DNA of 64,000 nt from Rhizobium viscosum (GTDB taxonomy: Bacteria; Pseudomonadota; Alphaproteobacteria; Rhizobiales; Rhizobiaceae), in NCBI RefSeq assembly GCF_014873945.1, contig NZ_JADBEC010000001.1, forward strand, positions 3,489,001 to 3,553,000. The letters are read 5' to 3'. The notes beneath the pieces are model-generated. The model was not told the DNA's origin, did no database searches, and saw only the letters and a list, made by a program, of their open reading frames with translations. Below, one piece after another: positions 1 through 64,000 of the stretch. Both the position numbers and the translations under genes were made by a program. Within the stretch, counting starts at the first letter, position 1. Every line of letters starts with the position of its first letter.

Positions 1-49
1 CCGCTTGCCTTAAAAGCAAGCCCAGTCTCCACCCCTGACGGATACCGCC

Positions 50-802
50 ATGCCCGCCAAACTCTCCGTGAACCTCAATGCCATCGCCATGCTGCGCAAC
101 CGCCGCGATCTGCCCTGGCCAAGCGTGGAAGGGCTCGGGCGCATTGCGCTTGCCGCCGGCGCTTCGGGCCTGACCGTGCATCCGCGGCCGGACCAGCGGC
201 ATATCCGCTTTTCCGACCTTCCCGTCATCCGCAACCTGATCGACGACGAGTTTCCGGAAGCCGAGTTCAATATCGAGGGCTATCCGACCGAGGAATTCCT
301 GGAGCTTTGCGCTGGGGCGCAGCCCGAGCAGGTGACGCTGGTGCCGGATGATCCCTCGCAGGCGACCTCCGACCATGGCTGGGATTTCCGCAAGCATCAG
401 GCCTTCCTGACCGATGTCGTATCGCGGCTGAAGAAGATGGGATTTCGTGTTTCGCTGTTTGCCGACGGCGATGGTGACGCAGAGGCTGTGAAAGCGGCAA
501 AAGCGACGGGTGCCGACCGTATCGAGCTTTACACCGGCCCCTATGGTGGCTGCTACGATGCGCCTGAGAGGGCGGGGCCGATCCTGGAAGGGCTCGGCAA
601 GACGGCGGATGCGGCGCTCGCGCTCGGTCTTGCCGTCAATGGCGGCCATGACCTGACGGTGGCAAACCTGCCGGCGCTGGTGAAGCGTATTCCCGATCTC
701 GCGGAAGTCTCGATCGGCCACGGGCTGACGGCGGATGCGCTGGAATATGGCATGGCGGAAACGGTGCGCCGCTTCTGCCGGGCCTGCGGTCAGAAGATCT
801 GA
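50..802 (+). CDS. pdxJ: Pyridoxine 5'-phosphate synthase PdxJ
   Basis: The 250-residue product matches the usual size of PdxJ, the cytoplasmic TIM-barrel enzyme that condenses 1-deoxyxylulose 5-phosphate with 3-amino-1-phosphohydroxyacetone to give pyridoxine 5'-phosphate, the last step of the DXP-dependent vitamin B6 route. Family hallmarks are visible: [14 protein letters not shown] near the N-terminus, [13 protein letters not shown] at about residues 39-51 (active-site His and Arg region), NIEGYPT, and the C-terminal phosphate-binding stretch VNGGHDLT followed by [11 protein letters not shown]. The gene stands alone and is followed at once by a strong hairpin terminator; the next gene converges on it. 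Annotation by motif recognition is firm. Confidence 0.96.
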
Positions 803-804
803 GG

Positions 805-840
805 AAGGCTCGCCCTCGGTGGATGCGAGGGCGAGCCTTT
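805..840. terminator. Bidirectional hairpin terminator between pdxJ and the quinone reductase gene
   Basis: A perfect inverted repeat (AAGGCTCGCCCTCG and its complement) with a 7-base loop lies 3 bases after the pdxJ stop. It is bounded by A's on the left and T's on the right, so it can terminate both pdxJ and the convergent gene on the minus strand. Confidence 0.85.
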
Positions 841-848
841 TAAGCCGC

Positions 849-1736
849 TCAGGCGATGAGAGCGGCCTTGTTGGCGACGAAGTAATCCTTCAGCGACTGA
901 GGCTGCTTGCCCGTCAGTTTGGTGAAATCGTCGGTAACAATGTCGAACTTGCCGGCGCGCGTATTGGCGTCGGCCGAAACCAGCATGTCGGCAACGAAGC
1001 CCGGCAGGCCGGCGCCGCGGATGCCCTGGCCGAGCTGCTCGTCAGTGACGGGAACGACGTCCAGCGGCTTGCCCGTGGCTTCGGTGGCGATGGCGGCGAT
1101 TTCCTTCGGCGTCAGCGACTGCTTGCCGGTCAGCGTGTAGGTGGCGTTGGCGGCGATGCCTGATGCTAGGACCGAGGCAATGGCGAGCGCGCAGTCGTCA
1201 CGCGAGATGGTGGCGAGCTTGCCGTCACCGGCCGACGTGAACCATTTCCCGCCCTGAAGGTTGTGCGGCATGCTGTGCATGTAATTGTCGTGATACCAGG
1301 CGTCACGCACGATCGTGTAGGGGATGCCGCTGTCCTTGATGGCGTTTTCGGTGCCGAGGTGGTCGGGCGCGAAAGTGACGAGCGAATTATCGGGGGCCGG
1401 CATGGAAGTGTAGGTGATGTGTTTCACCTTGGCCTTCACGGCAGCGGCGACGGCCGCCTTATGCTGGATCAGGCGTTTGCCGGGCGTGTCCAGCGCGTCG
1501 GTGCTAATGATCAGCAGGCGGTCGACGCCGGCAAAGGCAGCTTCGAGGCTGGCGGCGTCATCGAAATCCGCCTTGCGGGTGACAACACCCTTGGCGGCGA
1601 GGCTCGCGAGCTTTTCTGGGCTGCGGGTCGCGGCAATGATGTTTGCCGGGACGACCTTGTAGCTTTCGATCAGGTGATGGACGACAAGCTGGCCGAGCTG
1701 GCCTGCAGCGCCGGTGACGAGAATGGTTTCGCTCAT
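849..1736 (-). CDS. NmrA/QOR2-type NAD(P)H:quinone oxidoreductase (SDR fold)
   Basis: The 295-residue protein begins with a Rossmann nucleotide-binding motif (TGAAGQLG, residues 8-15) and has the layout of atypical short-chain dehydrogenases of the NmrA/QOR2 (YtfG) family, including the segment after strand 4 with HITYTSMPAPDNS and a C-terminal substrate lid ending KDYFVANK. Family members reduce quinones with NADPH or act as redox sensors. It is transcribed away from an HxlR regulator 118 bp upstream, the same arrangement as E. coli ytfG/ytfH, which supports the assignment and suggests electrophile- or quinone-responsive control. The physiological substrate cannot be read from sequence. Confidence 0.85.
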   Translation of the reverse strand: MSETILVTGAAGQLGQLVVHHLIESYKVVPANIIAATRSPEKLASLAAKGVVTRKADFDDAASLEAAFAGVDRLLIISTDALDTPGKRLIQHKAAVAAAVKAKVKHITYTSMPAPDNSLVTFAPDHLGTENAIKDSGIPYTIVRDAWYHDNYMHSMPHNLQGGKWFTSAGDGKLATISRDDCALAIASVLASGIAANATYTLTGKQSLTPKEIAAIATEATGKPLDVVPVTDEQLGQGIRGAGLPGFVADMLVSADANTRAGKFDIVTDDFTKLTGKQPQSLKDYFVANKAALIA

Positions 1737-1744
1737 GGTATCCT

Positions 1745-1785
1745 CTAGTGGTTGACAGGCGGTCTCAAAAAGAGAGTAACACTAG
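1745..1785. promoter_or_regulatory. Possible HxlR operator in the divergent promoter region
   Basis: The intergenic region between the quinone reductase and HxlR genes contains CTAGTG at 1745-1750 and its complement CACTAG at 1780-1785, with looser symmetry inside (GTTGAC against GTAAC). HxlR proteins are dimeric winged-helix regulators that often bind between divergent genes. The arms are short, so this is a weak candidate. Confidence 0.3.
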
Positions 1786-1854
1786 AATAGGAATTGACCC
1801 GGGACTGTAAAGAAGGCAGTTTTTCGGGAGTTCGTTACCAAAAGGGAACCAGCC

Positions 1855-2286
1855 ATGGCCGGAACAGTCGTCAATCTGAAAGCCAGAACAGGCCAATCCG
1901 AAGGGTTGGGCGCGCGGCGCGAGATCGATCTTGCCAGCCTGGATTTTACCAATTGCCCGGTTCGCGATGTGTTGCAGCAGATCGGCGGCAAGTGGTCGAC
2001 GCTGCTTCTCGAGGCGCTTGCCAAGCAGCCCTATCGCTTCGGCGAGTTGCGCCGAATGATCCCCGATATTTCCCAGCGCATGCTGACCCAGTCGCTGCGC
2101 GACCTGCAGCGGGACGGCTATATCGAGCGGGAGGTTTTTCCGACGAAGCCGCCAAGCGTGGAGTACCGGATGACGGAACTCGGGCGGTCGCTCTATACCG
2201 TGCTGTCACAGCTTCTGAACTGGGCCGAGGCGAACCATGATGAGGTTCGCGCCGCACGGCTGCGATTCGACGCGGATGCTGTATAG
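1855..2286 (+). CDS. HxlR-family transcriptional regulator
   Basis: The 143-residue protein carries the HxlR winged helix-turn-helix. It opens with [19 protein letters not shown] (about residues 36-54), containing the conserved CPV cysteine and GGKW motif, continues with LPQ-type recognition-helix residues ([19 protein letters not shown]) and the wing [11 protein letters not shown]. The cysteine is the usual redox- or aldehyde-sensing residue in this family. Its divergent partner is a QOR2-type quinone reductase, so it most likely controls that gene and itself. An SD-like AAGGGAACC precedes the ATG. The C-terminal tail is short, as usual for the family. Confidence 0.9.
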
Positions 2287-2289
2287 AGC

Positions 2290-2338
2290 GCAATTCCGGA
2301 CGCAAAACCGCTGCACACTTTTGCTGGAATTGCTTTAG
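2290..2338. repeat. 49-bp imperfect palindromic intergenic repeat, copy 1
   Basis: This segment matches positions 24811-24859 at 47 of 49 bases. It starts with GCAATTCC and ends with GGAATTGC plus TTTAG, so its ends form an 8-bp inverted repeat around a CG-rich centre. It lies just after the HxlR stop, in a gap between convergent genes, as expected for dispersed REP/RIME-like elements that live in intergenic transcript ends. Confidence 0.8.
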
Positions 2339-2340
2339 AG

Positions 2341-2365
2341 GATCAGGCGGCCGGGCCGCCTGATC
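2341..2365. terminator. Hairpin between convergent HxlR and MFS genes
   Basis: A perfect 12-base inverted repeat (GATCAGGCGGCC and complement) with one central base lies between the two convergent stops. The stem is long and GC-rich but the T-tracts are weak, so it is a probable bidirectional terminator. Confidence 0.55.
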
Positions 2366-2374
2366 CGGATTTGA

Positions 2375-3583
2375 TTACTTCTCGCGGCCTTCCGTCAGGA
2401 AGAACAGGAAGGCGAGTGCCGGGAAGCAGAAGCCGATCCAGGCAGCCAGCGTCCAGCCGCCGGTTGCGTAAGCCCAGCCGCCAAGTGCGGAGCCGATGGC
2501 TCCACCGGTGAAGAAGGTCGCCATGAACAGGCCGTTCAGGCGGCCGCGATGTTCCGGGCTCAATCCATAGATCGCGCGCTGGCCGCAGACGAGATTGGTC
2601 GTCACACCAAAATCCAGGAGGATCGCCGCAGCTGTCAGCAGGATGAGCGCCGTCAGCGAGCCGTCGGTTGCGAAATGGCTGATGAGGAAGGAGCCCATGC
2701 CGAGCAGCATGGCGAGCGTGGAAGCGACCTTCGTCATGCCGCGGTCGGCCAGGCGGCCGGCGATCGGCGAGGCGATGGCGCCGGCGGCACCGGCTAGCGC
2801 AAAAAGGGCGATGCCGCTCTGCGATATGCCGAAAGCGGGGCTTGCAAGCAGCAGCGGCGCGGTCGTCCAGAACAGACTGAAAGCGCCGAACATACCGGCC
2901 TGATAGAGGGCGCGGCGCTGCAGCACCCGCGAATTAAGCGCCAGATGGCCCATGGAGGCCAACAGCTCAGCATAACGCAGCTTCGTGTGGGGAACGCGGA
3001 CCGGCAGGTTGACGCGCAATACGATGCCGAGTGCGATCATGACGGCGGCGGTGACGTAATAGACCACATGCCAGGACGAGGTTTCGGCAACGAGGCTCGC
3101 GAAGGGGCGGGCGAGCATGATGCCGCAGAGCAGGCCGCTCATGACATTGCCGACGACCTGGCCGCGTGTCGCATCCGGCGCCATGCTGGCTGCGAAGGGA
3201 ACGAGGACCTGAGCTGCGACCGAGGCGAGGCCGATGCAGAGCGAAGCCGTCAGGAACATGCCAGGCGTGGAGGAAAAGGCCGCGCCGATGAGGGCAAGTG
3301 CGGAGCCGACAGTCAGCGTCAGGATGAGGCGGCGATTTTCAAAGAGGTCGGCAAGCGGCACCAGAAGCAGAAGGCCGAGACCGTAGCCGATCTGCGTGAG
3401 CGTCACGATCAAGCCGGTTGCGGCCGGCGAGAAGCCGAGATCGGCGCTGATGAGGCCCGCCAGCGGCTGGCCGTAATAAAGGTTGGCGGCGACGAAGCCG
3501 CAGGAAGCTGCAAAAAGGAAGGTTAGCCAGGGGGATAGGGCGCGTGGCGTGGCCGCATCCTGCGTGGTGGCTGAAACGCTCAT
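2375..3583 (-). CDS. MFS transporter, DHA1 drug/sugar-efflux type
   Basis: The 402-residue protein has twelve predicted transmembrane segments and the major facilitator signature between helices 2 and 3 (LVPLADLFENRR, residues about 75-86). A second copy occurs in the C-terminal half (IAGRLADRGMTK). The conserved stretch with ANLYYGQPLAG near residue 35 is typical of the DHA1 branch containing putative arabinose or drug exporters. It is an inner-membrane proton-driven exporter by family; the substrate is unknown. It follows a TetR gene on the same strand after 93 bp, so the regulator probably controls this exporter. Confidence 0.85.
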   Translation of the reverse strand: MSVSATTQDAATPRALSPWLTFLFAASCGFVAANLYYGQPLAGLISADLGFSPAATGLIVTLTQIGYGLGLLLLVPLADLFENRRLILTLTVGSALALIGAAFSSTPGMFLTASLCIGLASVAAQVLVPFAASMAPDATRGQVVGNVMSGLLCGIMLARPFASLVAETSSWHVVYYVTAAVMIALGIVLRVNLPVRVPHTKLRYAELLASMGHLALNSRVLQRRALYQAGMFGAFSLFWTTAPLLLASPAFGISQSGIALFALAGAAGAIASPIAGRLADRGMTKVASTLAMLLGMGSFLISHFATDGSLTALILLTAAAILLDFGVTTNLVCGQRAIYGLSPEHRGRLNGLFMATFFTGGAIGSALGGWAYATGGWTLAAWIGFCFPALAFLFFLTEGREK

Positions 3584-3676
3584 CAGAAACTCCGGGAGGC
3601 AATGATTGGGAGGATTGAATGCAATTTAATCATCTGCCGCCACCCGATCCCTGACCGGATGACGGTATTTCGGTCG

Positions 3677-4291
3677 TCACGTTACGAGACGCATTGCGGC
3701 CTCGGCCGCAGCCATCATTTCTTTCTCTCCGCGTCCCGTCCTCCCGATGACACGCAAGCCCTTGGTCAGGCAGAGAAAGGTAAGGGCGGTGGCATCGGCA
3801 TCTACGTTCGACGGGATCGTGCCATCGGCCTGGCCGATGCGGATGAGATCGGCCATCAGCTTTTCGTCAGCGGAAAAGGCGGCGGCCACATGTTCGGCAG
3901 CTTCCTCGTCGAGCAGCGAAATGTCGTTTGCGCCACCAACGACGAGGCAGCCTTTGAGGCCTGCTTCGCCGTGGGAAAGCTCGGCATAATACAGGACCAT
4001 TTGGAGGACCTTTTCGCGGCCCGTCTTTACGGATGCGATCTTCGCCTCCAGCCTGCCGCGGCCGAGTTGGCGATAGCGCCTGAAGGCGGCAAGAAAGATG
4101 CCGCGTTTGTCCTTGAAAGCCTTGTAGACGCTGCCTGAGGCAAGGCCCATGGCTTCGGTCAATTCGCTGATGGAGGCGGCGTGGTAGCCGCGCTCGGAGA
4201 AGACGCGCAGCGCAGCATCGAGTGCTGCGTCCATATCGAACTCGCGCGGGCGGCCGCGGCTGCGGGTTTTCGTGAGGGTGTCAACGGTCAT
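3677..4291 (-). CDS. TetR/AcrR-family transcriptional regulator
   Basis: The 204-residue protein has an N-terminal TetR helix-turn-helix at about residues 20-65 (AALRVFSERGYHAASISEL then GLASGSVYKAFKDKRG) and a helical ligand-binding C-terminal domain with CLVVGGANDISLLD, found in the TetR_C branch related to enzymes of electrophile detoxification. It lies directly upstream of, and co-directional with, an MFS exporter, consistent with a ligand-responsive repressor of efflux. The upstream sequence GGAATGACCGTTTCC has only short symmetrical ends, so its operator is not clear. Confidence 0.88.
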   Translation of the reverse strand: MTVDTLTKTRSRGRPREFDMDAALDAALRVFSERGYHAASISELTEAMGLASGSVYKAFKDKRGIFLAAFRRYRQLGRGRLEAKIASVKTGREKVLQMVLYYAELSHGEAGLKGCLVVGGANDISLLDEEAAEHVAAAFSADEKLMADLIRIGQADGTIPSNVDADATALTFLCLTKGLRVIGRTGRGEKEMMAAAEAAMRLVT

Positions 4292-4351
4292 GGCGCCTAA
4301 TTAGGGAATGACCGTTTCCAAATCAAGTAAAATTTCTAAGACGCAGCAAAA

Positions 4352-5269
4352 TCAGAGGTCGAGCACCCAGGTCTGGCCGTTCGCTTCCGGGCCGAACATG
4401 CGATGTCTCTCTTCGGAGACAAGCCGGAAGCCGGCCTTCTGATAGATAGCGCGGGCGGTGTGGAGGAAGTCGTTGGTCCAGAGCGAAATCTGCCGGTACC
4501 CCTTGCGACCGGAGAAGGCGATGCACTCGTCGACGAGTTGCCTGCCAAGGCCGAGACCGCGGGCGGCCTTGTCGACATAGAGCAGGCGGAGCTTGGCAAT
4601 GCCATCGCCGCCATTGGTGATCAGCACAGAGCCGAGATTGATGCCGGCGCGCTCGGCGATCCAGCAATATTCCATCTCGGGATCGAAATTGGCGAGGAAC
4701 TTGCCCGCGACGTCGGCGACCAGTCCTTCGAAGCGGAGGTCCCAGCCATATTCCTCGGCATAGAAACGTCCCTGGCTCTGAACGATCCAGCCGATATCGC
4801 CAGCGCGATGCGGGCGGATGACGGCGGGTGCCGGTTTCGCCTGAGGGTCGAGGATCGCGCGGATCGTTCGCATGGCGGCAACGGCGGCCTGCGGCTCGCC
4901 ATCGGCGAGCGTATCGAAGCGGGCGGCGATCTGGGCATTGGAGCGGCGGCCAAGCTCCTCGAACTGAGCTCGTCCCTTGGTGGTGACTGTGAGGATCTGG
5001 CTGCGCTGATCGGCGGGATCGGGCGTCGCCTCGATGAAGTCTTCTTCGCGGAAGCGCTTGAGGATGCGGCTGAGATAGGCGGGATCGAGCTGCAGGTCGC
5101 GGGCAAGGGCGCCGGCATTGACGCCATTGTGGACACCGATCTCGAAGAGCACGCGCGCATCGGTCAGCGTGAAGGGGGTGTCGAGATAGGCCTTATTCAG
5201 AAGGCCGAGGAAGTTCGTGTAGAAGCGATTGAATTCGCGGGCGGATTCGATGAGGGCGATATCGGTCAT
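4352..5269 (-). CDS. MarR-GNAT fusion regulator/acetyltransferase
   Basis: The 305-residue protein joins two domains. Residues 1 to about 140 form a MarR winged helix (YLSRILKRFREEDFIEATPDPADQRSQ shows the recognition helix and the DxRSQ wing). Residues about 150-305 form a GNAT N-acetyltransferase with the acetyl-CoA loop GLGLGRQLVDE and the late strand AIYQKAGFRLV. Such fusions are widespread in proteobacteria and are thought to regulate genes while acetylating an unknown small molecule or protein. A 23-base near-perfect palindrome centred at 5312 lies just upstream of the start codon and is a good autoregulatory operator. Confidence 0.9.
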   Translation of the reverse strand: MTDIALIESAREFNRFYTNFLGLLNKAYLDTPFTLTDARVLFEIGVHNGVNAGALARDLQLDPAYLSRILKRFREEDFIEATPDPADQRSQILTVTTKGRAQFEELGRRSNAQIAARFDTLADGEPQAAVAAMRTIRAILDPQAKPAPAVIRPHRAGDIGWIVQSQGRFYAEEYGWDLRFEGLVADVAGKFLANFDPEMEYCWIAERAGINLGSVLITNGGDGIAKLRLLYVDKAARGLGLGRQLVDECIAFSGRKGYRQISLWTNDFLHTARAIYQKAGFRLVSEERHRMFGPEANGQTWVLDL

Positions 5270-5300
5270 GGCAGGGTCTCCTGACAGAAACCCTGCTGCC

Positions 5301-5323
5301 TTTATTTGACTGAGTCAACTAAA
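5301..5323. promoter_or_regulatory. Palindromic operator upstream of the MarR-GNAT gene
   Basis: The core is the perfect palindrome TTGACTGAGTCAA (5306-5318). Including flanking A/T bases, 10 of 11 positions on each side pair around the central G at 5312. It sits 32-54 bases before the MarR-GNAT start, where MarR repressors normally bind. A related palindrome occurs at 56913-56935. Confidence 0.65.
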
Positions 5324-5331
5324 TTGATGGC

Positions 5332-6054
5332 TCAGGCCGCGTCTTCTTCTTCGTTTGCGACTTCTCCCTCGAAGGCGAAATCGACGGCGGCGCGGGCATG
5401 GATTGTCGTCGTGTCGAAACCGGGCAGGGGCAGATGATCGGGATCGAGGATCAGGCAGATTTCGGTGCAGCCGAGGATGATGCTATCGGCGCCATTGGCG
5501 CGGGCACGTTCGATCACGGCCATCAGTTTTTCACGCGAGCTGTCGAGCACCTTGCCGGCGCAGAGTTCGTTGAAGATGATGTCGTGAACGGTGGTACGGT
5601 CGGCTGCGTCAGGCACCATGATGTCGAGACCGAGGCTCTTCATGCGCTCGGTATAGAAGCCGTGCTCCATCGTGTAGCGCGTGGCGAGCAGCAGCGGGCG
5701 CTTGCAGCCTGCTGCATGGATCGTCTTGGCGGTCTCGTCGATAATGTGGATCAGCCGCACGGAGATGTATGTTGCAACTTCGGGCGCGATCAGATGCATG
5801 GTATTGGTGCAGATGAGCACGCAATCGGCTCCGGCAATCTGCAGGCGCAGCGCAACATCGCCGAGGCGCGAGGCAGCCATATCCCAAGCTCCGGCCTTCT
5901 GGAGGGCAACGATCTCCTCGAAGTTCACCGAATGCATGATCAGTTCGGCAGAGGCGAGACCACCCAGGCGCTCACGCACCATTTCGTTGATGAGACGATA
6001 GTAGACTGCCGAACTTTCAAAGCTCATGCCGCCGATGAGGCCGACTGTTTTCAT
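5332..6054 (-). CDS. Aspartate/glutamate racemase family protein
   Basis: The 240-residue product starts at MKTVGLIGGMSFES, preceded by an AGGGAGCG Shine-Dalgarno sequence; a longer upstream reading frame lacks one. The two catalytic cysteines of cofactor-independent Asp/Glu racemases are visible in ICTNTMH (about residue 82) and LGCTEI (about residue 195), and the fold matches the RacD/YgeA group. The family interconverts L- and D-aspartate, glutamate or related amino acids in the cytoplasm; YgeA-type members have broad specificity. It is transcribed divergently from an Lrp/AsnC regulator, suggesting amino-acid-responsive control. Confidence 0.88.
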   Translation of the reverse strand: MKTVGLIGGMSFESSAVYYRLINEMVRERLGGLASAELIMHSVNFEEIVALQKAGAWDMAASRLGDVALRLQIAGADCVLICTNTMHLIAPEVATYISVRLIHIIDETAKTIHAAGCKRPLLLATRYTMEHGFYTERMKSLGLDIMVPDAADRTTVHDIIFNELCAGKVLDSSREKLMAVIERARANGADSIILGCTEICLILDPDHLPLPGFDTTTIHARAAVDFAFEGEVANEEEDAA

Positions 6055-6205
6055 GGATGCTCGCTCCCTGGAGTGTTCTCTGATGTCCTGATGATGATGC
6101 AGATCGGGCGCGGTGTGTTTGCGTTGTTTGTTCTTTTGCATCGTTCTGTGCTACGCTTTTGCACCATTTTCGATTTTTCTGCAAAATTTCAGCGTGAGGC
6201 TTTTC

Positions 6206-6670
6206 ATGATCGACGATCGCGACAGGCGAATTCTCGATATCCTGCAAGAGAATGCGGGCATCTCCGTGACCGAGCTTGCCGAATTGGTTGCGCTTTCGGT
6301 TTCCGCCTGTTCGCGGCGCATCCAGCGGCTGGAAGAGACCGGCCATATAGCGCGGCGCATCGTTGTGCTGGATCGCGAGCGGATGGGCGTGCCGACCACA
6401 CTCTTTGCGCTCATCAAGACCGCACATCATTCCGACGAGTGGACCGAGAGCTTCCGGCGGGCGATCAGCGATATCCCCGAGATCGTCGAGGCGCACCGGC
6501 TGACTGGCAACTATGATTACATTCTCAAGATCGTGTTGCCGCGCGTCGAACACTACGATGTCATTTACAAGCGGATCGTGCGCCGCATCGAACTCTTCGA
6601 TGTCTCCGCCTCGATCTCCATGGAGATTATGAAGAGCGGTACGGCGATACCCGTAGGTTACGCCAACTGA
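6206..6670 (+). CDS. Lrp/AsnC-family transcriptional regulator
   Basis: The 154-residue protein starts at MIDDRDRRILDILQENAG, after a GTGAGG Shine-Dalgarno-like sequence. Residues 1-60 form the AsnC-type helix-turn-helix (ISVTELAELVALSVSACSRRIQRLEETG). The rest is the RAM ligand-binding domain, with the conserved TGNYDYILKIV strand. Lrp/AsnC proteins are oligomeric sensors of amino acids. The gene faces away from the racemase gene across about 150 bp, so the racemase is the likely target and its substrate or product the likely ligand. Confidence 0.92.
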   Translation: MIDDRDRRILDILQENAGISVTELAELVALSVSACSRRIQRLEETGHIARRIVVLDRERMGVPTTLFALIKTAHHSDEWTESFRRAISDIPEIVEAHRLTGNYDYILKIVLPRVEHYDVIYKRIVRRIELFDVSASISMEIMKSGTAIPVGYAN

Positions 6671-6679
6671 ATAAGCGAA

Positions 6680-7465
6680 CTAGGACAAGACTGCCTCCAG
6701 CGTTGATCGATTGCGTAGCATCCAGGACGCACTCCTCGTGCGCCATGTTATCGCCCATAGAGATTCTGGGCCTTTCGTATCCGGCGTGACATGAGCCTCT
6801 TTTGCCTGCTCGGCAGCATCGTGAATTGCAAATGCAAGCAGTTTGCCGAAGAAGCCGTCCCGCTGCTTTTTCGAAAAACCGTAACCGTCCAACAGATATC
6901 GAACCTGCCGCGCTCTTGCCATTGCCGAGCCAAGGTTCATTCTTTCCGCTATGTCGTCATCGTAAAGCTGGGCATTCAGCCAGCAGGCTTGCGCTAGTTC
7001 GGTGTCTATTCCAACCGGTCCGGCAGCCTCCCAATCGATGAGGGCGATTGGCGTGTTAGAGTGAGAGACAATATTCCAGGGGCCGGTGTCGCAGTGGCCA
7101 ATGACGCGCGGACCAGTTCCGAGCTCACGACCAAACCACCCGCGCCAGATCGCATTGTCAGGGACTTTGAACGAAGATGTCGCCTCGTGGAGTTGCCGGA
7201 GCATCCTTCCGAGGAGAGGCAGAGCCTCATCGCTCCAAGGCCCAGGATGGACAAACTCTCCTTCGATAAACGAGAGGGTTTCACGACCCCGCTCGTCAAA
7301 GCCCGTGCCGACGACATGGGGACATGCGGCGAATCCCACCTGCTCAAGATGCCTCAGCAGCGAAACTATGACTGGTGACCAAGGGCCACTCTCACGATAA
7401 ATGACATTGCCCCGTCGAGAAACTTCAGTGCGTCCGCCGCCGGCTAAAATGATTTCGTCGTCCAT
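6680..7465 (-). CDS. Aminoglycoside phosphotransferase (APH)-family kinase
   Basis: The 261-residue protein, taken from MDDEIILAGGG, contains the APH kinase catalytic loop HCDTGPWN (His124, Asp126, Asn131) and the metal-binding Asp in LIDWEAAG (Asp144). It has a Brenner motif in place of the HRD of protein kinases. The family phosphorylates aminoglycosides, homoserine, choline and similar small molecules; nothing here fixes the substrate. Base composition is less GC-rich than neighbours, suggesting later acquisition. The start is uncertain because the only purine-rich stretch abuts the ATG; a longer frame extends to 7609 without a better signal. Confidence 0.75.
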   Translation of the reverse strand: MDDEIILAGGGRTEVSRRGNVIYRESGPWSPVIVSLLRHLEQVGFAACPHVVGTGFDERGRETLSFIEGEFVHPGPWSDEALPLLGRMLRQLHEATSSFKVPDNAIWRGWFGRELGTGPRVIGHCDTGPWNIVSHSNTPIALIDWEAAGPVGIDTELAQACWLNAQLYDDDIAERMNLGSAMARARQVRYLLDGYGFSKKQRDGFFGKLLAFAIHDAAEQAKEAHVTPDTKGPESLWAITWRTRSASWMLRNRSTLEAVLS

Positions 7466-7641
7466 TCCCGGAATGTACGTGCAAAACGCTTTTGATGACA
7501 GTGCGGACAGGACTGACGCAAGGGGCAAATCAGCAGCGAACAAAGCCGATCTGGATGCAGGGCAGGCATGCCGAAACGGCGGTTGAATCCTTCGTTCGAA
7601 AGGCGACATTTGTTGCAGCGCAATGACGAAAGGGTAGGTTC

Positions 7642-8907
7642 ATGAGCGAACATCACGTCGTCGTCATCGGCGGCGGTTTCGGCGGGCTGCAGGTCGTCAA
7701 TGGATTGAAGGGCGCGGGCGTGAAGGTCACGCTGATCGACCGGCGCAACCATCATCTCTTTCAGCCGCTTCTCTATCAGGTGGCAACGACGATCCTGTCT
7801 ACGTCCGAGATCGCCTGGCCGATCCGCCATCTCTATGCCGACCGGCCCGAGGTGACGACGCTGCTTGGCGAGGTTAACGGCGTCGATGCACAGGCAAAGA
7901 CCGTTTCCTTACGCAGCGGCATGGTGTTGAATTACGATACGCTGGTGCTGGCAACCGGTGCCACGCACGCCTATTTCGGCCATGACGAATGGGAGCCGGT
8001 CGCGCCCGGCCTCAAGACCCTCGAGGATGCGACGACCATTCGCCGCCGCATGCTACTCGCCTTCGAACGGGCGGAAGTGGAAAGCGATCCGGCCGCGCGA
8101 GATGCGTATCTGACCTTCTCCATTGTCGGCGCTGGTCCGACCGGGGTGGAGCTCGCCGGCATCATCGCCGAGCTTGCGCATTTCACGCTGCCGAAGGAGT
8201 TTCGCAATATCGATACGCGCAAGACCCGCGTCGTGCTGATCGAGGCCGGTCCGCGCGTGCTGCCGGCCTTTGCCGAGGAGCTTTCGGCCTATGCGCAGAA
8301 GGCGCTGGAAAAGCTCGGCGTCGAGGTGCTGACGGGGACGCCGGTGACGCAATGCACGGCTGACGGTGTCACGGTCGGCGAAAACTTCATTCCGAGCCGG
8401 ACGATCGTCTGGGCCGCCGGCGTGCAGGCTTCGCATGCGGCGCGCTGGCTCGGCGTGCCGGCCGACCGGGCAGGGCGCACCATCGTCGAAAAGGATTTGA
8501 CCGCACCCGGCCTGCCGGATGTCTTCGTGATTGGCGATACGGCCTTGGTGATACGTGACGATGGCAAGCCGGTGCCGGGCATTGCGCCGGCGGCCAAGCA
8601 GCAGGGCGGCTATGTGGCGAAGGTTATCCGCGCCCGCGTCTCAGGCAAGCCGGCACCGGGGCCGTTCAAATACTGGCATCAGGGCAGCCTGGCCACGATC
8701 GGCAAGAGTGCGGCGATCATCGATTTCGGTCGCTTCAAGCTTAAGGGCTGGATCGCCTGGTGGATCTGGGGCCTTGCCCATATCTACTTCCTGATCGGCA
8801 CACGCTCGCGTTTTGCCGTCGCCTGGAACTGGTTCTGGATCTATATGAGCGGCCAGCATAGCGCCCGGCTGATCACCCAGCGCGAGACGATGCGTGACGA
8901 TGGGTAG
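7642..8907 (+). CDS. ndh: Type II NADH:quinone oxidoreductase (NDH-2)
   Basis: The 421-residue flavoprotein has an N-terminal FAD-binding motif (GGGFGG, residues 10-15), a second dinucleotide-binding motif for NADH (VGAGPTGVELAG, around residue 160), the FAD-contacting VIGDTA segment and the NDH-2 quinone-site region AKQQGGY. The C-terminal amphipathic stretch rich in Trp (WWIWGLAHIYFL) fits monotopic attachment to the inner membrane face. The enzyme oxidises NADH and reduces quinone without pumping protons, offering an uncoupled entry to the respiratory chain. A clear AAGGGTAGG precedes the ATG. It is monocistronic and ends at a convergent terminator. Confidence 0.93.
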   Translation: MSEHHVVVIGGGFGGLQVVNGLKGAGVKVTLIDRRNHHLFQPLLYQVATTILSTSEIAWPIRHLYADRPEVTTLLGEVNGVDAQAKTVSLRSGMVLNYDTLVLATGATHAYFGHDEWEPVAPGLKTLEDATTIRRRMLLAFERAEVESDPAARDAYLTFSIVGAGPTGVELAGIIAELAHFTLPKEFRNIDTRKTRVVLIEAGPRVLPAFAEELSAYAQKALEKLGVEVLTGTPVTQCTADGVTVGENFIPSRTIVWAAGVQASHAARWLGVPADRAGRTIVEKDLTAPGLPDVFVIGDTALVIRDDGKPVPGIAPAAKQQGGYVAKVIRARVSGKPAPGPFKYWHQGSLATIGKSAAIIDFGRFKLKGWIAWWIWGLAHIYFLIGTRSRFAVAWNWFWIYMSGQHSARLITQRETMRDDG

Positions 8908-8928
8908 GGCGAAACAAGCGGCAAAGAA

Positions 8929-8955
8929 AAAGGGCAGCTCCGGGAGCCGCCCTTT
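8929..8955. terminator. Bidirectional terminator between ndh and the alcohol dehydrogenase gene
   Basis: The stem AAAGGGC-GCTC pairs with GAGC-GCCCTTT across a 3-base loop, with A's on the left and T's on the right. It lies midway between two convergent genes. Confidence 0.8.
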
Positions 8956-8963
8956 CTGTTTCA

Positions 8964-10010
8964 TCAGGCTGCCAGCGAGGCGATGTCGATGACGAAGCGG
9001 TAGCGCACGTCGCTCTTCAGCACGCGCTCATAGGCTTCGTTGACCTGCTGGATGTTGATCTTCTCGATTTCCGAGACGATGTTGTGCTCGCCGCAGAAGT
9101 CGAGCATTTCCTGGGTTTCCTTGATCGAGCCGATCATCGAGCCGGAAATGCTCTTGCGGCCGGGAACCAGCGAGAAGGCGTGGACCGGGATCGCGTTTTC
9201 CGGAACGCCGACGACGACGAAGGCGCCGTCCACCTTCACGAGGCCGAGATAAGCGTTCCAGTCGATCTCGGCGCTGACGGTGCAGATGACGAGGTCGAAG
9301 GCGCCGCGGAGCTTCGTGAAGGTCTCGGGGTCGTTGGTGGCATAATATTCCTTGGCGCCGAGCTTCAGGCCATCTTCCTTCTTGGAGAGGGTCTGCGAGA
9401 GCACGGTGATATCGGCACCCATGGCAGCACCGAGCTTGACGCCCATATGGCCGAGACCGCCCATGCCGACGATCGCGATCTTCTTGCCGGGGCCGGCATT
9501 CCAGTGGCGCAGCGGCGAATAGAGCGTGATGCCGGCGCAGAGCAACGGGGCGGAGGCATCGAGCGGAAGGTTGTCCGGAATGGACATGACGTAGCCCTCC
9601 TTGACGACGATGCTATCGGAATAGCCGCCCTGGGTGCGGGTCTTGCCGTCGGCTTCGAACTCGTTGTAGGTGCCGACGAGGCCCGGCATGTACTGCTCGC
9701 GGTCGACGTCGCGGGTGGCGCAACCGACGCAGGAATCGACGAAGCAGCCGACGCCGACGCGGTCGCCGACCTTGAACTTGGTCACTTCAGAACCGACTGC
9801 CGTGACGATGCCGGCGATCTCATGGCCCGGAACGATCGGATAGACAGCATTCTTCCATTCGTTGCGGACGGTGTGGATGTCCGAATGGCAGATGCCGGCA
9901 AACTTGATGGCGATGACGACGTCATCCGGGTTCGGATTGCGGCGTTCGAACGTGAAAGGCGTCAGTGGCTTGGAAGCGTCAGTCGCGGCATAACCTCTAG
10001 CGATAGGCAT
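8964..10010 (-). CDS. NAD(P)-dependent zinc alcohol dehydrogenase (YahK/CAD-like)
   Basis: The 348-residue enzyme is a medium-chain dehydrogenase of the YahK/cinnamyl-alcohol-dehydrogenase type, reducing aldehydes with NADPH. Catalytic zinc ligands are present (GICHSD with Cys and the GHE motif), as is the coenzyme fold (GMGGLGHMG). In the structural-zinc loop [15 protein letters not shown], only the first two of the four expected cysteines are kept; the third and fourth positions are Arg and Met. The start MPIARGYAA is preceded by AAAGGA at proper spacing; a longer frame reaches 10067. An AraC regulator lies divergently upstream, as in E. coli yqhD/yqhC, suggesting aldehyde-inducible expression. 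Confidence 0.9.
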
Positions 10011-10210
10011 GGGAACCATCCTTTTTCGATTTGGGAGGGGTGGGTGAGAGGATGGCCGGACTATCACCCGGAACCGCGCAGCAGCGTTAGAGCGATACTC
10101 TCAGCTTTTTGCACGATCCTGCAAAAGTGAGCCGGCCACCTGTTTGCGAAACAGAAAAGGCGCTTTAGATAGAAGCGGTATCGCTGGCGCCAGACAGAAA
10201 GAGTTGCCGC

Positions 10211-11119
10211 ATGACATTGCCTTTCAATCCCTATCAGGAAATCGTCGATATCGCGATGCGCTATGCGCCCGGCGATGGCGAGTTCCGCACGTCGATCGGC
10301 AATCTCCATATCAGCCGCCGCTCCAAGCCGAGCGACCCGCTGCACAGCAGCTATAAGCCCTGCTTTGCCTTTGTGCTGCAGGGTGCCAAGAGCCTGCGTC
10401 TCGGCGATGAGTTTATCAGCTACGGAACCGGCGACTATCTCCTGACCTCGCTCGATCTGCCGGTCGCCTGGCGCATTGCCGAGGCAAGCCCCGAGGTGCC
10501 GCATCTTTGTCTTGGGCTCGGGATCGACTCCGAAATGCTGCTGGAGCTCCTGAGCCGCATCGACATTCCGCGCCCGGCCTCCCATACCGACGGGCAGCGC
10601 GGCATGACCGTCAACGTCGCACCGCCGGAGCTTCTGGATGCTGCCGTTCGCCTGTTGCGCTTGCTCGATCGTCCAGATGACATTCCGGCCATGGCGCCGC
10701 TGATCGAGCAGGAAATCCTCTATCGGATCCTGACCGGGCCTGACGGCGAGCGGCTGATCAATATTGCCACGGCCGACAGCCACAGCAACAGGATCGCCCG
10801 GGCCGTTGCCTGGCTGAAGGAGAATTTCGCCCGGCCGTTGCGCATCGAGGATCTCGCCGACCATGTCAGCATGAGCGCGTCTTCCTTCCATCACCATTTC
10901 AAATCGGTGACGGCGATGACGCCGATGCAGTACCAGAAGCAGCTTCGCCTGCACGAGGCGCGCCGGCTGATGCTGGTGGAAAGGCTGGATGCCGGCACAG
11001 CCGGTCATCGGGTCGGCTACCAGAGCCCGTCGCAGTTTAGCCGCGAATATAGCCGCCTCTATGGTGCGTCACCGGCCCGCGATGTCGATGGCGCCCGGGA
11101 TGCGGTAGCAGCGGAGTAG
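10211..11119 (+). CDS. AraC-family regulator (AraC_N type)
   Basis: The 302-residue protein combines an AraC_N-type effector domain (residues about 20-175, with CFAFVLQGAKSLRLGD and YLLTSLDLPV) with a C-terminal double helix-turn-helix (residues about 195-290, LRIEDLADHVSMSASSFHHHF then VGYQSPSQFSREYSRLYG). This architecture is shared with YqhC, an activator of aldehyde reductase genes. It is transcribed away from the adjacent YahK-like alcohol dehydrogenase across 200 bp, so that gene is the likely target. The signal is unknown; reactive aldehydes are plausible by analogy. Confidence 0.88.
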   Translation: MTLPFNPYQEIVDIAMRYAPGDGEFRTSIGNLHISRRSKPSDPLHSSYKPCFAFVLQGAKSLRLGDEFISYGTGDYLLTSLDLPVAWRIAEASPEVPHLCLGLGIDSEMLLELLSRIDIPRPASHTDGQRGMTVNVAPPELLDAAVRLLRLLDRPDDIPAMAPLIEQEILYRILTGPDGERLINIATADSHSNRIARAVAWLKENFARPLRIEDLADHVSMSASSFHHHFKSVTAMTPMQYQKQLRLHEARRLMLVERLDAGTAGHRVGYQSPSQFSREYSRLYGASPARDVDGARDAVAAE

Positions 11120-11122
11120 GGC

Positions 11123-11479
11123 TCAGCCCGGAAATTTCAGGGCCTTGTCGTTGCGGCACTTCGCCAGCGCGAGTTGGCGGAAGGAAAGGATGCGGGTGAT
11201 ACGCTCCTTGCCATCGGTTTCGACGCCCATGCAGGCGCAGGCATAGCCGTAATTGCCGTTGGTCTTCACATAATCATGCTCGGAAATATCGGGGATCAGG
11301 TCCATGCCTTCGGGCTCGTGGCCGCTTCCCTGAGTCATGATCGTCCAGGTGTTTTGCGCATCGTCCAGCCACCAGTTGGCGGGCGTTGGGTTCTGGATCC
11401 AGCCGCAGCGCGTCTCCGCAGCAAGAACCGGAACGGCGAGGGCTAACGATAGAGCGGCGGCGACAGCTATTGTCTTCAT
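11123..11479 (-). CDS. Secreted DUF4087-family protein
   Basis: The 118-residue protein begins with a typical Sec signal peptide (MKTIAVAAALSLALAVPVLAA, cleavage around residue 21). The mature part contains CGWIQNPTPANWWL and YGYACACMGVE, matching the DUF4087 family of small periplasmic proteins of unknown function; the paired cysteines suggest disulfides. A start 10 codons upstream is possible, but the signal peptide begins naturally at this ATG. It converges with the AraC gene with only 3 bases between stops. No functional role can be proposed from context. Confidence 0.72.
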   Translation of the reverse strand: MKTIAVAAALSLALAVPVLAAETRCGWIQNPTPANWWLDDAQNTWTIMTQGSGHEPEGMDLIPDISEHDYVKTNGNYGYACACMGVETDGKERITRILSFRQLALAKCRNDKALKFPG

Positions 11480-11617
11480 GAGCGATTCTCCTTGGTGCCG
11501 AATGCTCACCTATTTGCCCGCCTTCGAACAGCCGAATTCCGGTGTTTCATATGACATGAAAAAATCTGCTGATGCTTCTTGACGGGAGCCTGCGATCTGG
11601 CGCATAACACCACGAAC

Positions 11618-11633
11618 CGTACCGTACGGTACG
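11618..11633. promoter_or_regulatory. Perfect 16-bp palindrome, likely TetR operator
   Basis: CGTACCGTACGGTACG reads identically on both strands and lies 19 bases before the GTG start of the TetR gene. The size and position fit an autoregulatory TetR operator, probably overlapping the promoter or transcription start. Confidence 0.7.
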
Positions 11634-11652
11634 TAAATGGGGAGTTGAGACC

Positions 11653-13370
<1,718 letters not shown>

Positions 13371-13395
13371 GCTGTTCTGAGACTGTGATTATGAG

Positions 13396-13420
13396 AGGCC
13401 GGGGCAAAAGCTCCGGCCTT
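13396..13420 (+). terminator. ilvC terminator
   Basis: A 10-bp stem (AGGCCGGGGC with CTCCGGCCT, one G-T pair) with an AAAA loop is followed by TTGTTATTT, 26 bases after the ilvC stop. Confidence 0.75.
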
Positions 13421-13448
13421 GTTATTTGGTCGCTAAAAGACTAGGTTT

Positions 13449-13460
13449 CTGACTAGTCAG
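13449..13460. promoter_or_regulatory. Palindromic operator of the Phd/PIN toxin-antitoxin operon
   Basis: CTGACTAGTCAG is a perfect 12-bp palindrome that ends 10 bases before the antitoxin start, where a Phd-type antitoxin would bind to autorepress its operon. Confidence 0.55.
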
Positions 13461-13470
13461 GAGAAAGTCG

Positions 13471-13728
13471 ATGCGTCAATGGCAAGTGCAGGATGCGAAG
13501 GCGCGTTTCAGCGAAATGCTGGATGCCTCGCTCGAAGAGGGACCGCAGCTCGTTTCCAGGCGCGGCGAGCCGAAGGCTGTGCTGATCTCGGTTGACGAAT
13601 GGGAAAGGTTGCAAAAACGGACGAAGCCAAGCCTGAAGGATATACTTTTGGCACCCGAAGCGCGCGCCGAGCTCGATATTCCCGAACGTGGCCGATGGAA
13701 GACCAGAGATATACCGGACTTTGAATAG
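13471..13728 (+). CDS. Phd/YefM-family antitoxin
   Basis: The 85-residue protein has the Phd/YefM N-terminal DNA-binding fold: WQVQDAKARFSEMLDASLEEGPQ leading to the conserved strand RRGEPKAVLISVDEWERL. The C-terminal tail is charged and probably disordered, the part that neutralises the toxin. It lies 2 bases before a PIN-domain toxin gene, an arrangement that makes a classic toxin-antitoxin pair. A 12-bp palindrome overlaps the expected promoter, consistent with autoregulation. Confidence 0.88.
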   Translation: MRQWQVQDAKARFSEMLDASLEEGPQLVSRRGEPKAVLISVDEWERLQKRTKPSLKDILLAPEARAELDIPERGRWKTRDIPDFE

Positions 13729-13730
13729 CG

Positions 13731-14147
13731 ATGTATCTCCTGGACACCAATGTTCTTTCGGAATTAAGGCGACCGCGTCCGCATGGGGGCGTGCTTGCGT
13801 GGATCGAGTCCGTCTCGAGCGACAGCATGTATGTTCCGGCCGTTGTCATCGGAGAAATCCAGCTCGGCATCGAGCGGACGGCGGGAAACGATCCCGCGAA
13901 GGCCAGAGAGCTTTCCGTTTGGCTGCAGCAGATTATCGATACGGCGCAATGCGTCAGCATTGATGCGGAAATTTTTAAGCGATGGGGAACATTGGCCCAT
14001 CGCATCGGCACGTACCTGCTTGTCGACGCTCTGATCGCAGCGACCGCGCTTCAGAAAAATATGACTGTCGTGACCCGCAATATTAGCGATTTTCAGCAGT
14101 TCGGTGTTCCGGTCTTCAATCCGTTCGAATACAAGTCCGGCAGCTAA
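13731..14147 (+). CDS. PIN-domain toxin (VapC/FitB-like ribonuclease)
   Basis: The 138-residue protein has the acidic PIN active site: Asp in YLLDTNVLSELRRP (residue 5), Glu in VVIGEIQLGIER (about residue 42), Asp in LLVDALIAATA (about residue 101) and the final VVTRNISDF. PIN toxins cleave tRNA or rRNA and are held inactive by their antitoxin. The FitB-like motif SELRRPRP fits the VapC subgroup partnered with Phd-type antitoxins. It starts 2 bases after the antitoxin stop, so the two are translated together. Specific RNA target unknown. Confidence 0.9.
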   Translation: MYLLDTNVLSELRRPRPHGGVLAWIESVSSDSMYVPAVVIGEIQLGIERTAGNDPAKARELSVWLQQIIDTAQCVSIDAEIFKRWGTLAHRIGTYLLVDALIAATALQKNMTVVTRNISDFQQFGVPVFNPFEYKSGS

Positions 14148-14153
14148 GTCTCT

Positions 14154-14729
14154 TCACTTGCGAGTGCTGAGATACAGCCAGCTCGTCGGCTTGTTATCAT
14201 AACCGCCGCCATCCGCTTCGTTGATCACGACGTCTTTCCAGCCGCCGGCAATAAGCAATTCCCGAAGCCATTCCTTTGATGGGTAATTGTAGTAGCGCCC
14301 GAAGCTATCATGGCCTTCGGCGCTGCCGGCCTTGAAGCTCGCATGGAAGACGCCGTTTTCCTTCAAGGCGTTGCGGATAAGGGTAAGGATGCTGGGGAGA
14401 TCGGCACGGGGCACATGCAGAAGGCTCGCCTCGGCCCAGACGCCGTCGAATTCCTCGCGGGCAGCAAGCTCCTCGAAGCGCATGACCTTCACCGGGCTGC
14501 CGATCAGTTTCTCGGCCTGTCGGGCAAGCTCTGCTGAGCCATCTGTGGGCAACACGTCGAAGCCTCTTGCGAGCATGTAGGCGCAGTCCTGCCCGCCACC
14601 GCAGCCGAGTTCGAGAATGCGTGCCTTTTCGGAAAGAGCGGAGAGGAAAGCGTCCAGTCTTGCCGTGGGGAGCTTCCGGCCGCGGTTCGCGTAGGTCTCG
14701 GCATTGTCGTCGTAGAAGGCTTTGCTCAT
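14154..14729 (-). CDS. Class I SAM-dependent methyltransferase
   Basis: The 191-residue protein shows the Rossmann methyltransferase motif I ILELGCGGGQD (about residues 38-48), an acidic motif II region (VLPTDGS) and motif IV VWAEASLLHVPR. It resembles small methyltransferases of the Methyltransf_11/tellurite-resistance TehB-like type. Its ATG overlaps the stop of the upstream PIN toxin gene (ATGA at 14726-14729), so all three genes vapB-vapC-methyltransferase form one translationally coupled unit. The methyl acceptor is unknown; coupling to a toxin-antitoxin pair is uncommon and may or may not be functional. Confidence 0.85.
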   Translation of the reverse strand: MSKAFYDDNAETYANRGRKLPTARLDAFLSALSEKARILELGCGGGQDCAYMLARGFDVLPTDGSAELARQAEKLIGSPVKVMRFEELAAREEFDGVWAEASLLHVPRADLPSILTLIRNALKENGVFHASFKAGSAEGHDSFGRYYNYPSKEWLRELLIAGGWKDVVINEADGGGYDNKPTSWLYLSTRK

Positions 14730-15103
14730 GGGTTCTTCTCAAGATAGACCACGCGGTCGAGATCCGTAAAATGGGCGTCCAGCGTCAGCACGTCGGCATC
14801 ATGCAGTTCGGCGGTGGCATAGATGATGGCGTCGGCAAGGGCGAGTTTGCGTTTCGCCGAAACTTCGGCGGCGCGTCGGGCGAGCGCCGTGTCGAGCGGC
14901 GCGACGATGCAGGTGGCGGTATAGGCGAAGAAGGAATCGACAGCCTCTTCACCGCGTTCGCGCTCCAGCCATTTGGCGAGTTCGAGCTGGACGATGGTCG
15001 GGACGATGCATTCGGTTCGCCCAGGCATCTCGCCTTGCAGGCGATCTGCGGCAGGCCCCTGGGTCAGCCATTCGATCCAGGCCGAGCTGTCGACGACACG
15101 CAT
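14726..15103 (-). CDS. vapC: VapC-type PIN-domain toxin
   Basis: The 125-residue protein carries the PIN acidic residues: Asp in VVDSSAWIEWL (residue 5), Glu in VQLELAKWLER (about residue 41) and Asp in LALADAIIYATA (about residue 92), then the terminal LTLDAHFTDLDRV. The family consists of Mg-dependent endoribonuclease toxins. It overlaps the upstream AbrB-type antitoxin stop by one base and the downstream methyltransferase start by four, showing strong translational coupling. This is a second, unrelated toxin-antitoxin locus within 1.5 kb of the Phd/PIN module on the other strand. Confidence 0.9.
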   Translation of the reverse strand: MRVVDSSAWIEWLTQGPAADRLQGEMPGRTECIVPTIVQLELAKWLERERGEEAVDSFFAYTATCIVAPLDTALARRAAEVSAKRKLALADAIIYATAELHDADVLTLDAHFTDLDRVVYLEKNP

Positions 15104-15312
15104 CAGAGGCGGTCTTTCCTGTCGCGGTAATTGCTGGGGTCGGCGCCTTTGGCCATGCCCCGGAGATCTGCCAGTTCAGGAACGGGGATGAGAAGGACGC
15201 CTTTGCCCTTGGGGATAAAGACGAACTCCTGGCCGGCGGACCAATGTTGCTGTTCGCGCACTTCCTTCGGAATGGATATCTGAAATTTTGCTGAGAGGGT
15301 TGCGGTTGCCAT
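15103..15312 (-). CDS. vapB: VapB-type AbrB/SpoVT antitoxin
   Basis: The 69-residue protein has an N-terminal swapped-hairpin AbrB DNA-binding domain (LSAKFQISIPKEVREQQHW then GQEFVFIPKGKGVLLIPV) and a basic C-terminal tail (NYRDRKDRL) that should contact the PIN toxin. Its stop overlaps the toxin start by one base. A perfect 16-bp palindrome lies 13 bases upstream of the start and is the likely autoregulatory operator. Confidence 0.88.
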   Translation of the reverse strand: MATATLSAKFQISIPKEVREQQHWSAGQEFVFIPKGKGVLLIPVPELADLRGMAKGADPSNYRDRKDRL

Positions 15313-15324
15313 TCTTGCTTTTCC

Positions 15325-15340
15325 TCTATCGATCGATAGA
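15325..15340. promoter_or_regulatory. Operator palindrome of the vapBC operon
   Basis: TCTATCGATCGATAGA is a perfect 16-bp palindrome 12 bases upstream of vapB (minus strand), the expected binding place for the VapB or VapBC complex. Confidence 0.6.
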
Positions 15341-15411
15341 TCGTAAGAATTTAACTGGCTTGGGTCAATGGCGAACCGTTTTTGGTGTCAAGTGGCTGGT
15401 CGGGCATGAAA

Positions 15412-15434
15412 AAACCGGGCGATGCGCCCGGTTT
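15412..15434 (-). terminator. ilvE terminator
   Basis: A 10-bp stem (AAACCGGGCG) with a 3-base loop is followed, in the minus-strand direction, by a run of T's. It lies 60 bases past the ilvE stop. Confidence 0.8.
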
Positions 15435-15493
15435 CGATCTCGTCGCAGTATATCTATCCGGCGGAAGCGTCGGCCGGGTATCCGAAATTCAAA

Positions 15494-16591
15494 TTACAGA
15501 ACGCGGCGCGTCCAGCCGCGCTCGTCGTTGGTGACACCCTTCTGCAGGCTGACGAGCTGCTGGCGCAGTTCCGTGGTCAGCTTGCCGGTCTGGCCGTCTC
15601 CGACCTTGAACTCGCCATCGGCGTGGCGAACCAGGCCGATGCCGGCCAGCACCGCGGCAGTGCCGCAGGCGAAGGCTTCGACGAGCTTGCCGCTGGCGGC
15701 GTCTTTCTGCCATTCCTCGAAGGAGTAGGGTCGTTCCTCGACGCGCAGGCCCTTTTCCTTGGCGAGCACGATAACGGAGGCGCGGGTGATGCCGGGCAGG
15801 ATCGTGCCGCCGAGCGGCGGAGTGACGATCGTTCCGTCATTCATGACGAAGAAGACGTTCATGCCGCCGAGTTCTTCGACCCAGCGATGCTCTGCGGCGT
15901 CAAGGAAGACGACCTGATCGCATTCCTTCTTCGCGGCTTCGGCCTGCGCCACGAGGCTGGCTGCATAATTGCCACCGCATTTTGCCGCACCCGTGCCGCC
16001 GGCGGCTGCGCGGGTATAGGTGGTCTCGACCCAGAGCGAGACTGCCTTGGCGCCACCCTTGAAATAGGCACCGACCGGGGAGGCGATGATGCAGAAGATA
16101 TATTCCTGGGCCGGGCGAACGCCGAGGAAGGCTTCGTTGGCGAACATGAAAGGGCGAAGGTAAAGGCTGGCGTCGCCCGAGGGGATCCAGTTCTTGTCAA
16201 CGCGGACGAGTTCCTCGACCGCTTTCAGGAAGAGTTCTTCCGGCACGGCAGGCATCGCCATGCGGGCGGCCGACTGCGCGAAACGGCGGGCGTTCTCTTC
16301 GGGCCGGAAGAGCAGGATGCGGCCATCGTCCGCCTTGTAGGCTTTCATGCCTTCGAAGATTTCCTGGGCGTAGTGCAGGACGGCACTTGCAGGATCGAGT
16401 TCCAGCGGGCGGCGCGGCGTCACCTTTGCATCGTGCCAGCCCTTGTCGGCGGTCCAGCGTGCCAGGACCATATGATCGGTGAAGATCTTGCCGAAGCCGG
16501 GTGTTTCCAGTGCCTTGATGCGGTCGGCGTCGGAGACGGGAGACTTGTGGAATTCGATTGTGATTTCAGGAGAGGTCGACGTCGCGGTCAT
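15494..16591 (-). CDS. ilvE: Branched-chain amino acid aminotransferase (class IV PLP)
   Basis: The 365-residue enzyme is a fold-type IV PLP aminotransferase that transfers amino groups between glutamate and the keto acids of valine, leucine and isoleucine. Visible hallmarks are LHYAQEIFEGMKAY, LYLRPFMFANE, the PLP lysine in TGAAKCGGNYAASL, LDAAEHRWVEELGGMN and PPLGGTILPGITR. Its size fits the longer BCAT branch (about 360 residues) found in rhizobia and eukaryotes. MTATSTSPE is chosen as start because AAGGTG lies 5 bases upstream; an in-frame ATG seven codons earlier lacks one. Together with ilvC it supplies branched-chain amino-acid synthesis. Confidence 0.94.
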   Translation of the reverse strand: MTATSTSPEITIEFHKSPVSDADRIKALETPGFGKIFTDHMVLARWTADKGWHDAKVTPRRPLELDPASAVLHYAQEIFEGMKAYKADDGRILLFRPEENARRFAQSAARMAMPAVPEELFLKAVEELVRVDKNWIPSGDASLYLRPFMFANEAFLGVRPAQEYIFCIIASPVGAYFKGGAKAVSLWVETTYTRAAAGGTGAAKCGGNYAASLVAQAEAAKKECDQVVFLDAAEHRWVEELGGMNVFFVMNDGTIVTPPLGGTILPGITRASVIVLAKEKGLRVEERPYSFEEWQKDAASGKLVEAFACGTAAVLAGIGLVRHADGEFKVGDGQTGKLTTELRQQLVSLQKGVTNDERGWTRRVL

Positions 16592-16904
16592 GCTGGCACC
16601 TTGATAGTCCATTGAATAATGGCCGGCACACTACTGCCGCCGGGCCGGTTTTGGAAAGGTCTGAATCGGCAGGTTTCGGCTTTTTGATCAGAGGAATAAT
16701 CGCTCGAAGTGGCGAATGTTGGCGGAACGAGGTCGGCCATTCCGCTTGGATGCGTAAAATCTTTTATGTCGGCCCGAACAGAGCCAGGACTTGCAGATGC
16801 AGGCCTCCAAATTTGTCACAGTGACAAGAAAATAGGTCAGTATTATTGACATAAATTCAACTGCATGGTGAGCTGCTGATATTATAAAAATATGAGGAAA
16901 CCCC
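16592..16904. other. Divergent promoter region between ilvE and the aminotransferase gene
   Basis: This 313-bp stretch holds no convincing gene. Its right third is AT-rich, with the palindrome at 16813-16827, and probably contains promoters for both flanking genes. Confidence 0.6.
16813..16827. promoter_or_regulatory. Palindromic operator upstream of the aminotransferase
   Basis: TTGTCAC-A-GTGACAA is a perfect palindrome with one central base, within AT-rich DNA 78 bases before the aminotransferase ATG. The half-sites resemble those of GntR- or Lrp-type regulators, but no regulator gene adjoins. Confidence 0.45.
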
Positions 16905-18122
16905 ATGCTGAACTGGGACAATATGTTTGCGACGCGCTCCACGAGGATGCGCGCTTCGGAAATCCGCGAGCTTCTGAAACTTCTCGACCGGCCGGATATC
17001 ATCTCCTTTGCCGGCGGCATTCCGGACCCGGGGCTGTTTCCGGACAAGGAGTTCAAGCAGGCCTATGCGGATATTTTTGACAGCGCAGCCGTCAATTCAG
17101 CGCTGCAATATTCCGTTTCCGAAGGCTACAAGCCGCTGCGCGAGTGGCTCGTCAAGCAGATGGCGGACCTCGGCATTCCCTGCGAACTCGACAATGTCTT
17201 CATCGTCTCGGGTTCGCAGCAGGGCCTCGATTATCTCGGCAAGCTGTTTCTCTCACCCAACGATACGGCGCTGGTGACCTGGCCGACCTACCTCGGCGCG
17301 CTGCAGGCCTTCAACGCCTATGAGCCCTCCTATGACCAGCTGACGCCCGGTGGCAACCGCACGCCGGATTCTTACCGCGAAGCCGCTAGCCAGAAGGGTG
17401 GCAAGGTGAAGTTCGCCTATCTCTCGGCCGATTTCTCCAACCCGACCGGCGAGACCGTCGATCGCGAGGGCCGCGAGAAAGTTCTCGATCTTGCCGAAGA
17501 GCTCGACATCGCCGTCATCGAAGACGCCGCTTACCAGTCGCTGCGCTACGATGGCGATCCGATCCCGCCGATCCTAGCGCTGGAGATTGCGCGGAAGGGC
17601 CATATCAACAATACGCGCACGATCTATTGCGGCAGCTTTTCCAAGACGCTGGCGCCCGGCCTTCGCGTCGGTTTCATCGTTGCCAATGCACCCGTCATCC
17701 GCAAGCTGGTGCTGATGAAGCAGGCGGCCGACCTGCATTCCTCAACCATCAACCAGATGGCGATTTCGGAGGTTGCCGAGCGCGGTTTCGATGCGCAGGT
17801 CGCCAAGATCAGGGCCGCTTACAGCCATCGCCGCAACTGCATGCTGGCCGCCCTTGAAAAGTATATGCCTGCAGGCACGAGCTGGACGAAGCCGGAAGGC
17901 GGCATGTTCATCTGGGTCACGCTGCCCAAGGGCATGGATGGTGCCGAGCTGCTTGCCAAGTCTCTCGAAAGCGCCAAGGTCGCCTTCGTTCCGGGCAAGG
18001 CCTTCTTTGCCGATGGTTCGGGCGCCAACACGTTCCGCGTCAGCTTCTCTTGTGCCAACGAAAAGATGATCGAAGAGGGCATCAGCCGTCTCGGTAAGCT
18101 GATTGCCAGCGAGATCGGCTGA
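16905..18122 (+). CDS. PLP-dependent aminotransferase, 2-aminoadipate/LysN type
   Basis: The 405-residue protein is a fold-type I class I/II aminotransferase of the group containing LysN and the aminotransferase halves of MocR regulators. Hallmarks are ISFAGGIPDPGLFP near the N-terminus, SGSQQGLDYLGKLFL, the PxY-type YLSADFSNPTGETVD, DAAYQSLRY and the PLP lysine in GSFSKTLAPGLRVGF. It lacks any DNA-binding domain. Related enzymes act on 2-aminoadipate, branched-chain or aromatic amino acids; exact specificity is open. GAGGAAA precedes the ATG. It faces away from ilvE, with a palindromic operator candidate between them. Confidence 0.88.
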   Translation: MLNWDNMFATRSTRMRASEIRELLKLLDRPDIISFAGGIPDPGLFPDKEFKQAYADIFDSAAVNSALQYSVSEGYKPLREWLVKQMADLGIPCELDNVFIVSGSQQGLDYLGKLFLSPNDTALVTWPTYLGALQAFNAYEPSYDQLTPGGNRTPDSYREAASQKGGKVKFAYLSADFSNPTGETVDREGREKVLDLAEELDIAVIEDAAYQSLRYDGDPIPPILALEIARKGHINNTRTIYCGSFSKTLAPGLRVGFIVANAPVIRKLVLMKQAADLHSSTINQMAISEVAERGFDAQVAKIRAAYSHRRNCMLAALEKYMPAGTSWTKPEGGMFIWVTLPKGMDGAELLAKSLESAKVAFVPGKAFFADGSGANTFRVSFSCANEKMIEEGISRLGKLIASEIG

Positions 18123-18148
18123 TATTTGTTGAGACACTTGGGCGGCGA

Positions 18149-19192
18149 TCAGAAGATCGTCGTCCAGCCTTCGTTTGCGGTTTCGCTCTTGCCGTAGCCG
18201 ACACGGTCGGCGACCGCTCCATCGGCATTGATGAGGATGATATCGCCGCCCTTGTTGGCGAGCTGCGGGCCGCCATTTTCCGGGTCGAGTTTTATGGTGC
18301 GGAATTCGCCTGCAGCCAACGAGCCCGAGAGCTTCTGCCGGCGGCCTTCGCTATCTTCCAGCGACCAGCCTTCGATCGATGTCGTAACGTCCGAGCGGTT
18401 GACGAGCGTCACCGTCTCATCTTCGGTGCCGTCAGGATGGTTCACCGGATTGATCATGGCAGCGACGATGCGCAGTGACGAGGCGACGATCGGTTGCGGA
18501 CGGCGGGTGCCTTCGCCGCGGCCTTGACCGCCCCTGTTGTCGCCGACGGGACGGCCGGAGATGGCGTCGGTGTTCCAGTTCTGCGATTGGAAGCCGAGGA
18601 AGATCGCTGCCCAATGGTCTTCGTCCGAAAAGTGGATCAGCAGCGCGCCGTCCTGATTGGGGCCGCTGGTCGCGCTGAAACTGCCGCTGTCACCCTGGTT
18701 CATATGGATATCGTGGATGCCGTTGCCCGGCTCGAAACCGAAATATTCGTCCGGCTTGTTCTTCTCCGGTCCCCAGGCTTCGCCAAAGGCATAGAAGTGG
18801 ATCGACTTGTCGGCGATGCCTTCCTGCACGATCGGTTCAATGAAATCGCGCAGGTCGTTCTTCGGTCCATCGAGCTGGAAGGGCGCAACATCCATGTCCT
18901 CGCGCTCGATCATGCCGCCGCGGACATAGTCGATCGCAAGGTCCTTTCGGTCGCCTCTGATATCGGTCAGGCCCATCGGCAGAGCTGCGAGTTCGGCCGT
19001 CAGCTCGGCGTGCTGGAAGTCCATGACATTGGCGTAGAGCAAGTCATGTGGTGATTCCTTCGAGCGCACGTTCATGGCAATGCGATAGCTGACGCCACCG
19101 GCCTCGATGCGGATTTCGATATGGGGGTCCTTGTCGTCGTCAAGGGCGAGCGCCGAAGCCGTCCCCTTCAGCACCTTGTAATTCCGGAGCAT
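18149..19192 (-). CDS. DUF2278 (YukJ-like) protein with C-terminal lamin-tail domain
   Basis: The 347-residue protein begins MLRNYKVLKGTASAL after a GAGG Shine-Dalgarno sequence. Residues 1 to about 220 match the DUF2278/YukJ family (SPHDLLYANVMDF, DYVRGGMI and IHDIHMNQGDSG). After a Gly/Arg-rich linker, residues about 245-347 resemble a bacterial lamin-tail (LTD) domain: ETVTLVNRSD, IEGWSLEDSEGRRQKL and NKGGDIILINADGAVADRVGY. LTD domains in bacteria usually accompany secreted or nuclease proteins, yet no signal peptide is seen here. Function unknown. Confidence 0.75.
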   Translation of the reverse strand: MLRNYKVLKGTASALALDDDKDPHIEIRIEAGGVSYRIAMNVRSKESPHDLLYANVMDFQHAELTAELAALPMGLTDIRGDRKDLAIDYVRGGMIEREDMDVAPFQLDGPKNDLRDFIEPIVQEGIADKSIHFYAFGEAWGPEKNKPDEYFGFEPGNGIHDIHMNQGDSGSFSATSGPNQDGALLIHFSDEDHWAAIFLGFQSQNWNTDAISGRPVGDNRGGQGRGEGTRRPQPIVASSLRIVAAMINPVNHPDGTEDETVTLVNRSDVTTSIEGWSLEDSEGRRQKLSGSLAAGEFRTIKLDPENGGPQLANKGGDIILINADGAVADRVGYGKSETANEGWTTIF

Positions 19193-19286
19193 GGTGAACC
19201 TCGTCGTGGGGCAGGGGTTCACGATAGCATAGCGGAAATGCATCTTTTGTGACGCTGATTTTCCGCCATGCAACGCTTTGGAGAGT

Positions 19287-20345
19287 TTACTTCTTTACAT
19301 GCGGTCCGAAAAGTTCCATGTCGGCTTCGCTCAGACGCTCGTTCGCGGTGTTGAGCTGGTGCCAGTAAGGGTAGATGACCGGCGGCACGCTGACATCGTC
19401 GAGGCGCTTACGCTCGTCGTCCGAGAGCTTCAGCTCGGCGGCTGCGAGATTGTCCTTGAACTGGGCTTCGGTGCGACCGCCGATGATGACAGAGGTAACC
19501 GCCTTGCGGCCGATCAGCCAGGCGAGTGCGACCTGGGCTGCGGAAACGCCGCGTTCCTGACCAATCGCCACCAGCGTCTCGACGATATTCCAGAGGCGGT
19601 TTTCGTCGCGGATCGGCGGTTCGGTCCAGCCGGCGAACTGGCGGGTGCCTTCGGGAGCAGCCGCATTGCGGCGGTGCTTGCCCGAGAGCAGGCCGCCGGC
19701 GAGCGGGCTCCAGACGAGCACGCCGAGGCCCTGATCGATCGAGATCGGCAGCAGCTCATATTCGGCGTCACGGGCTTCCAGCGTATAGTGGATCTGCTGG
19801 CTGACGAAGCGCTGGTACTTGTGTTCGTTAGCGACGCCGAGCGCCTTCATGATGTGCCAGCCGGAATAGTTCGAGCAGCCGACATAGCGCACCTTGCCCT
19901 GCTTGATCAGCGTATCAAGCGCTTCCATCGTCTCTTCGAGCGGCGTTTCACCATCCCATTCATGGACCTGATAGAGGTCGATGACGTCGGTCTTCATGCG
20001 CTTGAGGCTCGCCTCACATTCGCGGACAAGGTGGTAGCGCGACAGGCCGCGATCGTTCGGACCGTCGCCCATGCCGAAGCGGGCCTTGGTGGCGAGCAGA
20101 ACGCCGTTCGGCCGCTTGCCGCCGAGAACTTCGCCGATGATGCGCTCGGATTCGCCTGCCGAATAGACATTTGCCGTATCGATCAGGTTGACGCCGGCAT
20201 CGAGGCAGATATCGACCATGCGGCGGGCCTCCTGCACACCGAGATCGCCAACGGTCTTGGCCCAGCCGACGCCGCCGAAGGTCATCGTGCCCACGGTCAC
20301 GGTGGAAACTTTAAGGCCGGAACGGCCGAGCAAACGATATTCCAT
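19287..20345 (-). CDS. Aldo/keto reductase
   Basis: The 352-residue enzyme has the AKR TIM-barrel signatures: GTMTFGG, the catalytic Asp and Tyr in LIDTANVYSAGESE, the catalytic Lys in LATKARFG, the His in LYQVHEWDGETP, and the NADPH-binding C-terminus VIIGGRTEAQFKDNL. The insert between strands and the DNRG-type PNDRGLSRYHL are typical of the AKR11/12 YajO-like branch. These cytoplasmic enzymes reduce aldehydes and ketones with NADPH; the substrate is not known. MEYRLLGRSGL is the standard start and GGAGGAA lies six bases upstream. Upstream 25 codons of open frame are ignored. Confidence 0.92.
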   Translation of the reverse strand: MEYRLLGRSGLKVSTVTVGTMTFGGVGWAKTVGDLGVQEARRMVDICLDAGVNLIDTANVYSAGESERIIGEVLGGKRPNGVLLATKARFGMGDGPNDRGLSRYHLVRECEASLKRMKTDVIDLYQVHEWDGETPLEETMEALDTLIKQGKVRYVGCSNYSGWHIMKALGVANEHKYQRFVSQQIHYTLEARDAEYELLPISIDQGLGVLVWSPLAGGLLSGKHRRNAAAPEGTRQFAGWTEPPIRDENRLWNIVETLVAIGQERGVSAAQVALAWLIGRKAVTSVIIGGRTEAQFKDNLAAAELKLSDDERKRLDDVSVPPVIYPYWHQLNTANERLSEADMELFGPHVKK

Positions 20346-20514
20346 TGAAATTCCTCCTCTTGAAAATGGCCTGATTGACGTACCGCAACGGACTGCCGAG
20401 GCAAGCTCGATGCTGTTCACGCCTGCGTGAATTTACGCCTTTGCCGACGCCTGTGCGAGGGTATTAGCTAACGGGTTTCCATGCGAGCACGAGGCCTGTT
20501 GCCTGTAACAAGCG

Positions 20515-20853
20515 CTATTTCCTTGTCCTCACAGCGATGATCATATCCGCCGCAACGAGCGGTTCGCTGTGCTCCATCCTGCGCGACAATTCGCGAATGA
20601 AACCGGGGCTTTCATTTTTGCTGACGGCGTCGAGCAGGGCCTGACGTGCGGAACCGCAAGAGTTGGCAGCGATCAAGCCCAATTCCAATGGCGAGCCGTT
20701 CTGCGGAGCATAGGCCACCGCGCGCGACCAGAGGCAGTCCTTGTAGGCTAAAGCCTCAGGATAATCCTTCAAATCTTTGGACGATTTGCCGGCTGTCGTC
20801 TGACATGCGGCGAGAATTGCACAGGCAAGCAGGGTTACAATTCGGATCTTCAT
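20515..20853 (-). CDS. Small putative lipoprotein
   Basis: The 112-residue protein has a lipoprotein signal peptide: a basic N-terminus, a hydrophobic core and the lipobox LAAC with Cys at residue 17, followed by QTTAGKSS. The mature part is helical with two more cysteines (CLWSRAVAY and NSCGSARQALL) and looks like a periplasmic helical protein. No family is recognised. It stands alone between the aldo/keto reductase and an ABC importer. Confidence 0.65.
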   Translation of the reverse strand: MKIRIVTLLACAILAACQTTAGKSSKDLKDYPEALAYKDCLWSRAVAYAPQNGSPLELGLIAANSCGSARQALLDAVSKNESPGFIRELSRRMEHSEPLVAADMIIAVRTRK

Positions 20854-21013
20854 GCAGACTCCAGGTGTTGAAATGGCTTGGTTCTGTAGAGCTCTATATT
20901 GTGCAATCTTAAGTTTAGATTATTTTGCTGTCATATCGACAGAGGCAGCAGGTCTCTCATCGAAAAACGGGTGAGGACGTCGGCTTCGCCGGCTGAAGCC
21001 GAGCTGCAGCCTC

Positions 21014-21031
21014 CTGTCACACCGCTGTAAA
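21014..21031 (+). promoter_or_regulatory. Candidate PhoB (Pho) box upstream of the ABC importer
   Basis: Two direct half-sites, CTGTCAC and CTGTAAA, are spaced 11 bases start to start, matching the layout of the Pho-box consensus (CTGTCAT-N4-CTGTCAC). The site ends 44 bases before the binding-protein gene. The second half-site is degenerate. Confidence 0.4.
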
Positions 21032-21075
21032 ACACCCCCAATAAGGAGGGGCATCATCATCCGAGGATTCCTTCC

Positions 21076-22053
21076 ATGAAAACTCTAGTTTCCGCCGCAG
21101 CGCTTCTCGCCGCGAGCCTTTTCGCCATCCCGGCTTCGGCCGCCAACCTCGTTCTCTACACCAGCCAGCCGAACGAAGATGCGCAGGCGACCGTCGACGG
21201 CTTCATGGCCGCTAATACCGATATCAAGGTCGACTGGGTGCGCGACGGCACGCCGAAAATCATGGCGAAGCTGCAGGCTGAAATTCAGGCCGGCAACCCG
21301 GTTGCCGACGTTCTGCTGATCGCCGACGTCGTCACCCTTGAACGCCTGAAGGAAGAGGGCAAGCTGCTTGCCTACAAGTCGCCGGAAGCTGCCCAGTACG
21401 ACGCCGCTCTCTATGACGCCGACGGCTACTACTATTCCACGAAGCTGATCACGACCGGCATCATGTACAATACGTCCGCTGCCATGAAGCCGACGAGCTG
21501 GAAAGACCTCGCCAAGCCGGAAGCCAAGGGCCTCGTGACGATGCCGAGCCCGCTTGCTTCGGGTGCAGCCCTTATCCATGCCCAGACGCTCGCTGCAGTT
21601 CCGGGCCTCGGCTGGGATTTCTACAAGTCGCTCGCCGACAATGCTGCGGTCGCTTCCGGCGGCAACGGCGTCGTCCTTAAGTCCGTCGCCTCGGGCGAAA
21701 AGGCTTACGGCATGGTCGTCGATTACCTGCCAATCCGCGAAAAGGCCAAAGGTGCGCCGGTCGAGTTCGTTTTCCCGAGCGAAGGCGTTTCGGCTGTCAC
21801 CGAGCCGGTCGGCATTCTCGCCAGCACCAAGAATGCCGATGCCGCCAAGAAGTTCGTCGACTACATTCTCTCTGAAAAGGGCCAGGAAGGCTTCCTGAAA
21901 CTCGGCTACATCCCGGCTCGCAACGGCATGAAGCTGCCTGACGGCTTCCCGCCACGCGACACGATCAAGGTTCTGCCGGTCAAAGCGGCCGAGGCGCTGA
22001 AGAATACCGACAAGGATCTGAAGACCTTTACGGATCTCTTCGGTTCGAAATAA
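21076..22053 (+). CDS. ABC importer periplasmic binding protein, Fe(III)/AfuA type
   Basis: The 325-residue protein has a Sec signal peptide (cleavage after IPASA, about residue 22) and the fold of SBP_bac family proteins related to FbpA/AfuA ferric-ion binders: NLVLYTSQPNEDAQATVDGF at the start of the mature chain, VADVLLIADVVTLERL, TGIMYNTSA and VDYLPIREKAKG. Paired tyrosines (YYYS) are present but may or may not be iron ligands; related proteins bind 2-aminoethylphosphonate or other phosphorylated compounds. It heads a three-gene operon with a fused permease (7-base gap) and an ATPase. A PhoB-like site upstream would fit an organophosphorus role. Confidence 0.85.
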   Translation: MKTLVSAAALLAASLFAIPASAANLVLYTSQPNEDAQATVDGFMAANTDIKVDWVRDGTPKIMAKLQAEIQAGNPVADVLLIADVVTLERLKEEGKLLAYKSPEAAQYDAALYDADGYYYSTKLITTGIMYNTSAAMKPTSWKDLAKPEAKGLVTMPSPLASGAALIHAQTLAAVPGLGWDFYKSLADNAAVASGGNGVVLKSVASGEKAYGMVVDYLPIREKAKGAPVEFVFPSEGVSAVTEPVGILASTKNADAAKKFVDYILSEKGQEGFLKLGYIPARNGMKLPDGFPPRDTIKVLPVKAAEALKNTDKDLKTFTDLFGSK

Positions 22054-22060
22054 TAGACCC

Positions 22061-23755
22061 ATGCAGGGTTATGTACGTGCAGGGAGCAGCCAGCCCGTCT
22101 GGCTGTTTCCTTTTATCGTTTCAGTGGTTCTCCTCCTTAGCGTGCTGCCCTTGGCGCGGCTCGCGGTTGTCGGCATTTCCGCTTTCGCCAATGGCGGCGT
22201 CATGGTGGTTCTCTCCGACCCCATGGTCTGGTCTGCGGTCTATTACACTATCGTCACCGCGATCCTCGGCACTGTTATCTCGCTCGTCATCGGCTGCGCT
22301 TTTGCCTATCTGCTGACGCTGACGGATATTCCTGCTAAGGGGCCGCTCAGTTTCTTCTTCGTGCTGCCGATGATGATCCCGCCGCAGGTGACCGCGCTTG
22401 CCTGGGTGCAGATGTCAGGGCCGTCGAGCCCACTTCTGAAGGCGCTGCATATCGCGCCGCCGATGGGCTCGCCGCAGCCGCTCTATTCGGTCGGCGGCAT
22501 TGCGCTGCTCTATGGCGTGCAGCATGCGCCGCTCGTCTATCTGGCGCTGAGGGCAGGGCTGATGACCCTGCCGCGCGATGGGGTGGAGGCGGCACGTCTG
22601 TCCGGTGCGTCTAGCCTCAGGGTCTTTCGCGATATCATCCTGCCGTTGTCGCTGCCGGGCGTGATTGCGGGGGCGGCGATTTCCTTTGTTTCCTGCACCG
22701 GCAATTTCGGCATTCCGGCCATTCTCGGCATTCCGGCCTCGATCTTCACGCTGCCGACGCTGATCTTTTCCAAGTTCACCGCCTTTACCGGCCGTACCTT
22801 CGGCGACGTGGCGTTGCTGTCCGCCATCATCGCGCTGATCTCGCTCGCGGGTCTTGCCATTCAGGACCGGGCGCTGCGCGGGCGCGATTATCGCGTCATC
22901 GGCCTTTCGGGCGCGACCGCTGCCTTCGAGCTCGGAGGGTGGAAGCTCATCTTCACGCCGCTGCTCTGGATCATCCTGTTCTTCATGCTGGCCGCACCCT
23001 TCTTCGCGCTCGTCGCCGGCGCACTGGTGCCGGCCTATGGCGTACCGCTCACCTTCAAGACCATGACGTTCCACGCCTTCGAGGAAATTCTCTTCCGGCA
23101 GGCGGTGACACGTACGGCCTTTATCAATTCGCTGTCGCTCGCGAGCGGGGCGGCGGTCGGCCTGCTTTTCGTGACGGTGCTGGCGGCCTATGCGCTAACG
23201 CGGCGGAAGGATACGCTGTCCCGCATTGTCTCCAGCCTTGTTGAAATTCCCTATTCGCTGCCGGGCATCGTTATGGCGGTGTGTTTCATTCTGGTCTTTG
23301 CAGCACCCATCCCGCTGTTGAACGTCACGCTCTACGGCACGGTGTGGATCATCCTGATTGCCTATTTCTCCTCCTTCTTCGCCGTCAGCCTCAAGCCTGT
23401 GGTCAGCGCCTTTCATCAGCTCGATCCTGCGCTGGAGGAGGCGGCAAGGCTTTCCGGCGCGGGCTTCTTCCGGCGGCTCAAGGATATCATCGTGCCGCTG
23501 ATTGCTCCGGCGGCCGGCGCATCCGTCATCCTCGTCTTCCTGATTGCCTGCAACGAGCTGACGATCTCGGCGCTGCTCTGGTCGGCGGGCACGCAGACGC
23601 TCGGTGTCGCCATCTACAATCTCGATGATAGCGGCAGTTCCGATCTTGCCTCGGCGCTATCCGTGCTCGTCGTCTTCATGGTCGTCGCCATGATGCTGCT
23701 TCTGGAGCTTCTGGCGAAACATCTGCCCAAGGGAGTGGTGCCGTGGCGAAGCTGA
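22061..23755 (+). CDS. ABC importer permease with two fused membrane domains
   Basis: The 564-residue inner-membrane protein contains two BPD_transp_1 permease domains in tandem, each with the EAA coupling loop: GVEAARLSGASSLRVFRDIILPLSLPG near residue 180 and LEEAARLSGAGFFRRLKDIIVPLIAPA near residue 460. About twelve transmembrane helices are expected. Tandem permeases of this kind (FbpB/AfuB, also ThiP-like) work with one binding protein and an ATPase homodimer. It starts 7 bases after the binding-protein stop and overlaps the ATPase gene by 13 bases. Confidence 0.9.
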   Translation: MQGYVRAGSSQPVWLFPFIVSVVLLLSVLPLARLAVVGISAFANGGVMVVLSDPMVWSAVYYTIVTAILGTVISLVIGCAFAYLLTLTDIPAKGPLSFFFVLPMMIPPQVTALAWVQMSGPSSPLLKALHIAPPMGSPQPLYSVGGIALLYGVQHAPLVYLALRAGLMTLPRDGVEAARLSGASSLRVFRDIILPLSLPGVIAGAAISFVSCTGNFGIPAILGIPASIFTLPTLIFSKFTAFTGRTFGDVALLSAIIALISLAGLAIQDRALRGRDYRVIGLSGATAAFELGGWKLIFTPLLWIILFFMLAAPFFALVAGALVPAYGVPLTFKTMTFHAFEEILFRQAVTRTAFINSLSLASGAAVGLLFVTVLAAYALTRRKDTLSRIVSSLVEIPYSLPGIVMAVCFILVFAAPIPLLNVTLYGTVWIILIAYFSSFFAVSLKPVVSAFHQLDPALEEAARLSGAGFFRRLKDIIVPLIAPAAGASVILVFLIACNELTISALLWSAGTQTLGVAIYNLDDSGSSDLASALSVLVVFMVVAMMLLLELLAKHLPKGVVPWRS

Positions 23756-24762
23756 TCCTCAATCAGGTGGCCAAGGATTTTGGCACGGGCAGGGCAGCCG
23801 TCAGCGGTTTTTCGCTCGATGTGCGCGAGGGCGGCTTTCTCGCGCTGCTTGGCCCATCCGGCTGCGGCAAGACCACGGTGTTGCGCATGATTGCCGGTTT
23901 CGAGACGCCGAGCGATGGTTCCATCCATCTTGGCGAACGGCTGCTCGCCGATGCCTCGCAATCGCTGCCGCCGGAAAAGCGCAACATGGCGATGGTGTTC
24001 CAGTCCTATGCGCTCTGGCCGCATATGAGTGTCGCCGACAACGTTGGTTATCCGCTCAAGGTGCGCGGCATCTCCGGCGAAGCCTATAAGACAAAAGTGC
24101 GCGAGGCGCTCGCGACCGTTCGTCTCGTCGATTATGCCGAGCGGCGGCCGGCCGATCTCTCGGGTGGCCAGCGGCAGCGCGTGGCGCTGGCCCGCTGCCT
24201 GGTGACATCACCCGACGTCGTGCTGCTCGACGAGCCGCTTGCCAATCTCGACCGGCATCTGAAGCAGGAGATGGAGGAGACCTTCCGCGAGTTCCACCAG
24301 CGCTCCGGTGCAACGATGATCTATGTGACGCATGATCAGAGCGAGGCGATGGCGCTGGCAACCGACGTTGCCGTCATGTCCGAGGGCCGGCTGCTGCAGG
24401 TGGCGCCGCCGGCTGAAATCTATGCGCGGCCGGAAGGGCGCATGGTCGGCGGGCTGATCGGCCGCGGCGCGATCGTCACGCTGCCTGTCATGGGCGGTGA
24501 GCGCCAGCTCGAATGGGACGAGCTGGAGGGCGCGCTGCATGCCGCCAATATCGATGGCGCCGATATTCTGGTGCGGCCGGAAGACGTGATCATTGGCGGC
24601 GAGGGGGCTCCGGCCACCGTCGAATCAGTGCTCTTCGAAGGCGAGCGCTATGCTGTGAAGCTCACGCTCGGCAACGGCCAGGCGTTGCGCGCCTACAGCC
24701 GCGTGGCTGTCGTCCCTAATGAGGCGGTGCATGTCGTCATACGCGCCGGCTGGCGGCTCTGA
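23743..24762 (+). CDS. ABC importer ATPase with C-terminal TOBE-like domain
   Basis: The 339-residue ATPase has Walker A GPSGCGKTT (residues 37-45), Q-loop MVFQSYALWP, signature LSGGQRQRVALARC (139-152), Walker B VVLLDEP (159-165) and the switch His in YVTHDQSEA. The last ~90 residues form the regulatory TOBE-like region found in FbpC/PotA/MalK-type ATPases. It starts with GTG inside the end of the permease gene. A 49-bp dispersed palindromic repeat follows the stop. It energises uptake by the binding protein and permease encoded upstream. Confidence 0.92.
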   Translation: MAKLILNQVAKDFGTGRAAVSGFSLDVREGGFLALLGPSGCGKTTVLRMIAGFETPSDGSIHLGERLLADASQSLPPEKRNMAMVFQSYALWPHMSVADNVGYPLKVRGISGEAYKTKVREALATVRLVDYAERRPADLSGGQRQRVALARCLVTSPDVVLLDEPLANLDRHLKQEMEETFREFHQRSGATMIYVTHDQSEAMALATDVAVMSEGRLLQVAPPAEIYARPEGRMVGGLIGRGAIVTLPVMGGERQLEWDELEGALHAANIDGADILVRPEDVIIGGEGAPATVESVLFEGERYAVKLTLGNGQALRAYSRVAVVPNEAVHVVIRAGWRL

Positions 24763-24810
24763 CGGACAAACGGCTTTTCGAAGCGCGTATTCGACTTTAA
24801 CTGTTTTCAA

Positions 24811-24859
24811 GCGATTCCGGACGCAAAACCGCTGCACACTTTTGCTGGAATTGCTCTAG
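24811..24859. repeat. 49-bp imperfect palindromic intergenic repeat, copy 2
   Basis: This copy differs from 2290-2338 at two of 49 positions and has the same orientation. It lies in the short gap between the ABC ATPase stop and the exonuclease/phosphatase gene, 31 bases before the latter's start. Confidence 0.8.
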
Positions 24860-24890
24860 TAATTGGCGTCGATCCAACCGGGAATGCCTG

Positions 24891-26000
24891 ATGTCGCTTC
24901 GCCTTGCCACGTTCAATGTCGAAAACCTGCTCACCCGCTTCGATTTCACGGGCTATCGCAACCAACTCCGGCAGGACCGCGTCATCAAACTCTTCGAGGT
25001 CAACAACGAAGGCGTCTACCAGCAGCTGGAGCAGGCGCGGGTGATCGCCTCGACCGACGATACCAGGCAAATGACGGCGCTCGCGATTGCCGATGCGGAT
25101 GCCGATATTCTCTGCCTGCAGGAAATCGACAACATGGCCGCCCTGCAGGCCTTCGAATATGGCTATCTTTACCGCATGGTCGGCAATGGCTACCGGCAGA
25201 AATACCTGGTCGAGGGCAATGACAGCCGCGGTATCGACGTGGCGGTGCTGATGCGCGAGGAAACGCGCGACGGGCAGAAGATCGAGCTCAGGGATATCAA
25301 GAGCCACGCGATGGTGACCTATCGCGATTTCGATCTCTTCGACGAGGAGATAGCCAAGACCAATCGGCTCGACGATAAGATCTTCAAGCGCGACTGCCTG
25401 GAGCTGGATTTGAGGATCGGCGGTGTGCCGATGACGCTCTATGTCGTGCATTTCAAATCGATGGGCAATCCGCGCGAAGGGCTGGACGGGCGGCAATCGA
25501 CCCTGCCGATCCGCCGGGCGGAAGCGTGCGCAGTTCGCCGCATCATCGAGGACAGGTTCGGCGCCGGCCATACTGCGAAAAAAAACTTCGTCATCTGCGG
25601 CGACATGAACGATTATCAGGAGCGGGTCGATGTCATCGGACGGCGCGGCACCGGCTACCGGTTCGAACATCAGGACGAGGCCGAAAGTGCGCTCGATGTC
25701 TTCAGCCAGGACGGATTTGCCGAAAATGTCGTGCGCCGCCGCGAGCCGCTCGACCGCTGGACGCTCTATCATTCGCGCGGGCCGGAGGAGCAGTGGCTCT
25801 GCCAGCTCGACTATCTCTGGCTGTCGCCGGCGCTTGCCGCGGCCAATGCGAAGCGCATCCCGGAAATCATCCGCCACGGACAGCCTTACCGCACCATCTT
25901 CCCGCCGGGGCAGCAGGTGGAGCGTTACCCACGCACCGGCTGGGACAGGCCGAAGGCATCCGACCATTGCCCCGTCGTCATGACATTGGATCTCTTATGA
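24891..26000 (+). CDS. Endonuclease/exonuclease/phosphatase-family protein
   Basis: The 369-residue protein has the DNase I-like EEP fold: LRLATFNVENLL at the N-terminus (catalytic Asn), LCLQEIDN (catalytic Glu), VVHFKSMGNPR, VICGDMNDY (catalytic Asp/Asn) and SDHCPVVMTL (catalytic Asp/His). These metal-dependent phosphodiesterases act on nucleic acids, sphingomyelin or inositol phosphates. No signal peptide is visible, so a cytoplasmic role is likely. Its stop overlaps the next gene's start (ATGA), coupling it to a NUDIX hydrolase; both may act on phosphorylated metabolites or nucleotides. Confidence 0.85.
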   Translation: MSLRLATFNVENLLTRFDFTGYRNQLRQDRVIKLFEVNNEGVYQQLEQARVIASTDDTRQMTALAIADADADILCLQEIDNMAALQAFEYGYLYRMVGNGYRQKYLVEGNDSRGIDVAVLMREETRDGQKIELRDIKSHAMVTYRDFDLFDEEIAKTNRLDDKIFKRDCLELDLRIGGVPMTLYVVHFKSMGNPREGLDGRQSTLPIRRAEACAVRRIIEDRFGAGHTAKKNFVICGDMNDYQERVDVIGRRGTGYRFEHQDEAESALDVFSQDGFAENVVRRREPLDRWTLYHSRGPEEQWLCQLDYLWLSPALAAANAKRIPEIIRHGQPYRTIFPPGQQVERYPRTGWDRPKASDHCPVVMTLDLL

Positions 26001-26743
26001 CACTTCGCTTTTCAGAGACTTTTTCAGAAGACCTTTCCGCCTTTCCGCCGGAACGCACGGTCTTTCCCATTGCCGGCGCCGATCTGCGCGTACTCGAGGG
26101 TGATCATCCGCTGGTCGTCGCCAACAGGCCGGCAATACGCGAGAACTGGGAGCGGGAAATCGCTGCCAATCCGGCGCTCTTCGATGGTCGGCTGGTGTTG
26201 CAGCACCGGCTGAAACTGTCCGAAACCGGAATAGCGGGTGAGGCCTATATTGCGCCTTTCTCGGCCTTCATGTGGTGGCGGCGCCAGCCGGACCGGAAGG
26301 GCGCCATTCATCTCTTTTCCTATCCGGTGCTTGAATCCTCCGATGGGGCGCTGGTCGCTATCCGCATGGGGGCGCATACGGCCAATCCGGGTCAGGTCTA
26401 TTTCGCCGCCGGCTCTCTGGAACCGGAAGATGTCGTGGACGGGCGTTGCGATATCGACAGCAATATGCGCCGCGAAGTGATGGAGGAGACGGGCCTGGAT
26501 CTCGACAAGGCCATCGTGGGCGAGAGGCTCCATGCGGGCCATGTGCGCGGTTCCGTCTCGCTGTTCAAGCTCTTCCGCTTCGACATGACGGCCGATGAGA
26601 TGGTCGATTCGATCAGCGCGCATATGTTGGTTGCCGAAGACAAGGAAATATCGGGCGCAGTCGCAATCCGCTCTGCCGACCCGGCCGCGCAGCCGTATAA
26701 CGTCGCCATGCTTCCGATCATCGACTGGTATTTCAACAGGTAA
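25997..26743 (+). CDS. NUDIX-family hydrolase
   Basis: The 248-residue protein starts at the ATG that overlaps the upstream TGA. The Nudix core RREVMEETGLDL (about residues 158-169) contains the metal-binding REVxEETG, while the preceding GSLEPEDVVDG region is longer than in the simple Nudix box, as in several large eukaryote-like Nudix proteins. The N-terminal 100 residues are a lead-in domain (VLEGDHPLVVANRPAIRENWEREI). The family hydrolyses nucleoside diphosphates linked to other groups. Translational coupling with the exonuclease/phosphatase gene suggests linked function; the substrate is not known. Confidence 0.85.
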   Translation: MTLRFSETFSEDLSAFPPERTVFPIAGADLRVLEGDHPLVVANRPAIRENWEREIAANPALFDGRLVLQHRLKLSETGIAGEAYIAPFSAFMWWRRQPDRKGAIHLFSYPVLESSDGALVAIRMGAHTANPGQVYFAAGSLEPEDVVDGRCDIDSNMRREVMEETGLDLDKAIVGERLHAGHVRGSVSLFKLFRFDMTADEMVDSISAHMLVAEDKEISGAVAIRSADPAAQPYNVAMLPIIDWYFNR

Positions 26744-26805
26744 TCTTGCACTCAGGCGTGTGGTCGGGCAGGTTGGCGCTTCGATGACCATCCAGGGAGG
26801 CCGAT

Positions 26806-27717
26806 GTGGCGTTAAGCTACAGCGTCTATGACGTGTTCACCGACACCAAACTTGCCGGCAATCCGCTGGCCGTGATCTTCGATGGACAAGGCCTCGGGGA
26901 CGAGGCGATGCAGGCAATTGCCCGGGAAACCAATCTCTCCGAGACGGTTTTCGTGCAGCCGGCGGATAATCCCACCTATACGGCACGCATCCGCATTTTC
27001 ACGCCCGGCCGCGAATTGCCCTTTGCCGGCCATCCGACCGTTGGTACGGCGATCGCGCTGGCTGAGCGGGCGCATGGGGCTGCCACCCTCGATCTGGTTT
27101 CGGTGCTCGAAGAAAATGTCGGCCCGGTGCGCTGTGCTGTCCGGCTCCGCGACGGCGAAGCGAGCTTTGCCGAATTCGACCTGCCGCGGAAATCCCAACA
27201 GATACCATTGCCGCTCGACAAGCTCGGCATTGCAGACGCGTTTTCGCTGAAAACCACCGAGATCGGTTTCGAGAATCACGTGCCGTCGATCTGGAGTGCC
27301 GGCGTTCCCTTCCTGATGGTGCCGGTCCACGACGTCGGCGCGGCGGAGCGCCTGGAATTCGACCCGCAGCTCTGGGAAAAGACGGTGCCCTTCGTCGATG
27401 GTGCGCTCGCCTCGGCCTATATCTACTGCCGCGGCGGCGTGAACCATGTCGCCAAGTTCCATGCCCGCATGTTTGGAAGCGGTATGGGCGTTTCCGAAGA
27501 CCCGGCCACAGGCTCGGCAGCCGCCGCTCTTTCGGGCGCGATCAACCATTTCGACCGGCTGACGGACGGACATCATCCTGTTCTCATCGAACAGGGCGTG
27601 GAAATGGGCCGTCCGTCCTTCATCCACCTGCATATGGATATCGAAGGCGGGGCGATTTCGAATGCCCGGATCGGCGGTCAGGCGGTGCGGATTGCAACCG
27701 GCACGCTCGACCTTTGA
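26806..27717 (+). CDS. PhzF-family phenazine-biosynthesis-like isomerase
   Basis: The 303-residue protein matches the PhzF/YddE family of diaminopimelate-epimerase-fold enzymes. Signatures are YDVFTDTKLAGNPLAVIF at the N-terminus, with the catalytic-Glu region NLSETVFV, then RIFTPGRELPFAGHPTVGTA and, in the second half, SEDPATGSAAAAL. Only PhzF proper acts in phenazine synthesis; most relatives, with no other phenazine genes nearby, have unknown isomerase roles. GTG at 26806 is chosen because GGAGG lies five bases upstream. Confidence 0.88.
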   Translation: MALSYSVYDVFTDTKLAGNPLAVIFDGQGLGDEAMQAIARETNLSETVFVQPADNPTYTARIRIFTPGRELPFAGHPTVGTAIALAERAHGAATLDLVSVLEENVGPVRCAVRLRDGEASFAEFDLPRKSQQIPLPLDKLGIADAFSLKTTEIGFENHVPSIWSAGVPFLMVPVHDVGAAERLEFDPQLWEKTVPFVDGALASAYIYCRGGVNHVAKFHARMFGSGMGVSEDPATGSAAAALSGAINHFDRLTDGHHPVLIEQGVEMGRPSFIHLHMDIEGGAISNARIGGQAVRIATGTLDL

Positions 27718-27784
27718 TTTCATTGGATTTCCGGCCCCTGACAAAAAAACTTTGCAATTAACCAAAGAATTTTCGACAGGGCGC

Positions 27785-27813
27785 TAGACAAGCCGGACGA
27801 TCCTATTTATATG
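27785..27813 (+). promoter_or_regulatory. Probable promoter of tRNA-Lys
   Basis: TAGACA at 27785-27790 and TATATG at 27808-27813 are separated by 17 bases and lie about 30 bases before the tRNA, a plausible housekeeping promoter. Confidence 0.45.
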
Positions 27814-27843
27814 CCCCGTCACACCGCGCAGCCAAGCGCGGAC

Positions 27844-27919
<76 letters not shown>

Positions 27920-27949
27920 AATTCTCCTTCAAGGAAAGCGGAATCCAGA

Positions 27950-27994
27950 AATAAGGCCTTTGATATCAAAGGCTTATTGGCTTTTTCTGCTTTT
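27950..27994 (+). terminator. Terminator after tRNA-Lys
   Basis: AATAAG-CCTTTGA and its complement form a long hairpin (one bulged G) at 27950-27978, followed by the T-rich CTTTTTCTGCTTTT. It lies 30 bases downstream of the tRNA. Confidence 0.65.
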
Positions 27995-28145
27995 CTGAAT
28001 CCGCCGCCTCCGTTTGCGGGAATCGGCGCTTTCCGCTTTCCAGATATTCTGCCCTTGCCCGAAGACGCCCCCGGTATTTAACTCGCTGGAGCGAAGTCCT
28101 TGCTGCGGCATCTACCGTCGCAAGCCTATCCCTGGAGGAATGGCA

Positions 28146-28799
28146 ATGAGCGATGACAAACAGAACAATCTCGGCGAACATCGGCTGGATGAGAAGGTGC
28201 TCAACGTGCTCGGTGCCTATCACCAGCGGATCGACGAGGAGCGCGGAACACTACGCCAGGAGGCGCCGGGCGGACGCGATGGCGGGCAGGATCAGCGGAT
28301 GCGGGCGGTCGGCCCGGAGACGGGGCGGTTCCTCAACATTCTCGTCCGAAGCCTGACTGCGCCGACCATTCTCGAGCTCGGCACCTCCTTCGGCTATTCC
28401 GGCATCTGGCTCGCCGAAGCTGCACGTGCGACCGGCGGGCGACTGATCACCATGGAAGTGCATGGCTATAAGTCCGCCCATGCGCAGACGATGGCCGAGA
28501 GGGCCGGCCTTGCCGAACATATCGATTTCCGGGTGGGCGATGCGATTGCGATGATCCGCGAATTGCGGAGCAAAGTGGATTTCGTGCTCGTCGATCTCTG
28601 GAAGGATCTCTACGTGCCGTGCCTCGAAGCCTTCTATCCGAAGCTCAATGCGGGCGCGATCATCATTGCCGACAACATGATTTATCCTGTGACCGAAGAC
28701 GTGAAGCTCTATGCCCGGGCCATTCGCGCCAAGCCGGGGATTACCAGCGTGCTGCTGCCGATCGGATCGGGGCTGGAGGTCAGCCGGTACGAACCCTGA
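28146..28799 (+). CDS. O-methyltransferase family 3 (CaOMT-like) SAM enzyme
   Basis: The 217-residue protein matches the family-3 O-methyltransferase group: ILELGTSFGYSGIWLAEAAR is motif I for SAM binding, LITMEVHGYKSAHAQ binds the ribose, VDFVLVDLWKDLYVPCLEAF carries the metal-binding Asp, and AIIIADNMIYP follows. Members methylate catechol-like or other hydroxyl groups with a divalent metal. The second of two close ATGs is chosen (spacing 7 from GGAGG). It is monocistronic downstream of tRNA-Lys. Confidence 0.85.
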   Translation: MSDDKQNNLGEHRLDEKVLNVLGAYHQRIDEERGTLRQEAPGGRDGGQDQRMRAVGPETGRFLNILVRSLTAPTILELGTSFGYSGIWLAEAARATGGRLITMEVHGYKSAHAQTMAERAGLAEHIDFRVGDAIAMIRELRSKVDFVLVDLWKDLYVPCLEAFYPKLNAGAIIIADNMIYPVTEDVKLYARAIRAKPGITSVLLPIGSGLEVSRYEP

Positions 28800-28814
28800 G
28801 TCTCAGACGGATTT

Positions 28815-28965
28815 TCACCAGAGGCCGGGAAACAGCCGGTAGCGCACCTTGCGGCAGTAATCTTCGTAACCGGGCAGGTCCCGGTGCAGATGTTTTTCTT
28901 TGTCCAGGAGGCGCAGGATCAGGCCGATGGCCGAGATCGGGTGCTGCATTCTGCATGACGCATGC
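28815..28965 (-). pseudogene. Remnant of an isoprenylcysteine-methyltransferase-like (ICMT/PEMT) gene
   Basis: Reading the minus strand, the last ~45 codons encode RMQHPISAIGLIL followed directly by RLLDKEKHLHRDLPGYEDY and CRKVRYRLFPGLW. This C-terminus is characteristic of membrane methyltransferases of the ICMT/PEMT family, which normally have about 150-200 residues and two or more helices between the R-x-x-HP motif and the final GYEDYCRKVRYRL. Here that middle section is missing and nothing recognisable as the N-terminal half lies upstream (28966-29066 encodes unrelated sequence). It is most likely a decayed gene with an internal deletion. Confidence 0.55.
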
Positions 28966-29140
28966 CTGTACTCATGCTCCGCAATCCACTTTGCGGCCTC
29001 GTCTTTAGAATATGCAAAGCAGACGCGTGATACCAAACCATCGCTGGAGGCACGTGTTCCGATCATCGGGGCAGGGGTGCTCTGTCTTGTATGCCTTCAG
29101 GCGATTGATCATGCTGCCCTGCGGGGAGCAAGGAGATTTG

Positions 29141-30226
29141 GTGGAAATGGGCAAATCCGTTGATGGTGCTGACGTGAAGACGAAGCTTTCCATCGTCGCG
29201 CCCTGTTACAACGAAGCCGAAGGTTTGGGCGAATTCTGCCGGCGGGCGAAGGCGGCGGCGGAGGCGGCTGCCGGCCAATCCTTCGAGATCATCCTCGTCG
29301 ACGACGGCTCCAGCGACGGGACGTGGGGCGTCATATCGGGGCTTGCGGCAGACATTCCGCAGGTGCTCGGCGTCAAGCTTCTGCGCAATCACGGCCACCA
29401 ACTCGCCGCGACCTCCGGCCTTGCGGTGGCGCGCGGCGAGCGCGTCCTGCTCATCGATGCCGATCTGCAGGATCCGCCGGAACTGCTGGCCGAGATGATG
29501 GCGATCATGGATCAGGGCGCCGATGTCGTTTACGGGCAGCGCAGCGAGCGGAAGGGCGAGACGAAATTCAAGCTCATCACCGCCTCCGTCTTCTACCGGC
29601 TGCTGACTCGGCTTACCTCCATCTCGATCCCGCAGGATACCGGCGATTTCCGGCTGATGAAGGCGCGCATCGTCCATATCCTGCTCAACATGCCGGAGCG
29701 GCACCGTTTCATCCGCGGTATGGTGAGCTGGATCGGGGGAAAGCAGGTGGCGCTGCAATATACGCGCGATGCCCGCTATGCCGGCTCGACGAAATATCCG
29801 CTGAAGAAGATGATCCGCTTCGCGATCGATGCGATCACCAGCTTCTCGATCATTCCGCTGCGCGTCAGCGCGTGGATGGGCCTTATCTCGGCCGTCTTTG
29901 CAGTGGGGCTTTTGATCTATACGCTCGTGCAATGGTTCGAGGGCAATGTCATTACCGGCTGGTCGAGCATCATGGCTGCCGTATCGGCCTTGAGCGCCAT
30001 CCAGCTGATTGCGCTCGGTACGCTCGGCGAATATGTGGGCCGCCTCGTGCAGGAACATAAGCGCCGGCCGATGTTCCTGATCGACTGCGTGGTGCAGGGT
30101 GAGGTCACGTCCGAATTGCCCGACGACTTCTCCGAACTCGATACCGCCAGCCGCAGGTCTGAACTCGGCAAGCTTTCGGCGGCAAGCGTCACCGCGAAGC
30201 CGATCGAGGTGGTTGTTGGCCGCTGA
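29141..30226 (+). CDS. Family 2 glycosyltransferase, DPM/ArnC type, with C-terminal membrane anchors
   Basis: The 361-residue protein has a GT-A fold: KLSIVAPCYNEAEGL, VDDGSSDGT and the metal-binding LIDADLQDPPE are standard GT2 motifs, then TGDFRLM and RHRFIRGMVSWIG match the dolichyl-phosphate-mannose synthase/ArnC/GtrB subgroup. Two hydrophobic segments around residues 245-305 anchor it in the inner membrane. Such enzymes transfer a sugar from a nucleotide donor to undecaprenyl phosphate for envelope modification. GTG at 29141 is chosen because AAGGAG lies five bases upstream; ATGs at 29111 and 29147 are alternatives. A GtrA-type flippase is not adjacent. Confidence 0.88.
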   Translation: MEMGKSVDGADVKTKLSIVAPCYNEAEGLGEFCRRAKAAAEAAAGQSFEIILVDDGSSDGTWGVISGLAADIPQVLGVKLLRNHGHQLAATSGLAVARGERVLLIDADLQDPPELLAEMMAIMDQGADVVYGQRSERKGETKFKLITASVFYRLLTRLTSISIPQDTGDFRLMKARIVHILLNMPERHRFIRGMVSWIGGKQVALQYTRDARYAGSTKYPLKKMIRFAIDAITSFSIIPLRVSAWMGLISAVFAVGLLIYTLVQWFEGNVITGWSSIMAAVSALSAIQLIALGTLGEYVGRLVQEHKRRPMFLIDCVVQGEVTSELPDDFSELDTASRRSELGKLSAASVTAKPIEVVVGR

Positions 30227-30394
30227 TCTCGGATTGTTGCCGAGCATGCTGACAAAAGTTCCGGACCCGGCGGCTTTTAACCTTTCCGATCCGGCATAAG
30301 GGGCGTATGCAGGCTGTATATCCCTCCGCGCGGCTTGCCCTGTCGGTTCTCCCGCCTTTTCCCGCGCAATCTGGAATTCGCATTTGGCAGATCG

Positions 30395-31840
30395 ATGACT
30401 GCAGTTCAGACGAGTGAGAACATAGATGAGGCGGCAAGCGTCCGCCAGGCGAAGATCGTAGCGCTCGTCGTTGCCGTTTCCTTCTTCATGCAGATCCTCG
30501 ACGGCACGATCGTCACCACTTCGCTGCCCCAGATGGCGATGAGCTTCGGCGTGCAGCCGGTCGCCATGAGCATCGGCATCACCGTCTATATGCTCACGAC
30601 GGCGGCCTTCATTCCGCTTTCGGGCTGGCTCGGCGACCGGTTTGGGGCGCGACGTGTCTTCCTCACGTCCATTGCCGTCTTCACTGTGGCATCCCTGTTC
30701 TGCGGCCTGTCGGGAAGCCTCACCGAATTCATCATTGCGCGTGCGGTGCAGGGCGTGGGCAGTGCGCTGATGACGCCGGTCGGGCGCATCATCGTGCTCA
30801 AAAACGCCCGAAAGTCCGAGCTGGTGCAGGCGATCGCGCTGATCACCTGGCCGGCGCTGACAGCTCCCGTCGTCGGCCCCGTGCTCGGCAGCTTCATCAC
30901 CACCTATGCCAGCTGGCACTGGAATTTCCTGATCAACATCCCGATCGGCATGATCGGCATCGCGCTGGTGCTGCGCTTCGTGCCGGAGCAGCGCGAAGAG
31001 AGCGTCGGGCCGCTCGATATCAAGGGCTTTTTCCTGAGTGCGGCCGGGCTGACGCTGCTGCTTGCCGGGCTCGAACTATCAGTCAAATGGCAGGGCGGTT
31101 TTCTGCCGCTCGTCGTGCTGCTTGGTGCCGGTATCGCGTTTTCCGTCATGGCGATGCGGCACTTCCGGCGGGTCGACAATCCGCTGCTCGATCTCGCCGC
31201 CTTCAGGGTGCGGACTTTCTCGATGACGACGCTATCGGCGGGTACGGCCTGCCGCACGGCGATCAATGCGACGCCCTTCCTGTTGCCGCTGCTCTTCCAG
31301 CTGGGTTTTGGCCTGAGCTCGATTGCCGCCGGCACCTATCTCCTGGTCTATTTCCTCGGCAATCTCAGCATGAAGACGGTGACGACGCCGCTCTTGCGGC
31401 TTTTCGGCTTCCGCAACGTGCTCTTCTTCAATGGTGTCATCGCAGCCGGCTCGATCGTCGCCTGCGGCTTTCTGACACCTGATACCCCCGAGGTCGTCAT
31501 CTCGGCGCTGCTATTCATTGCCGGGCTTTCCCGGTCGATGGAGTTTACGGCCCTCAACACGCTGTCTTTTGCCGATATTGGTCCATCGCAGAGAAGTTCG
31601 GCTTCGACGCTGTCGAGCATGCTGCAGCAGATGTCCATGCTGCTCGGCGTTGCCGTCGCGGCTGCCGTGCTCAACATTTCCACAGGGTTTCGCGGTGCTG
31701 CGAACCCTGTTCTCGGTGATTTCCGCTGGGCGTTCTTCGTGGTTGGCATGATCGGCTTTTTGTCCTGCCTGCGCTTCCTGCAGCTTTCAGCCGATGCGGG
31801 TGCCGAAGTTTCACACCACCGCCGCTTTCAAAAAAGCTGA
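30395..31840 (+). CDS. MFS transporter, DHA2 (14-TM) drug-efflux type
   Basis: The 481-residue protein has about fourteen transmembrane helices and DHA2 signatures: LDGTIVTTSLPQMAMSFG in helix 1, WLGDRFGARRVF between helices 2 and 3, and the antiporter motif C-like stretch WPALTAPVVGPVLGSFI in helix 5. These proton antiporters export drugs, dyes or natural products from the cytoplasm. The start MTAVQTSENIDE is preferred; the upstream frame is not conserved-looking. No membrane-fusion partner is nearby, so it probably works alone. Confidence 0.9.
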   Translation: MTAVQTSENIDEAASVRQAKIVALVVAVSFFMQILDGTIVTTSLPQMAMSFGVQPVAMSIGITVYMLTTAAFIPLSGWLGDRFGARRVFLTSIAVFTVASLFCGLSGSLTEFIIARAVQGVGSALMTPVGRIIVLKNARKSELVQAIALITWPALTAPVVGPVLGSFITTYASWHWNFLINIPIGMIGIALVLRFVPEQREESVGPLDIKGFFLSAAGLTLLLAGLELSVKWQGGFLPLVVLLGAGIAFSVMAMRHFRRVDNPLLDLAAFRVRTFSMTTLSAGTACRTAINATPFLLPLLFQLGFGLSSIAAGTYLLVYFLGNLSMKTVTTPLLRLFGFRNVLFFNGVIAAGSIVACGFLTPDTPEVVISALLFIAGLSRSMEFTALNTLSFADIGPSQRSSASTLSSMLQQMSMLLGVAVAAAVLNISTGFRGAANPVLGDFRWAFFVVGMIGFLSCLRFLQLSADAGAEVSHHRRFQKS

Positions 31841-31849
31841 CTTACCCTC

Positions 31850-31874
31850 GGAACCATTCGCCTTCCCCTGCGTT
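31850..31874 (+). promoter_or_regulatory. EcfG-type stress promoter
   Basis: GGAAC at 31850-31854 and CGTT at 31871-31874 are separated by 16 bases, an exact match to the promoter consensus of the alphaproteobacterial general-stress sigma factor EcfG (GGAAC-N16/17-CGTT). It lies just after the MFS stop and 239 bases before the sensor-kinase gene, with no credible gene in between, so it would give a long leader. Confidence 0.6.
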
Positions 31875-32112
31875 AAGCGCCTGATTTTCAGTATCTGTGT
31901 TCGCAGTTTTTTAGAGGGGCTTCCGGCCACCGCCGGCAGAGGTCGACATTCTCGATGGCATTCTCCTTCGATCCGTCTGGCATCAGGCATCACACCATAC
32001 CAAAGGTTAGGTGCTGTTTACGCGCGCCGGCCGATGCAATACGACAGTCTCATGCAGAAAGACTCGGCGGCCTCACAGCCGGTATTGCTGCGGGAAAACG
32101 CCCGGAGGCAGA

Positions 32113-33168
32113 ATGAGCGAGTCCAGCGGCGATACGGGTGAAGCGACCCGTATCCTCTATATCGATGACGACGAGGAGCTTGCGCTGCTGATGCGGAAGA
32201 ATCTCGGCCGTCGCGGCTTTAAGCTCGAATGGGCGAGCGACGGAGCGACCGGCCTTGCGATGCTTGCCGAAGGCGGTATCGAAGCCGTCGTTCTCGATCA
32301 TTTCCTGAAGGCCGAAACCGGGCTCGATATCCTGCCGCGCATCACGGCGATGCCCGATCATCCGCCTGTCATCTACGCCACCGGTTCCGGCGATACGAGC
32401 ATTGCGGTCGCAGCGCTGAAGGCCGGCGCGGATGACTATGTTCTGAAGGGCGTTTCGCCTGATTATTTCGATCTTCTGGCCGCGGCACTCGAACAGGGGC
32501 TGGAGCGGGCGCGCTTCCGCCGCGATACGGCGCAGGCGCAGGAGGTGATCCGCCAGCAGCGCGACCATGCGGAAATGCTGCTTGCCGAAGTCAATCACCG
32601 CATCGCCAACAGCCTCGGCCTTGTCGGCGCGCTGATCCGCATGCAATCCTCCATGACCAGCGACCAGGTGGCGATCGACGCGCTGCAGGAAACGCAGATG
32701 CGCATCAATGCGATCGCCAGCGTCCATCGCCGCCTCTACACCAACCGGCAGGTCGGTACGGTGCAGGTGGATGAGTATCTCAGCAGCCTCCTGACCGAGC
32801 TCGAAGCCTCGATGCGCGACGAAAAACGGCCGCATCGCGTGGTGCTGACCTCCCAGCCCGTCAATCTGGCGACCGACAAGGTCATCACGCTCGGCCTCAT
32901 CGTCAGCGAGCTCGTCACCAATGCCTTCAAATATGCCTATTCGGATGGCAGCCCGGGCGAGATCAATGTTATCGTCGAGCAGGATAGCGATGTGCTCAGG
33001 GTCACTGTTGAAGACGGCGGCCGGGGTTTCGACCCCTTGAGCCCGGCGAAGGGAACCGGTCTCGGCACGAAGATATTGAACGCAATGGCGGCCAGCCTGA
33101 AAGCCGAACTTGTCTATGACGGGCAGCACAGCGGTACGAGAGCCATGCTCGTCTTTACCGCCAACTAA
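32113..33168 (+). CDS. Response regulator-histidine kinase hybrid (REC-HisKA_2-HATPase)
   Basis: The 351-residue soluble protein starts at MSESSGDTG behind GGAGG. Residues 10-130 form a receiver domain with acidic cluster Asp18-Asp20, phospho-acceptor Asp62 and Lys112. A helical linker leads to a HisKA_2 domain with its phosphorylated His in EVNHRIANSLGL (His162) and a HATPase_c domain with N-box ELVTNAFKYA (Asn270) and glycine motifs EDGGRGF and GTGLGTKIL. Kinases of this HisKA_2/HWE class control PhyR and the general stress response in alphaproteobacteria. An EcfG-type promoter upstream suggests stress-dependent expression, possibly feedback. Confidence 0.9.
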   Translation: MSESSGDTGEATRILYIDDDEELALLMRKNLGRRGFKLEWASDGATGLAMLAEGGIEAVVLDHFLKAETGLDILPRITAMPDHPPVIYATGSGDTSIAVAALKAGADDYVLKGVSPDYFDLLAAALEQGLERARFRRDTAQAQEVIRQQRDHAEMLLAEVNHRIANSLGLVGALIRMQSSMTSDQVAIDALQETQMRINAIASVHRRLYTNRQVGTVQVDEYLSSLLTELEASMRDEKRPHRVVLTSQPVNLATDKVITLGLIVSELVTNAFKYAYSDGSPGEINVIVEQDSDVLRVTVEDGGRGFDPLSPAKGTGLGTKILNAMAASLKAELVYDGQHSGTRAMLVFTAN

Positions 33169-33185
33169 GGCTGCGGGGAGGGATC

Positions 33186-33743
33186 ATGAACACGGATATC
33201 GTCTGCACGCCCGGCGAAGTCTATGATTTCTGGTTCGTCCGCTGCAGCCGGAAGGAATGGTTCGGCTCGACCGCCGAACTGGACGAGGAAATCCGGGCGC
33301 GGTTTCGCGCAACCCACCTGTCGCTTGCCCTTGAGGTCCCCGAGGAATGGCGCTTGAGCCCCGAAAGCCGGCTTGCCGCAGTGATCGTGCTCGACCAGTT
33401 TCCACGCAACATCTACCGGGCGACACCACTTGCCTTTGCGACCGATGGACTGGCGCTGCGCGAGGCGAAGATGGCGCTTGCCGTCGGTGCCGATCAGGCC
33501 ATCGAGGACATCCGGCGGACTTTCTTCTACATGCCGTTCGAACATGCGGAAGACCTCGTCGAGCAGGATCGTTCGGTGGCGCTCTTTACTGCGCTCGGCG
33601 ACGAAGAGTTCCGTGATTATGCGCTTCGCCACCGCGACGTGATCGCGACATATGGGCGTTTTCCGCATCGCAATGCCGTTATCGGGCGGCCGTCGAGCGA
33701 GGCCGAACTGGCCTATCTGGCGCTTCCCGGCTCCGGTTTCTGA
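33186..33743 (+). CDS. DUF924-family protein
   Basis: The 185-residue protein matches the DUF924/YbaA-like family of all-helical TPR-like proteins. Hallmarks are VYDFWFVRCSRKEWFG, the central VIVLDQFPRNIYRAT, FFYMPFEHAEDL and RFPHRNAVIGRPS. Function is unknown. GGGAGG lies four bases before the ATG. It follows the kinase gene after 17 bases on the same strand and may be cotranscribed with it. Confidence 0.9.
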   Translation: MNTDIVCTPGEVYDFWFVRCSRKEWFGSTAELDEEIRARFRATHLSLALEVPEEWRLSPESRLAAVIVLDQFPRNIYRATPLAFATDGLALREAKMALAVGADQAIEDIRRTFFYMPFEHAEDLVEQDRSVALFTALGDEEFRDYALRHRDVIATYGRFPHRNAVIGRPSSEAELAYLALPGSGF

Positions 33744-33834
33744 GCCGTTATCTGGAGATTCCGCCTTTCTGTCGCCTTTCTTTCCTATAAGAAGCGGGGC
33801 AATTACCTTTGACACGAATCCACGCGGGGACTTC

Positions 33835-36453
33835 TTGCGCTTGACACACTGGCTGTTTCGCACCGTTCTTCTGTTGTCGCTGGCTGTTGCCGGCCTGCAT
33901 GTCGATGGAAAGGCCGCTTTCGCACAGGCCGTACAACCTGCGGCCGAGGCCCAGACGCAAGAGGCTCCGGCGCAGGCAGCACCAACCCAGCCAGCACCAG
34001 CTCAGGCGGTTGCAACCGAGGCGCCCCTTGCCAGCAGCGCGCTCGATCAGGCGCTGAAGGATATCGACAAGGCGAAGAACCAGCTTGTTTCGCTGCAGGA
34101 CCGCGTCAAGCAGAATGCCGACAATGACGACGCTCTCGTAGAGCTTGCCGGCCAGACGGATGAACTCGGCCGCGGCGTTATAGCCACGTCCGTCAGCTTG
34201 CGCCCGCGTTTCGATCAGATCAAGAGCCGCCTGACCGAGCTTGGCGAGCCGCCGAAGGACGGGCAGCCGCCGGAAGCGCAGATCGTTGCCGACGAGCGCA
34301 ACGCGCTGACATCAGAACGCTCGCAGATCAATGCCGTCACGGGTGACGCGGAGAACCTGTCGATCGCAATCACCAAGCTTTCCAACGTGATCACGGCGAC
34401 GCGCCGCCAGCTCTTTGCCGATACGCTGTTCCGGCGCACCGAAATCTCCGTCTCCGTTTTCGACGATGCGACCAGTGCCTTCGTTCAGGAAGTGAGCGAG
34501 TTTTCCCAGACGTTTTCGAGCTGGATCACCTTCGTCTGGAAGTTCAAGAGCCTGTCGCTCTTTGCGGCGATCTTCCTGTCGCTCGCGACGGCCCTGATCC
34601 TGCTTTCCGGCGGCTACCGGCTTTTCGGCCAGTATCTGCGGCGCGACGTCCATGTCGAAGAACCGTCCTATATCAGCCGCCTTGCCTTTGCCTTCTGGTC
34701 GACGCTGATCCGCACGGCCGCGCTCGATGTGCTGCTGGTGACGTCGCTGATCTTCCTCGACGGCTTCAATGTGCTCAGGAGCGACATCACGCCTGTCATC
34801 GGCGCGCTCTTCGGCTCGATCGGCCTCGTTTACTTCGTCGGCCGCTTCGTCAACGCCGTCTTTGCGCCGAATGATCCGTCGTGGCGGCTGGTGCGGCTTT
34901 CCAATCTCGGCGCTCGCTCGGTCGGCTATTGCCTGATCGCCATGGCCGTCGTCAACGCGCTCGACTATCTCTTCGGCGCCATCGGTGAGGCGATGGGATC
35001 GCCGCTGGTTCTGACCGTCGTGCGCAGCCTGCTTGCTGCGCTGATCATCGGTCTCATCCTGATCGCCGTGTCCTTCGGAAAGCCGATGCTGGCGAAGAAT
35101 GGCGATCCCGATGCGCCCGGCCGCCATTGGCCTCGTGGCATGGCGATCCTGCTGCGGGTCTTCGGCGCAGGCCTCATCCTTGCGGCGCTCTCGGGTTACG
35201 TGGGCCTGGCGCGTTTCGTCGCCACCCAGCTCATCATCACCAGCGCCATCATCGTGACGACCTATATCGGCCTGCTGCTCGGCAAGGCGATCTCGCGGCA
35301 GGATAATTTCGGCGATACGTTCCTCGGGCGTTTCCTGGAAACCCGCTTCAAGCTCGGGCCGGTGGCGATCGATCAGGTGGGGCTGGTCGTCGGCCTGCTG
35401 ATCTATGCGGTGGCGCTCCTGACCGGCATTCCGCTCATCCTGCTGCTCTGGGGCTTTCATGTGCAGGATCTGCAGCTGCTTGCCTATCGGCTGTTTACCG
35501 AGGTGCGGCTCGGTGGCATCAGCATTTCGCTCGTCGGCATCTTCACCGGCATCCTGCTCTTTGCCGGCGGCTATCTTGCGACGCGCTGGGTGCAGAAGTG
35601 GCTGGACAGCAATGTCATGGCGCGCAGCCACGTCGATCTCGGGGTGCGCAATTCGGTCAAGACGGGCATCGGTTATCTCGGCGTCGGTGTGGCGGCGATC
35701 TTCGGCATTTCGGCGGCGGGCATCGACCTTTCCAACCTTGCACTCGTCGCCTCGGCGCTGTCGGTCGGTATCGGTTTCGGCCTGCAGAACATCGTGTCCA
35801 ACTTCGTCTCCGGCCTGATCCTGCTCGTCGAGCGCCCCTTCAAGGTGGGCGACCACGTCGTTTCGGGAACGGCCGAAGGCATCGTCAAGCGCATCTCGGT
35901 GCGCGCGACCGAAATCGAGACCTTCCGCAAGCAATCGATCATCGTGCCGAATTCGGAGCTCATCAACGGGCTCGTCGGCAACTGGACACATCGCAACAAG
36001 CTCGGACGTTCGGAAATCCCGGTTTCCGTCAGCTATGAGGCCGATCCGCGCAAGGTGATGGATATTCTGCTGGAACTGACGGCTGCCGTGCCGCTGATCC
36101 TGCGCAATCCGGAACCGCATGTCGAGTTCCTGCGCTTCGGCCCTTACTCGCTCGATTTCGAGCTGCGCTTCTTCCTGGCCGACATGGGTGACGGCCTGAC
36201 GGTGCGCAACGATCTCAGGATCGAAATCCTGAGGCGCTTCAAGGCGGAGGGCATCGAGATTCCGCTGCCGCAGAGCGATCTGACTATCCATCGTCAGGCG
36301 AATGCGGATGCGGAAAAGGTGCTTGTCCAGAAGCCTGACGAGCCAGAAGAGGCCACGGCGGAAGACGAGGTCAAGGAAATAGAGATGGTAGAAGACGAGC
36401 GGCCGGTGCGGCAATTGCGCGGCAAGACGGCGGACGGCAAGCTCAAAGGCTGA
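33835..36453 (+). CDS. Large mechanosensitive channel of the MscS family with DUF3772 domain
   Basis: The 872-residue protein has a signal peptide, a long periplasmic Pro/Ala-rich and coiled region including a DUF3772 domain, about ten transmembrane helices, and a C-terminal MscS core: the pore helix region SALSVGIGFGLQNIVSNFVSGLILL, then the beta-domain ERPFKVGDHVV and IIVPNSELING. Large MscK/MscM-type channels release solutes on osmotic downshock. No ATG lies at a suitable place. TTG at 33835, four bases after GGGGA, gives the signal peptide MRLTHWLFRTVLLLSLAVAG; TTG at 33841 is an alternative. The acidic C-terminal tail is extra. Confidence 0.88.
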   Translation: MRLTHWLFRTVLLLSLAVAGLHVDGKAAFAQAVQPAAEAQTQEAPAQAAPTQPAPAQAVATEAPLASSALDQALKDIDKAKNQLVSLQDRVKQNADNDDALVELAGQTDELGRGVIATSVSLRPRFDQIKSRLTELGEPPKDGQPPEAQIVADERNALTSERSQINAVTGDAENLSIAITKLSNVITATRRQLFADTLFRRTEISVSVFDDATSAFVQEVSEFSQTFSSWITFVWKFKSLSLFAAIFLSLATALILLSGGYRLFGQYLRRDVHVEEPSYISRLAFAFWSTLIRTAALDVLLVTSLIFLDGFNVLRSDITPVIGALFGSIGLVYFVGRFVNAVFAPNDPSWRLVRLSNLGARSVGYCLIAMAVVNALDYLFGAIGEAMGSPLVLTVVRSLLAALIIGLILIAVSFGKPMLAKNGDPDAPGRHWPRGMAILLRVFGAGLILAALSGYVGLARFVATQLIITSAIIVTTYIGLLLGKAISRQDNFGDTFLGRFLETRFKLGPVAIDQVGLVVGLLIYAVALLTGIPLILLLWGFHVQDLQLLAYRLFTEVRLGGISISLVGIFTGILLFAGGYLATRWVQKWLDSNVMARSHVDLGVRNSVKTGIGYLGVGVAAIFGISAAGIDLSNLALVASALSVGIGFGLQNIVSNFVSGLILLVERPFKVGDHVVSGTAEGIVKRISVRATEIETFRKQSIIVPNSELINGLVGNWTHRNKLGRSEIPVSVSYEADPRKVMDILLELTAAVPLILRNPEPHVEFLRFGPYSLDFELRFFLADMGDGLTVRNDLRIEILRRFKAEGIEIPLPQSDLTIHRQANADAEKVLVQKPDEPEEATAEDEVKEIEMVEDERPVRQLRGKTADGKLKG

Positions 36454-36554
36454 ACGGGTCATTCAGCGCTCATTCACGGGTCTTGCGCTATAACCTCATG
36501 CAATCGATCGCTGCAGGCGCAGCGACGAGCGCTCCAGGGGAGGGCGTGTAGCCT

Positions 36555-36830
36555 ATGTCGCATGTCGTGACACGATCCGCAGTCGCATTTCTTCTTCTCC
36601 TTTCCGCCGCACCTCTGGCGCTGGCCGCCTCCGTCACCAACAAGGATGATGCAGCCGTGGTGCTGACCGTCACCGAAGGCGGCAACCGTGTGGAAGTCGT
36701 CGTGGATGCCGGCGCATCCGAGCGGGTCTGCCCCTCCGGCTGCTTCATGACGACGCCCGATGGCGACCGTATCGGGCTTTCCGGCGACGAGACGATCGAG
36801 ATCGTCAAGGGCTCTGCCATCATCAAGTGA
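36555..36830 (+). CDS. Small secreted protein of unknown function
   Basis: The 91-residue protein has a clear Sec signal peptide (hydrophobic LLLLSAAPLALAA, cleavage around residue 25) and a short beta-rich mature part with one Cys pair (RVCPSGCFMT). It starts behind GGAGGG. No family was recognised. It sits after the mechanosensitive channel on the same strand, 101 bases apart. Confidence 0.65.
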   Translation: MSHVVTRSAVAFLLLLSAAPLALAASVTNKDDAAVVLTVTEGGNRVEVVVDAGASERVCPSGCFMTTPDGDRIGLSGDETIEIVKGSAIIK

Positions 36831-37031
36831 CGGCGGCCCGGGCTCCGAAACAGTCGTTTTCATGATTTTTTGAGCCTTGCGACTTTTGACGCTTGTCTAT
36901 TTGCGTGTCGTCGCGGCAAGCTTTTCCCATGTCGTAAACAGGCCTCTCGTGGCGCATGCCTCACGGCATAGTTCGTGACATGGTTCGTCCGGCCTGGGCT
37001 GCCGGATATCAGGTTGAAGAGGGTATTTTCC

Positions 37032-39545
37032 ATGAAGTCACATGCGCGGGCAGTGGTCATCGGCGGCGGCGTGGTCGGCGTTTCGACGCTCTATCACCTT
37101 GCGAAGAAGGGATGGGGCGACAGCGTGCTCATCGAGCGCAAGGAGCTGACATCAGGCTCGACCTGGCATGCAGCCGGCCTGCTGCCGCTGTTCAACATGA
37201 GCTACTCGGTCGGCCAGATCCATAAATATTCCGTCCGTTTCTATCAGGAGCTGCAAGAGGAAACCGGCATGAATGTCGGTTTCAGCAAGGTTTCCAATAT
37301 TCGTCTCGCCCGTACCAAAGACCGCTGGGACGAATTCATGTACTATGCCGGCATCGCCGAAACGATCGGCGTCAAGGTCAATATCCTGACGCCCGAGCAG
37401 GTGAAGGAGATCTGGCCGCTCTGCGAGACCGATGGTCTGCTCGGCGCCATCCAGCATCCCGATGACGGCTATATCCAGCCGGCGGACCTCACCCAGGCAC
37501 TTGCCAAGGGTGCTCGAGACCGGGGTGCTACGATCTACCGCAACACGACGGTCACCGCAGTCGAGCAGCAGTCTGACGGGCTCTGGAAGGTGACGACGGA
37601 CAAGGGCGAGATCACCGCCGAACACATCATCTCCTGCACCGGCAACTTCGCCCGCAAGACCGGCGATATGGTGGGCATCAACATTCCCGTCATTCCGGTC
37701 GAGCATCAGTATATCGTCACTGAGCCGCATCCCGATATTCTCGCCCGCAAGGCCAAGGGCCTGCCGGAAATGGGCGTGCTCCGTGAAGCCGACAGCGCCT
37801 GGTACATGCGCGAGGAAAATGGCGGGCTGCTGCTCGGCCCTTACGAGCAGGGCGCACCGGTCTGTTATGTCAACGGTCCCTCCGATGACAGCGAATATGA
37901 GCTCTTCCAGGAAGAACTCGAGCGCCTCATGCCGCATATCGAAACGGCGATCGCCCGCGTGCCGGCCTTCGGCGAAGTCGGCATCAAGAAGGTCTATAAC
38001 GGTGCCATCGCCTATACGCCCGACGGCAACCCGATCGTCGGCCCCGCACCGGGCCTGAAGAACTTCTGGCTGAACGAAGGACATTCCTTCGGCATCACTG
38101 CGGCCGGCGGCGCCGGCTGGCAGCTTGCCGAATGGATCGTCGATGGCGAGCCGACCGTCGACATGATGGGCGTCGACCCGCGCCGCTTCGGCCCCTATGC
38201 GAAGGAAGGCTACCTCATCGCCAAGAACGAGGAGGCCTATGCCAACGTCTTCACCATGCATTATCCGGACGAGGAGCGCGCTGCCGCCCGCCCGCTGAAG
38301 ACCACGCCGGTCTACGAGCGCCTGAAGAAGCTCGGTGCCGTATTCGGCTCGGTCTACGGCTGGGAGCGGGCCAACTGGTTTGCACCCGAGGGATACGACC
38401 TGCCGAAGGACCAGATCGGTGTCGGCGCCGATGTTCTCACTAACCATAACCATTCGGATCCGACCGAAGACGGCCGCATTCTGGAGAAGTGGTCGTTCCG
38501 CCGCTCGAACTATTTCGAGCATGTCGGCAACGAGGTGATGAACGTCCATAAGAATGTCGGCGTGCTCGACATGTCGGCTTTCGCCAAGGCGCTGGTGACA
38601 GGCCCTGGCGCACGCGCATGGCTGGAATCGATCTTCGCCAATGCGATCCCGAAGAAGCGTGGCCGTATCGCGCTCTGCCACATGCTGACCAAGGAAGGCG
38701 GCGTGCGCGCGGAATTCACCGTCTATGAAAGCGCGCCCGGCACCTTCTATCTCGTCTCGGCCGGTGCTTACGAAGCACACGATCATGACTATATGCGCAA
38801 GCTTCTGCCGTCAGACGGCAGCGTGAAGTTTACGCCGATCACCCAGGCCTACGGTGTGCTGGTGCTCGCCGGCCCGAAGTCGCGCGATGTCCTGAAGAAG
38901 CTGACGCGCACCAGCCTCGACAACAAGGATTTCCCCTGGCTTTCTGGCAAGGAGATCTCTGTCGGTGCGGCCAACGCACATGCACTGCGCGTCAATTTCG
39001 TCGGCGAGCTCGGCTGGGAGCTGCATCACCCGATCGAGATGCAGAACTACATCTTCGACAAGCTGATGGAAGCCGGTGCCGAATTCGGCATCAAGCCCTT
39101 CGGCATCCGCGCCATGCTCTCGATGTCGGTCGAGAAGTCCTATCGCCTGATCCCGCGCGAAATGTCGATCGAGTACAATGCCTATGAATCCGGCCTCGAC
39201 CGCTTCATCAAGCCGGAGAAGGAATTCCTCGGCCGCGAGGGCCTGCTTTCCTATAAGGAAAAGGGTCTCAAGTGGAACTTCGCGACGCTTGTTGTCGAGA
39301 CCGGCAATGATGTCGATGCGCGGGGCTCGGAGGCGATCTACAACGAGGCGGGCGAGCTTGTCGGCCGTGCCACTAACGGCACGTTCGGCTTCCGTATCAA
39401 CCGCTCGCTGGCGCTTGCCATGCTGCGGCCCGATTATGCCAAGGAAGGCACGAAGCTGAAGATCAAGATCCTCGGCACGACCTACAATGCGACCGTCGTC
39501 GGCGAGAGCCCGTTCGATACGGAGAATGCGGCACTTCGGGCGTGA
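37032..39545 (+). CDS. Dimethylglycine/sarcosine dehydrogenase-like flavoprotein
   Basis: The 837-residue protein starts at MKSHARAVVIGGG behind AGAGGG. Residues 7-380 form a DAO-type FAD oxidoreductase (GGGVVG at 11-16). The motif SGSTWHAAGL has His46 where DMGDH carries covalently bound FAD. The linker FAO_M-like region is followed from about residue 430 by a GcvT-like tetrahydrofolate-binding domain (GAYEAHDHDYMR, GELGWELHHP and a C-terminal GcvT_C barrel with TNGTFGFRINRSLALAML). Such enzymes demethylate dimethylglycine or sarcosine and pass the C1 unit to folate. No mitochondrial-like partners are seen; exact substrate is inferred. Confidence 0.9.
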   Translation: MKSHARAVVIGGGVVGVSTLYHLAKKGWGDSVLIERKELTSGSTWHAAGLLPLFNMSYSVGQIHKYSVRFYQELQEETGMNVGFSKVSNIRLARTKDRWDEFMYYAGIAETIGVKVNILTPEQVKEIWPLCETDGLLGAIQHPDDGYIQPADLTQALAKGARDRGATIYRNTTVTAVEQQSDGLWKVTTDKGEITAEHIISCTGNFARKTGDMVGINIPVIPVEHQYIVTEPHPDILARKAKGLPEMGVLREADSAWYMREENGGLLLGPYEQGAPVCYVNGPSDDSEYELFQEELERLMPHIETAIARVPAFGEVGIKKVYNGAIAYTPDGNPIVGPAPGLKNFWLNEGHSFGITAAGGAGWQLAEWIVDGEPTVDMMGVDPRRFGPYAKEGYLIAKNEEAYANVFTMHYPDEERAAARPLKTTPVYERLKKLGAVFGSVYGWERANWFAPEGYDLPKDQIGVGADVLTNHNHSDPTEDGRILEKWSFRRSNYFEHVGNEVMNVHKNVGVLDMSAFAKALVTGPGARAWLESIFANAIPKKRGRIALCHMLTKEGGVRAEFTVYESAPGTFYLVSAGAYEAHDHDYMRKLLPSDGSVKFTPITQAYGVLVLAGPKSRDVLKKLTRTSLDNKDFPWLSGKEISVGAANAHALRVNFVGELGWELHHPIEMQNYIFDKLMEAGAEFGIKPFGIRAMLSMSVEKSYRLIPREMSIEYNAYESGLDRFIKPEKEFLGREGLLSYKEKGLKWNFATLVVETGNDVDARGSEAIYNEAGELVGRATNGTFGFRINRSLALAMLRPDYAKEGTKLKIKILGTTYNATVVGESPFDTENAALRA

Positions 39546-39565
39546 TTTCTTAATCATATTGACAA

Positions 39566-39599
39566 GAAAAGGGCGGCCGCACCATCGGTCGCCCTTTTC
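39566..39599 (+). terminator. Terminator after the flavoprotein gene
   Basis: A perfect 10-bp outer stem GAAAAGGGCG/CGCCCTTTTC encloses a loop with further pairing (CCG/CGG) and ends in a T-run. It lies 21 bases past the stop. Confidence 0.8.
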
Positions 39600-39692
39600 A
39601 TAGCTGGCTATGGCAAGCCGATTAATAATTGTTCAAATGAATTCATGTAACCGTTTCGTTCGGGGACAGAATTTCCATTTTAAAGGTTTGTC

Positions 39693-40523
39693 ATGGCGTT
39701 TCTAGGTATTTCGGGGATGCAATATTCCGGAGAAATGTTTGCTGGCGCACGCATTATCCTCGCTGAAGATTCCAACGTCTTCACTTCAATGATCGGGAAG
39801 CGCCTGAAGGAACTCTTCGATATCGATGTCGAGATCTGCCGCAGCTTCGAAGAGCTGCAGCTTTCCTACGACAAGTCTTCAGATCCGATTACGCTCGCCA
39901 TCTCCAATATCAACCTGCCGGGCGCCGAAAACGGCGAGGCGCTGGAATATCTGGTCGATCTGTCGATCCCCACGATCGTCTTTACCGGCACCTTCCACGA
40001 AGGCATGCGCGACAAGCTGCTCGCCAAGGATATCGTCGACTATATCCTCAAGGACAATATCTTTGCCGTCGACCTGCTGGCGGAATCGATCTGCCGGTTC
40101 CTCACAAATCACCGCCATCACGTGCTGATCGTCGATGACAGCGCCACAGCCCGCGCGCTGCTTTCCAGCCGCCTGAAGCGCTATAATTTCCGCGTCAGCA
40201 CCGCCGAGAGCGGCGCCAAGGCGCTGGAGATCCTCAAGGCCAACCGCGATATCGGCTTGATGGTCACCGACTACAACATGCCCGATATTGACGGCTTTGA
40301 ACTGACACGCCGAATCCGCGCCTCGATCGGTTCGCATGAGCTGCGCATCATTGGCGTTTCCTCCTCTTCCAACCGCCTGCTTTCGGCGCGGTTCTTGAAG
40401 GCCGGCGGCAACGACTTCATGCTGCGCCCGTTCATCGACGAAGAGTTCTACTGCCGCGTCAACCAGAACCTGGATACGCTTCTGCAGATCCAGTCGATGC
40501 GCAAGGAACGGGCTGTTGCCTGA
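39693..40523 (+). CDS. Tandem-receiver response regulator with degenerate first receiver
   Basis: The 276-residue protein has two receiver domains and no output domain. The first (about residues 18-130) keeps the acidic pair Glu25-Asp26, Thr98 and Lys120, but the phospho-acceptor position is Asn72 (SNINLPG). The second (about 143-265) has Asp148-Asp149 and an intact Asp193 in VTDYNMPD. It is closely similar, domain by domain, to the first 260 residues of the GGDEF protein encoded 201 bases downstream, where the equivalent position is Asp72. AAAGG lies six bases before the ATG. Its likely role is signal relay or regulation of the paralogue. Confidence 0.88.
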   Translation: MAFLGISGMQYSGEMFAGARIILAEDSNVFTSMIGKRLKELFDIDVEICRSFEELQLSYDKSSDPITLAISNINLPGAENGEALEYLVDLSIPTIVFTGTFHEGMRDKLLAKDIVDYILKDNIFAVDLLAESICRFLTNHRHHVLIVDDSATARALLSSRLKRYNFRVSTAESGAKALEILKANRDIGLMVTDYNMPDIDGFELTRRIRASIGSHELRIIGVSSSSNRLLSARFLKAGGNDFMLRPFIDEEFYCRVNQNLDTLLQIQSMRKERAVA

Positions 40524-40724
40524 CCCTGCCGCAAAGATCGGGTGCAGGGAAACGGCTCTGTGATCGACTCACACCCGAAATATATGACGGTGACTCATAT
40601 TTCTGCAATCGCAGGTGTTGCTGTCATCATTTGCCTCTTCACGGAAGGGAAGGCCTCGGCTATCGTCCGGCACAGCAAGAGGGGGCGAGTCGACCCCTTC
40701 GGGCGTGTGGAGGGATAGGCAGCT

Positions 40725-42056
40725 GTGACATTCCAGGGGGATTTTCAGCGGGAGAATGCAGGTCCTCGGTTTGGAGGAATCCGCATACTTCTGGTTGAGG
40801 ATTCCCGGATGTTTTCCGCCGTGCTCTGCCATCGGTTCCAGACCGAGCTCAACCTCAGCGTTGTCTGCTGTTCCTCGCTGAAGGCGTTGCGCGAAGAACT
40901 CTCGCAGGACGGCCACGGTTACAGTATGGCCGTCGTCGACCTGAACCTGCCTGACGCACCCTATGGCGAGGCGCTCGACTGCACGATCGAGCACGATATT
41001 CCGGCGATCGTCTTTACGGCGACCTTCGACCTTAACACCCGCGCCCGCATTCTCGAGCGCAACGTCATAGACTATGTGCTGAAGGACAACGAATTCGCGC
41101 TCGACAATCTGGTCGCGACCGTGCGCCGGGCGATCATGAACCGCAAGACGCGAGTGCTCGTCGTCGACGACGTTTCATCTGCGCGCCAGGTCCTGGTCGA
41201 TCTCCTGAAAGCCCAGCAATATATGGTCGTCGAAGCCAGTTCCGGGCTTGAGGCGATTGCGGCTCTCGAGGCCTACAGCGATATCGAACTCGTCGTCACG
41301 GACCATCACATGCCCGATATGAGCGGCTATGAGCTGACGCGGCGCATCCGCCACCGGTTCGGCTCGGACAAGCTGCGCGTCATCGGTGTTTCCTCGTCGA
41401 ACGACCGCATGCTCTCGGCGAGCTTCCTGAAAGCCGGCGCCAGCGACTTTGTCTACCGGCCGTTCGTGGCCGAAGAGCTGCAATGCCGCATCGCCAACAA
41501 TGTCGAGACGCTGACGCAGATGAAGCAACTGCGCGCGGCGGCAGCCTGCGATTACCTGACCGGCCTCTATAACAGGCGCTATTTCTACGACAACGGCCCA
41601 AAGCTGGTGAACGAATGCCTGCGGCTGAAAATGTCGAGCGCGGTCGCCATTCTCGATATTGACCATTTCAAGCGGCTGAACGACACCTATGGCCATGAGA
41701 TCGGCGACAAGGTGCTGAAGGCTGTCGCAGACAGGCTGCAGACGATCTTCGAAGGCAGCGACAATCTCCTCTCGCGCCTCGGCGGCGAGGAATTCGCCAT
41801 TCTCTTCCCGCAGATGGATTCGCTGGCGGCCACCAAGCTCTGCGACGAGATCCGCTCGGATCTTTCCCGCCTCAGGGTGACGGCCGACGATGAGGAACTG
41901 TCGGTGACGGTATCGATCGGTGTTGCCGAGATCGCCGGTTACGAGACCTTCGAGAATTATCTGAACGCGGCAGACCAGTTCCTCTACATGGCCAAGCACA
42001 AGGGCCGGAATCTGGTCTATTCCGATGCGAGGATGACGGAAGAGGCGGCGCAGTAG
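40725..42056 (+). CDS. REC-REC-GGDEF response regulator diguanylate cyclase (PleD-like)
   Basis: The 443-residue protein, starting at GTG with GGAGGGA upstream, has receivers at about residues 18-130 (Asp72) and 143-265 (Asp193), followed by a GGDEF domain (residues about 275-435) with the intact active-site GGEEF (353-357) and substrate loop DIDHFKRLNDTYGH. It should synthesise cyclic di-GMP from two GTP when phosphorylated. The inhibitory RxxD site normally five residues before GGEEF reads GSDN, so product feedback inhibition is probably absent. Layout equals PleD, but it is not next to divK. The upstream gene is its receiver-only paralogue. Confidence 0.93.
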   Translation: MTFQGDFQRENAGPRFGGIRILLVEDSRMFSAVLCHRFQTELNLSVVCCSSLKALREELSQDGHGYSMAVVDLNLPDAPYGEALDCTIEHDIPAIVFTATFDLNTRARILERNVIDYVLKDNEFALDNLVATVRRAIMNRKTRVLVVDDVSSARQVLVDLLKAQQYMVVEASSGLEAIAALEAYSDIELVVTDHHMPDMSGYELTRRIRHRFGSDKLRVIGVSSSNDRMLSASFLKAGASDFVYRPFVAEELQCRIANNVETLTQMKQLRAAAACDYLTGLYNRRYFYDNGPKLVNECLRLKMSSAVAILDIDHFKRLNDTYGHEIGDKVLKAVADRLQTIFEGSDNLLSRLGGEEFAILFPQMDSLAATKLCDEIRSDLSRLRVTADDEELSVTVSIGVAEIAGYETFENYLNAADQFLYMAKHKGRNLVYSDARMTEEAAQ

Positions 42057-42216
42057 GGGGGCTTGCACCGCGCGGCATTTCTTCTTCGTCTTAAATTTGC
42101 GACGGCGTGATCTTTGAGATGAGGCAGTTTCCACAGGAGTTGGAAACTCATTGCATCTTCAGCCTGTCAATAGCGCTGAGGAGATGGGCCATGGCCTGAA
42201 AGCGGGAGGATCGCTC

Positions 42217-44115
42217 ATGACGGTAAAAGGCAGTGAGATGGGTGGTGGGCCGCGGTCGGACGAAAGAAATGATCAACAGACACGGCTGTGGCTGCAAGCG
42301 ACCGTCGAGGATTTTGAACAGGTAGATTTCGAAGCGCCGATTGCTGATTGCGTTGATGCCGACTACCACGAGCTAAACAACCGTTTTCGAGAAGCGGCAA
42401 AGGTTCGTGAGAAGGAAGGCGAAGAGCATCCTGCATCCCGAGTCTTCGCAATGCTGTCCGCGATAACGAGCTTTTACTTCAAGCCCGAAGATCGAAATGC
42501 TCCCTATGGTCCCATAATGGCTATGGGTGATCAACGCTCGCCAATACCAGAGGACTTTCGCGGAGGCCCGGTGGCTGCGCTGGCCTATGCAGCGTCGCGA
42601 ACTAGAAATCCCCTACTCAGGGCGCGGCTCGCGGATGTCTGTTGGCTCCTTGAACGCCGGCGCCACGAACTTGGTCGAATTGCCGTACGGGCGTATGCCG
42701 AAGTCGTGGAGGGACTAGCGTCCGGCGTCTACAAGGACAGGCAAGACAGAGGTGATCCTCTGCTCGGCCTAGCTGCCAGGGATATGCTTCAGCGCGCCGT
42801 GCAGATGGGGCGTCCACTGGGTTGGGAGAGCGAGGAGGTAGTATCCGCAAAGGCTTTGGTTCCGTACATCTGGGCTAGAGCGATCCAAGGCAAGAACCCC
42901 GTGCCGGTCCTCTGGTTCTGCGGAATGGATTTTTCGTTTGGCATCTCGGGCAGTGCGATTGTTGCAGCGGCAATAGAAGCCTATCTGCGCAGCGACTTGC
43001 CGGAGCCTAGCTCGCATATGATCATTGAACTCTGGCGCCTGGCATCAAAGGCTTATCATGACGCCAAGGATGAGGAGGGTAGGTTCAGATGTCAGACCGA
43101 AGCGGCAGAGGCGCTCGTGGCCGAGGCCCAACGACACAGCTCTGCAATGCTGGCATCGCACTGGCTTAGCGAGGCGATTGCCGAGTATCACGGCATCCCA
43201 GGCAAGCGTGAGCGCAGAGCGGAACTTCGGTCTCAATTGATCGAGATCCAAGGTGGAATAAGAGAGGAAATGTCGTCCTATTCCCATTCGACGGATCTCA
43301 GCGATCTTGCTGCAGAATTGGAGAAGGAACTGGAACAGATCGAAGATCTGCTCGATCTACTGTTTGTGTTTGCCGATCTCGGTCGTTCTCCTGCGCCGGA
43401 AAAACTCGAAAGCGAGGCTATCGGCTCCATTAAGGCCCATCCGTTTTCTTCGATATTTGGTGCGAGCCACCATGACTCTGAAGGCAAGGTGATCCATAAA
43501 TCGGATGGAGCCAATTTGGGCGATGGAGATAGTAAGGACGCGATCCGGTCGACGATTGCCGAACATGAGCGAATGCGTCGAGCAATCCATGTCATGGGGT
43601 TGGTGGAGGTCGCTCGCCATGAGATTAATAGGCGTTTTTACCTTGGAGAGGATACCTTCCAAGCGCTGTTTAGGCACACCCCATTCGTGCCAACTGACGT
43701 TCTCATGACGTATAGCCGTGGCTTCGCGCGGTTCTTTTCAGGAGACTTCATTAGCGCGGTATATATTCTTGTTCCCATGCTTGAGAACTCCCTGCGGCAT
43801 ACGTTGAAGTTGCATGGTTTTGATACCGTAACTTTCGACGACGCAACGCAGACCCAAGAAGACAAAACGATCTCGGCTCTGTTCGACAACATGAGACCCG
43901 AACTCGACAAGGTCTTTGGGGCGGCGATCACGACCGACATACACAACGTTTTTCTTGCTAAACCTGGCCCTAGCCTTCGGCACGTAGTTGCTCATGGTTT
44001 ACTCAGCGACGCGGGTTGCCATGGACCGGACGCAGTCTATGCATGCTGGTTGATCTTTCGGCTGTGCTGTATTCCGCTTTTCAGCAAAGAGGGAGCCGTT
44101 GAGGTTCCATCCTAA
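42217..44115 (+). CDS. DUF4209-type protein, possible accessory or defence gene
   Basis: The 632-residue protein starts at ATG 42217 with GGGAGG seven bases upstream. It is largely helical and cytoplasmic, without signal or membrane segments. The C-terminal ~150 residues (FFSGDFISAVYILVPMLENSLRHTL, then LRHVVAHGLLSD) resemble the DUF4209 family; the Arg588-x4-His593 pair is of the type used by HEPN ribonucleases. The N-terminal ~400 residues have no recognised domain. Base composition and codon use are visibly less GC-rich than both neighbours, and the gene stands alone between core-type genes, signs of horizontal acquisition. Function unknown; an RNA-targeting defence role is a guess. Confidence 0.65.
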   Translation: MTVKGSEMGGGPRSDERNDQQTRLWLQATVEDFEQVDFEAPIADCVDADYHELNNRFREAAKVREKEGEEHPASRVFAMLSAITSFYFKPEDRNAPYGPIMAMGDQRSPIPEDFRGGPVAALAYAASRTRNPLLRARLADVCWLLERRRHELGRIAVRAYAEVVEGLASGVYKDRQDRGDPLLGLAARDMLQRAVQMGRPLGWESEEVVSAKALVPYIWARAIQGKNPVPVLWFCGMDFSFGISGSAIVAAAIEAYLRSDLPEPSSHMIIELWRLASKAYHDAKDEEGRFRCQTEAAEALVAEAQRHSSAMLASHWLSEAIAEYHGIPGKRERRAELRSQLIEIQGGIREEMSSYSHSTDLSDLAAELEKELEQIEDLLDLLFVFADLGRSPAPEKLESEAIGSIKAHPFSSIFGASHHDSEGKVIHKSDGANLGDGDSKDAIRSTIAEHERMRRAIHVMGLVEVARHEINRRFYLGEDTFQALFRHTPFVPTDVLMTYSRGFARFFSGDFISAVYILVPMLENSLRHTLKLHGFDTVTFDDATQTQEDKTISALFDNMRPELDKVFGAAITTDIHNVFLAKPGPSLRHVVAHGLLSDAGCHGPDAVYACWLIFRLCCIPLFSKEGAVEVPS

Positions 44116-44214
44116 GCACATCTTACAACGTCAGTGTATTGTCTTGTCTTGGCCGCCGCCTTTTGTATAAGACAGCGGCATTGGTCTGTTTTCGGCCGTC
44201 GGACTCTTTTGGTC

Positions 44215-45249
44215 TTACGCAGCAACCGCCTGCTGACGAGCTGTCGCCATAGTCATCTTGCGATCGGCGCGCTCCTGTTGCGGGGAGCGCTGGTAGAGTT
44301 CGCGATAACACTTGGAGAAGTGTGAGGCGGAGACGAAGCCGCAGGCAACGGCGACTTCGACGACCGGCATGGAGGACTGCACCAGCAGGTGGCGGGCGCG
44401 GTCAAGGCGTATTTCCAGATAGTAGCGGGCTGGCGACCGGCCCATTTCCTGGCGGAACAGGCGTTCGATCTGGCGGCGCGACAGGCCGGCACCCTCGGCG
44501 ATTTCGAGCAGCGACAGCGGCTCGGCGAGATTACCTTCCATCAGCTCGATGATCGACAGCACCTTGGCGTTCTGGACGCCGAGGCGGGCGCGCAGCGGCA
44601 AGCGCTGGCGGTCGTGCGGGTTGCGCACGCGGTCGGTCAGGTGCTGCTCGCAGATGCGGTTGACGAGGCTTTCGCCGAAATCCTCGCCGACGAGGTTCAG
44701 CATCATGTCGAGCGAGGCCGTGCCGCCGGCGCAGGTGTAGAGATTGTTATCGACCTCGTAGAGGTCGGCATAGACCTCGGCCTGCGGGAAGGCCTCGGAG
44801 AAGCCCGGCAGGTTTTCCCAGTGGATCGCGCAGCGCTTGCCGTTCAGGAGACCGGCCTGGGCAAGCACATGCGCGCCCGTACAGAGCGAACCGACGGCCA
44901 CGCCGCGATTGTAGGATTCGCGCAGCCAGGCATTGACGGATTTATTGTTGAAGGTCTCGACATCGATGCCGGAACAGACGAGCACCATGCCCGGCCGGTT
45001 TTCACCGCCGAGATGGCGACGCTCTTCGGCGAGCGAGGAATTGGCCTCCACGCCGATGCCGCAAGAGGAATAGACCTTTTCGCCGTCGACCGAGGTCAGG
45101 CGCCACGTATAGGCCTGATAGCCGAGCATGCGGTTTGCGATGCGCAGTGTATCCACCGCCGCCGAAAAGGGCAGCATGGTGAATTGAGGGACCATGAAGA
45201 AGACTACGGAACGTTTCTTGAGCTGCATCTTGTTCATTGGAAAATCCAT
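44215..45249 (-). CDS. GlxA-type AraC-family regulator
   Basis: The protein (344 residues from the start chosen) combines an N-terminal DJ-1/PfpI-like class I glutamine amidotransferase-type domain (VVFFMVPQFTMLPFSAAVDTLRIA through SLCTGAHVLAQAGLLNGKRCAIHW, with the cysteine at the nucleophile elbow) and a C-terminal AraC double helix-turn-helix (LSLLEIAEGAGLSRRQIERLF and ACGFVSASHFSKCYRELY). This architecture includes GbdR, CdhR and ArgR, which sense glycine betaine, carnitine or arginine. The start is uncertain among several close ATGs at 45318, 45267, 45249, 45237 and 45228. Confidence 0.85.
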   Translation of the reverse strand: MDFPMNKMQLKKRSVVFFMVPQFTMLPFSAAVDTLRIANRMLGYQAYTWRLTSVDGEKVYSSCGIGVEANSSLAEERRHLGGENRPGMVLVCSGIDVETFNNKSVNAWLRESYNRGVAVGSLCTGAHVLAQAGLLNGKRCAIHWENLPGFSEAFPQAEVYADLYEVDNNLYTCAGGTASLDMMLNLVGEDFGESLVNRICEQHLTDRVRNPHDRQRLPLRARLGVQNAKVLSIIELMEGNLAEPLSLLEIAEGAGLSRRQIERLFRQEMGRSPARYYLEIRLDRARHLLVQSSMPVVEVAVACGFVSASHFSKCYRELYQRSPQQERADRKMTMATARQQAVAA

Positions 45250-45538
45250 GCTCGAGGGCGACTGCATATTGGTCGCGTGGAATGCGTCGTTCCGATGTTC
45301 TAAAAGCGACACTGGCATGGAAAAATGCGGCTAGGAAGAGCAAATCTGCGACATGAGAGGAGATTTGCGGCGCGAGCGAAGCAAAAAGTGTCGCTGCGGC
45401 GGGGTGGTGCTGTGAAAATTCACCGGGGAAGGTAGGCGACGGACATGAAAAAGGCGGTGCTGCGTGGGGCAGGCACCACCTTTAGCTTGGGAGGTATGTC
45501 GCATTCATTGCATGGTTTTGCATTCACGAGCCCTGTCG

Positions 45539-45742
45539 TTAGTGAGCTCTGCGCTTGCCGGTTTCATCGGCGCTCGGCCAGCCGATATCCTTGCGGATGT
45601 CGAAAGGCATGGATTCGATCTGGCGTTCCGTCTGCCACCGGCGCCATGCGCGCACGAGCTTGTCGGCATAGGAACCGATCGAGGAATGGCTGCTATGGGA
45701 CGACACGCTCTTGCCGCCATCTCTGTAGGTCATCGAGGTCAT
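45539..45742 (-). CDS. DUF1127 small protein (YjiS-like)
   Basis: The 67-residue protein starts at MTSMTYRDGG, with AAAGGAAA at good spacing. It has a Ser/His-rich N-terminus and the DUF1127 core: LVRAWRRWQTERQIESMPFDIRKDIGWPS. In rhizobia and relatives, short DUF1127 proteins act in RNA turnover, phosphate and carbon metabolism or stress. It is next to another tiny basic protein on the same strand. Confidence 0.82.
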   Translation of the reverse strand: MTSMTYRDGGKSVSSHSSHSSIGSYADKLVRAWRRWQTERQIESMPFDIRKDIGWPSADETGKRRAH

Positions 45743-45858
45743 TGCCGTTTCCTTTCCTTGCGAGACACGGGATTGCCGTATCCTTGAGGTGAAATATGCG
45801 CTTGCGACACTCATCATTCAAACGAATAGATTTTATGAGTATCATAAGCGATTTTGAA

Positions 45859-46026
45859 CTATCGCTGCTGCTCATCGAGAGCGGGCAGGGCGCCGATATC
45901 GGCCGCGAGATGCGGCGGATAATGCTTCATTTCCTGCCTGATATGCTCGCGTGCCGCCACCCGAAACATGCGTGCGCGGAAAGCGAAGAAAGCCTGGAGG
46001 ATATTGAAGCCTACTGTCTGCAACAT
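45859..46026 (-). CDS. Small DUF1127-like protein
   Basis: The 55-residue protein starts MLQTVGFNILQAFF behind a perfect AAGGAGG six bases upstream. An amphipathic aromatic N-terminal helix precedes the stretch AAREHIRQEMKHYPPHLAADIGALP, which parallels the end of DUF1127 proteins (x-x-R-x-D-I-G). It lies 116 bases upstream of the DUF1127 gene on the same strand. No function can be assigned. Confidence 0.65.
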   Translation of the reverse strand: MLQTVGFNILQAFFAFRARMFRVAAREHIRQEMKHYPPHLAADIGALPALDEQQR

Positions 46027-46235
46027 GATCGGCCTCCTTTTCTTCAGCCTCATCGTTACAACTAGAATATAGGTATCGAGGCTGGTTCAAACAAATGAAA
46101 TGAACTGGGCTTAAGGTTCAGAGAAATTGAAAGATGAGGGCGCGCCTACAATGGCTGCGGGTTGCCTTCGGCAGCGCTTCGAGTCTGTTCTGCGACATAT
46201 GGATGGACGGGCGTGGACGATCCACGCGGCCGCGG

Positions 46236-48137
46236 TCAGATGACCATCTGCTCTCCGAGTTCCACCACGCGGTTGCTGGGAAGCTGGAAATAATCCGAAG
46301 GGTCGATGGCAAAGCCGGCCATGGCGATGAAGAGCCGGTCCTGCCAGGCCGGAAGGCCGGTATTCGGATCGCCGACGAGCTTGCGCCTGCCGACATAGAA
46401 CGAGGTCGACATGATCTCGAAGTCGAAGCCCGCCTTGCGGCAGAGCGGCAGGGCCTTGGAGACGTCCTGATCCTCCATGAAGCCGAACAGGAGCTGGATC
46501 TTGATGAAGCGCTCCGACAGCCTTTCGATCGTCACCCGATCCGCTTCCGGCACATAGGGGCGCGGGGCGGTCTTCACATTGAGGATGACATTGCGCGCGT
46601 GAAGAACGCGATTGTGCTTCAGGTTGTGCAGGAGCACGCCGGGCGTCATATCAGGAAGGCTGGTCAGGAAGATCGCTGTGCCCGGAACCTGGGCGGGGGC
46701 GTGATCCGACTTCCGTTCGATCGACGTCAGAAACTGCATCAGGGGTACGTCGTTGCTTGCGGACTTCTGGCGCACCAGCAGGGTTCCCTTCTTCCAGGTC
46801 CACATCATTATCATCAGCGCGCCGGCGATCAGGATCGGGACATAGCCGCCGTCGTGGATCTTCAGGAGATTCGCGCCGAGGAAGATGCTTTCAAGCACGA
46901 GGAGCGGCAGGAGTGCCGCCAGTGCTGAGGCCACGTTCCATCCCCACACGACGCGTAGAAACTGGAAGGACAGGATCGTCGTGACGACCATCGCACCCGT
47001 GACCGAAATTCCGTATGCCGTGGCAAGGGCCTCGGAGGAACCGAACGCGAAGATCAGGGCAAGCACACCGATGAGAAGCGTCATGTTGACCGCCGGGACG
47101 TAGATCTGGCCGGTGTTGGAAGCGGAGGTGAAGCAAATCTCCAGCCGCGGAAGGAAGCCGAGATGGATGGCCTGACGGGCAAGAGAGAACGCCCCGGTAA
47201 TGACGGCCTGGCTGGCGATGATCGTGGCTGCGGTGGCAAGAAGGACCACCGGAAGGATCGCCCATTCCGGAAACAGCAGGAAGAAGGGATCAGACGCAGC
47301 CTGCGGGCTGGCAAGCACAAGCGCGCCCTGGCCGAGGTAGTTGAGGAGGAGGGATGGGAAGACCACTGCGAACCAGGCGACCTGGATCGGCTTCCTGCCG
47401 AAATGACCGAGGTCGGCATAAAGGGCTTCCGCACCCGTCACCGTCAGGAAGACGGCGCCGAGGACCACGAGGCCGATGAGGCCTGCATGGGTGATGAAGT
47501 CGAAGGCGTAGAGCGGATTGAGCGCTGCGAAGATCGCGGGATCGTCGGCGATGTGGACAAGTCCGCCAAGGCCCATCACGAGAAACCACAGGAGCGTTAT
47601 CGGACCGAAGAGTTTCGACACGGACGCGGTGCCGACCGACTGGACGAAAAACAGGAGCAGCATGATCGCGACGGCGATCGGCAGGATGTAGGGCGTGAAG
47701 ACCGGCGTTACGAGCTTCAGCCCTTCGAGCGCCGACAGCACCGACAAGGCAGGCGTGATCATCGCGTCGCCGATGAACAGTGCTGCGCCGATGATGCCTG
47801 CGAAGAAAAAGACGGTCGCGTGCCGGCTGGTCTTTTTCATGAGGAGGGCCAGCAGGGAAAGGGTTCCGCCTTCGCCTTCGTTATCCGCCCTCAGCAGAAA
47901 CAGCACGTATTTGAACGTGACGATGACCGTCAGCGTCCATATCATCAACGAGATCAGCCCGATGACCTCGTGCGGCGCCACGCCGTCATGGGCGAAGGGC
48001 CGAAGCGCTTCGCGGAAGGCATAGAGCGGGCTCGTTCCGATATCGCCATAGACCACTCCGATCGCCCCGAGCAGGAGGGCCGCAAACTTTTGCTGGCCTG
48101 CATGAGACCGGTCTGCGTCGTGGGTGGTGGCGGACAT
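46236..48137 (-). CDS. kup: KUP-family potassium uptake protein
   Basis: The 633-residue protein starts at [10 protein letters not shown] behind AAGGAATA. It has twelve transmembrane helices in the first ~430 residues and the KUP hallmarks [44 protein letters not shown] and the conserved [14 protein letters not shown], then a cytoplasmic C-terminal domain. It is a proton-coupled K+ symporter of the inner membrane, useful at low potassium or acidic pH. The gene is monocistronic. Confidence 0.95.
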
Positions 48138-48267
48138 GGATATTCCTTGATTGTTGTTCGACACTGATGGCTGTTCGGAATGAAAGATATGGGGCGCAAG
48201 GCTGAGAATGGCACATCGGGTCGCGGTGAGGACCGTCAAGCTCGATTCCGGCCCCTGATCGTACCCA

Positions 48268-49572
48268 TCAGTTCTCCGCCCGTGCCTCGTCCTTCGTCAA
48301 TGCGCTGACGAGAAGCTTGTCGACGCGCCGCCCGTCGAGGTCGATCACCTCGAATTTCCAGTCGTTCTTGACGAAGGTCTCTCCAAGCTCGGGTAGGTGC
48401 TTCAGTTCTTCCAGAACGAGACCGGCAACGGTCTGGTATTCGACGTCTTCATCAACGGGGAAGTTCATGAATTCCGAGAATTCGTCGATCGGCGTCCATC
48501 CGGAAACCAGGTAGGAGCCATCCTCGCGTCGCTTGATCGCCGGTTCCTCACCGGAAGCCGCGTCGCCGAAAACGCCCATGATCGATTCGAGGATGTCGCC
48601 TGAGGTGATCACACCTTCGAAGTGGCCGTATTCGTCAAAAACCAGAACCATATGCTGTGACGACTTGCGGATCGATTCGATCACCGAGGAGGCGGGGGCG
48701 AGGTCCGAGATGATCGGAACATCGTGTACCAGCGTCATGATGTCGACCGTCCGGTTGGCTTCAAGGGCATCGTAGTAATCCTTGACGGCGAGAACGCCGA
48801 GAACCTCGTCGGAGCTGCCCTTGCGGGCCGGCAGTCGCGTTCGCGCGGTCGACTGAATGGTCTTGCGGATCTCCTCGGCGGAATCTTCGATATCGACCAG
48901 CTCGACGTCGCGCCGCGGCGTCATGAGCGCGCGTGCCGTTCTGTCGGCAAGACGCATGACGCCGGTGATCATGGCGGATTCCCCGCTCTCGATCACGCCG
49001 GCACTCTGGGCTTCGGCGAGAACCGTCTTGATCTCCTCGTCGGTGACGCCATCGGCGTTCTTTCCGGACTGGCCGAGCAGGGTGAGAACGAGTTTGCCCG
49101 AGCCGTCGAGCAGCCAGACGAGCGGCAGAGCCGCCTTCGACAGGTAGGTCATCGTCGGAGCGACCTTGGCGGCGACGGCTTCCGGCGCGCGAAGGGCCAT
49201 CTGCTTGGGCACCAACTCGCCGATGATGAGGGAGAGATAGGTGATTGCCACGACGACCGTACCGACACCAAGCCCGTCCGCCCAGGCATTGGGAAGCCCC
49301 TGCGCCAGAAGCCAGGCGGAGAATCGCGCGCCGAGCGTCGCACCCGAGAAGGCACCTGATAGGACGCCGACGAGGGTGATGCCGATCTGAACCGTCGACA
49401 GGAAACGGCCGGGATCCTCTGCGAGGCGCAGAGCCAGTCGCGCTCCTCTGCTTCCCTGGTCCGCCATAACTCTGAGGCGTGCCGGGCGGGCGGAGACGAT
49501 TGCGAGCTCCGACATCGCCAGGACGCCGTTGAGAATGGTGAGGAGGATGACGATGGCTATTTCGGTATACAA
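48268..49572 (-). CDS. CNNM/CorC-type hemolysin-family protein with CBS domains
   Basis: The 434-residue protein begins with a DUF21/CNNM transmembrane domain (three helices, with the conserved EIVPKQ-like [10 protein letters not shown] around residue 120), followed by a CBS pair (about residues 205-330, [19 protein letters not shown] and [17 protein letters not shown]) and a CorC_HlyC C-terminal domain ([13 protein letters not shown]). Related proteins take part in Mg2+/Co2+ export or resistance. It is on the same strand as kup but 130 bases upstream, so the two may form a cation-homeostasis pair. Confidence 0.92.
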
Positions 49573-49860
49573 ACTTAGGCCTGTTTCGATGATAATGATC
49601 CGTCGAAACTATGCGATCTCGTCTCGCTTTGCGAGGGTTCCCGTCGAAGATCATGGCGCTTGGCAAGATAATTATGGCGAACTTCTCGCTGCCAGCGCAA
49701 CTGGAGAGCCGCAAGGCGGCATCTCCTTGAAACAGCGCCTCATATAATCCGTGGCTCATAAACCCACTCTTAAGGATCTATTGACCATAATGAAGGCTTA
49801 ACGCCGCCCACGTGTGCGGTGCCTGTGATGTTTTCTTGTCTCGCACCAAGGACGAAGTTC

Positions 49861-51273
49861 GTGTCCCTTCATCAAGCCATCGCCGCCATTCCGGCAACCG
49901 CGTTCGCGTGGTTTCTGTCTGTCGTCGCCCGTCGTGTGGCGATTGTTGCGGCCTTCGTTTTCGCTGTCATTGCCGGATCGGGCGAGGCGGCGGCGGAGGA
50001 TCGGGCGCTGAAACTCTACTTCACGCATACGGGCGAGCGGGCGACGATCGTCTTCAAGCGCAACGGCAAATACGATCAGCGCGGGCTGAACCAGATCAAC
50101 CGTTTCCTGCGTGACTGGCGGCGCAACGAGCCTGCCAGGATGGATCCGCGTCTGCTTGATCTCGTCTGGGAAGTCTATCGCAAGAGCGGGGCGAAGGAGA
50201 CAATCCACGTCGTTTCGGCCTATCGCTCGCCGGCCACCAACAACATGCTGCGCAACCGCTCGCGCAATACCGGTGTCGCCAAGCGCAGCCAGCACATGCT
50301 CGGCAAGGCGATGGATTTCTATATCCCGGGCGTCAAGCTTGCGACGCTGCGTGCGCTTGCCATGCAGATGCAGGTCGGCGGGGTCGGCTATTATCCGACG
50401 TCGGGTTCGCCCTTCGTGCATCTCGATGTCGGCAATGTGCGCGCCTGGCCGCGCATGTCGCGCCAGGAGCTGGCGCGGCTGTTCCCTGACGGGCGTACCA
50501 TCCACCTGCCGGCGGACGGACGTCCGCTGCCGGGCTATCAGGTAGCGCTTGCCGAGCGCAAGAAGGGCATCCGCTCCGCGCCGATAGAGATTGCCGCAAG
50601 TGAGGATGAGGATGACGATGCGCCCGTAACGCCAAAGGCAGCGGCACCGGCCCTGCTGACGGCACGCGCAGCACCTGTGAAGGCACCTGATCCCGTCGTG
50701 ACCGGAAGCCTTGTCACCGCCATGCTGCCGACGCCGCAGAAGCGGGCAGAGATCGGACTGGCGCCGCAGCTTGCCAAGCCGGAGGACAAGGCGGTTGCCG
50801 ACCGGGCCTTTGCCGATCTTGCCTCACTGACCGTTCCGCTGCCGGTGCTGCGGCCTGTTGAAATCGAGGCCGTGGAAAGCGAGACGCCCGCACCTGTGCC
50901 CGCGGTTGCGCCGGTTCTGGCATCCGTCCAGCCGGCCCCGGCTGATTTCACGCGCTTCGTCGTCGGTCGCAAGCCGGCCAATACTTCAGGTATCGCCGAC
51001 CGGCTGACCCATCCCGCACCGACGGCCGAGCAGATCGCGGTGTTGCCGGTCTCCGCGTCGGAGCATGTCTCGGGCGGCGTCGGCGAGATGTCGGCACGAG
51101 CGCTGATTGCCTGGGCGGTACGGTCACCGGAAACGTCAGTTGAACTCACGGCGCCTGCCATGATCGGCAATACCTATCCGAAGGGGGGCGGCGAGGGCAG
51201 GACGGTTGCCTCAGGTGTGGCTGGTGCCGCTGGAACCAGCTTCAAGACCAGCCGTCTCGGCACTGAGGGCTGA
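49861..51273 (+). CDS. DUF882/YcbK-family peptidase-fold protein, periplasmic
   Basis: The 470-residue protein starts with GTG at 49861 (AAGGA eight bases upstream; another GTG at 49819 is possible) and has a signal-anchor or signal peptide ending near GEAAAED. Residues about 50-200 form a DUF882 / M15-type domain with putative zinc ligands His, Asp and His in SQHMLGKAMDFYIPG and SPFVHLDVG, as in peptidoglycan L,D- or D,D-peptidases. The remaining 270 residues are Pro/Ala-rich and low in structure, probably a wall-spanning tail. A cell-wall role is inferred. Confidence 0.85.
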   Translation: MSLHQAIAAIPATAFAWFLSVVARRVAIVAAFVFAVIAGSGEAAAEDRALKLYFTHTGERATIVFKRNGKYDQRGLNQINRFLRDWRRNEPARMDPRLLDLVWEVYRKSGAKETIHVVSAYRSPATNNMLRNRSRNTGVAKRSQHMLGKAMDFYIPGVKLATLRALAMQMQVGGVGYYPTSGSPFVHLDVGNVRAWPRMSRQELARLFPDGRTIHLPADGRPLPGYQVALAERKKGIRSAPIEIAASEDEDDDAPVTPKAAAPALLTARAAPVKAPDPVVTGSLVTAMLPTPQKRAEIGLAPQLAKPEDKAVADRAFADLASLTVPLPVLRPVEIEAVESETPAPVPAVAPVLASVQPAPADFTRFVVGRKPANTSGIADRLTHPAPTAEQIAVLPVSASEHVSGGVGEMSARALIAWAVRSPETSVELTAPAMIGNTYPKGGGEGRTVASGVAGAAGTSFKTSRLGTEG

Positions 51274-51381
51274 ACTCAAATAGGCTCGATAGTGGTCGCC
51301 CTACAAAAATAGGGGGCAGATTGACTTTCAATCAAATGGAATGATAACCTTCGTCATTCAGAAAAATTGAAAGATGTGACG

Positions 51382-52281
51382 ATGACCATCCCGTTTCGCC
51401 GTCCCATTCCTCTGCTCGACAATGACGTGCTGCGCACCTTCGTCGCCATTGCAGAGACCGGTAATTTTTCGACTGCGGCCGAGACCGTGTTCCGCACGCC
51501 GTCGGCAGTTTCCATGCAGATCAAGAAGCTCGAAGAGCAGCTCGGCGTGATGCTGTTTCGCCGCGATGCGCGCTCGGTGACGCTGACGCAGCACGGCGAG
51601 ATGCTGCTGTCTTATGCGCGCAACATCCTGACGCTTTCCAACGAGGCGGTGTCGCGTTTCATCATGCCGGAGCTCAGCGGCGTGGTGCGGCTTGGCGCGC
51701 CCGAGGATATCGGCGAGCGGCTGCTGCCGCAGGTCCTGAGGAGCTTTGCGCAGACCTATCCGGGCATCATGGTCGATGTGACGATCGACATGAGCATCGG
51801 CCTGAAGAAGCGGATGGAGGAGCAGCGCCTCGATCTCGCGCTCATCAACTGCGCTACGCGGCCTTTCCCCACCAATGGCGAAGTCGTCTATCGCGAGAGG
51901 CTCGTCTGGGCTGGCGCCAAATGCGGCTCGGCGCATCGGCGCGATCCGCTGCCGATCTCGATCTGGGAAGATGGCTGCATCTGGCGGCAGGAGGCGATCA
52001 CCCAGCTCGAACGCAACAAGCGGCCCTATCGCGTCGCCTATCTCAGCGCCCACACCATGGCGCAGCGCGCCGCCGTGGTCTCCGATCTCGCTATTGCGCC
52101 GCTACCGCTCTCCTATGTCAGCGAGGATATGGCGATCCTCGGCATCCAGGAAGGGCTGCCGGAACTCGGCTCTTTCGACATCCAGCTTTTGACTGCATCG
52201 CAAATGACGGGGCCGATAGAGACGGTCGCCGACAGCATCCGCGCATCCTTCGCCGAAAGGTCGAAAGCGGCGGCCGCCTGA
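51382..52281 (+). CDS. LysR-family transcriptional regulator
   Basis: The 299-residue protein has an N-terminal LysR winged helix (LDNDVLRTFVAIAETGNFSTAAETVFRTPSAVSMQIKKLEEQLG) and a periplasmic-binding-protein-like effector domain (GVVRLGAPEDIGERLLPQVLRSF). It resembles the LrhA/HexA branch. A TTG five codons upstream could be used instead of this ATG. The next gene downstream on the same strand, after 53 bases, encodes a ModA-like binding protein, which may be a target or simply an adjacent gene. Confidence 0.88.
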   Translation: MTIPFRRPIPLLDNDVLRTFVAIAETGNFSTAAETVFRTPSAVSMQIKKLEEQLGVMLFRRDARSVTLTQHGEMLLSYARNILTLSNEAVSRFIMPELSGVVRLGAPEDIGERLLPQVLRSFAQTYPGIMVDVTIDMSIGLKKRMEEQRLDLALINCATRPFPTNGEVVYRERLVWAGAKCGSAHRRDPLPISIWEDGCIWRQEAITQLERNKRPYRVAYLSAHTMAQRAAVVSDLAIAPLPLSYVSEDMAILGIQEGLPELGSFDIQLLTASQMTGPIETVADSIRASFAERSKAAAA

Positions 52282-52334
52282 TTGGCTCAGAGCGATACGG
52301 AATGATCGTGTAGACGCGGAATGCAGGCTTAGAT

Positions 52335-53027
52335 GTGGATCAGCAAGTCAGGCTTTTCGGCGCTGTCGCGGTACGACCCGTTGTCCTTGCCGTCATCCCC
52401 CGGTTCGAAGCAACCACAGGATACAAGGTCGCGGTCAGGTGGGAGCTCAATCCGATCGTAAGGAGGCAGATTGAGGCCGGTGAACCCTTTGATCTCGTTA
52501 TCACCAATCCTGATCTGATCGGTGAACTCTCCGCCTTGGGAAAAGTCAAGGCGGAGAGCCAGGTCGCGTTCGGTCGGATAGCAATGGGAGTGGCGGCAAA
52601 AGAAGGCAGCCGACCGCTCGACATTGGCTCCGTGGACACATTCAAACATGCCTTGAAGAACGCCGGATCAATCGCCTATGCCAGCGACGGAACCAGCGGT
52701 GGCTACTTCTCCGGTTTGCTGGAGCGCTTGGGAATAGCGGAAGAGGTGAAGCCCAAGCTGGTGCCGGTAGCCGGAGGGCAGACGGCAGCAGCTGTAGGCC
52801 GCGGGGAGGCCGAGCTGGGAGTCGTTCCCGTGACGTCTATCCTTGCCGCCGCTCCCGAGGTCATGCTGGTCGGCAAGTTTCCGGCAGAACTCCAAAGTTA
52901 TATCGACTTCGCCATAGGCATCAGCGCCGATTTGACGAACGAAGACGCTGCCAGGCAGCTGTCGGCGTTTCTGACGTCGCCAGCCATCGACGCGATGCTG
53001 GCGGCGAAGGGCGTCGAACGCAGCTAA
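52335..53027 (+). CDS. ModA-like substrate-binding protein lacking a signal peptide
   Basis: The 230-residue protein starts at GTG 52335. It matches SBP_bac_11/ModA-type molybdate or related anion binders: FDLVITNPDLI, a VAxG-like SGGYFSGLLERLG and LGVVPVTSILAAP motifs spread over the chain. The first 20 residues (VDQQVRLFGAVAVRPVVLAVIPRFE) begin directly in the mature fold, so no Sec signal is present; it may act in the cytoplasm or the true start may be lost. There are no ModB/ModC partners nearby. Confidence 0.68.
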   Translation: MDQQVRLFGAVAVRPVVLAVIPRFEATTGYKVAVRWELNPIVRRQIEAGEPFDLVITNPDLIGELSALGKVKAESQVAFGRIAMGVAAKEGSRPLDIGSVDTFKHALKNAGSIAYASDGTSGGYFSGLLERLGIAEEVKPKLVPVAGGQTAAAVGRGEAELGVVPVTSILAAAPEVMLVGKFPAELQSYIDFAIGISADLTNEDAARQLSAFLTSPAIDAMLAAKGVERS

Positions 53028-53136
53028 CTATGTGCTTGATGAGTGGCGACCGGCTCAGGCTATCGCCCTTGGTTGGTGGGTCGCGTTCGACGATCTCGAC
53101 GATATTGGGTCTTCTCCGAGAAAGGCTCTTAGCCGG

Positions 53137-53161
53137 TGAACTTTTAGCTCACGAATGCGTT
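53137..53161 (+). promoter_or_regulatory. EcfG-like promoter upstream of entericidin
   Basis: TGAAC at 53137-53141 and CGTT at 53158-53161 are separated by 16 bases, one mismatch from the EcfG consensus GGAAC-N16/17-CGTT, and 56 bases ahead of the entericidin start. Confidence 0.4.
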
Positions 53162-53217
53162 ATCCCGCCCGGACGGCATCAGCCGTTCGGGATTGATTTC
53201 ACAAAAGGATTTCGCAC

Positions 53218-53373
53218 ATGACGACCACGGGTAAAATCGCAGCCGCCGCTATGGTGCTTCTTGCCCTTTCTTCCTGCGCCAATACGATCAAGGGCATGGG
53301 CAGGGATACCGCCAATGCCGTTAACGCCACGCAGGATGCCGGTCGCAGTGTCGATCGGGCAGCGAAGAGATAA
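53218..53373 (+). CDS. Entericidin-type small lipoprotein
   Basis: The 51-residue protein has a lipoprotein signal peptide (hydrophobic MVLLALSSC, Cys about residue 20) and a short mature helix with NTIKGMGRDTANAVNATQDAGRSVDRAAKR, typical of entericidin A/B antidote-toxin lipoproteins linked to stress in stationary phase. AAAGGAT lies upstream of ATG. It is too short for standard ORF calling. The upstream EcfG-like promoter fits stress control. Confidence 0.8.
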   Translation: MTTTGKIAAAAMVLLALSSCANTIKGMGRDTANAVNATQDAGRSVDRAAKR

Positions 53374-53379
53374 TTGCTT

Positions 53380-53730
53380 TCAGATTTTTGAAGTCGGATA
53401 GGCTTTTTCGAGGCCGCCGGATCGGGTCAGCCCGGTCCGGAATGCGGCATGGGCCGGGTGCTGGCTGGAGCGTGCCGCTTCCATGAGCCTGATCTGCAAC
53501 CGATCCGGTGCAGCTTCGCCGATCCATTTGCCGAGGGTTTCGAGCTTTAGCGAATTGAGAAAACGCGAGGAAGCGGCGAGATCGAGATGCCGATGCAGGC
53601 CTTCGAGCAGATTATCGTCCTGGGCCGGATTTTCCATCAACAGCGACAGATAGGATTTGTCGGTTTCCGAGAGCGCCGCGAGTTTTTCCGCGACGGTATC
53701 GCGATCGGGAAAGGGCACCGTGCCAGTCAT
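53380..53730 (-). CDS. Hypothetical protein
   Basis: The 116-residue product is hydrophilic, mostly helical and cytoplasmic (LAALSETDKSYLSLLMENPAQDDNLLEGLHRHLDLAAS), with no recognised domain. It lies between the entericidin gene (convergent, 6 bases apart) and the binding-protein gene on the same strand. Length, codon use and absence of a better frame support it as real. Confidence 0.6.
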   Translation of the reverse strand: MTGTVPFPDRDTVAEKLAALSETDKSYLSLLMENPAQDDNLLEGLHRHLDLAASSRFLNSLKLETLGKWIGEAAPDRLQIRLMEAARSSQHPAHAAFRTGLTRSGGLEKAYPTSKI

Positions 53731-53763
53731 AACGAATCGTCCAGTCCTTGTTGTCAGGAAGGT

Positions 53764-54762
53764 TTATAGACTGGCCTTGACCTTCTCGGCTATATCGGCC
53801 GGAACCCAGCGGCTCCAGAGCTCCTCGTAATTCTCAAGGAAATAGAGGGCTGCATTCTCATTGTCCTCGCCATTTTCATCCTGCCAGGCCAGCACCTGGC
53901 TGATGGTCTCGTTGTCCCAGCTGCGGGCGTTCAGATAGTTCATGATCGGGCCGGCGCGATCGGCGAAAGCCCTGGTCATCATCGTGAAGGCCTGCGACAC
54001 CGGATAGGCGTTCACCCTGGGATTGGCGCAATGAGGCACCGAGGTGCAGGCGTTCCATTCGGCCTCATCGTGCGGAACGCCGAAGCCCAGCTGTTTCATG
54101 TCGTATTTGCCGATGACCGATGTCGGCGCCCAGTAATAACCGAGCCAGCCGACCTTGTTTTCGAAGGCGCGGGCAATCGAACCGTCGAAATCCTTGGGAG
54201 TCCGGCTGTCGACCAGCGCAAAGCCGAGCTTGTCGGCATCAAGCGCCCTGAAGAGATTGCTGGTCGAGATCTCGCAAGCCCAGGCTTCCGGGCAATTATA
54301 GACGGCCGCACGCGAGGGATCATAGGTATCGGGAAAGAGTTCCGGGTGTTTCAGCGCATCCTGGACGGAACGAATATCCGGATTTGCGTCGGCGATGAAT
54401 TTCGGGATGTACCAGCCTTCAACCGCGCCATCCGCAAGAATTTCGGCGCCCTTGACCAGCCGGCCGGCGCTGATGGCGGCATCGAGCTGCGGCTTGACCG
54501 CCTTCACCCAGAATTCCGAGGCGATATCGGGCGTGCCGGTGCCATCCATGGAAGCGAAGGTCGGCAGCGTATCGCCATCGACGATGGTGACGGAGCAGCC
54601 GTAGCCCTTTTCCAGGATGAATTTGTCGAAGCTCGCTGCAATGGCGGCAGAGCCCCATCTCATCTCGGCGATCGAGACGTTGCCGCAGCCGGCAGCTTGC
54701 GCCTCCGCAATTCCGGCATAAAAACAGACCGCAAGGATGAATGACGAGAAAAATGTCTTCAT
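53764..54762 (-). CDS. Glycine betaine/choline-type ABC substrate-binding protein
   Basis: The 332-residue protein begins at MKTFFSSFILAVCFYAG, a Sec signal peptide, behind GGGGAA. The mature chain matches OpuAC/ProX-type binding proteins: AEMRWGSAAIAASFDKFILEKGYGC, TGTPDIASEFW, GWYIPKFIADANPDI and an aromatic-rich GWLGYYWAPTSVIGKYDM likely to cage a quaternary amine. No permease or ATPase genes adjoin, so it is an orphan that may feed a transporter encoded elsewhere. An upstream frame to 54975 lacks a start signal. Confidence 0.85.
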   Translation of the reverse strand: MKTFFSSFILAVCFYAGIAEAQAAGCGNVSIAEMRWGSAAIAASFDKFILEKGYGCSVTIVDGDTLPTFASMDGTGTPDIASEFWVKAVKPQLDAAISAGRLVKGAEILADGAVEGWYIPKFIADANPDIRSVQDALKHPELFPDTYDPSRAAVYNCPEAWACEISTSNLFRALDADKLGFALVDSRTPKDFDGSIARAFENKVGWLGYYWAPTSVIGKYDMKQLGFGVPHDEAEWNACTSVPHCANPRVNAYPVSQAFTMMTRAFADRAGPIMNYLNARSWDNETISQVLAWQDENGEDNENAALYFLENYEELWSRWVPADIAEKVKASL

Positions 54763-55422
54763 TATACGTTCCCCGAAATTTTTATGTGATCGAACGCGCA
54801 TGCACCGGGCAATTAGCCGACAAATCTTTTCGCCGCTGCAGGTGCTAATCGCCCGAGAATATGGCTTCACCGGGTTTTTCCTGTGTGCGGCGCCGTTCGT
54901 CTGGTTTTCCGGCGGCTCGTCGCTGGCCATTTCTGTCGATGGCTTACTATGAGCAAACCTACGGATTTGCTGCAAGAAATCAACTCTCCTTTCCGTGTTG
55001 TATCTGTAACTAAATTATTGAATTCGAAGAATTTATGCCCGCAGTTCATGAAGCTGCGGCTTGGAGTGCGATTGACGGAAATGCACGCTCGCGGCGAGGG
55101 TGAAAGCGGTTCCAAGTGAGTGAAAATCGGAAAAGTTCAAAAAAAGTCGAATTTTGCCTCCGGTTGGGCCTTCAATAACCATCCGGTAAGAATGTGCCGT
55201 TATCTGTTGTGACGCGGCGGGGGACAACCGCTGCTTTTCCGGATCAGGTGCTGCGTCCCGGAAAAAGCGAGCTTCATTGTGTAATGATGAAGGCGTCAGC
55301 GTTTTATGGCAAACCGCGTAGGGTTTATGGCCCGATCGCGGTTTTCGCGTTTCTGGCCCTCTGTTGACCGCGTGTCCACCCGCATTGTAGGCCTGCCGGA
55401 AATACTTCACGGATAGGCGCCA
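54763..55422. other. 660-bp intergenic stretch before cobQ
   Basis: No gene can be supported here. Three short frames on both strands lack Shine-Dalgarno sequences and known families. No B12-riboswitch core was found, so cobQ seems to have a different control. Promoters for cobQ and the divergent binding-protein gene are expected. Confidence 0.6.
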
Positions 55423-56877
55423 ATGACCAAATCCATCATGCTGCAGGGAACCGGCTCGGATGTCGGCAAGACGGTGCTGGTGGCGGGGCTTTGCCGGCTG
55501 GCGGCCAATCGCGGCTTGAGGGTGCGGCCCTTCAAGCCGCAGAACATGTCGAACAATGCGGCGGTTTCCGACGATGGCGGCGAGATCGGCCGGGCGCAGT
55601 GGCTGCAGTCGCTTGCGGCCCGTACGCCATCATCGATGCATATGAACCCGGTGCTCTTGAAGCCGCAGTCGGAAAACGGCAGCCAGATCATCGTGCAGGG
55701 CAGGGTGTTCGGGCAGGCGAAGGGGCGCGACTATCAGCGGCTGAAGCCGCAGCTCATCTCTTCCGTGCTGGAGAGTTTCGCCAAGGTGTCCGAGGGTGCC
55801 GACCTCGTCATCGTCGAGGGGGCGGGGTCACCCGCCGAAATCAATCTCAGGGCCGGCGATATCGCCAATATGGGCTTTGCGACGCGGGCGAACGTTCCTG
55901 TCGTTCTCGTCGGCGATATCGATCGTGGCGGCGTGATCGCCTCGCTTGTCGGCACGCATGCAATCCTTTCCGAAGACGACCGCAAGATGATCTCGGGTTA
56001 CATCATCAACAAGTTCCGCGGCGATGTAAGCCTGTTCGACGACGGCATTACATCCATCGGGCAGTTCACCGGCTGGCCCTGCTTCGGCGTCGTGCCCTGG
56101 CTGAAGCCGGCCGGACGGCTGCCCGCAGAGGATTCCGTCGTTCTGGAGCGGCTAGCCAAAAGCGAGCGAGGGGCGCTGAAGATCGCCGTGCCGGTGCTGC
56201 CGCGCATTGCCAATTTCGACGATCTCGATCCGCTACGGGCCGAGCCTGATGTCGAGCTCGTCTTCGTGCGCGCCGGCGAGCGGCTGCCAGCCGATGCAGC
56301 GCTCATCATCCTGCCGGGCTCGAAATCCACCATATCGGATCTCGCCGATCTCAGGGCGCAGGGATGGGACCGCGACCTTGCCGCCCATATGCGCCGCGGC
56401 GGCCGGGTGATCGGCATTTGCGGCGGCTACCAGATGCTCGGCCACAGGGTGTATGACCCGCTCGGCATCGAAGGTACGACGACAGAGATCGAAGGGCTTG
56501 GCCTGCTCGATGTCGAGACGGAGATGGCGCCGGAGAAGACGGTGCGCAACAGCGCTGCCCATTCAGCGGAATATGATGTGCCGCTATCAGGCTATCAGAT
56601 CCACCTCGGCGTCACGCAAGGGGCCGATTGCGAACGGCCGGCGGCGATCGTCGACGGCTTGGCCGATGGGGCGGTTTCGGCCGACGGCCGGATCATGGGC
56701 ACCTATCTGCACGGCCTCTTCGGCAGTGACGCTTACCGCGCCCGGCTGCTTCAAAGTTTTGGCCTCTCAGGCGAGGGCGGTAACTACCGCGAGAGCGTCG
56801 ATCGGGCGCTCGACGAGGTCGCAGGCGGCCTGGAACAACATCTCGACCCGCGCTGGCTTGCAGGGCTGCTCGGCTAG
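55423..56877 (+). CDS. cobQ: Cobyric acid synthase
   Basis: The 484-residue enzyme amidates adenosyl-cobyrinate a,c-diamide at four side chains using glutamine and ATP, late in cobalamin synthesis. The N-terminal P-loop domain has GTGSDVGKTVLVAGLCR (residues 6-22), and NNAAVSDDGGEIGRAQ, and the C-terminal type I glutamine amidotransferase has GICGGYQMLG (nucleophile Cys) and the catalytic His of GTYLHGLF. It lies apart from the riboswitch-controlled cobP-cobW-cobN operon 3.6 kb downstream but serves the same pathway. Confidence 0.96.
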   Translation: MTKSIMLQGTGSDVGKTVLVAGLCRLAANRGLRVRPFKPQNMSNNAAVSDDGGEIGRAQWLQSLAARTPSSMHMNPVLLKPQSENGSQIIVQGRVFGQAKGRDYQRLKPQLISSVLESFAKVSEGADLVIVEGAGSPAEINLRAGDIANMGFATRANVPVVLVGDIDRGGVIASLVGTHAILSEDDRKMISGYIINKFRGDVSLFDDGITSIGQFTGWPCFGVVPWLKPAGRLPAEDSVVLERLAKSERGALKIAVPVLPRIANFDDLDPLRAEPDVELVFVRAGERLPADAALIILPGSKSTISDLADLRAQGWDRDLAAHMRRGGRVIGICGGYQMLGHRVYDPLGIEGTTTEIEGLGLLDVETEMAPEKTVRNSAAHSAEYDVPLSGYQIHLGVTQGADCERPAAIVDGLADGAVSADGRIMGTYLHGLFGSDAYRARLLQSFGLSGEGGNYRESVDRALDEVAGGLEQHLDPRWLAGLLG

Positions 56878-56912
56878 GCCTGCGTTCATCGGCACCGCTC
56901 CGCTATTGCAAA

Positions 56913-56935
56913 ATTAGTTGACTGAGTCCATTAAT
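56913..56935. promoter_or_regulatory. Palindromic operator upstream of the SDR gene
   Basis: The 23-base palindrome around TTGACTGAGTCCA pairs at 9 of 11 positions each side, centred at 56924. It shares the core TTGACTGAGTC with the MarR-GNAT operator at 5301-5323 and lies 38 bases before the SDR start. Confidence 0.55.
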
Positions 56936-56972
56936 TATTGTTGCAACGCACCCAGTCGAGAGCGATGAAACC

Positions 56973-57743
56973 ATGAGCATATTGGATAGATTTTCACTTG
57001 CGGGCCAGGTGGCGCTCGTGACCGGCGGCGGCCGCGGCCTGGGCTTCGAGATGGCACATGCACTTGCCGAGGCCGGCGCGCATGTCATCGTTACCGGGCG
57101 CACGGCGGCGACGCTGGAAGATGCCGTAAGGACCGTCCGCGCCGCCGGCGGCACGGCGCAGGCCGCCGCATTCGACATTGCCGACCGAGAGGCCCAGCGT
57201 GCGCTGATGGCCGACATCGAAAAGATCCATGGCCGTCTCGATATCCTGATTAACAATGTCGGCGCCCGCGACAGGCGGCCGCTGGCCGAATTCGACGACG
57301 ATGCCATCATCGAATTGCTGCGCACCGATCTGGCCGCTGCGATAACGCTTTCGCGCGACGCAACCGTGCTGATGAAGCGGCGCAATTACGGCCGCCTGAT
57401 TGCCGTGACCTCGATCAGCGGCCATGTCGTCATGCCCGGCGACTGCGTCTATCCGGCGGCCAAGCAGGGCCTGACCGGCCTGATGCGTGCCATGGCGGTC
57501 GAGTTCGGCCCACACGGCATCACCAGCAACGCGATTGCGCCCGGCTGGTTCGCCACCGAGACGAACGCGGCGATGGCTGCGAACGAGGAATTGATGCCCT
57601 TCGTGCGCCAGCGCATCCCCGTCCAGCGCTGGGGCCGCCCGGATGAGATTGCCGGCGCGGCGCTGTTTCTTGCAAGCGGTGCCGCCTCCTTCGTCAACGG
57701 ACACATCCTGACCGTCGACGGTGGCATGACGGTCAGGATGTGA
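56973..57743 (+). CDS. Short-chain dehydrogenase/reductase, gluconate 5-dehydrogenase type
   Basis: The 256-residue classical SDR has cofactor motif TGGGRGLGFEMA (residues 15-26), NNVGARDRRPL, the catalytic Ser-Tyr-Lys in SISGHVVMPGDCVYPAAKQG (Tyr and Lys of YPAAK) and the C-terminal FVNGHILTVDGGMTV. Sequence style resembles Gno/IdnO-type gluconate 5-dehydrogenases, but substrate specificity is not proven. Its upstream palindrome shares its core with the MarR-GNAT operator, suggesting shared control. Confidence 0.88.
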   Translation: MSILDRFSLAGQVALVTGGGRGLGFEMAHALAEAGAHVIVTGRTAATLEDAVRTVRAAGGTAQAAAFDIADREAQRALMADIEKIHGRLDILINNVGARDRRPLAEFDDDAIIELLRTDLAAAITLSRDATVLMKRRNYGRLIAVTSISGHVVMPGDCVYPAAKQGLTGLMRAMAVEFGPHGITSNAIAPGWFATETNAAMAANEELMPFVRQRIPVQRWGRPDEIAGAALFLASGAASFVNGHILTVDGGMTVRM

Positions 57744-57774
57744 GCGGAGATTCTTGCGGCGTGCGGCAAAAGCC

Positions 57775-59568
57775 TCAGATCTCGCCTGAGACCTCGCGGC
57801 GGCGGCGGTCGAGTTCTTCGCTGTAGCGGCGCAGCGTGTGGCTTTCGCTAAGCTGGCCGATCACCTTGCGCTCGATGAGGTTGTTGACGACGGCGAGCGC
57901 TTCGCTTTCCGTCTTGTCGAAGATCGCGGCCGCCTGTTTGGCGTTCATCTGTGGCTGCAGGAAGTCGTTTTTATAGCGAATGAAATCGCCAAGATTCTGG
58001 GCTTCGTCCTGCGCGCTGGTGGGGTTGGCGTAGATTTCCGGCACGAGCACGAGGCCGGCATATTTGTCACCCTCATCGACGAGGATGACGCGCTGCGTCG
58101 AGCCGATGGGGAAAGCCTCCTTGAAGGCGTCCATCGTTATTCCAAGTTTTGCGGTCTTCACGTCTGATCGCATCAGCTTGTCTACGGTCAGGTTGCGGAT
58201 CCAGCCGACATCATGGGCGCTGCGGATGCTTTCGCCGCGCAGGTGAAAGCGCCATGTGGCGAAGGAGTAGCCGAAGGTGGTGCGCACCACGAGCGAGGAG
58301 GTGATGACGGCGGCGAGCACCAGGGCGGTGATCGGGAAGTCGCCGGTAATCTCCAGCGCCAGGAAGGTCATGGTCAGCGGCCCGCCGATGACGGCGACGG
58401 CGAGCGAACTCATGCCGACCACGGCATAGATCACGGGCGTCAGCGTCGCATCGGCGAAATAGGGGGCGGAATAGGCAAACAGCTTGCCGAGCAGGGCACC
58501 CATGAAGAGCGATGCGAAGAACAGGCCGCCCCTGAAGCCGGAGCCGATGGAGACGGCTGATGCCACCGACTTCAGAAGGAAGAGGCCGATCAGCGCGGGA
58601 ATGGTGATCTCATGGGCGAGGTTGAGATGCAGCGCGCCGTGACCGGCGGCAAGGACCTGCGGCGAGACCAGCGCCAGCAAGCCGACGACCAGGCCGCCGA
58701 GCGCCGGGCGAAAGGGCAGCGCGATGGAGCTCTTGCGCGCCAGTTCCTCGACGAAGGAGACGCCCTGCATGATGAGGATGCCGATGCCGGCGCAGAAGGC
58801 GCCGAGGGCGATCGCCGGGACGTAGTCGGCGGGCTGGACAGCGCCGAAGCTGCCGACATCGATGATGAAATCGCTGCCGGAGAGCAGTCGGGCGACCAGG
58901 GTAGCGACGAGGGCTGCGACGACGACAGGCGTCAGCGAAATGATGGTGTAGGTGCCGATGATCAGCTCGAAGGCATAGAAGGCACCGGTCAGCGGCGCAT
59001 TGAAGGCGGCGGCGATGGCGCCGGCCGCGCCGCAGCCGACGAGGACGCGCATGTCGGAGCGGCGCAGCTGAAGCTTCAGGCCGAATTTCGAGGCGATGCC
59101 GGCTGCGAGCTGCGTATAGCCGGCCTCCAGTCCGACGGATGCGCCGAAACCGTTGGAAACGAGATTCTGGATGGCGACGAGGATGCTGTCGGTCAGCGAC
59201 AGGCGGCCGCCATGCAGGGCATTGGCCTCGATCGGGTCGACCATCGGCTTCTTGCGCCATTTGGCGAGGATGAAGATCAAGAGGCCGAGCAGCATGCCGC
59301 CGGCAACCGGGGCGGTCATCAGCAGGAACTTGCTGTCGATCTCAGAGGCGCTGAGCCTCGTCGTGCCGTCTATGCCGAAGATCAGGCTGTGCATCTCTTC
59401 CGAGACATAGCTCATGGCGGTGACCGCAAGCCCCGATACGATGCCGACAAGCGCGCCGGCAAAGACCATGCCCATTTCGCTGTGGCGGATGAGCGCGCGC
59501 ATGCGTCCCGGATCAAAGACGGTGCCAAGAGGGCCGAGGCGGCGAATATCCATTCGGGAGAGCATCAT
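57775..59568 (-). CDS. ClC-family chloride channel/transporter with CBS pair
   Basis: The 597-residue protein has the CLC core (residues about 30-430): the gating-glutamate motif GASVGLEAGYTQ, NAPLTGAFYAFEL, and the late GSGFRGGLFFASLFMG, then a CBS-domain pair (about 455-570). By family it is a Cl-/H+ exchanger or channel of the inner membrane, helpful in acid resistance or charge balance. CBS domains suggest nucleotide control. It lies between the SDR and the cobalamin riboswitch on the opposite strand. Confidence 0.92.
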   Translation of the reverse strand: MMLSRMDIRRLGPLGTVFDPGRMRALIRHSEMGMVFAGALVGIVSGLAVTAMSYVSEEMHSLIFGIDGTTRLSASEIDSKFLLMTAPVAGGMLLGLLIFILAKWRKKPMVDPIEANALHGGRLSLTDSILVAIQNLVSNGFGASVGLEAGYTQLAAGIASKFGLKLQLRRSDMRVLVGCGAAGAIAAAFNAPLTGAFYAFELIIGTYTIISLTPVVVAALVATLVARLLSGSDFIIDVGSFGAVQPADYVPAIALGAFCAGIGILIMQGVSFVEELARKSSIALPFRPALGGLVVGLLALVSPQVLAAGHGALHLNLAHEITIPALIGLFLLKSVASAVSIGSGFRGGLFFASLFMGALLGKLFAYSAPYFADATLTPVIYAVVGMSSLAVAVIGGPLTMTFLALEITGDFPITALVLAAVITSSLVVRTTFGYSFATWRFHLRGESIRSAHDVGWIRNLTVDKLMRSDVKTAKLGITMDAFKEAFPIGSTQRVILVDEGDKYAGLVLVPEIYANPTSAQDEAQNLGDFIRYKNDFLQPQMNAKQAAAIFDKTESEALAVVNNLIERKVIGQLSESHTLRRYSEELDRRRREVSGEI

Positions 59569-59786
59569 GGGGAAACTAGGCGGCAGGAATGAGGGTCAAG
59601 GGCGGAGCCGGCATCCGCATGAGCGGCAATTGCGGCAAAATACCGACTGGCCCGTAAAGTTTTTGTGACGTAAGCCTTTGATTAAAGACGATAATATCGG
59701 TAGTGTAAGTCGAGATGAACATGGGCGGGACGCTGCGCGGCAATTGACATGGGGGTTGCACGCGCCTAACCATGAATCCACATAAT

Positions 59787-60150
59787 GGATGGTTCCGGAT
59801 CGGCTAACGCCTTCCGGATGAAAAGGGAATGTGACGGGGCGGACCCAAGCCGGGCGCCTTTATCACAGCCGACCCCGCGACTGTAGAGCAGTAAGGGTCT
59901 TCCATCCGGCATTTTAACCGCCGCGCCGACGGTTTTGCATTCTGCAAGCGGGCAAGGCGGACAAGTGCCGGAAAAGCCACTGGAAATGCATCGTGATCAG
60001 CCGGGGCAGGACGCCTCTAATTCTACGAATCGTCCGCCTTTTCACGAGATGCAGCCGGGAAGGCGAGGCAGATCCGCTGGCACGATCAGGGGCGACCGTA
60101 ACGGGTCGCCCCGGTCGGGGCCGTTAGCTGCGAGCCAGGAGACCTGCCGT
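59787..60150 (+). ncRNA. Cobalamin (B12) riboswitch
   Basis: The leader contains the conserved blocks of the B12-riboswitch in order: GGTTCC at 59791, AAAAGGGAATGTG at 59821, GACCCCGCGACTGTAGAGC at 59871, GCCACTGG at 59976, GCCGGGAAGGCG at 60054 and the B12-box GAGCCAGGAGACCTGCC at 60132-60148. Spacing between 59983 and 60054, and between 60065 and 60132, is far longer than in typical members, so large peripheral stems are inserted. It should repress cobP-cobW-cobN when adenosylcobalamin is abundant. Possible platform hairpins lie at 60155-60190. Confidence 0.85.
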
Positions 60151-60300
60151 CCGTGCCGGGCATAATGCCCAATCTGGGCGTTTTGCCCGCTGCCAGCACG
60201 GAGGTTGTCTTGGCTGAAGGATTTGATTCAGCGCTGCCTCCGGTGGTGCGATATAGTGGCGACGGCAGTGCGGTGCTTTTGGCCTCGTGCGTCGAGTATG

Positions 60301-60460
60301 TGGTACCCCCCTCTGTCCTGCCGGACATCTCCCCCACAAGGGGGGAGATTGAATCGCGGCGACGATCTCCCCAAACAATTGATGTAAGGCGATGGTCTCG
60401 CCTCTTGCCGATCTCCCCCCCTTGTGGGGGAGATGTCCGGCAGGACAGAGGGGGGTACCA
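60301..60460. repeat. Long palindromic repeat element, copy 1 (riboswitch-cobP gap)
   Basis: The arms 60301-60349 and 60411-60460 are reverse complements with a single-base length difference (6 versus 7 in a G/C run), enclosing a 61-base loop. It lies between the B12 riboswitch and the cobP start. The same ~45-base arms occur in cobN at 62675-62825. The loop is about 80 percent alike when the second copy is inverted. No transposase gene is present. Confidence 0.9.
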
Positions 60461-60488
60461 CACCCTCCGCTGCAAGAGGCGTCTGCGC

Positions 60489-60998
60489 ATGACCACCACC
60501 CTCATCCTCGGCGGCGCCCGTTCCGGCAAATCCCGCTTTGCCGAAAATCTCATCACCACAAGCGGCCTCGAGCGCCATTACATCGCCACCGGCCGCGCCT
60601 GGGACGACGAGATGCAGGCGCGCATCAATCAGCACAGAGCCGATCGCGGCCCATCCTGGGCCACGCATGAGGAACCGCTCGATCTCGCCGAGCGCCTTGC
60701 CGCCATTGACGCGGAGGGCAGAGCAATCCTCGTCGATTGCCTGACGCTGTGGCTCACCAATCTGATGATGGAGGGGCGCGATATCGCCGCCCAGTCCGCC
60801 GCCCTTGCTGCCTTTCTGCCTGACGCAAAGGCGCGACTCGTCATCGTTTCCAATGAAGTCGGCCTCGGCATCGTGCCTGAGAACCGTATGGCACGCGAGT
60901 TTCGCGACCATGCCGGTCGGCTGCACCAAATGATCGCGGCAACTGCCGACGATGTCTATTTTATCGCGGCAGGCCTGCCGCTGAAAATGAAGGGTTAG
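60489..60998 (+). CDS. cobP: Adenosylcobinamide kinase/guanylyltransferase
   Basis: The 169-residue enzyme (CobP/CobU) phosphorylates adenosylcobinamide and then transfers GMP, preparing it for lower-ligand attachment. The P-loop GGARSGKS is at residues 8-15, followed by [21 protein letters not shown] with the GMP-accepting His, and [12 protein letters not shown] and [21 protein letters not shown]. The start ATG at 60489 gives the standard N-terminus; an upstream frame from 60153 runs through the palindromic repeat and is ignored. It is first in the riboswitch-controlled operon and is followed by cobW after 4 bases. Confidence 0.95.
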
Positions 60999-61002
60999 TT
61001 CG

Positions 61003-62049
61003 ATGCAGCAGAAAATTCCCGCAACCGTCATCACCGGCTTTCTCGGCGCCGGCAAGACGACCATGATCCGCAACCTGCTCACCAATGCTGGCGGCAAGAA
61101 GATCGCACTCATCATCAACGAGTTTGGCGATCTCGGTGTGGATGGCGACGTGCTGAAGGGCTGCGGCGCGGAAAACTGCACCGAGGATGACATCATCGAG
61201 CTCACCAATGGCTGCATCTGCTGCACGGTGGCCGACGATTTCATTCCGACCATGACCAAGCTTCTGGAGCGCGATCAGCGCCCCGACCATATCGTCATCG
61301 AGACCTCGGGCCTTGCCCTGCCGCAGCCGCTGGTCGCGGCCTTCAATTGGCCGGATATCAGAAGCGAAGTCACCGTCGATGGCGTCATCACCGTGGTCGA
61401 CAGCGCCGCTGTCGCCGCAGGGCGTTTTGCCGATGACCACGATGCCGTCGATGCGCGTCGCGTCGAGGATGCATCGCTCGATCATGAAAGCCCGATCGAG
61501 GAGCTTTTCGAGGATCAGCTGACCTGTGCCGATCTCATAGTGCTCAACAAGACCGATCTCATTGATGCTGACGGCCTCGGCCGCGTGAAGAGCGAAGTCG
61601 CTTCGCGCATCGCCCGCAAGCCTGTCATGATCGAAGCGAAGAACGGCGAGGTGCCGGCAAGCGTGCTGCTCGGCCTCGGCATCGGCACGGAGGACGATAT
61701 CGGCAACCGCAAGTCCCATCACGAGTTGGAGCATGAGGACGGCGAGCCGCATGATCACGACGAGTTCGACAGTTTCGTCGTCGAGCTCGGTGCGATCGCC
61801 GATACGGCCGCATTCGTCGAGAAGCTGAAGGGCATTATTGCCGAGCATGATGTGCTGCGCCTCAAGGGCTTCATCGATGTCTCGGGTAAGCCGATGCGCC
61901 TGCAGCTGCAGGCCGTGGGCGCCCGCATCGACCAGTATTTCGATCGCGCCTGGGCGCCGGGTGAAGCGCGCAGCACGCGCCTCGTCGTCATCGGCCTGCA
62001 CGAGATGGATCAGGACGCGGTGCGCAAGGCGATCGAAGCGCTCGTCTGA
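61003..62049 (+). CDS. cobW: CobW-family GTPase of cobalamin synthesis
   Basis: The 348-residue protein has a G3E P-loop GFLGAGKTT (residues 12-20), the metal-binding motif CICC in NGCICCTV (around residue 76), IETSGLALPQP, NKTDLID and a His-rich segment SHHELEHEDGEPHDHDEFD around residues 230-250, then a CobW_C domain. CobW is thought to supply cobalt to the cobaltochelatase. It is four bases after cobP and eight before cobN, consistent with one operon. Confidence 0.95.
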   Translation: MQQKIPATVITGFLGAGKTTMIRNLLTNAGGKKIALIINEFGDLGVDGDVLKGCGAENCTEDDIIELTNGCICCTVADDFIPTMTKLLERDQRPDHIVIETSGLALPQPLVAAFNWPDIRSEVTVDGVITVVDSAAVAAGRFADDHDAVDARRVEDASLDHESPIEELFEDQLTCADLIVLNKTDLIDADGLGRVKSEVASRIARKPVMIEAKNGEVPASVLLGLGIGTEDDIGNRKSHHELEHEDGEPHDHDEFDSFVVELGAIADTAAFVEKLKGIIAEHDVLRLKGFIDVSGKPMRLQLQAVGARIDQYFDRAWAPGEARSTRLVVIGLHEMDQDAVRKAIEALV

Positions 62050-62057
62050 GGTAAACA

Positions 62058-64000
62058 ATGCATCTGCTTCTCGCTCAACAGGGAACGATCAGCGATGGCG
62101 ACGAGGCGATCGACCTCGGCCAGTCGCCGGGCGATATCCTGTTCCTGTCGGCCGCCGATACCGAGCTTGCGGCGATTGCCGCGGCTCATGCCGGCGGGGC
62201 GATGGGGTATTCGCTGCGGCTTGCCAGCCTGATGAGCCTGAAGCATCCGATGTCGGTCGATACATACGTCGAACGCACGGCGCGGCATGCGAAGCTGATC
62301 ATCGTGCGGGCGCTCGGCGGGGCGAGCTATTTCCACTATGTGCTGGAGGCGCTGCATGCAGTTGCAGCGCGGAATGGTGTGCTGATTGCGGTGCTGCCGG
62401 GGGATTCCAAACCGGATGCGGGGCTGACGCCGTTTTCGAATGTGGCGCTGGAGGATCTGAATGCGCTGTGGGCGTATCTGATCGAGGGCGGCGACGCGAA
62501 TGCGCGGGGTTTTCTGGCCTATGCGGCGGCGATGCTCTCGGGCGAGGAGAAGCCAGCGCCGGCTGCACCGCTGATGAAGGCGGGGATCTGGTGGCCGGGG
62601 CGGGGGCTGGTTGGCGTTGATGAGTGGCGGCGGCTTATCTCCGCTTCGCCCTCTTCGGCTGTTGAGGATGTAGCACCCCCCTCTGTCCTGCCGGACATCT
62701 CCCCCACAAGGGGGGAGATCGACAAGCGGCAAGACCACCGCTCTACATCTGTTGTTTGGGGAGAAGCTCGCGGCGATTCAATCTCCCCCCTTGTGGGGGA
62801 GATGTCCGGCAGGACAGAGGGGGGTATTGCACACTCGACGGCCGAGGGTGCAACCGTCCGCCCAACTGTCGCCATCGCCTTCTACCGTGCCCTGGTGCAG
62901 AGCGGCGAAACCCGCCCCGTCGAAGCCTTGATCGAAGCTTTGCAGGCGCAAGGCCTACGCCCATTGCCGGTCTTCGCCTACAGCCTCAAGGATCCCGTCT
63001 CCAAGGGCATCCTTGAAACCATTTTCGCCGATCTCAAACCCGACGTCGTCATCAACACGACAGGCTTTGCCGTCTCTGCACCCGGCGCCGATCGCGAGCC
63101 GACCGTGCTGGAAACGAATGACGCGATCGTACTGCAGGCCATCTTTTCCGCTTCGTCGCGGGAGGCCTGGGCCGCCTCGTCGCAGGGGCTCTCGGCCCGC
63201 GATCTCGGCATGAATGTCGCGTTGCCGGAGGTGGATGGCAGGGTGCTGTCGCGCGCCGTCTCCTTCAAGGCTGCCGCCCGCTATGATGCCGCGGTCGAGG
63301 CCAATATCGTCTCCAGCGAGCCGGATGCCGGGCGCATGGCCTATGTGGCATCGCTTGCCGTCAACTGGGCGCGGCTGCGGCAGATGCCGGCGGCGAACAG
63401 GCGGGTTGCGCTCGTCATGGCGAATTATCCGAACCGTGACGGACGGCTCGGCAATGGCGTCGGCCTCGATACGCCGGCCGGCACGATCGAGGTGATGCGG
63501 GCGATGGAGAAGGCCGGTTATCCGGTCGCCGATATCCCTGATGATGGCGATGTGCTGATGCGGCACCTGATGGCGGGGCCGACCAATTCCGGCTTCGATG
63601 GCAAGGTCGTGCGCGAGACGCTTTCCCTGAATCGATATAAGGATTTCCTGGAATCTCTTCCTGCTCAGATTCAGGATGAAGTCAGCGCGCGCTGGGGTGC
63701 GCCGGAGGCCGATCCCTATGTCCGCGGTGGCGCTTTCGCGCTGCCTTTCGCCCGGTTCGGCGAGTTGCTGATCGGTATTCAGCCGGCACGCGGCTATAAT
63801 ATCGATCCGAAGGAAAGTTATCACTCGCCCGATCTCGTGCCGCCGCACGGCTATCTCGCCTTCTACGCTTTCCTGCGCGAGGAATTCGGCGCGCAGGCAG
63901 TGATCCACATGGGCAAGCACGGCAATCTGGAATGGCTGCCGGGCAAGGCGCTGGCGCTGTCGGAAGCCTGTTATCCCGAAGCGATCCTCGGGCCGCTGCC
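62058..64000 (+). CDS. cobN: Cobaltochelatase subunit CobN (3' end outside window), with in-frame palindromic insertion
   Basis: The gene starts MHLLLAQQGTISDGDEAIDLG and remains open for 647 codons to the window end. CobN is the large subunit of the CobNST complex, which inserts cobalt into hydrogenobyrinate a,c-diamide. Family landmarks include ALGGASYFHYVLEAL, PTVAIAFYRALVQSG, LVMANYPNRDGRLGNGVGLDTPA, LLIGIQPARGYNIDPKESYHSPDLVPPHGYLAFYAFL, and IHMGKHGNLEWLPGKAL. Residues about 206-256 are encoded by the repeat at 62675-62825 and look foreign to the family (low complexity, not aligning with CobN). The frame is kept through it. Confidence 0.95.
   Translation, partial: MHLLLAQQGTISDGDEAIDLGQSPGDILFLSAADTELAAIAAAHAGGAMGYSLRLASLMSLKHPMSVDTYVERTARHAKLIIVRALGGASYFHYVLEALHAVAARNGVLIAVLPGDSKPDAGLTPFSNVALEDLNALWAYLIEGGDANARGFLAYAAAMLSGEEKPAPAAPLMKAGIWWPGRGLVGVDEWRRLISASPSSAVEDVAPPSVLPDISPTRGEIDKRQDHRSTSVVWGEARGDSISPLVGEMSGRTEGGIAHSTAEGATVRPTVAIAFYRALVQSGETRPVEALIEALQAQGLRPLPVFAYSLKDPVSKGILETIFADLKPDVVINTTGFAVSAPGADREPTVLETNDAIVLQAIFSASSREAWAASSQGLSARDLGMNVALPEVDGRVLSRAVSFKAAARYDAAVEANIVSSEPDAGRMAYVASLAVNWARLRQMPAANRRVALVMANYPNRDGRLGNGVGLDTPAGTIEVMRAMEKAGYPVADIPDDGDVLMRHLMAGPTNSGFDGKVVRETLSLNRYKDFLESLPAQIQDEVSARWGAPEADPYVRGGAFALPFARFGELLIGIQPARGYNIDPKESYHSPDLVPPHGYLAFYAFLREEFGAQAVIHMGKHGNLEWLPGKALALSEACYPEAILGPL
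62675..62825. repeat. Long palindromic repeat element, copy 2, inside cobN
   Basis: The arms 62675-62719 and 62781-62825 are perfect 45-base reverse complements around a 61-base loop. It matches the copy at 60301-60460 with its loop in the opposite orientation. It adds an in-frame stretch to CobN without a stop codon; both strands of the copy read as open frames. Confidence 0.9.

Follow-up and report, generated by a model that had tools for sequence, protein, structure and literature searches.

Palindromic repeats of several families lie in frame in two loops of CobN in Rhizobium viscosum and its relatives

Two loops of the cobaltochelatase subunit CobN contain in-frame palindromic repeats, which belong to several families and come and go between species. 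One such repeat, a 151-bp element, lies in cobN of R. viscosum, within a 64,000-nucleotide stretch of DNA (contig NZ_JADBEC010000001.1, positions 3,489,001 to 3,553,000) whose whole length we refer to as the window. Our preferred reading, to which we give a probability of roughly 0.83, is that MITE- or REP-like palindromes were repeatedly inserted in cobN and filtered to the copies that keep the frame and lie in tolerant loops. The evidence comes from the element and its copies in the same genome and from CobN of relatives. A set of tRNA 3' ends also occurs at one of the two loops.

The element in cobN and its copies in the genome

The element at the first of the two loops (site 1) spans positions 62675-62825 of the forward strand, at about residues 206-256 of the protein. 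A first-pass annotation of the window had described a 151-bp element with perfect inverted arms of 45 nt, and these can be read directly in the sequence: a sequence read and a repeat search place the arms at 62675-62719 and 62781-62825, both on the forward strand, around a centre of 61 nt. In the repeat search the pairing extends imperfectly outward, to 79-nt arms at 84%. The very strong mid-coding hairpin that the annotation foresaw was borne out by folding. RNA of 62665-62835 reached -128.9 kcal/mol versus -65.0 (sd 4.0) for shuffled sequence (z -15.95), and 0/200 dinucleotide shuffles folded as well. A search of 54000-64000 for a known RNA family that would account for the hairpin gave only a cobalamin riboswitch at gathering score, and a family scan with E up to 1 over loci L001, L002 and L204 gave the riboswitch and one sub-threshold ALIL match only.

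The open reading frame that starts at 62058 runs through the element in frame and without a stop, as the annotation had it, and the full gene encodes 1377 aa. The window holds the 5' part of cobN (62058-64000, forward strand); the gene continues to the equivalent of 66191, and its complete form is L003:2559-6692. Its product scores 1720.6 bits against the CobN model TIGR02257 (cut-off 822) and is CobN by Pfam too. Upstream of it on the same strand lie the riboswitch (RF00174, 59773-60165), cobU/cobP (Pfam CobU, 60489-60998, start codon read by eye) and cobW (61003-62049). The annotation had estimated some 50 added residues that do not look like CobN; their non-CobN character stands, but the addition is larger. 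The site-1 loop has 93 residues versus 36 in the uninserted CobN of R. ruizarguesonis (L100), a gain of 57, and the gain is 69 relative to PDB 9uk9, so that the difference exceeds the 50 residues for which the 151-bp core accounts.

A genome search with the element returned 92 matches, which merged to 36 places. Three of these have the 151-bp core in common: the site-1 element, a second in-frame element in the same cobN beyond the window (equivalent of 64490-64640, G000:C1:3553490-3553640), and a non-coding copy at 60305-60456 on the reverse strand. This third copy, between the riboswitch and cobU/cobP and upstream of the cobU start, is the one that the annotation had placed outside genes 2.2 kb upstream. 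The three copies are 89-91% identical to one another in the better orientation, whereas their best matches among the other own-genome copies reach at most 79% over their length (comparison of 23 loci, with three on contig C3 left out); the cob locus thus has its own element subfamily. The site-1 copy aligns best with the other two when it is reversed. It is also reversed relative to the element at the same site of Rhizobium sp. BK316 (L107:5603-5753), which could reflect either an independent insertion or flipping between the arms. Across the genome, 26 of the 36 places lie within G000:C1:3549305-4225725, that is, in 0.68 Mb of 7.07 Mb.

Coding palindromes are not private to CobN in this genome. 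Reading of ten own-genome ORFs that span a copy, in line with the genome-wide check that the annotation had proposed, showed that at least four of the 36 places are in-frame copies in conserved genes: the two in cobN, which thus holds 2 of the 4 found, one in ribD (G000:C1:508881-509058, L025; TIGR00326, matched in two stretches) and one in ftsY (G000:C1:2129084-2129306, L027; TIGR00064), where it sits in the variable N-terminal region, ahead of the domain that the model matches. By eye, and among loci that were not picked at random, a clear palindrome peptide is present in 3/10 ribD and 3/6 ftsY loci of relatives. In one ftsY (L270) the insert is apparently duplicated. We also considered coding copies on plasmids and set them aside: among 55 plasmid records with a match, the best place had no annotated feature in 47, and the other 8 were unannotated, in a PLSDB gene table that is incomplete.

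Inserts in CobN of related strains

For comparison among relatives we defined site 1 as the loop before VAIxFYRA and site 2 as the loop between SLQRAIAxD and FDPLD. The first CobN set consisted of 80 loci, the best 80 of 590 in a scan, and is therefore biased to inserts. In an even family sample, 130 of 151 genomes gave a match; from the 81 others whose CobN is close (roughly 60% or better), 80 were fetched, the sample excluding G084, which has two split points, and 48 genomes with more distant best matches. Dropping 9 identical and 2 short rows left 150 distinct proteins, own CobN included. With a long insert defined as at least 25 aa above the median loop length, 43 of them carry one at site 1 and 60 carry one at site 2; 35 have both loops filled and 68 at least one, in this partly biased set. 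In the even family sample alone the fraction with a long insert at either loop is 23/79. Use of the two loops recurs across Rhizobiaceae. Alignment of related CobNs had been proposed as a check, with a conserved segment shared by all of them as the outcome that would speak against an inserted repeat. Instead, 82/150 lack long inserts at both loops, and the carriers have inserts of different, unlike repeat families.

On a 1266-residue reference the long inserts fall at 187-212 (45 proteins), at 746-758 (60) and at 457/458, the last in one protein and the only case outside the two loops among the 150 CobNs at the 25-aa threshold. Near this third position (reference 455-458), L171 and L179 are inserted at a lower threshold, and the L179 insert is palindrome-derived. 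Within the genus, each of 120 sampled genomes gave a CobN match; the tally of best rows listed has 28 without a large insert and at least 84 with one or more. Among the matches listed, 5 have an insert at site 1 only, 39 at site 2 only and 40 at both (4 of them near contig edges), with 1 contig-edge case and 7 unresolved. Two genes of the window served as controls. One, a mechanosensitive-channel gene of 933 aa, gave an unbroken match in 60/60 genomes. The other encodes 856 aa; 11 of its 12 close orthologues were likewise unbroken, and 1 was matched partially.

Near relatives with nearly identical flanks differ at site 2, which is filled in L031 and L032 and empty in R. anhuiense (L051) and R. 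ruizarguesonis (L100). R. leguminosarum Norway (L037) and BK316 carry a second family (B) there, and own CobN the first. Site 1 of L051 has an apparent arm remnant. By peptide signature we distinguish several unlike insert families, among them [82 protein letters not shown] and others; two insert peptides gave no hit to NCBIfam models up to E 10. The DNA of the inserts folds far more strongly than expected by chance: z is below -4 in 84/105 long loops versus 0/105 control windows of the same length from the same genes, and below -2 in 100/105 versus 1/105. Without five genomes counted twice, these fractions are 75/95 and 91/95.

We placed the insert states on a FastTree phylogeny of 115 CobN cores, out of 161 rows from which 37 were dropped for want of anchors, 7 as duplicates and 2 as short. 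Presence and absence change at least 22 times at site 1 and at least 25 times at site 2; when family states are counted, the minimum rises to 30 and 39. The different families, the empty sisters and these changes argue against one old inherited domain, and on the tree changes we rejected vertical inheritance of a single domain as a general account.

In 159/160 loci CobN is a single open frame, with contig ends truncating four; the exception, L059, is broken at an insert. Openness by itself says little about selection, because the elements have about twice the expected number of open frames: in 28 own-genome copies 94/168 frames are open versus about 42 expected from shuffles that keep two-base blocks. 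We therefore did not take an open frame as proof. The matched lengths of 30 full own-genome copies, which are alignment lengths rather than exact element ends, are distributed among the three residue classes modulo 3 (12, 11 and 7), and on these sequence comparisons selection is the most likely reason why the frame stays open in CobN. Among 20 further loci of the genus, picked partly for short frames, 9 are intact, 7 broken, 2 cut by contig ends, 1 without a match and 1 internally shortened. The breaks lie only at an insert in L190, L191, L192 and L196, at an insert and elsewhere in L195 and L202, and elsewhere in L197, so some strains may do without CobN, or there are sequencing errors; breaks within inserts may be either real mutations or errors of sequencing or assembly. 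The shortened gene, L194, still reads as an open frame, of 775 aa, but is missing reference residues 231-753, from site 1 to site 2, through either recombination between two repeats or an assembly collapse. Apparent frame breaks in L036, L055, L072 and L089 were artefacts of joined matches.

The annotation had supposed that a loop of CobN accommodates the element, and mapping on structures agrees. Own CobN aligns to PDB 9uk9, an annotated CobN that has neither insert, in three blocks (1-186, 268-806 and 864-1367), which places the inserts between 186/199 and 744/746 of 9uk9. The models show each of the two as disordered: residues 198-265 at site 1 (model of 1-760) and 807-865 at site 2 (model of 640-1377) have pLDDT below 50 and no secondary structure. 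The two AF2 models are modest, with mean pLDDT of 70 and 65 on 18 and 16 sequences, and each has other low-confidence stretches; the first resembles the solved CobN 7c6o (Foldseek E 4.9e-42).

tRNA 3' ends at site 1

In R. ruizarguesonis, 32 nt of cobN at site 1 (L100:5608-5639) correspond in antisense to the last 32 nt of its own tRNA-Met, with 31/32 identities. A 20-nt core pattern, at one mismatch or fewer, occurs in that genome only at cobN site 1 and in tRNA-Met. We built a tRNA library of 43 sequences, kept of 47; the four dropped as false were predictions t2 and t46, which lie within cobN, and t0 and t45, whose source was cobN loci. Against this library there were 23 matches at site 1 with E up to 0.5, and 21 of them are antisense and reach the last 15 nt, versus 7/64 matches elsewhere in cobN (L046 and L180 are the same sequence in these counts). 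A reversed library, still including t0, t2, t45 and t46, gave 10 hits at E up to 0.05, 0 in the window. Depending on the species, the tails are those of tRNA-Met, a second CAT-anticodon tRNA, Ser-TGA, Ser-GCT, Gly-TCC and Arg-TCT (E 0.001-0.004), and perhaps of Trp, over 19 nt that stop short of the tRNA end. For cobN of G246 the match to tRNA-Met, as found in the R. viscosum genome and in G160, is 32/32. Antisense tRNA 3' ends also occur at site 1 in L192:4215-4246 and at other cobN loci. Eight matches start at CCA, and all begin 15 codons before FYRA. Across 152 distinct cobN genes there are 8 occurrences of an exact T-arm motif, all but one of them at site 1. Library matching found no tRNA tail at site 1 of the window's own cobN.

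tRNA-like matches of such strength also occur elsewhere in cobN: near own residue 918 there are six matches to the anticodon arm of tRNA-Pro at E below 1e-4, none of them a 3' end, and a further search gave more. At that position in L003:5311-5334, 24 nt match the tRNA-Pro(TGG) anticodon arm in antisense (23/24), perhaps by chance; similar matches occur in several relatives. It is a tentative reading, somewhat short of even odds, that site 1 is a true DNA-capture site at which palindromes and, repeatedly, different tRNA 3' ends in antisense were turned into protein sequence, all complete tRNA copies stopping at the CCA and at one common codon. If so, capture there would need a site-directed or RNA-templated process. 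As to how the tails arrived, break-repair capture and recombination at tRNA attachment sites are guesses. Elsewhere in the genome, one tRNA 3' end occurs twice on one strand 5 kb apart (G000:C1:1287177-1287200 and G000:C1:1292160-1292183), as would the flanks of a small integrated island.

Origin of the inserts and comparison with known repeats

Under our preferred reading, a MITE- or REP-like palindromic repeat with many copies in the genome would have inserted into cobN. Its GC-rich arms are unusually stop-poor, so about half of the element frames can be read through. Insertions would presumably have struck many places, those that broke a needed enzyme being lost. The two CobN loops accept 25 to about 150 extra residues, and frame-keeping copies could therefore survive in CobN, later to be replaced, to decay or to be lost. 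We infer that the elements are mobile, that CobN probably stays active with its inserts, that the inserts are neutral, and that tolerance rather than targeting sets the insertion sites. That most of one genus carries inserts at these two loops would also be compatible with targeting or a benefit.

Targeted insertion would make both loops hot spots at the DNA level, whether by a preferred target or by a fragile or attachment-like site, with tolerance secondary. Repeat families and tRNA 3' ends, several of each, occur at one place, and this points that way, as do the common start of the eight CCA matches and the private subfamily formed by the two inserts and the nearby third copy. Against this, ribD and ftsY show that other loops are hit too, the exact point of insertion within a loop shifts, as judged by eye, by several codons from species to species, and a non-systematic look noticed no recombinase or target motif; we regard targeting as somewhat unlikely. 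Retention for a function, be it tuning of cobN expression by the mRNA hairpin or service as a linker in the protein, is more doubtful still. The fold of -128.9 kcal/mol in a coding region and an insert at one or the other site in at least 84/120 genus members speak for it, but the inserts vary in sequence, family and length, with frequent changes along the tree, sister species and 82/150 CobNs go without a long insert, and both inserts of own CobN are modelled as disordered.

The two remaining explanations we consider very improbable. Similar family-A inserts at site 2 of L030, L031 and L032 are what an old, vertically inherited CobN domain would give, and local inheritance among close species is likely; yet near relatives differ at that site, with family B in L037 and L107 and nothing in L100 and L051, and the tree, with its minimum of 22 and 25 changes, sits poorly with an old domain. 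Several things would fit an assembly artefact or a pseudogene: sequencing through palindromes is difficult, some relatives are broken at their inserts, and in several draft genomes the match ends near a contig end at the insert site. Such an error is, however, hard to square with 1377 open codons, with conserved CobN flanking both inserts, and with open frames in 159/160 loci.

Coding palindromes now extend from the small genomes of Rickettsia to the large ones of rhizobia. If repeated insertion with filtering is right, one enzyme with many separate natural insertions at two loops, open to comparison, amounts to a natural experiment in insertion tolerance, in which repeats become protein. The tRNA tails in one of these loops point toward a capture process that is poorly understood. 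There is a warning here for annotators: within CobN, sequences like [15 protein letters not shown] and GEGFEPPT derive from repeats and tRNAs. The first-pass annotation knew of no such case in rhizobial CobN, and a search of the open-licence literature likewise found no description of coding palindromes in CobN or in rhizobia.

Integrative elements use tRNA 3' ends as attachment sites, and with them a tRNA 3' end is copied outside its gene. Unlike these, the tRNA tail in CobN is antisense within a coding loop, with no integrase or island seen in the gene. The site-1 element has MITE features, namely terminal inverted repeats and a length too short for a transposase; we identified no transposase, and a comparison by eye of empty with filled sites, where the boundary lies within G runs, gave no clear target duplication. 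Excerpts of one account describe GTAG/CGTC REPs as palindromes inside ORFs of several species, with units of 20-40 bp, some clusters encoding 43-82 residues, many hits in DNA-repair genes, and different REPs at about the same recB site in two Xanthomonas species (PMC3733652). The CobN-type elements likewise lie in ORFs, with different repeats at about the same site, but they are longer (about 151-178 bp), and among the three cob copies GTAG stands, by eye, beside the left arm of the site-1 copy only, short of the terminal GTAG or CGTC of REPs. Rhizobia have dozens of repeated intergenic sequences, some palindromic, among them RIME, Sm repeats, and AB and C palindromes (excerpts of PMC2573895 and PMC2245857); these are described as intergenic, unlike the in-frame CobN elements, which may nonetheless be among them. 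Intragenic ERIC and Correia elements are small mobile repeats whose ORFs are fused in frame to other genes (PMC2229807, excerpts). In-frame fusion, as described, likens them to the CobN elements; they belong to other bacteria and have other sequences.

The likeness to the coding palindromes of Rickettsia, which the annotation had drawn, is apt: the repeat lies mostly outside conserved genes, yet it is in frame in CobN. According to excerpts of two papers, Rickettsia palindromic elements measure about 105-150 bp and are partly intergenic and partly in frame in conserved genes, and one product that bears such an element, guanylate kinase, was reported to be active (PMC2229807, PMC10969869). The CobN elements share with them a long palindrome of about 100-150 bp and in-frame positions in conserved genes alongside copies outside. 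They differ in residing in large GC-rich Rhizobiaceae genomes, and in that several families converge on two loops of one enzyme, with tRNA 3' ends in one of these loops. By analogy, the CobN elements would work like Rickettsia palindromic elements and intragenic REPs, the likeness being one of manner. Protein evolution by such repeats in other prokaryotes is called conceivable in the excerpted text of PMC10969869, and the inserts in CobN look like a clear case of it outside Rickettsia.
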